Shown piece by piece: positions 1 to 14,656 of a stretch of 14,656 bases of DNA; position 1 is the first letter of the stretch; each line of letters opens with the position of its first letter. The notes under the pieces were generated by a model. The model made no database searches. It saw nothing but the letters and a program-made list of their open reading frames with translations, and was not told the origin of the DNA. A program made the position numbers and the translations under genes. Source of the DNA: an uncultured Bacteroidia bacterium (GTDB taxonomy: Bacteria > Bacteroidota > Bacteroidia > Bacteroidales > UBA932); NCBI GenBank assembly GCA_902796455.1, contig CADBPH010000235.1:1-14656 (forward strand). The letters run 5' to 3'.

Positions 1-17
1 AATATCGGGGAAGAGCT

Positions 18-171
18 GTGCGCAGAGAGTTCCCCCTGGGCCCCAGGATTATAATGACGCCAGCGCCAGTGCGCAGAGAGTTCCCTCTGGGCCACAGGAT
101 TATAAAGACGCCAGCGCCAGTGCGCAGAGTGTTCTCCCCTGGACCACAGGATTATGACGACGATGCCTGCG
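18..171. repeat. Three tandem 51-bp repeats overlapping the 3' end of the EamA gene
   Basis: Units begin at 18, 69 and 120, each with GTGCGCAGAG. The first two are 51 bp and nearly identical; the third has one inserted base and more changes. Each unit carries a small imperfect palindrome around CCTGGGCCCCAGG (or CCTCTGGGCCACAGG) and, except for the last, ends in CGCCAGCGCCAG. The third copy overlaps the last codons and stop of the minus-strand permease gene (stop at 152-154), so the array looks like repeated duplication of that gene's 3' end and downstream flank. A 107-codon plus-strand frame passes through it, but that only reflects the multiple-of-three period. Nothing else is visible in positions 1-151. 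Function is unknown; mRNA 3'-end stabilisation is possible but unproven. Confidence 0.85.
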
Positions 172-1075
172 CAGCGGATTTCCCGGGTCGGAGGATCATG
201 AAGAGGACGGCGCCTGTGCAGAGGGCGATGCCGATACCCATTTTCATGGTCAGCGGCTCTCCGAAGAGGAGGGTCCCTATCAGGATGGCCGTCAGCGGCT
301 CGAAAACGCCGAGGATGGAGGTCTTCGTGGGGCCGATATAACGCGTTGAAACGGCAAGCGTCAGCATGGAAATCATGGTCGGTACGACGGCAAGTCCGAT
401 GAGATTGCCCCAGTCGGCAGGGGAGTCGATGCCTTCCATGAAGCTCCCGCCCTGGATGGCCCTGAGCACGGCGAACAATGCGGTGCCCGTCAGGAGGGCA
501 TAAAGGGTGAGGGTGTGCTCGGAGACGTTCCTGATGGGTTTGCTGCGGTTCACGATGACGAGATAGAAGGCATAACTCAGGGCGGATGCGACGGCAAGGA
601 TGATTCCCGGAATCATGATGACGGCACCGGCAGACGGGCTGGAAAGCAGCAGGATGCCGCAAAAGGTCGCCGCAATGGAGAGCCAGGTCTGCCAGCTGGG
701 ATAAAACTTCAGGAAAACCATGATCAGGGCGACGAATACCGGGTAGAGGTACACCAGCGTGGTGGCAAGGCCTGACGGGATGAATTCGTAGGAGAAGAAC
801 AGGAACAGGCTGCTGCAGGCGAAAAGGACGCCGAGGAATGCCAACAGCATGAATTCCCTGAGGCTGACTTTGAACGGCTCTTTTTTCAGAAGCATCCACC
901 CGGCCAGGATGGCGGCCGAGAAGCCATAGCGGAAAAAGAGCATGACCAGCACCGGGGCGCCGCTTTCCAGGAGCGGCTTTGCAAATAACGGGTTCGTTCC
1001 GTATGAAACGCCGGCAATGAATCCGGCGACAAGTCCGGTGATCCGCCGGCGGTTTGTGTCTGTAAACTGTGCCAA
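152..1075 (-). CDS. EamA/DMT superfamily permease
   Basis: This is a 307-residue inner-membrane protein of the drug/metabolite transporter superfamily. It shows about ten hydrophobic segments arranged as two EamA halves (roughly residues 12-145 and 155-297). The first half carries the typical sequence around FFRYGFSAAIL, and a conserved-looking GVFEPLTAILIG segment lies in the second half. The tail GKSAAQASSS is polar. Length is normal for the family. The most upstream plausible start is TTG at 1075: no in-frame ATG lies between it and the promoter-like TATCTTTG, and the first internal Met, in VLVMLFF, would remove the first membrane helix. The substrate cannot be read from sequence; relatives export amino acids, metabolites or drugs. 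It is transcribed in the same direction as the repeat protein upstream but seems to have its own promoter. Confidence 0.88.
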   Translation of the reverse strand: MAQFTDTNRRRITGLVAGFIAGVSYGTNPLFAKPLLESGAPVLVMLFFRYGFSAAILAGWMLLKKEPFKVSLREFMLLAFLGVLFACSSLFLFFSYEFIPSGLATTLVYLYPVFVALIMVFLKFYPSWQTWLSIAATFCGILLLSSPSAGAVIMIPGIILAVASALSYAFYLVIVNRSKPIRNVSEHTLTLYALLTGTALFAVLRAIQGGSFMEGIDSPADWGNLIGLAVVPTMISMLTLAVSTRYIGPTKTSILGVFEPLTAILIGTLLFGEPLTMKMGIGIALCTGAVLFMILRPGKSAAQASSS

Positions 1076-1101
1076 AAGTTGTTCTCTTCCAGAATGGGGC
1101 G

Positions 1102-1109
1102 CAAAGATA
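1102..1109 (-). promoter_or_regulatory. Bacteroidota -7 element for the EamA gene
   Basis: On the minus strand this reads TATCTTTG, an exact match to the Bacteroidota consensus TAnnTTTG. It lies 26 bases before the proposed TTG start, leaving a very short leader. No convincing TTG -33 element is seen at the expected distance. Confidence 0.6.
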
Positions 1110-1137
1110 CGGCTTTTCCCCAGAAAGCGGATGGAAA

Positions 1138-1617
1138 TTACCAGGAATAATTCACCGCGTGCCAGACGGCCACGAATTCCTCGATCGTGAGGTGCCCGTT
1201 AAAGGAAAACAGAATGTCTGCATGATAGGAGGAATTCCCGGAATAGACCTTCCCGTCTTTCACGTTCGCCAGGACATCGGCCTTGTAGCTGGAATTGCCC
1301 TTGTAGAGTTTCCCGTCGCGGATGGTCATGATGACATCGGAACTGTAGGAGCTGTTTTCCTTGTACACCTTCCCATTCCTGACGGTGTACAGGACATCGC
1401 CGGAATACGAACTGGAGCCTTTGTAGATCTTGTTTTTCCGGATGTTGCAGCGGATATCTCCGGAATAGGAAGAGGACTTCTTATAAACTTTGGAGTCTTT
1501 GAGATTGCAGATGATATCGCTGCTGTAACGGCTCGTCCCCTTGTAGACATTCACAGTCAGGTTGCTTCCGGAAAATGAAGAGAGAAGGATCATGATGGAA
1601 AGAAGAAGGTGTTTCAT
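1138..1617 (-). CDS. Secreted six-repeat beta protein (4-fold beta flower-like)
   Basis: The 159-residue protein starts with a signal peptide (KHLLLSIMILLSSFSG). Six consecutive 20-residue repeats follow at about residues 24-143, with pattern (V/I/L)YKGxSSYSxDIxxxIxxGK. A non-repeat tail ends in TIEEFVAVWHAVNYSW. The alternating hydrophobic pattern with YK and SSY positions predicts short beta hairpins arranged around an axis. The repeat and the tail resemble what I recall of the '4-fold beta flower' proteins of Bacteroidota, a family without known function; that assignment is from memory, not a search. No catalytic motif or lipobox is present, so a soluble periplasmic or exported protein is likely. 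It lies 62 bases upstream of the EamA gene on the same strand and may be transcribed from the AT-rich region beyond 1617. Confidence 0.75.
   Translation of the reverse strand: MKHLLLSIMILLSSFSGSNLTVNVYKGTSRYSSDIICNLKDSKVYKKSSSYSGDIRCNIRKNKIYKGSSSYSGDVLYTVRNGKVYKENSSYSSDVIMTIRDGKLYKGNSSYKADVLANVKDGKVYSGNSSYHADILFSFNGHLTIEEFVAVWHAVNYSW
1189..1548 (-). repeat. Six in-frame 60-bp coding repeats
   Basis: These are the DNA of the six 20-codon repeats inside the small secreted protein. Unit boundaries on the minus strand fall at about 1548, 1488, 1428, 1368, 1308 and 1248. The protein pattern is well kept while the nucleotides differ clearly between units, so these are old duplications under protein-level selection, not a recent slippage array. 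Confidence 0.8.
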
Positions 1618-1666
1618 GGCAGCGTGCTTGTTTCTGAATTTTTTGCAAATTATTTGCCGGATTGTC

Positions 1667-1829
1667 AGAAGCTGTTTTGAAAGGATTGCCGAAATGTATC
1701 AGGCGGAGTTTTCGAGACAGTTTCGGCTTTGGAAGAAGGAGCGCAGCCGTCCCTACGTGACTGGTGACAAAGGGGAAATGGCCGGAAGGCCGCGAAAGAA
1801 ACAAGAACGATTATTTTAAAACAGCTTCT
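1667..1829. mobile_element. MITE-like 163-bp element with 16-bp terminal inverted repeats
   Basis: The left end AGAAGCTGTTTTGAAA (1667-1682) is the inverse complement of the right end TTTTAAAACAGCTTCT (1814-1829), with one G/A difference that would be a G-T wobble in a stem. The interior has further inverted structure: GCCGAAA (1688-1694) with TTTCGGC (1721-1727), and GGCCGGAAGGCC near 1783-1794. No transposase is encoded. No clear target-site duplication flanks it (ATTGTC on the left, TATAAT on the right). The rest of the 260-base gap (1618-1877) is AT-rich and should hold the promoters of the two flanking genes, but no confident -7 element is visible for either; TATTTTTA at 1849-1856 is the nearest for the plus strand. 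It could instead be a structured regulatory or intergenic repeat. Confidence 0.5.
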
Positions 1830-1877
1830 TATAATAACGGATTTTGTCTATTTTTACGGGGAAACAGAGGATTCATC

Positions 1878-2969
1878 ATGCGTACAGTTTTTTCAAAAGT
1901 GCTATTCAGCGTATTCGTATTGTCTTTATTCCTCCAGGGATGCACTTCCGGGAAGGAGGATTCCGGGGTCAGGGTGACCGGCGTGAGCCTGTCGAGCGTG
2001 GAATTGAAGCTGCTGGAAGGGGTTCAGAAGCAGTTGACGGTGATCATTGCTCCCCGGGAGGCCACGGACAAAACGGTGAGTTGGGCTTCCAGTAATGAAG
2101 GGGTGGCCTCGGTGTCGGACGTCGGCGTGGTCACAGCAGTGAAAGAAGGGGTCGCAACCATTACGGTAACAGCGAAGGATGGGGGAAAGACGGCGGCGTG
2201 CAAGGTAACGGTCGTGAGCGCCGCGTCCGCAGGCATTCCGGATTATTCCAAGGCTCCGGGATCGGTCCGCCTGATGACCTATAATGTCGGCGTTTTCGGG
2301 AAATACATGAAAAACAGCATCTCCCTGGTGGCGGACCTATTGAAGGAAGCACAGCCTGACATCGTGGGGCTCAATGAGTTGGACAGCTGTAACACCCGGC
2401 ACAATATCTATCAGTTGAAAGAACTCAACACCTGTCTCGGGAAGGGCTGGAACTATGTTTTCCAGTCCATGTACGAATACAAGAACGGCGGCTACGGAAT
2501 CGGTATCGAAACACCCCGCAAAGTGCTGGATTCCCGCAGTTATGATATCCCGAAGACGCCCGGAGTCAGGCACATGGGGGTGCTGGCCGTCGAGCTGGAG
2601 GATTTCGTGTTCATGTCGACCCACCTGAACACTTCCGGGGCGGTATCCCTGGAGCAGGCGAAGCGGATCAATGAATATGTCCGGCGGGATTATTGGACTT
2701 CCAAGAAACCCGTTTTCCTGGCCGGAGACATGAACTCCAGGCTGGGTAGTGCGACGATGGAGGAATTAAGCCGCTACTGGACCGTCATCAGTGTCAATGC
2801 ACCGACGTTCTCGGCCAAGGAGCCGAAGAACTGCATCGATTTTGTCTTGATTTTGAACAATTTCGCAAACTATACCGTTGTCAAGTCCTCGGTTTGTACC
2901 GGTTTCCGGAGCGGAGATGTGAAAATGGCCTCCGACCACCTCCCTATTTTCGTGGACGTGGCCTTCTAG
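1878..2969 (+). CDS. Lipoprotein with Big_2 domain and EEP-family phosphohydrolase domain
   Basis: The 363-residue protein has a lipoprotein signal (LSLFLQGC, lipidated Cys22), a bacterial Ig-like Big_2 domain (about 33-112, with the typical SWASSN and GVATITV segments) and a C-terminal endonuclease/exonuclease/phosphatase domain (about 130-363). The metal and catalytic residues of the EEP fold all appear: Asn136 in TYNV, Glu167 in LNELD, His249 in STHLN, Asp284 and Asn286 in GDMN, Asp321 in IDFV, and Asp353-His354 in SDHLP. It should therefore be an active Mg-dependent phosphodiesterase or nuclease at the cell surface or in the periplasm. The substrate (nucleic acid, phospholipid or sugar phosphate) is not readable. 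The ATG at 1878 is chosen because it begins the signal peptide; the frame is open 38 codons further upstream, but that stretch lies partly in the MITE-like element and looks non-coding. Confidence 0.85.
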   Translation: MRTVFSKVLFSVFVLSLFLQGCTSGKEDSGVRVTGVSLSSVELKLLEGVQKQLTVIIAPREATDKTVSWASSNEGVASVSDVGVVTAVKEGVATITVTAKDGGKTAACKVTVVSAASAGIPDYSKAPGSVRLMTYNVGVFGKYMKNSISLVADLLKEAQPDIVGLNELDSCNTRHNIYQLKELNTCLGKGWNYVFQSMYEYKNGGYGIGIETPRKVLDSRSYDIPKTPGVRHMGVLAVELEDFVFMSTHLNTSGAVSLEQAKRINEYVRRDYWTSKKPVFLAGDMNSRLGSATMEELSRYWTVISVNAPTFSAKEPKNCIDFVLILNNFANYTVVKSSVCTGFRSGDVKMASDHLPIFVDVAF

Positions 2970-2987
2970 AAAACCTTGGAACAACGT

Positions 2988-4595
2988 CTATTTCTTGAAG
3001 TTGAAGGTCAGGTCGACGGGGATGTGCTCGAGATGGAGGTTCATCTGGTCCGCCTTGAACGCAGGGGAAAGGGTTGAATACTCTTTCTCGAACGCGCTGG
3101 CGTATTCGTAATCTCCGGTTGCCTGAACTTTCAGGATGAGGCCGGCGAAGTCGCGGATGGCCTGGGTCGCCTTGTCGAAGTTGATGCTGTACTTGCCGTT
3201 CTCGTTCCTGTGGAAGGCGCCGTTCTTGCTCAAGTAATTATACATCATGATGTTGGCGCGTCCCAGCGGGGATCCCTCGCCGAAGCGCTCGCTGCGGAGC
3301 AGGTTGGCGATGAAAGTCGTGATGGCGTCTTCGCGGGTAAGCAGGGCCGAAATGGCGTGCTTGTCAATCAGTTCGCAAGCGAGATACAGGCCGACGATAT
3401 TGGCCTTTGCACGCTCCCAGACAGCTGCTTCATTTCCGAGAGCCGCTTCTACGGTACCCTTTCCGTTGACGGTTTCCTTCACGCCGAGCCCATGCGCAAC
3501 CTCCCGGCAGGCAATGTTCCAGAAGAACGCATCGGCATCCAGGTGCGGCAGGTAATCGGACTCCAGGAGCACGACACCGGTCGGATGGACGATCCGGTTG
3601 AATTTCTCTTCCATGATGTTCCGCAGCAGGATGGTGCGGGTCCCTTTTTCTTCCTGTACCTTCGGGTCCGTCGGCAGGTTGATGGCAATCACCTTGACTC
3701 CGGCGTTGACCTGGCCGGCATAATACAGGGCTTTGTAAGCGAAGATGTCGGATTCGACGCCCGGCCTGAACGTCTTGTAGGCATCGTCGCAAGGAAGATC
3801 TTTCTGCAATTCAGGCAGATAGGCGACATACTTCTGCAGCATGTCCGTCATCTCAAGGTCTTTGAGCAGGACGAAGGCGGAGTAGGCTTTCTTGATTCCG
3901 AACAGCTGGTCGTCAGAGCCTTCGTTCGGGCCGATGACCAGGTCCATCTTGCTGTCCACCATATCCAGCCAGGCCAGTTCGCTCTCGTAATAGTTGTCTG
4001 TGCGGAGCGCATCGATTTTCTTGAGCAGGTAGTTGCGCACGGAGGGCTTGATGGTGATGTCCGCCGCGGCCTGGAGGTAATTGCAGATCTTTTCGATCCG
4101 GTCCTTGTATTCGTCGTGGAACCACACCGTCTTGAGCTTTCCGTCTTCGGTGCGGCGGATCAGCGTATACGGGCTGTTCTTGAGCGTGTCGCCGAAGGCT
4201 TCGAACTCTTCCCGGGTCATGTCGGCCGGGTAGAAACCCGCACCGGCGGGCCGGGGACCGTATCCGTCAATGAACGGTTGGCCCGTCAGCCGGTCCCAGG
4301 GGCCATAGTTGATCATGGCATATTCTTTCAGGGAGGGATCCGTGATCGCATTCATGGCATCCCGGTCGCCGGGATACTGGTCCCAATAAATATTATCGAT
4401 CTCGTCCGCGGCGAAGCGGTAGAGATTGAGCACCTCTTTTCCGTTATCCGTAATCCCGGTCAGGTCCGGGGGCGTGATGGTGACGACATCATACTGGCCC
4501 ACTTCCCGGCTGGCCTGCCCCTTGGGGGTCTGATTGCAGGAAACCAGGATGGCGGAAAGGGCCATTGCTACGATAAAAAACCGTTTCATGATCAT
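2988..4595 (-). CDS. Dipeptidyl peptidase III (M49)-family lipoprotein with degenerate zinc site
   Basis: The 535-residue protein has a lipoprotein signal ending LSAILVSC (Cys20), so it is probably membrane-anchored in the periplasm or on the surface. The body resembles the M49 zinc exopeptidase family as found in Bacteroidota: an N-terminal helical half, then the catalytic half with FFWNIACREVAHGLG (residues 358-372) and WERAKANIVGL (393-403). Active members carry HExxH or HExxGH plus a downstream EExxA(D/E) motif. Here the first zinc His is Arg364 (CGG at 3504-3506). The zinc Glu is Arg395 (CGT at 3411-3413) and the following acidic residue is Asn399. Glu365 and His368 remain. The frame is intact to the usual length, so this is likely a maintained pseudopeptidase or binding protein, not decay. 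It converges on the EEP gene with only 18 bases between and no terminator hairpin there. Met3 is an equally possible start. Confidence 0.82.
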   Translation of the reverse strand: MIMKRFFIVAMALSAILVSCNQTPKGQASREVGQYDVVTITPPDLTGITDNGKEVLNLYRFAADEIDNIYWDQYPGDRDAMNAITDPSLKEYAMINYGPWDRLTGQPFIDGYGPRPAGAGFYPADMTREEFEAFGDTLKNSPYTLIRRTEDGKLKTVWFHDEYKDRIEKICNYLQAAADITIKPSVRNYLLKKIDALRTDNYYESELAWLDMVDSKMDLVIGPNEGSDDQLFGIKKAYSAFVLLKDLEMTDMLQKYVAYLPELQKDLPCDDAYKTFRPGVESDIFAYKALYYAGQVNAGVKVIAINLPTDPKVQEEKGTRTILLRNIMEEKFNRIVHPTGVVLLESDYLPHLDADAFFWNIACREVAHGLGVKETVNGKGTVEAALGNEAAVWERAKANIVGLYLACELIDKHAISALLTREDAITTFIANLLRSERFGEGSPLGRANIMMYNYLSKNGAFHRNENGKYSINFDKATQAIRDFAGLILKVQATGDYEYASAFEKEYSTLSPAFKADQMNLHLEHIPVDLTFNFKK

Positions 4596-4614
4596 CTCGA
4601 TTAGATTTGAAGCG

Positions 4615-4645
4615 CAAAGTTATACATTTCTCTCCTTTTTGGCAA
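4615..4645 (-). promoter_or_regulatory. Promoter of the M49-like gene
   Basis: On the minus strand, a -33 TTG (4645-4643) and a -7 TAACTTTG (4622-4615) are separated by 20 bases, matching the Bacteroidota promoter pattern. Transcription should start near 4608, giving a leader of about a dozen bases before the ATG at 4595. Confidence 0.65.
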
Positions 4646-4689
4646 GGAAAACCGCATCTTGCTAATCAATACTTTTCCGGCGTCCGGGG

Positions 4690-4719
4690 TTGAAATTATA
4701 CAAAATATGTGTACCTTTG
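4690..4719 (+). promoter_or_regulatory. Promoter of the transporter-porin-permease operon
   Basis: A -33 TTG (4690-4692) and a -7 TACCTTTG (4712-4719) are separated by 19 bases, a good Bacteroidota promoter. The expected start near 4726 leaves a leader of about 50 bases before the ATG at 4779. It is divergent from the M49-like gene promoter, about 70 bases away. No operator palindrome was recognised between them. Confidence 0.7.
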
Positions 4720-4778
4720 CATCCTTGAATTTGACTGCATACGCGTGAAAACTGAAAAAATGTCAAAATAGTTTTGTA

Positions 4779-6227
4779 ATGGCTAGCAAGAATTTCAATG
4801 TGAAGTTTTGTGTGCTTCTGCCGATCGTCCTCCTGATTACGATCGTACTCTGGGCCCTTCCTGTCAGCGCTTTCGGAATCGATGCCCTGACTGTTACGCA
4901 GCAGCGTGTGATTGCTCTCTTTGCGTTTGCCGCGTTGATGTGGATCTTTGAAATCATCCCGAACTGGGCGACGTCCGTCCTCGTGATTGTCCTGTCGCTG
5001 CTGACGGTTTCCAATAAAGGTCTGGGATTCCTCTGCAATCCCGAATATGGCCAGCTCGTCAATTACAAAGACCTCATGGCCGCGTTTGCGGACCCGGTCG
5101 TCATGCTCTTCCTCGGCGGTTTCGTCCTGGCGATCATGGCCGAGCAATACGGGTTGGATGTGACGATGGCCCGCGCCCTGCTGTCGCTGTTCGGCACGAA
5201 GCCGAAGATGGTCCTGCTGGGCTTCCTGACAGTCATCGCGATTTTCTCGATGTTCATGAGCAATACGGCGACGGCCGCCATGATGCTGGCCTTCCTGGTT
5301 CCGGTGCTTTCGAAACTGCCGGCCGGGGACAAGGGTAAGATCGGACTGGCCCTGTCGATTCCTGTCGCGGCGAACCTGGGCGGTATCGGCACGCCGATCG
5401 GCACCCCGCCGAATGCCACGGCAGTCAAGTTCCTCACTGAAGCCGGATATGATGTCTCCTTCATGCAGTGGAGCATACGGATGATTCCCTATGTCATCAT
5501 CATGATCCTGCTCGCCTGGGTCGTCCTGCAATTCCTTTTCCCGTTCAAATCGGAAAAGATTGTCCTGGAGATTCCCGAGAACAAGCGCAAGAAAGACTGG
5601 AAGACAACGGTTGTCTGGGTTACCTTCATCGGCACGATCCTCCTGTGGGCGACCGAAAGCATCACCAAGATCAATTCCAATGTGGTCGCGTTGATTCCGC
5701 TGGCTGTCTTCACCTGCACGGGCTTGTTCGGCAAGAATGAAATCAAGGAAATCAACTGGACGGTCCTGTGGCTGGTTGCCGGTGGTTTCGCCCTGGGCAC
5801 CTGCCTGCAGGGTACCGGTCTGGCCAAAGTCCTGATCCAGGCCATCCCGTTCGGAACGATGCCCGTCGTGGTGGTCCTGATCGTCGCCGGCCTGGTCTGC
5901 TACTTCCTGTCCAACTTCATCAGCAACTCGGCGACAGCGGCCCTGCTCATCCCGATCCTGATTGTCGTTGCAGAAGGCATGGCCGATCCGGCTGCCGGCA
6001 ACAATGCCCAGTTCGTGGCCGTCGGCGGTACCTACGCGATGATTACGTTCATTGCCGTGTGTGCTTCCATCGCCATGCTCTTCCCGATTTCCACGCCTCC
6101 GAATGCCATCGCGGCGTCCACCGGCATGGTGGAGACCAAGGATATGGCCAAGGTCGGCCTGGTCGTGGGCGTGATCGGCTTCATCCTGGGTTACTTCTGG
6201 CTGACGAAGATTTTCCCGTTCGCATAA
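4779..6227 (+). CDS. DASS/SLC13-family sodium:dicarboxylate symporter
   Basis: This 482-residue inner-membrane transporter belongs to the divalent anion:Na+ symporter family. It has about eleven membrane segments and an internal two-fold repeat. The first substrate and sodium motif is SNTATAAMM (161-169), followed by GGIGTPIGTPPN (201-212). The second is SNSATAALLIP (382-392), followed by FPISTPPNA (435-443). These correspond to the two SNT motifs of VcINDY; the second reads SNS here, a conservative change at the third position. Likely substrates are C4-dicarboxylates such as succinate, fumarate or malate, but citrate or sulfate relatives exist. First gene of a probable operon: its stop is 55 bases before the porin gene, with a hairpin in that gap. 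Full length, no damage seen. Confidence 0.9.
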   Translation: MASKNFNVKFCVLLPIVLLITIVLWALPVSAFGIDALTVTQQRVIALFAFAALMWIFEIIPNWATSVLVIVLSLLTVSNKGLGFLCNPEYGQLVNYKDLMAAFADPVVMLFLGGFVLAIMAEQYGLDVTMARALLSLFGTKPKMVLLGFLTVIAIFSMFMSNTATAAMMLAFLVPVLSKLPAGDKGKIGLALSIPVAANLGGIGTPIGTPPNATAVKFLTEAGYDVSFMQWSIRMIPYVIIMILLAWVVLQFLFPFKSEKIVLEIPENKRKKDWKTTVVWVTFIGTILLWATESITKINSNVVALIPLAVFTCTGLFGKNEIKEINWTVLWLVAGGFALGTCLQGTGLAKVLIQAIPFGTMPVVVVLIVAGLVCYFLSNFISNSATAALLIPILIVVAEGMADPAAGNNAQFVAVGGTYAMITFIAVCASIAMLFPISTPPNAIAASTGMVETKDMAKVGLVVGVIGFILGYFWLTKIFPFA

Positions 6228-6249
6228 ACCTGAACCTATTATATTTTCC

Positions 6250-6270
6250 GGGGGACAAAGGTCCCCCTTT
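6250..6270 (+). terminator. Intra-operon hairpin with short T-run
   Basis: GGGGGAC (6250-6256) and GTCCCCC (6261-6267) form a perfect 7-bp stem with an AAAG loop, followed by TTTATTTGT. It lies between the transporter stop (6227) and the porin start (6283). It resembles a weak intrinsic terminator or a processing and stabilising hairpin that could set different mRNA levels for the transporter and the downstream genes. No promoter is visible between it and the porin gene. Confidence 0.6.
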
Positions 6271-6282
6271 ATTTGTCAAAAA

Positions 6283-7524
6283 ATGAAACGTATTTCTATC
6301 CTTATCGCTGCGGCAGCGCTGTTTGCCGGCACCGCCGTGACAGCCCAGGAGACGACCTCCCCGAAATTCAAACCGTATGGTTTTATCCGCAATTACGCTT
6401 TCGTGGATACCCGGGCGACCAAGTCCCTGGCTGAGGACATTTTCTTCTTTATCCCGTTGGATGAAAAAATCGTGAACGGACAGGATGTCAATGCCGTTCC
6501 GAGCTTCAACTTCCAGGCGATCAGTACCCGTCTCGGGCTCGATATCTCTGGCTATCAGGTGGGTAACACCAAGATCGGCGGCAAGATCGAAGCCGACTTT
6601 TATTGCTTGAATTCCAGCGGAAATACCGGTACGCTCCGGATGCGTCAGGCCTATGTCGACCTGATCTGGGAGGGCAGCAGCCTGCGGATCGGCCAGGCAT
6701 GGCACCCGCTTGCCGCCGACCTGGTCCATGGCATCAATCTCGAGACCGGCGCCCCGTTCACTCCGTTCAACCGTTCGGCGCAGATCATGTACAACCTTAC
6801 CTTCTCGAAGAATGCCGCGTTGCAGACAGGCTTCATCCAGCAGCTGCAATACCGTTCGGCCGGCCCTGACGGGTCTTCGAACAAATACCAGCGCCATGCT
6901 TTCCCGGAGTTCTATGTTGGCATGAATTTCAATGCCGGTCCCTTCCTGTGGCGGGTCGGCGCCGACGTGCTCGGTATCCGTCCCCGTTACGGATACAACG
7001 CCGAAGGCCGCAAGTATGACGAACTGCTGACCACGCTCAACCTGTTCACTTTCTTCCAGTATACCAAGGGAATGGTGCAGGTAAAGGCCAAGTCTGTCCT
7101 GGCACAGGCCGGCGAGCACATGCAGTTGAACGGCGGTTATGCCGTAACTGGCCTCAAGTCCGACGGTTTCTCCCGCGAGTATGCTCCGATCAATTCCAGC
7201 GTTTCCTTTGTCTCCGTGTCTGTCGGCAAGAAGATCCAGGGCCTGGGCATGATCGGTTACCAGAAGAATCTCGGCATGTCGCGTGCGTATGACCACAATG
7301 TCGGCGGCGTTTATTTCAGCGGAAACGGATATTCCAACATCAACCAGATGGTCCGTTTCACCCCGACGGTCATGTACAATCTCGGCAAGATGCAGTTCGC
7401 CCTGGAGTATGACATGACCATGGTTCAGTACGCCAAGGAGCTGAATGAGTATCTTCTGCCTACGGGCGGGCTTCACTGGGTGACGAACAACCGCCTGCTG
7501 CTGATGGCGAAACTCAACTTCTAG
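6283..7524 (+). CDS. Outer-membrane porin-like beta-barrel protein
   Basis: The 413-residue protein has a signal peptide (KRISILIAAAALFAGTAVTA, cleavage near residue 21). A body of alternating polar and hydrophobic stretches follows, with many aromatic girdle residues (for example FYVGMNF, FTFFQYTKG, FVSVSVGKK). It ends in Phe (LLMAKLNF), as is usual for outer-membrane barrels inserted by BAM. Segments such as KIGGKIEADFYCLNS and RMRQAYVDLIW followed by LRIGQAWHPL resemble trimeric porins of the DcaP type, so passive diffusion of small anions is a reasonable inference. It sits 55 bases after the dicarboxylate symporter and 5 bases before the purine permease, so it is probably co-transcribed and supplies the outer-membrane step for one or both inner-membrane permeases. 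It is not a SusC-type receptor: there is no plug and the length is far too short. Confidence 0.8.
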   Translation: MKRISILIAAAALFAGTAVTAQETTSPKFKPYGFIRNYAFVDTRATKSLAEDIFFFIPLDEKIVNGQDVNAVPSFNFQAISTRLGLDISGYQVGNTKIGGKIEADFYCLNSSGNTGTLRMRQAYVDLIWEGSSLRIGQAWHPLAADLVHGINLETGAPFTPFNRSAQIMYNLTFSKNAALQTGFIQQLQYRSAGPDGSSNKYQRHAFPEFYVGMNFNAGPFLWRVGADVLGIRPRYGYNAEGRKYDELLTTLNLFTFFQYTKGMVQVKAKSVLAQAGEHMQLNGGYAVTGLKSDGFSREYAPINSSVSFVSVSVGKKIQGLGMIGYQKNLGMSRAYDHNVGGVYFSGNGYSNINQMVRFTPTVMYNLGKMQFALEYDMTMVQYAKELNEYLLPTGGLHWVTNNRLLLMAKLNF

Positions 7525-7529
7525 CAGCT

Positions 7530-8837
7530 GTGGCCAAACCCTTCCTGACAAAATGTTTCGGCTTCGACCCTTCCACGATGAAGGTGTCGACCGAAATCAT
7601 TGCCGGCGTGACCACTTTCCTGGCCATGTCTTACATCCTGGCCGTCAACCCTTCTTTGTTGCAGGCGACGGGCATGGACAAGAGTGCCCTGTTTACGGCG
7701 ACGGCGCTGGCCGTCATCCTGGGCACCCTGGCAATGGCCTTCGTCGGAAAACTGCCTTTCGGCGTCGGCCCCGGAATGGGATTGAATGCATTCTTTACGT
7801 ATACCGTCTGCGGGGCGATGGGATATTCCTGGCAGTTCGCCCTGACGGCGGTTTTGCTGGAAGGAGTCATTTTCTTCATCCTGGCGGTCACCAATGCCTG
7901 GAAACATGTGGTCGATGCCATTCCGGATTCGCTGAAAAAGGCGATCGGGGCCGGCATCGGCTTGTTTATCGCCATGGTCGGCCTCAAGAGCGGCGGCGTG
8001 ATGGTAGATGATCCCGATACGCTGATCGCGATGGGGGACGTTTCTTCCGGGCCGGGCCTCCTGTCGATGCTGGGGCTGATTATCACCGGCCTGCTGGTCG
8101 CATTTGACATTCCGGGCGCCCTGCTGATCGGCATCATCGCCACGACCCTGCTCGGGATTCCCCTGGGTATCACGCGGATGGATGGCGTTGCCAGCCTTCC
8201 GCCTTCTGTTGCACCGCTGCTGTGCAAGGTGGAACTGAATCCTTCCGAAGTCCTGAGTTTCGACATGCTGACGGTCGTGCTGACCTTCCTGTGCGTGGAC
8301 ATGTTCGGGACAGTCGGCGCCCTGCTCAGCCTGATCGGCGGGACGGGGATGCACGACGAAAACGGCCGTCCGTACCGCCTCAATCCGGCCTTCCTGGCCA
8401 ATTCGATCGGCGTGATGGGCGGGGCCCTGCTGGGAACGAGCAGCCAGACCGTTTTCGTGGAAAGTGCTTCCGGCGTCGCCCAGGGCGGCCGGAGCGGGCT
8501 GACGGCCTTCACCATCGCCGTCGCCTTCGCCCTTTCCCTTTTCTTCGCTCCTTTGTTCCTGGCCATTCCCGGCTCGGCCGTCTGCCCGGTGCTTGTCATT
8601 GTCGGGCTGTACATGCTGCCTCCGATCCAGCATATTGATCTGTCGGATTATACGGAATCCATTCCCGCCTTCCTGTGCTTCATCCTGATTCCGCTGACCT
8701 ACGGTATTTCCAACGGCATTTTCGTCGGGGTCATTTCGTATGTCGTGCTGAACATGTGCAAGGGGAATTGGCACAAAATGACCCCTTTGATGTACGTTTT
8801 GGCGGGCCTGTTTATCTTGAAATTCGTCTTTCTCTAG
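7530..8837 (+). CDS. NCS2-family (AzgA-like) purine permease
   Basis: This is a 435-residue inner-membrane permease of the nucleobase-cation symporter-2 branch that includes AzgA, GhxP and PurP. Diagnostic stretches are TEIIAGVTTFLAMSYI near the N-terminus, FGVGPGMGLNAFF (77-89), VDMFGTVGAL (256-265) and GTSSQTVFVESASGVAQGG (302-320), which carries the substrate-site Glu. Likely substrates are adenine, guanine or hypoxanthine taken up with protons. The start is GTG at 7530, only five bases after the porin stop, which implies translational coupling. The first internal ATG, at 7578, would remove 16 residues including the conserved N-terminal region. Last gene of the operon; a strong terminator follows at 8903-8954. 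Confidence 0.9.
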   Translation: MAKPFLTKCFGFDPSTMKVSTEIIAGVTTFLAMSYILAVNPSLLQATGMDKSALFTATALAVILGTLAMAFVGKLPFGVGPGMGLNAFFTYTVCGAMGYSWQFALTAVLLEGVIFFILAVTNAWKHVVDAIPDSLKKAIGAGIGLFIAMVGLKSGGVMVDDPDTLIAMGDVSSGPGLLSMLGLIITGLLVAFDIPGALLIGIIATTLLGIPLGITRMDGVASLPPSVAPLLCKVELNPSEVLSFDMLTVVLTFLCVDMFGTVGALLSLIGGTGMHDENGRPYRLNPAFLANSIGVMGGALLGTSSQTVFVESASGVAQGGRSGLTAFTIAVAFALSLFFAPLFLAIPGSAVCPVLVIVGLYMLPPIQHIDLSDYTESIPAFLCFILIPLTYGISNGIFVGVISYVVLNMCKGNWHKMTPLMYVLAGLFILKFVFL

Positions 8838-8902
8838 CGAAGGGAAAGGTTTCAAATACTTTAATCAGCTTCTAAGAATTTGAGAGTCAGGAAACCGGAT
8901 AG

Positions 8903-8954
8903 GCCGGGGGAAAAGTGTTCTTATTTTTGTTGATAACTTTTCTCCCGGCTTTTT
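8903..8954 (+). terminator. Intrinsic terminator of the permease operon
   Basis: GCCGGGGGAAAAGT (8903-8916) pairs with ACTTTTCTCCCGGC (8936-8949), giving 14 bp with one G-T wobble. The loop is 19 nucleotides and TTTTT follows at once (8950-8954). The T-run is on the plus side only, so it terminates rightward transcription, 65 bases after the NCS2 stop. Confidence 0.85.
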
Positions 8955-8983
8955 CCAGATGTAGGGTTTCTTGGCTAATTTTG
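8952..8983 (+). promoter_or_regulatory. Possible promoter of nrdDG
   Basis: TAATTTTG at 8976-8983 matches TAnnTTTG exactly. TTTC at 8952-8955 is a weak -33 candidate at 20 bases spacing. If used, transcription starts near 8990, directly before the hairpin at 8993-9019. TATAATTCG near 9061 is an alternative but is a poor match. No clear NrdR box was found in 8838-9092. Confidence 0.4.
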
Positions 8984-8992
8984 TTTTGAACC

Positions 8993-9027
8993 ATTCGGGT
9001 TGTCCAGCGCAGCCCGAATCGTTTTTT
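8993..9027 (+). terminator. Second hairpin plus T-run, in the nrdD leader
   Basis: ATTCGGGTTG (8993-9002) pairs with CAGCCCGAAT (9010-9019), a 10-bp stem with one G-T wobble and a 7-base loop. CGTTTTTT follows (9020-9027). It has the form of an intrinsic terminator. It may back up the stronger terminator at 8903, or sit at the 5' end of the nrdDG transcript as an attenuator or stabilising stem. It lies 66 bases before the nrdD start. Confidence 0.65.
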
Positions 9028-9092
9028 CGCTCCCGGCGATACCGGCATGGTGGGTTATTGTATAATTCGATATTACGTAAATAGCTTAGAAT

Positions 9093-11282
9093 ATGGACGT
9101 TAGAAAGACAAATGGCTCCTACGAGGAGTATGATCGGCTGAAGTTGATGCGGGGGATCCGCGAGGCATATAAGACGGCCGGCCAGAAGTGCCCGGAGGAA
9201 GTGGTTGTATCGGTTACCGACAACCTGTACATCTACGATAAAATCGCCAGTCAGGAAATCCGCCGCCAGGTGGTGGAATCCCTGATGTCCATCAACAAGA
9301 AGGTTGCGCTTGCCTACATCGAGAAATTCGATGCCGGCATGGATCTCCGCAAGAAGCGGGACTTTATCCGGGACTACATCAAGGCGTCCAATGCCGCGAC
9401 CGGGTCCAAGTTCGATGCCAATGCCAATGTCACGCGCAAGAACATCGTGACCCTCGGGCAGGAGCTTTACAAGGAAAACAATATCAAGCAGAACCGGTAC
9501 ATCATGCATGACAAGATCAAGGCGATGTATTCGCGTTCGCTGGCGGACCAGTATCTCCAGGACCTGGAATCCCACGTCTTGTACAAGCATGACGAGAGCG
9601 GGACGCCGGGGTATCCCTATTGCGTCGCAATCACCATGTATCCCTTCCTGGTCAGCGGTTTGCGGGAACTGGGCGGGGTCTCGATCGCGCCGACCGACCT
9701 GAAATCCTTCTGCGGTGAATTCATCAATCTGGTCTATTCGGTATCCTCGCAGTTCATGGGGGCGGTGGCGACACCGGAATTCCTGATGTACCTGGACTAT
9801 TTCATCCGCAAGGATTATGGGGACGATTACCTGGACCGGCTGGACGAGGTCGTCGAGAACAATATCAAGCAGCGCACGCTTGTCAAGGTGATCGACAATT
9901 ATTTCCAGCAGGTCGTCCACTCCATGAACATGCCGGCCGGCAACCGCGGGTACCAGACCGTTTTCTGGAATATCGGGTACTTTGACAAGCCGTATTTCGA
10001 GGGCGTGTTCGGCGATTTCCGGTTCCCGGACGGGTCGGCCCCGAAATGGGAAACGCTGTCCTGGCTCCAGAAACATTTCATGAACTGGTTCAATGAGGAG
10101 CGCAACCATTATATCCTGACCTTCCCGGTGGAAACCATGGCGCTGCTGACAGACGGGGGCGACGATTTCGCGGATAAGGAATATGCGGATTTCACGGCGG
10201 AAATGTGGGCCAAGGGGCACAGTTTCTTCTGCTATCTGTCCGACAGCCCGGACAGCCTGTCCAGTTGCTGCCGGTTGCGCAATTCGCTCAAGGATGTGGA
10301 AGATACGGACGTGGAGCACAACCATACCACGCACCAGTATTCCATGGGAACCGCCTCTGTATCAACGGGGTCCAAGTCCGTCATGACGATCAACCTGAAC
10401 CGGGTGATCCAGTTGGCGGCGCGACGCTGGTTCAAGGAAAAGAAGGGAATCGAGCTGGAAGAAGGGAAACCCCTGGATCCTTCCATGACCTATGACCGGG
10501 AGGAGTTGTATGCGTATGTCTGCAACGATGTGCGCGAGATGACCGAGCGGGTCCACAAGTACCAGACGGCTTTCAACGAGATCATCAAAGACTTCCTCAA
10601 GGCGGACATGCTGGATGTGTACAAGGCCGGATTCATCGACATGCGGCGCCAGTATCTGACGGTCGGGGTCAACGGCATGACGGATGCGGCCGAATTCCTC
10701 GGGCTGACGATTTCGCCCAATGAGGAATACCGCCATTTCGTGAACAGCCTGCTGGAAACCATCAATGTCGCCAACCGGAAGGACCGGACCCGCGAGTGCA
10801 TGTTCAATACCGAGTTCGTCCCGGGCGAGAACCTCTCCGGAAAGAATTACAAGTGGGACAAGAAGGACGGTTTCTTCGTGTCGCCGAAGCACAATATGTA
10901 CAGCTCGTATTTCTACAATCCTGAGGATGAGAGCCTTTCGATGATCGATAAGTTCATCCTCCACGGGACGGAATATGTGAAATACCTGGACGGCGGTTCC
11001 GCGCTGCACATGAATATCTCCGAGCACTTGTCCAAGGCGCAGTACCGCCAGCTGCTCAAGACCGCCGCGCATTACGGGACGAATTATTTCACCTTCAACT
11101 GCCGCAATACCGTCTGCAACCAGTGCGGCTATATCAGCAAGGACACGCTGACGGTCTGCCCGAAATGCGGCAGCACCAACCTGGATTACCTGACGCGGGT
11201 CATCGGATATCTCAAGCGGATTTCCTCGTTCAGCGAAATGCGCCAGGAGGAGGCAGCGCACCGTTTCTACATCGGGGAATAA
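9093..11282 (+). CDS. nrdD: Anaerobic (class III) ribonucleoside-triphosphate reductase
   Basis: The 729-residue enzyme reduces NTPs to dNTPs without oxygen, using a glycyl radical. An N-terminal ATP-cone regulatory domain is visible (about 1-95, starting MDVRKTNGSYEEYDR). The catalytic barrel contains SLSSCCRLRNSL (388-399, Cys392/Cys393, the region of the thiyl cysteine) and STGSKSVMTINLNR (424-437). The C-terminal zinc site is CNQC...CPKC (Cys675, 678, 689, 692). The glycyl-radical loop RVIGYL follows, with Gly705 expected to carry the radical. All expected elements are present and length is normal. The activase gene nrdG follows after six bases. In an anaerobe this is likely a main source of deoxynucleotides, and the purine permease upstream fits nucleotide supply, though terminators separate the two units. 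Confidence 0.96.
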   Translation: MDVRKTNGSYEEYDRLKLMRGIREAYKTAGQKCPEEVVVSVTDNLYIYDKIASQEIRRQVVESLMSINKKVALAYIEKFDAGMDLRKKRDFIRDYIKASNAATGSKFDANANVTRKNIVTLGQELYKENNIKQNRYIMHDKIKAMYSRSLADQYLQDLESHVLYKHDESGTPGYPYCVAITMYPFLVSGLRELGGVSIAPTDLKSFCGEFINLVYSVSSQFMGAVATPEFLMYLDYFIRKDYGDDYLDRLDEVVENNIKQRTLVKVIDNYFQQVVHSMNMPAGNRGYQTVFWNIGYFDKPYFEGVFGDFRFPDGSAPKWETLSWLQKHFMNWFNEERNHYILTFPVETMALLTDGGDDFADKEYADFTAEMWAKGHSFFCYLSDSPDSLSSCCRLRNSLKDVEDTDVEHNHTTHQYSMGTASVSTGSKSVMTINLNRVIQLAARRWFKEKKGIELEEGKPLDPSMTYDREELYAYVCNDVREMTERVHKYQTAFNEIIKDFLKADMLDVYKAGFIDMRRQYLTVGVNGMTDAAEFLGLTISPNEEYRHFVNSLLETINVANRKDRTRECMFNTEFVPGENLSGKNYKWDKKDGFFVSPKHNMYSSYFYNPEDESLSMIDKFILHGTEYVKYLDGGSALHMNISEHLSKAQYRQLLKTAAHYGTNYFTFNCRNTVCNQCGYISKDTLTVCPKCGSTNLDYLTRVIGYLKRISSFSEMRQEEAAHRFYIGE

Positions 11283-11288
11283 CCGGGC

Positions 11289-11783
11289 ATGATCAAGTAT
11301 GTTCCGCAGATGACCTCGGTGGTCATGGAAGAAATACCCGACAAAGTTACCCTGGCAGTGGACATCAGCCGTTGCCAGGGTACTTGCGAAGGGTGCCATT
11401 CTCCTTTCCTCCGCCAGGATATCGGCGAGGAGCTGACTCCCGCTGTCATCGACACGCTCCTCGGGCGGAATTTCGGGGTGGATTGTTTCCTGTTCCTCGG
11501 GGAAGGGGACGACCCGGCGCGGCTGCTGGAACTGGCCGCCTATGTCCGGAAGCGGCACGCGGTCTCCGTCGCCCTGTATTCGGGCCGGCCGGCGGTGGAG
11601 GACTCTTTTTTCCAGGTATTCGATTATGTGAAAGTCGGGCCGTATATTCCGGCCTTCGGCCCGCTCAATGTCCCGACCACCAACCAGCGGCTGTACAAAG
11701 TGGTCCGTCACGGGGGTGAAAGCGTTGAGCTGGAAGATATTACGTCCCGTATGCAGCACCGCGGAACCGATTCGTCCCGGTAG
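11289..11783 (+). CDS. nrdG: Anaerobic ribonucleotide reductase activating protein (radical SAM)
   Basis: The 164-residue radical-SAM activase uses S-adenosylmethionine and a 4Fe-4S cluster to form the glycyl radical on NrdD. The cluster motif is CQGTCEGC (Cys29, Cys33, Cys36; CX3CX2C, followed by HSPFL), as is typical of NrdG. Preceding it is VTLAVDISRC, the first strand of the reduced barrel. The segment FLFLGEGDDP (about 68-77) takes the place of the glycine-rich SAM-binding strand. KVGPYIPAFGPLN resembles the conserved C-terminal part. It starts six bases after the nrdD stop and is certainly co-transcribed. After the stop there is only a weak 5-bp hairpin (AAGGG/CCCTT at 11786-11799), so termination here is unclear. 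Confidence 0.95.
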   Translation: MIKYVPQMTSVVMEEIPDKVTLAVDISRCQGTCEGCHSPFLRQDIGEELTPAVIDTLLGRNFGVDCFLFLGEGDDPARLLELAAYVRKRHAVSVALYSGRPAVEDSFFQVFDYVKVGPYIPAFGPLNVPTTNQRLYKVVRHGGESVELEDITSRMQHRGTDSSR

Positions 11784-11859
11784 GAAAGGGTTTGCCCTTG
11801 ATTTGTAGCCGTTTGACTCTTTTTTTTGAATGGAAGATACAAGATTTCAGGAAAATGTG

Positions 11860-11867
11860 TATCTTTA
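11860..11867 (+). promoter_or_regulatory. Probable -7 element of the OmpA-like gene
   Basis: TATCTTTA differs from TAnnTTTG only in the last base, and the flanking GTGTATCTTTACAAA context is typical. The start codon is 39 bases downstream, after an AT-rich leader. No good -33 element is seen at 19-21 bases upstream; the run of eight T at 11820-11827 lies further away. Confidence 0.5.
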
Positions 11868-11905
11868 CAAAAATATTGCAACACATTATAAAATTATAAA
11901 GCAAG

Positions 11906-12985
11906 ATGAAACGTTTAATTTCTGTTATCGCATGCCTGGCCCTGACGGCTTCCGTCATGTCGGCACAGGACGAGTATCGTCATTGGTTCATGCAGTTGCA
12001 GGGTGGTGCAGCCCACACTGTCGGTGAGACTACGATCCCTAAGTTGATCTCTCCTTCCGGCGCTGTTTCCATCGGTTATCAGTTCTCTCCGGTTTTCGCC
12101 GCCCGTCTGAATGCGAACGGCTGGCAGGGTAAGGGTGCCATCACGGGCCCGACCGTCTACAAGTACAACTTTGTCGAAGGTGGTCTCGACCTCATGGCCG
12201 ATCTCTGCAACCTTTTCGGAAACAACAGGGCTGACCGCACGCTGAACCCGTATCTCGTGGCTGGTATCGCTGCCAACTATGCGTTCAACAACGATGAGGC
12301 TTGGGGCCTGAAAGCTGACTTCCCGGCTGAGAATTACCTCTGGGAAAAGAGCAGCTTCTCTCCCGCTGCCAAGGCCGGTCTCGGTCTGGGCATCCGTCTG
12401 AGCAACGCCATCGACCTCAACCTCGAGGCCAACTCCAGCTTCATCAATGACCATTTCAACTCCAAGGTTGGTTCCAAGGTGGACTTCCAGATCGCTGCGC
12501 TCGCCGGTCTTACTTTCCACTTCGGCCGTGGCGGCAAGGCTGTTGCTCCTGTCGCTCCCGTCGCTCCTGCCAAACCTGAAGCTGAACCCGCTCCGGCTCC
12601 GCAGCCCAAGAAGGCTGAGCCCAAGCAGGTGACCCCGGCTCCTGTCGTTGCCAAGCCTGCGTTCGAGTCCTTTACCGAGAACATTCTCTTCACGATCAAC
12701 AAGTGGGACATCCGTCCTTCCGAGGAAGGCAAGATCGCCCAGATCGTCAAGGTGATGAACGAGCATCCTGAGACCGCTATCGTGATCGCCGGCCATGCTG
12801 ACAAGGCTACCGGTACGGCTGCCCGCAACCGCTTCCTCTCTGAGAAGAGGTGCCAGGAAGTTGCCAAGGCTCTGGTTGCTGCCGGTATCGCTGAGAGCCG
12901 CATCCGCACTGAGTTCTTCGGTGACACTGCGAACCAGTTCCCGACTCCGGAGGCCAACCGCGTCGCCATTTGCCTCGTGAAATAA
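11906..12985 (+). CDS. OmpA-like outer-membrane, peptidoglycan-binding protein
   Basis: The 359-residue protein has a signal peptide (KRLISVIACLALTASVMSA, cleaved near residue 20) and an eight-stranded-type N-terminal barrel (about 25-207). A linker rich in Pro, Ala, Lys and Glu (211-251) leads to a C-terminal OmpA domain (255-359). That domain has the peptidoglycan-binding pattern: GHADK with Asp299, LSEKR with Arg315, and NRVAI near the end. It anchors the outer membrane to the cell wall. The gene uses GCT, GGT and CGT codons far more than its GC-ending neighbours, as expected for a very abundant protein. It appears monocistronic, with a -7 element upstream and a strong hairpin after the stop. 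Confidence 0.93.
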   Translation: MKRLISVIACLALTASVMSAQDEYRHWFMQLQGGAAHTVGETTIPKLISPSGAVSIGYQFSPVFAARLNANGWQGKGAITGPTVYKYNFVEGGLDLMADLCNLFGNNRADRTLNPYLVAGIAANYAFNNDEAWGLKADFPAENYLWEKSSFSPAAKAGLGLGIRLSNAIDLNLEANSSFINDHFNSKVGSKVDFQIAALAGLTFHFGRGGKAVAPVAPVAPAKPEAEPAPAPQPKKAEPKQVTPAPVVAKPAFESFTENILFTINKWDIRPSEEGKIAQIVKVMNEHPETAIVIAGHADKATGTAARNRFLSEKRCQEVAKALVAAGIAESRIRTEFFGDTANQFPTPEANRVAICLVK

Positions 12986-13006
12986 TTCCTTCGGAATGAA
13001 GATGAT

Positions 13007-13044
13007 GACCGGCTGCACGGATCCCGTGCGGCCGGTCTTGTTGT
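13007..13044 (+). terminator. Terminator hairpin of the OmpA-like gene
   Basis: GACCGGCTGCACGG (13007-13020) pairs with CCGTGCGGCCGGTC (13024-13037), 14 bp with one G-T wobble and a 3-base ATC loop. TTGTTGT follows, a poor but usable U-tract. The last stem base (13037) is also the first base of the next promoter's CTTG -33 element. Confidence 0.75.
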
Positions 13045-13068
13045 AAAGTGGAATCTTCACTATCTTTG
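13037..13068 (+). promoter_or_regulatory. Promoter of the glycosyltransferase gene
   Basis: CTTG (13037-13040) and TATCTTTG (13061-13068) are spaced by 20 bases, a close match to the Bacteroidota promoter. Transcription should start near 13075, about 19 bases before the ATG at 13094. Confidence 0.7.
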
Positions 13069-13093
13069 TGACGCCATAGATTGAAGAGACAGT

Positions 13094-14551
13094 ATGATAC
13101 CGATGATTGATTGCTTTATTCCGTTCCGCAGCGGCAGCCAGGTTTCTGAAACGCTGGAAGGCCTGCGCGGGGCCGGAAAACTGTTCCTGGTGTGCACCCC
13201 GGCTTCGGAGGAACCGGCATTGCCCGGATATGCCGCCATCGAGACGGACTCCCTGCGCAGTACCCATTTCGTCCGGGCGGTCGCAGCCGCGGCGACGGCG
13301 CCTTATGTATTGATTTATACGAAGTATACGACCCTTCGGTTCGGTGCTTATTCGCTGGAAAGGCTCTGCGGGGTGGCCCGGGATACCGGCGCGGTGCTGA
13401 CGTATTCCGACCATTTTGACGAGGGGCCGCAAGGCAGGACCCCTGCCCCTGTCATCGATTATCAGGAAGGCTCCGTGCGGGACGATTTCAACTTCGGCTC
13501 GGTCTTGCTTTTCCGTACCGATGCCCTGAAGGAAGCAGTCTCCCGGATGGACCGGTCTTACCAGCATGCCGGCTTGTATGACCTGCGCCTGCGGGTATCG
13601 CGGCTGGGCCGTTTCGAGCATGTCAGCGAGTTCCTGTATTATGACATCGAATCGGACCGCCGGACCTCCGGGGAAAAGCTGTTCGATTATGTGGATCCCC
13701 GCAACCGCGCCGCGCAAATTGAAATGGAAGCGGCCTGTACGGAACACCTGAAGGCCATCGGTGCCTATCTTGCTCCGGAATTCAAAGATGTCGACTTCCA
13801 TGCTGGCGGCGATTTCCGCTACGAGGCGACGGTTGTCATTCCGTGCAAGAACCGGGTGCGCACGATCGGCGATGCCCTGGCGTCGGCCTTGTCCCAGCAG
13901 ACGGATTTTCCTTATAATGTGATGATCGTGGATGACAATTCGGATGACGGGACGGTAGAAGTGATCCAGTCCTTCTTGAAAGATCCCAAGCTGATCTATA
14001 TTGCCCAGGACAAGACCTGGCACGGTATCGGGGGAAACTGGAATGCGGCGCTGCACCATCCGGATTGCGGGCGGTTTGCCCTGCAGCTGGATTCGGACGA
14101 TGTGTACAGTGATGCGTTTACGGTGCAGAAATTTGTCGATACCTTCCGCCGGGAGCGCTGCGCAATGGTTGTCGGGACCTACCGGCTGACCGATTTAGAA
14201 TTGAATACAATCCCTCCTGGCGTTATCGACCACCGGGAATGGACGGAGGAGAACGGACGGAACAACGTGCTGCGGGTCAATGGTATGGGAGCGCCGCGCG
14301 GCTTCTGGACCCCGCTGCTGCGCACGTTCAATTTCCCGCCCACCAAGTATGGGGAAGATTATGCCGTCGGCCTCCGGATCTGCCGGGAATGGCGGATCGG
14401 CCGTGTATACGATGTCATGTACAATTGCCGCCGTTGGGAGTGCAATTCCGACGGCGCCCTGGACGTAGAGAAAGTCAACATCAACAATTTTTATAAGGAT
14501 AAGATCCGCACGTGGGAAATCCGCGCCCGGATCCGGCAGAATCAGAAATAA
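13094..14551 (+). CDS. Family 2 glycosyltransferase with two GT-A-like domains
   Basis: In this 485-residue protein the C-terminal part (about 243-450) is a typical GT2 catalytic domain: EATVVIPCKNR, then VDDNSDDGT (279-287) for nucleotide binding, LDSDD (332-336) as the DXD metal motif, and GED (420-422) as the likely catalytic base. The N-terminal part (about 1-235) looks like a second GT-A fold. Where a DXD would be expected it has YVLIYTKYTT (71-80), with no acidic pair, so it may be catalytically silent and serve structure or acceptor binding. No membrane segments or signal peptide; a cytoplasmic enzyme adding sugars to a surface glycan or LPS is likely. Met4 (13103) is an alternative start. 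The next frame begins 35 bases after the stop and may be co-transcribed. Confidence 0.88.
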   Translation: MIPMIDCFIPFRSGSQVSETLEGLRGAGKLFLVCTPASEEPALPGYAAIETDSLRSTHFVRAVAAAATAPYVLIYTKYTTLRFGAYSLERLCGVARDTGAVLTYSDHFDEGPQGRTPAPVIDYQEGSVRDDFNFGSVLLFRTDALKEAVSRMDRSYQHAGLYDLRLRVSRLGRFEHVSEFLYYDIESDRRTSGEKLFDYVDPRNRAAQIEMEAACTEHLKAIGAYLAPEFKDVDFHAGGDFRYEATVVIPCKNRVRTIGDALASALSQQTDFPYNVMIVDDNSDDGTVEVIQSFLKDPKLIYIAQDKTWHGIGGNWNAALHHPDCGRFALQLDSDDVYSDAFTVQKFVDTFRRERCAMVVGTYRLTDLELNTIPPGVIDHREWTEENGRNNVLRVNGMGAPRGFWTPLLRTFNFPPTKYGEDYAVGLRICREWRIGRVYDVMYNCRRWECNSDGALDVEKVNINNFYKDKIRTWEIRARIRQNQK

Positions 14552-14585
14552 AGTTTCGCTGACGCGGAGCGAGACCGTATCGTTT

Positions 14586-14656
14586 ATGCAAGGAAGAATA
14601 ACAGAGGAAATGAAATATGCCGTGGATCTTCGGATCGGCAGTTTTCAGGTAGATGT
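14586..14656 (+). CDS. 5' fragment of an unrecognised gene, cut by the window end
   Basis: An ATG at 14586 opens a frame with no stop to the window edge: 23 codons, reading MQGRITEEMKYAVDLRIG onwards. A second ATG at 14610 (MKYAVDLRIG) is also possible and is preceded by AGAGGAA. It follows the glycosyltransferase by 34 bases with no hairpin, so it is probably in the same operon. Too short to identify. Confidence 0.45.
   Translation, partial: MQGRITEEMKYAVDLRIGSFQVD

Follow-up and report, generated by a model that had tools for sequence, protein, structure and literature searches.

An M49-fold lipoprotein clade with rewritten zinc motifs and transporter-linked genes in a Bacteroidales genus

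The stretch of DNA analyzed here (the window; 14,656 nucleotides of contig CADBPH010000235.1 from an uncultured Bacteroidia bacterium) encodes on its minus strand P0001, a lipoprotein with the fold of dipeptidyl peptidase III (DPP III, family M49). The gene diverges from that for a symporter, which is followed by a porin gene.

2988–4595, minus strand: gene for the M49-fold lipoprotein P0001, a putative pseudopeptidase of the R type (535 amino acids; 535 codons plus stop)
4536–4595, minus strand: signal sequence and lipobox, residues 1–20 (LVS-C20), found with a simple pattern
4615–4622, minus strand: TANNTTTG box (TAACTTTG), candidate –7 element of the M49 gene
4712–4719, plus strand: TANNTTTG box (TACCTTTG), candidate –7 element of the DASS gene
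4779–6227, plus strand: gene for a DASS-family sodium-coupled anion symporter (TIGR00785, 233 bits versus 198.6), divergent from the M49 gene
6283–7524, plus strand: gene for a DcaP-like outer-membrane porin (PF19577, 29.7 bits versus a cut-off of 27), after the DASS gene

Being divergent, the M49 and DASS genes do not form one operon. The intergenic region between them (4596–4778) contains four TANNTTTG boxes, at 4602, 4615, 4712, and 4769, and the whole window contains 10, compared with 3.9 expected; those at 4615–4622 and 4712–4719 are possible –7 elements. No full TTTG-spacer-TANNTTTG promoter was found in the window, and no Rfam element was detected there at gathering score. Elsewhere in the window lie genes for a 6-fold beta-flower protein (PF21786; 1138–1617, minus strand), for a protein with a Big_2 domain followed by an endonuclease/exonuclease/phosphatase domain (1764–2969, plus strand), and for an anaerobic ribonucleotide reductase (NRDD; 9093–11282, plus strand). 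An open reading frame downstream of the NRDD gene (11289–11783, plus strand) matched no Pfam family and sits in what is presumably the usual position of the activase. The DASS gene of the window is the only match to PF03600 in the draft genome of the organism (2.29 Mb, 78% complete), which also carries two AspT-type genes, both on other contigs. With regard to the porin, DcaP3 of Acinetobacter is reported to be required for growth on di- and tricarboxylic acids (PMC12338516).

The reading frame and fold of P0001 are intact. The protein matched the Pfam profile PF03571 at 31.3 bits, above the curated cut-off of 21, and its predicted structure (mean pLDDT of 90.7) recovered the DPP III fold, matching solved DPP III structures across approximately 500 residues. 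By both profile and fold, P0001 therefore belongs to family M49 by descent. An initial annotation made from the sequence alone had described a 535-residue frame with signal and overall fold intact, and the open reading frame, lipobox, profile match, and structure model all bear out this description. C20 is present in at least 90% of 77 aligned rows, and a lipobox was detected in 62 of 70 R-type, 12 of 15 K-type, and 42 of 44 H-type proteins (types as defined below). Acidic residues at positions +2 to +6 after the lipobox cysteine are the rule for a surface-export signal. Two such residues were present in 4 of the 62 R-type, 1 of the 12 K-type, and 10 of the 42 H-type proteins with a detected lipobox. 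A surface-export signal was rejected on the basis of these counts, and a periplasmic location was adopted as a working assumption.

Active-site residues were compared one by one with a single reference, DPP III of C. abyssi (6eom), which binds zinc through His379, His383, and Glu412 (PMC5805324). Equivalence to human Tyr318 was taken from the position two residues past Glu240 (human Glu316), and equivalence to human His568 was counted in the 3fvy alignment of the full-length DPP III encoded by the same genome as P0001. Both altered motifs are exactly spanned by positions 3399–3506 of the window, and all residues below are encoded on the minus strand.

3504–3506, minus strand: R364 (CGG), replaces the first zinc histidine (aligned with C. 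abyssi His379)
3501–3503, minus strand: E365, former catalytic glutamate, invariant in 85 of 85 R- and K-type genes
3492–3494, minus strand: H368, sole zinc ligand remaining in P0001 (C. abyssi His383), Lys in 15 of 15 K-type genes
3411–3413, minus strand: R395 (CGT), replaces the zinc glutamate (C. abyssi Glu412), private to the window's gene
3399–3401, minus strand: N399 (AAT), replaces the Asp of the second motif (C. abyssi Asp416)
3915–3917, minus strand: S227, replaces the transition-state Tyr (human Tyr318)
3264–3266, minus strand: L444, replaces the transition-state His (human His568)
3678–3680, minus strand: N306 (human Asn391), binding of the substrate NH2-terminus, present in 85 of 85 R- and K-type genes; coordinates derived from codon number
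3921–3923, minus strand: E225 (human Glu316), binding of the substrate NH2-terminus, present in 78 of 85 R- and K-type genes; coordinates derived from codon number

P0001 reads R364-EVAH where HExxH is expected and E-R395-AKA-N399 where EExxAD is expected. The loss of two of three zinc ligands, which the initial annotation had read from the motifs REVAH and ERAKAN, was confirmed by the codons and by the alignment to 6eom. Alignment to 6eom and 5zum also ruled out the presence of the true zinc motifs elsewhere in the protein, a finding that would have told against that reading. In a QM/MM study of DPP III, Tyr318 and His568 hydrogen-bond the substrate and His568 stabilizes the oxyanion (PMC8836397). 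P0001 thus lacks both features of a DPP III enzyme, namely the three zinc ligands provided by HExxH or HExxGH together with EExxA(D/E), as a result of R364 and R395, and the transition-state pair, as a result of S227 and L444. E394, E365, N306, and E225 are retained. The codon CGG differs from either His codon by at least two bases, and CGT differs from a Glu codon by three, so that neither R364 nor R395 is attributable to a single base error.

Of the 8000 candidates scored in a protein search, 7212 reached E ≤ 0.001; the best 120 were taken as close homologues and include P0002, the database entry of P0001 itself. Among these listed matches, R364 is present in 119 of 119 other homologues, one of which has Gln at position 368, and position 399 is Asn in 105 of the 119. 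Position 395 in the same 119 listed matches is Glu in 90, Asp in 24, Lys in 4, and Thr in 1, with R395 being restricted to P0001 and P0002 across the 121 aligned rows. We therefore rejected R395 as a member of a conserved triplet, and the earlier suggestion that Arg/Arg/Asn marks a clade did not survive: R364 is universal, N399 common, and R395 private. Three of the 120 listed homologues are labeled "Zn-dependent hydrolase" at their source, a name that would be incorrect for the clade described next.

For phylogenetic analysis, we obtained 134 M49 genes from 123 of 125 loci and used 130 of them, omitting two fragments (L142 and L164) and two repeats (L160, identical to L036, and L213, identical to L085). 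A motif pattern served to pick 39 R-type loci (L135–L173), one order-level locus (L174), and 40 HExxH (H-type) loci, at which the presence of R364 or His, of E365, and of H368 is conditioned by the choice. An M49 gene was present in 40 of the 40 R-type loci so picked and in 38 of the 40 H-type loci, with L192 and L193 being chance matches. The remaining loci and the close homologue proteins were chosen by similarity alone; these loci carry R364 in their R- and K-type rows and include seven H-type rows. The 70 R-type and 15 K-type genes formed one clade of 85 (SH-aLRT of 100), compared with 44 H-type relatives, and the separation of R and K types from H types was again a single change (support of 99) with 15 active-site positions masked and the distant DPP III row L097_3343 omitted; this row was also left out of the active-site counts. 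The K-type sub-clade (15 rows, support of 100) is characterized by REIAK or REVAK together with EK(A/T)KSN, so that all three zinc ligands are replaced by Arg or Lys (R, K, K), and R364, K368, and K395 were all present in 120 of 120 homologues of one K-type gene among the matches listed. The zinc glutamate is kept in 60 of 70 R-type genes, and N399 is found in 50 of 70 R-type and 15 of 15 K-type genes. The early-branching R-type rows mostly retain EE..D, with Asn at position 399 being more common in the remaining rows. Given that these basal rows mostly keep EE..D and H368, residual metal binding is possible there. The placement of the window's gene within the clade is uncertain in the tree.

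Four named relatives come from assemblies of uncultured Bacteroidales or Bacteroidia, one of which is labeled as sheep rumen, and the genus is probably Cryptobacteroides. Among 300 genomes of this genus, 105 contained the exact R-type motif pattern, one of them (G143) with Ser at the first codon; these are counts by pattern, and all 40 matches that were fetched, including the order-level match, were M49 genes. The exact HExxH pattern was found in 56 of the 300 genomes, with those in G112 and G211 being antisense chance matches. True R-type and HEVAH-type genes did not co-occur by pattern in any of the 300 genomes, the match in the one shared genome, G112, being due to chance, compared with approximately 20 genomes expected if the two patterns were independent. 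This lack of overlap suggests replacement or lineage sorting. Relatives with HEVAH and EEAKAD, which the initial annotation had named as potential evidence against its reading, do exist in the genus; they are separate genes that lie outside the R/K clade and at another locus, and they therefore provide no evidence of strain-specific mutation. An order search of 295 genomes (293 outside the genus) yielded one R-type match there, an M49 gene in G627 (58% identical), and a phylum search of 295 genomes besides that of the window yielded no R-type M49 gene, with its single match not being M49. The G627 gene (L174; G627:C25), although of another family, falls within the R clade, a position that suggests transfer. 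It follows an AspT gene and also neighbors a LysR gene, and the module of these three genes may have moved together.

Residue counts for 44 H-type rows (40 from the genus and 4 from other families) versus the 70 R-type and 15 K-type rows revealed remodelling of the R/K clade at fixed positions, not scattered decay. The equivalents of Tyr318 and His568 are each present in 44 of 44 H-type rows and in 0 of 85 R- and K-type rows. The equivalent of Asn394 is present in 44 of 44 and 1 of 85, respectively, with Phe or Tyr in 77 of the latter, and that of Asp310 is mostly Lys in the R type and Tyr in the K type. E365, E394, and N306 are kept in 85 of 85 R- and K-type genes, and E225 in 78 of 85.

The closest R-type pairs are under purifying selection. 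Of the eight R-type pairs with the smallest dS, five had dN/dS values of 0.02–0.12; the other three (dN/dS of 0.63–0.77, dN of 0.37–0.42) are distant proteins with improbably low dS. Seven of the eight corresponding K-type pairs gave 0.05–0.14 and one gave 0.30, and seven of the eight H-type pairs gave 0.03–0.07 and one gave 0.19. Median values for pairs with a dS of 0.1–1.2 were 0.33 for the R type (343 pairs), 0.115 for the K type (40 pairs), and 0.065 for the H type (22 pairs), but we set these all-pair medians aside because distant pairs with improbably low dS inflate the R-type value. Constraint on the R type may nevertheless be weaker than that on the H type. The window's gene and L063, its nearest relative in the tree, differ by a dN of 0.27 and a dS of 1.37.

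These data bear on whether P0001 is the product of a decaying gene or an assembly error. Such an origin would fit the length of the terminal branch that leads to the window's gene (0.47), but the frame is open, the signal and fold are intact, R364 is shared by all close homologues among the matches listed, and the codons for R364 and R395 show multi-base differences. We regard it as extremely improbable; for R364, decay or sequencing error is refuted by the homologues, the codons, the frame, and the dN/dS of the closest pairs.

The genes of the R/K clade are linked to transporter genes. When neighbors up to 3.5 kb away were counted, 58 of 70 distinct R-type genes had a DASS symporter or AspT/YidE-type transporter gene nearby, as did 15 of 15 K-type genes (73 of 85 in total, including the window's), compared with 0 of 44 H-type genes. 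With fragments and repeats included, the counts were 59 of 72 and 16 of 16, respectively (75 of 88), versus 0 of 45 (Fisher p of 4.7e-24, with related genes treated as independent), and in 71 of the 75 linked cases the M49 gene and the nearest transporter gene share a strand. PF03600 matches number 1 to 7 per genome in twenty other members of the genus, so that proximity to an M49 gene by chance should be rare. Such a neighbor is absent for 12 of the 70 distinct R-type genes (13 of 72 gross), a few of them on short contigs. Among the 12 are L063 and L064, the nearest relatives of the window's gene, and these two may have lost the linkage or have a different role. At L034, L065, L077, L081, and L083, one DASS gene is bracketed by an R-type and a K-type copy, an arrangement reminiscent of two partners for a single transporter. 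Less frequent recurring neighbors are genes for a DcaP-like porin, glutamate dehydrogenase, 2-oxoacid:ferredoxin oxidoreductase, and a LysR regulator. By comparison, 38 of 45 H-type genes have a triosephosphate isomerase gene nearby, and 36 of 45 have one for an M6-type peptidase.

The proposal of the initial annotation that P0001 is a repurposed pseudopeptidase and not the product of a decaying gene is thus well supported by the single clade, purifying selection among the closest pairs, retained lipobox, and recurrent neighborhood. Binding of peptides, which that annotation gave as an example of a new use, is possible. Features beyond that proposal are that the Tyr318 and His568 equivalents have been lost, that one sub-clade retains no zinc ligand, and that the genes are linked to those of transporters. 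Loss of peptidase chemistry in the R/K clade is strongly supported at the sequence level. We consider it probable, if by no great measure, that the zinc-free pseudopeptidase has been co-opted to assist the uptake of organic acids or acidic amino acids, as a ligand-binding or accessory lipoprotein in the periplasm, with ligand capture and hand-over to the transporter being inferred. In one lineage of pentapeptide-motif DPP III relatives nearly confined to one genus, the sequences show that the first zinc His changed to Arg once, that both transition-state-stabilizing residues were lost, and that the genes became tied to transporter loci. The guanidinium group of R364 probably sits where zinc was once bound and forms salt bridges with E365 and, in proteins that retain it, E395, its fixed positive charge substituting for Zn2+; in later branches, further zinc ligands would have given way to Lys or Arg. 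The two-lobed cleft, with its retained Glu and Asn for binding of an amino-terminus, might then capture a small ligand, for which an acidic amino acid, a dicarboxylate, or a short peptide is the likeliest candidate, and present it to the adjoining DASS or AspT-type transporter, with the DcaP-like porin possibly providing outer-membrane entry in loci like that of the window. Given that DASS and AspT are different transporter families, a substrate common to both is a guess.

The transporter linkage would also fit a pseudopeptidase that has no small ligand of its own and instead lends structure or regulation, as a subunit, to the transporter or some other envelope complex, and several substrate-binding residues are indeed altered (the Asn394 and Asp310 equivalents). 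Conservation of E365, N306, and E394 throughout the clade, and of E225 in most members, suggests in contrast that a cleft ligand is still selected for, and we judge such a subunit to be unlikely. A decoy or regulator of an active DPP III in the same cell would have a potential target in the full-length DPP III relative of the same genome (HECLGH, EEARAD, EAHMQ), but the nearest active relative, the HEVAH type, was not found alongside the R type in any of 300 genomes by pattern, and the genomic linkage is to transporters; we find this role very improbable. New enzyme chemistry in the M49 cleft, with or without a metal, has a precedent in PolE/DUF6421, an Fe/pterin oxidase on an M49-like fold with the metal motif HE/DxxHxnE (PMC12614342). 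PolE and the R/K clade are alike in the use of an M49-like fold for a purpose other than peptidase activity. PolE, however, keeps its metal motif, whereas P0001 has R364 in place of the first His, the R type lacks this His generally, the K type lacks all three ligands, and the R/K clade is lipid-anchored. New chemistry of this kind therefore appears quite improbable.

The preferred reading, that of a ligand-binding or accessory lipoprotein, can be set against other known systems. Unlike the pentapeptide-motif bacterial DPP III enzymes of C. abyssi (6eom) and Corallococcus (5zum), P0001 has no complete zinc site, and it lacks the Tyr318 and His568 equivalents of the former. The HEVAH-type M49 lipoproteins of the same genus (six are 47–57% identical to P0001) resemble the R type in bearing a lipobox (42 of 44 H-type rows) but differ in having the full catalytic set (44 of 44 rows, 40 of them from the genus) and no DASS or AspT neighbor (45 genes). 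Extracytoplasmic solute-binding lipoproteins are two-lobed, envelope-anchored, and encoded beside a transporter, and the role proposed for P0001 is similar in each respect; P0001 has a lipobox signal (LVS-C20, by simple pattern) and belongs to the 73 of 85 transporter-linked genes, but in the R/K clade the linked transporters are of the DASS and AspT types. The only Pfam family that P0001 matched was PF03571, with no binding-protein family among the matches, although a new class would not be expected to match. We tentatively raise the possibility, which is open to considerable doubt, that a new class of lipid-anchored proteins arose on the M49 fold to capture substrates for DASS and AspT-type secondary active transporters. 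In such proteins, fixed cationic side chains (first R, then R+R or R+K+K) would have taken the place of the catalytic Zn2+ step by step and would bind the carboxylate of the transported ligand.

Pseudoenzymes as such are well known, and those of metallopeptidases described in a review (PMC11266112) likewise combine a full-length fold with loss of catalytic residues. A term search of the main text of that review did not find "M49," "DPP3," or "dipeptidyl peptidase," and no zinc-less M49 protein was described in the titles and abstract openings of the top open-licence PMC matches listed. A zinc-free clade of M49 proteins that is both conserved and linked to secondary transporters thus appears to be new. 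Almost all within one genus, the family offers a stepwise series from a complete zinc site (HExxH, EE..D) to the R type and then to the K type with no ligands, which makes it possible to follow by experiment how catalysis disappeared and a new role arose. If the transporter link is functional, it would add a capture or accessory protein to the DASS and AspT-type families, which, to our knowledge, are usually described as working alone.
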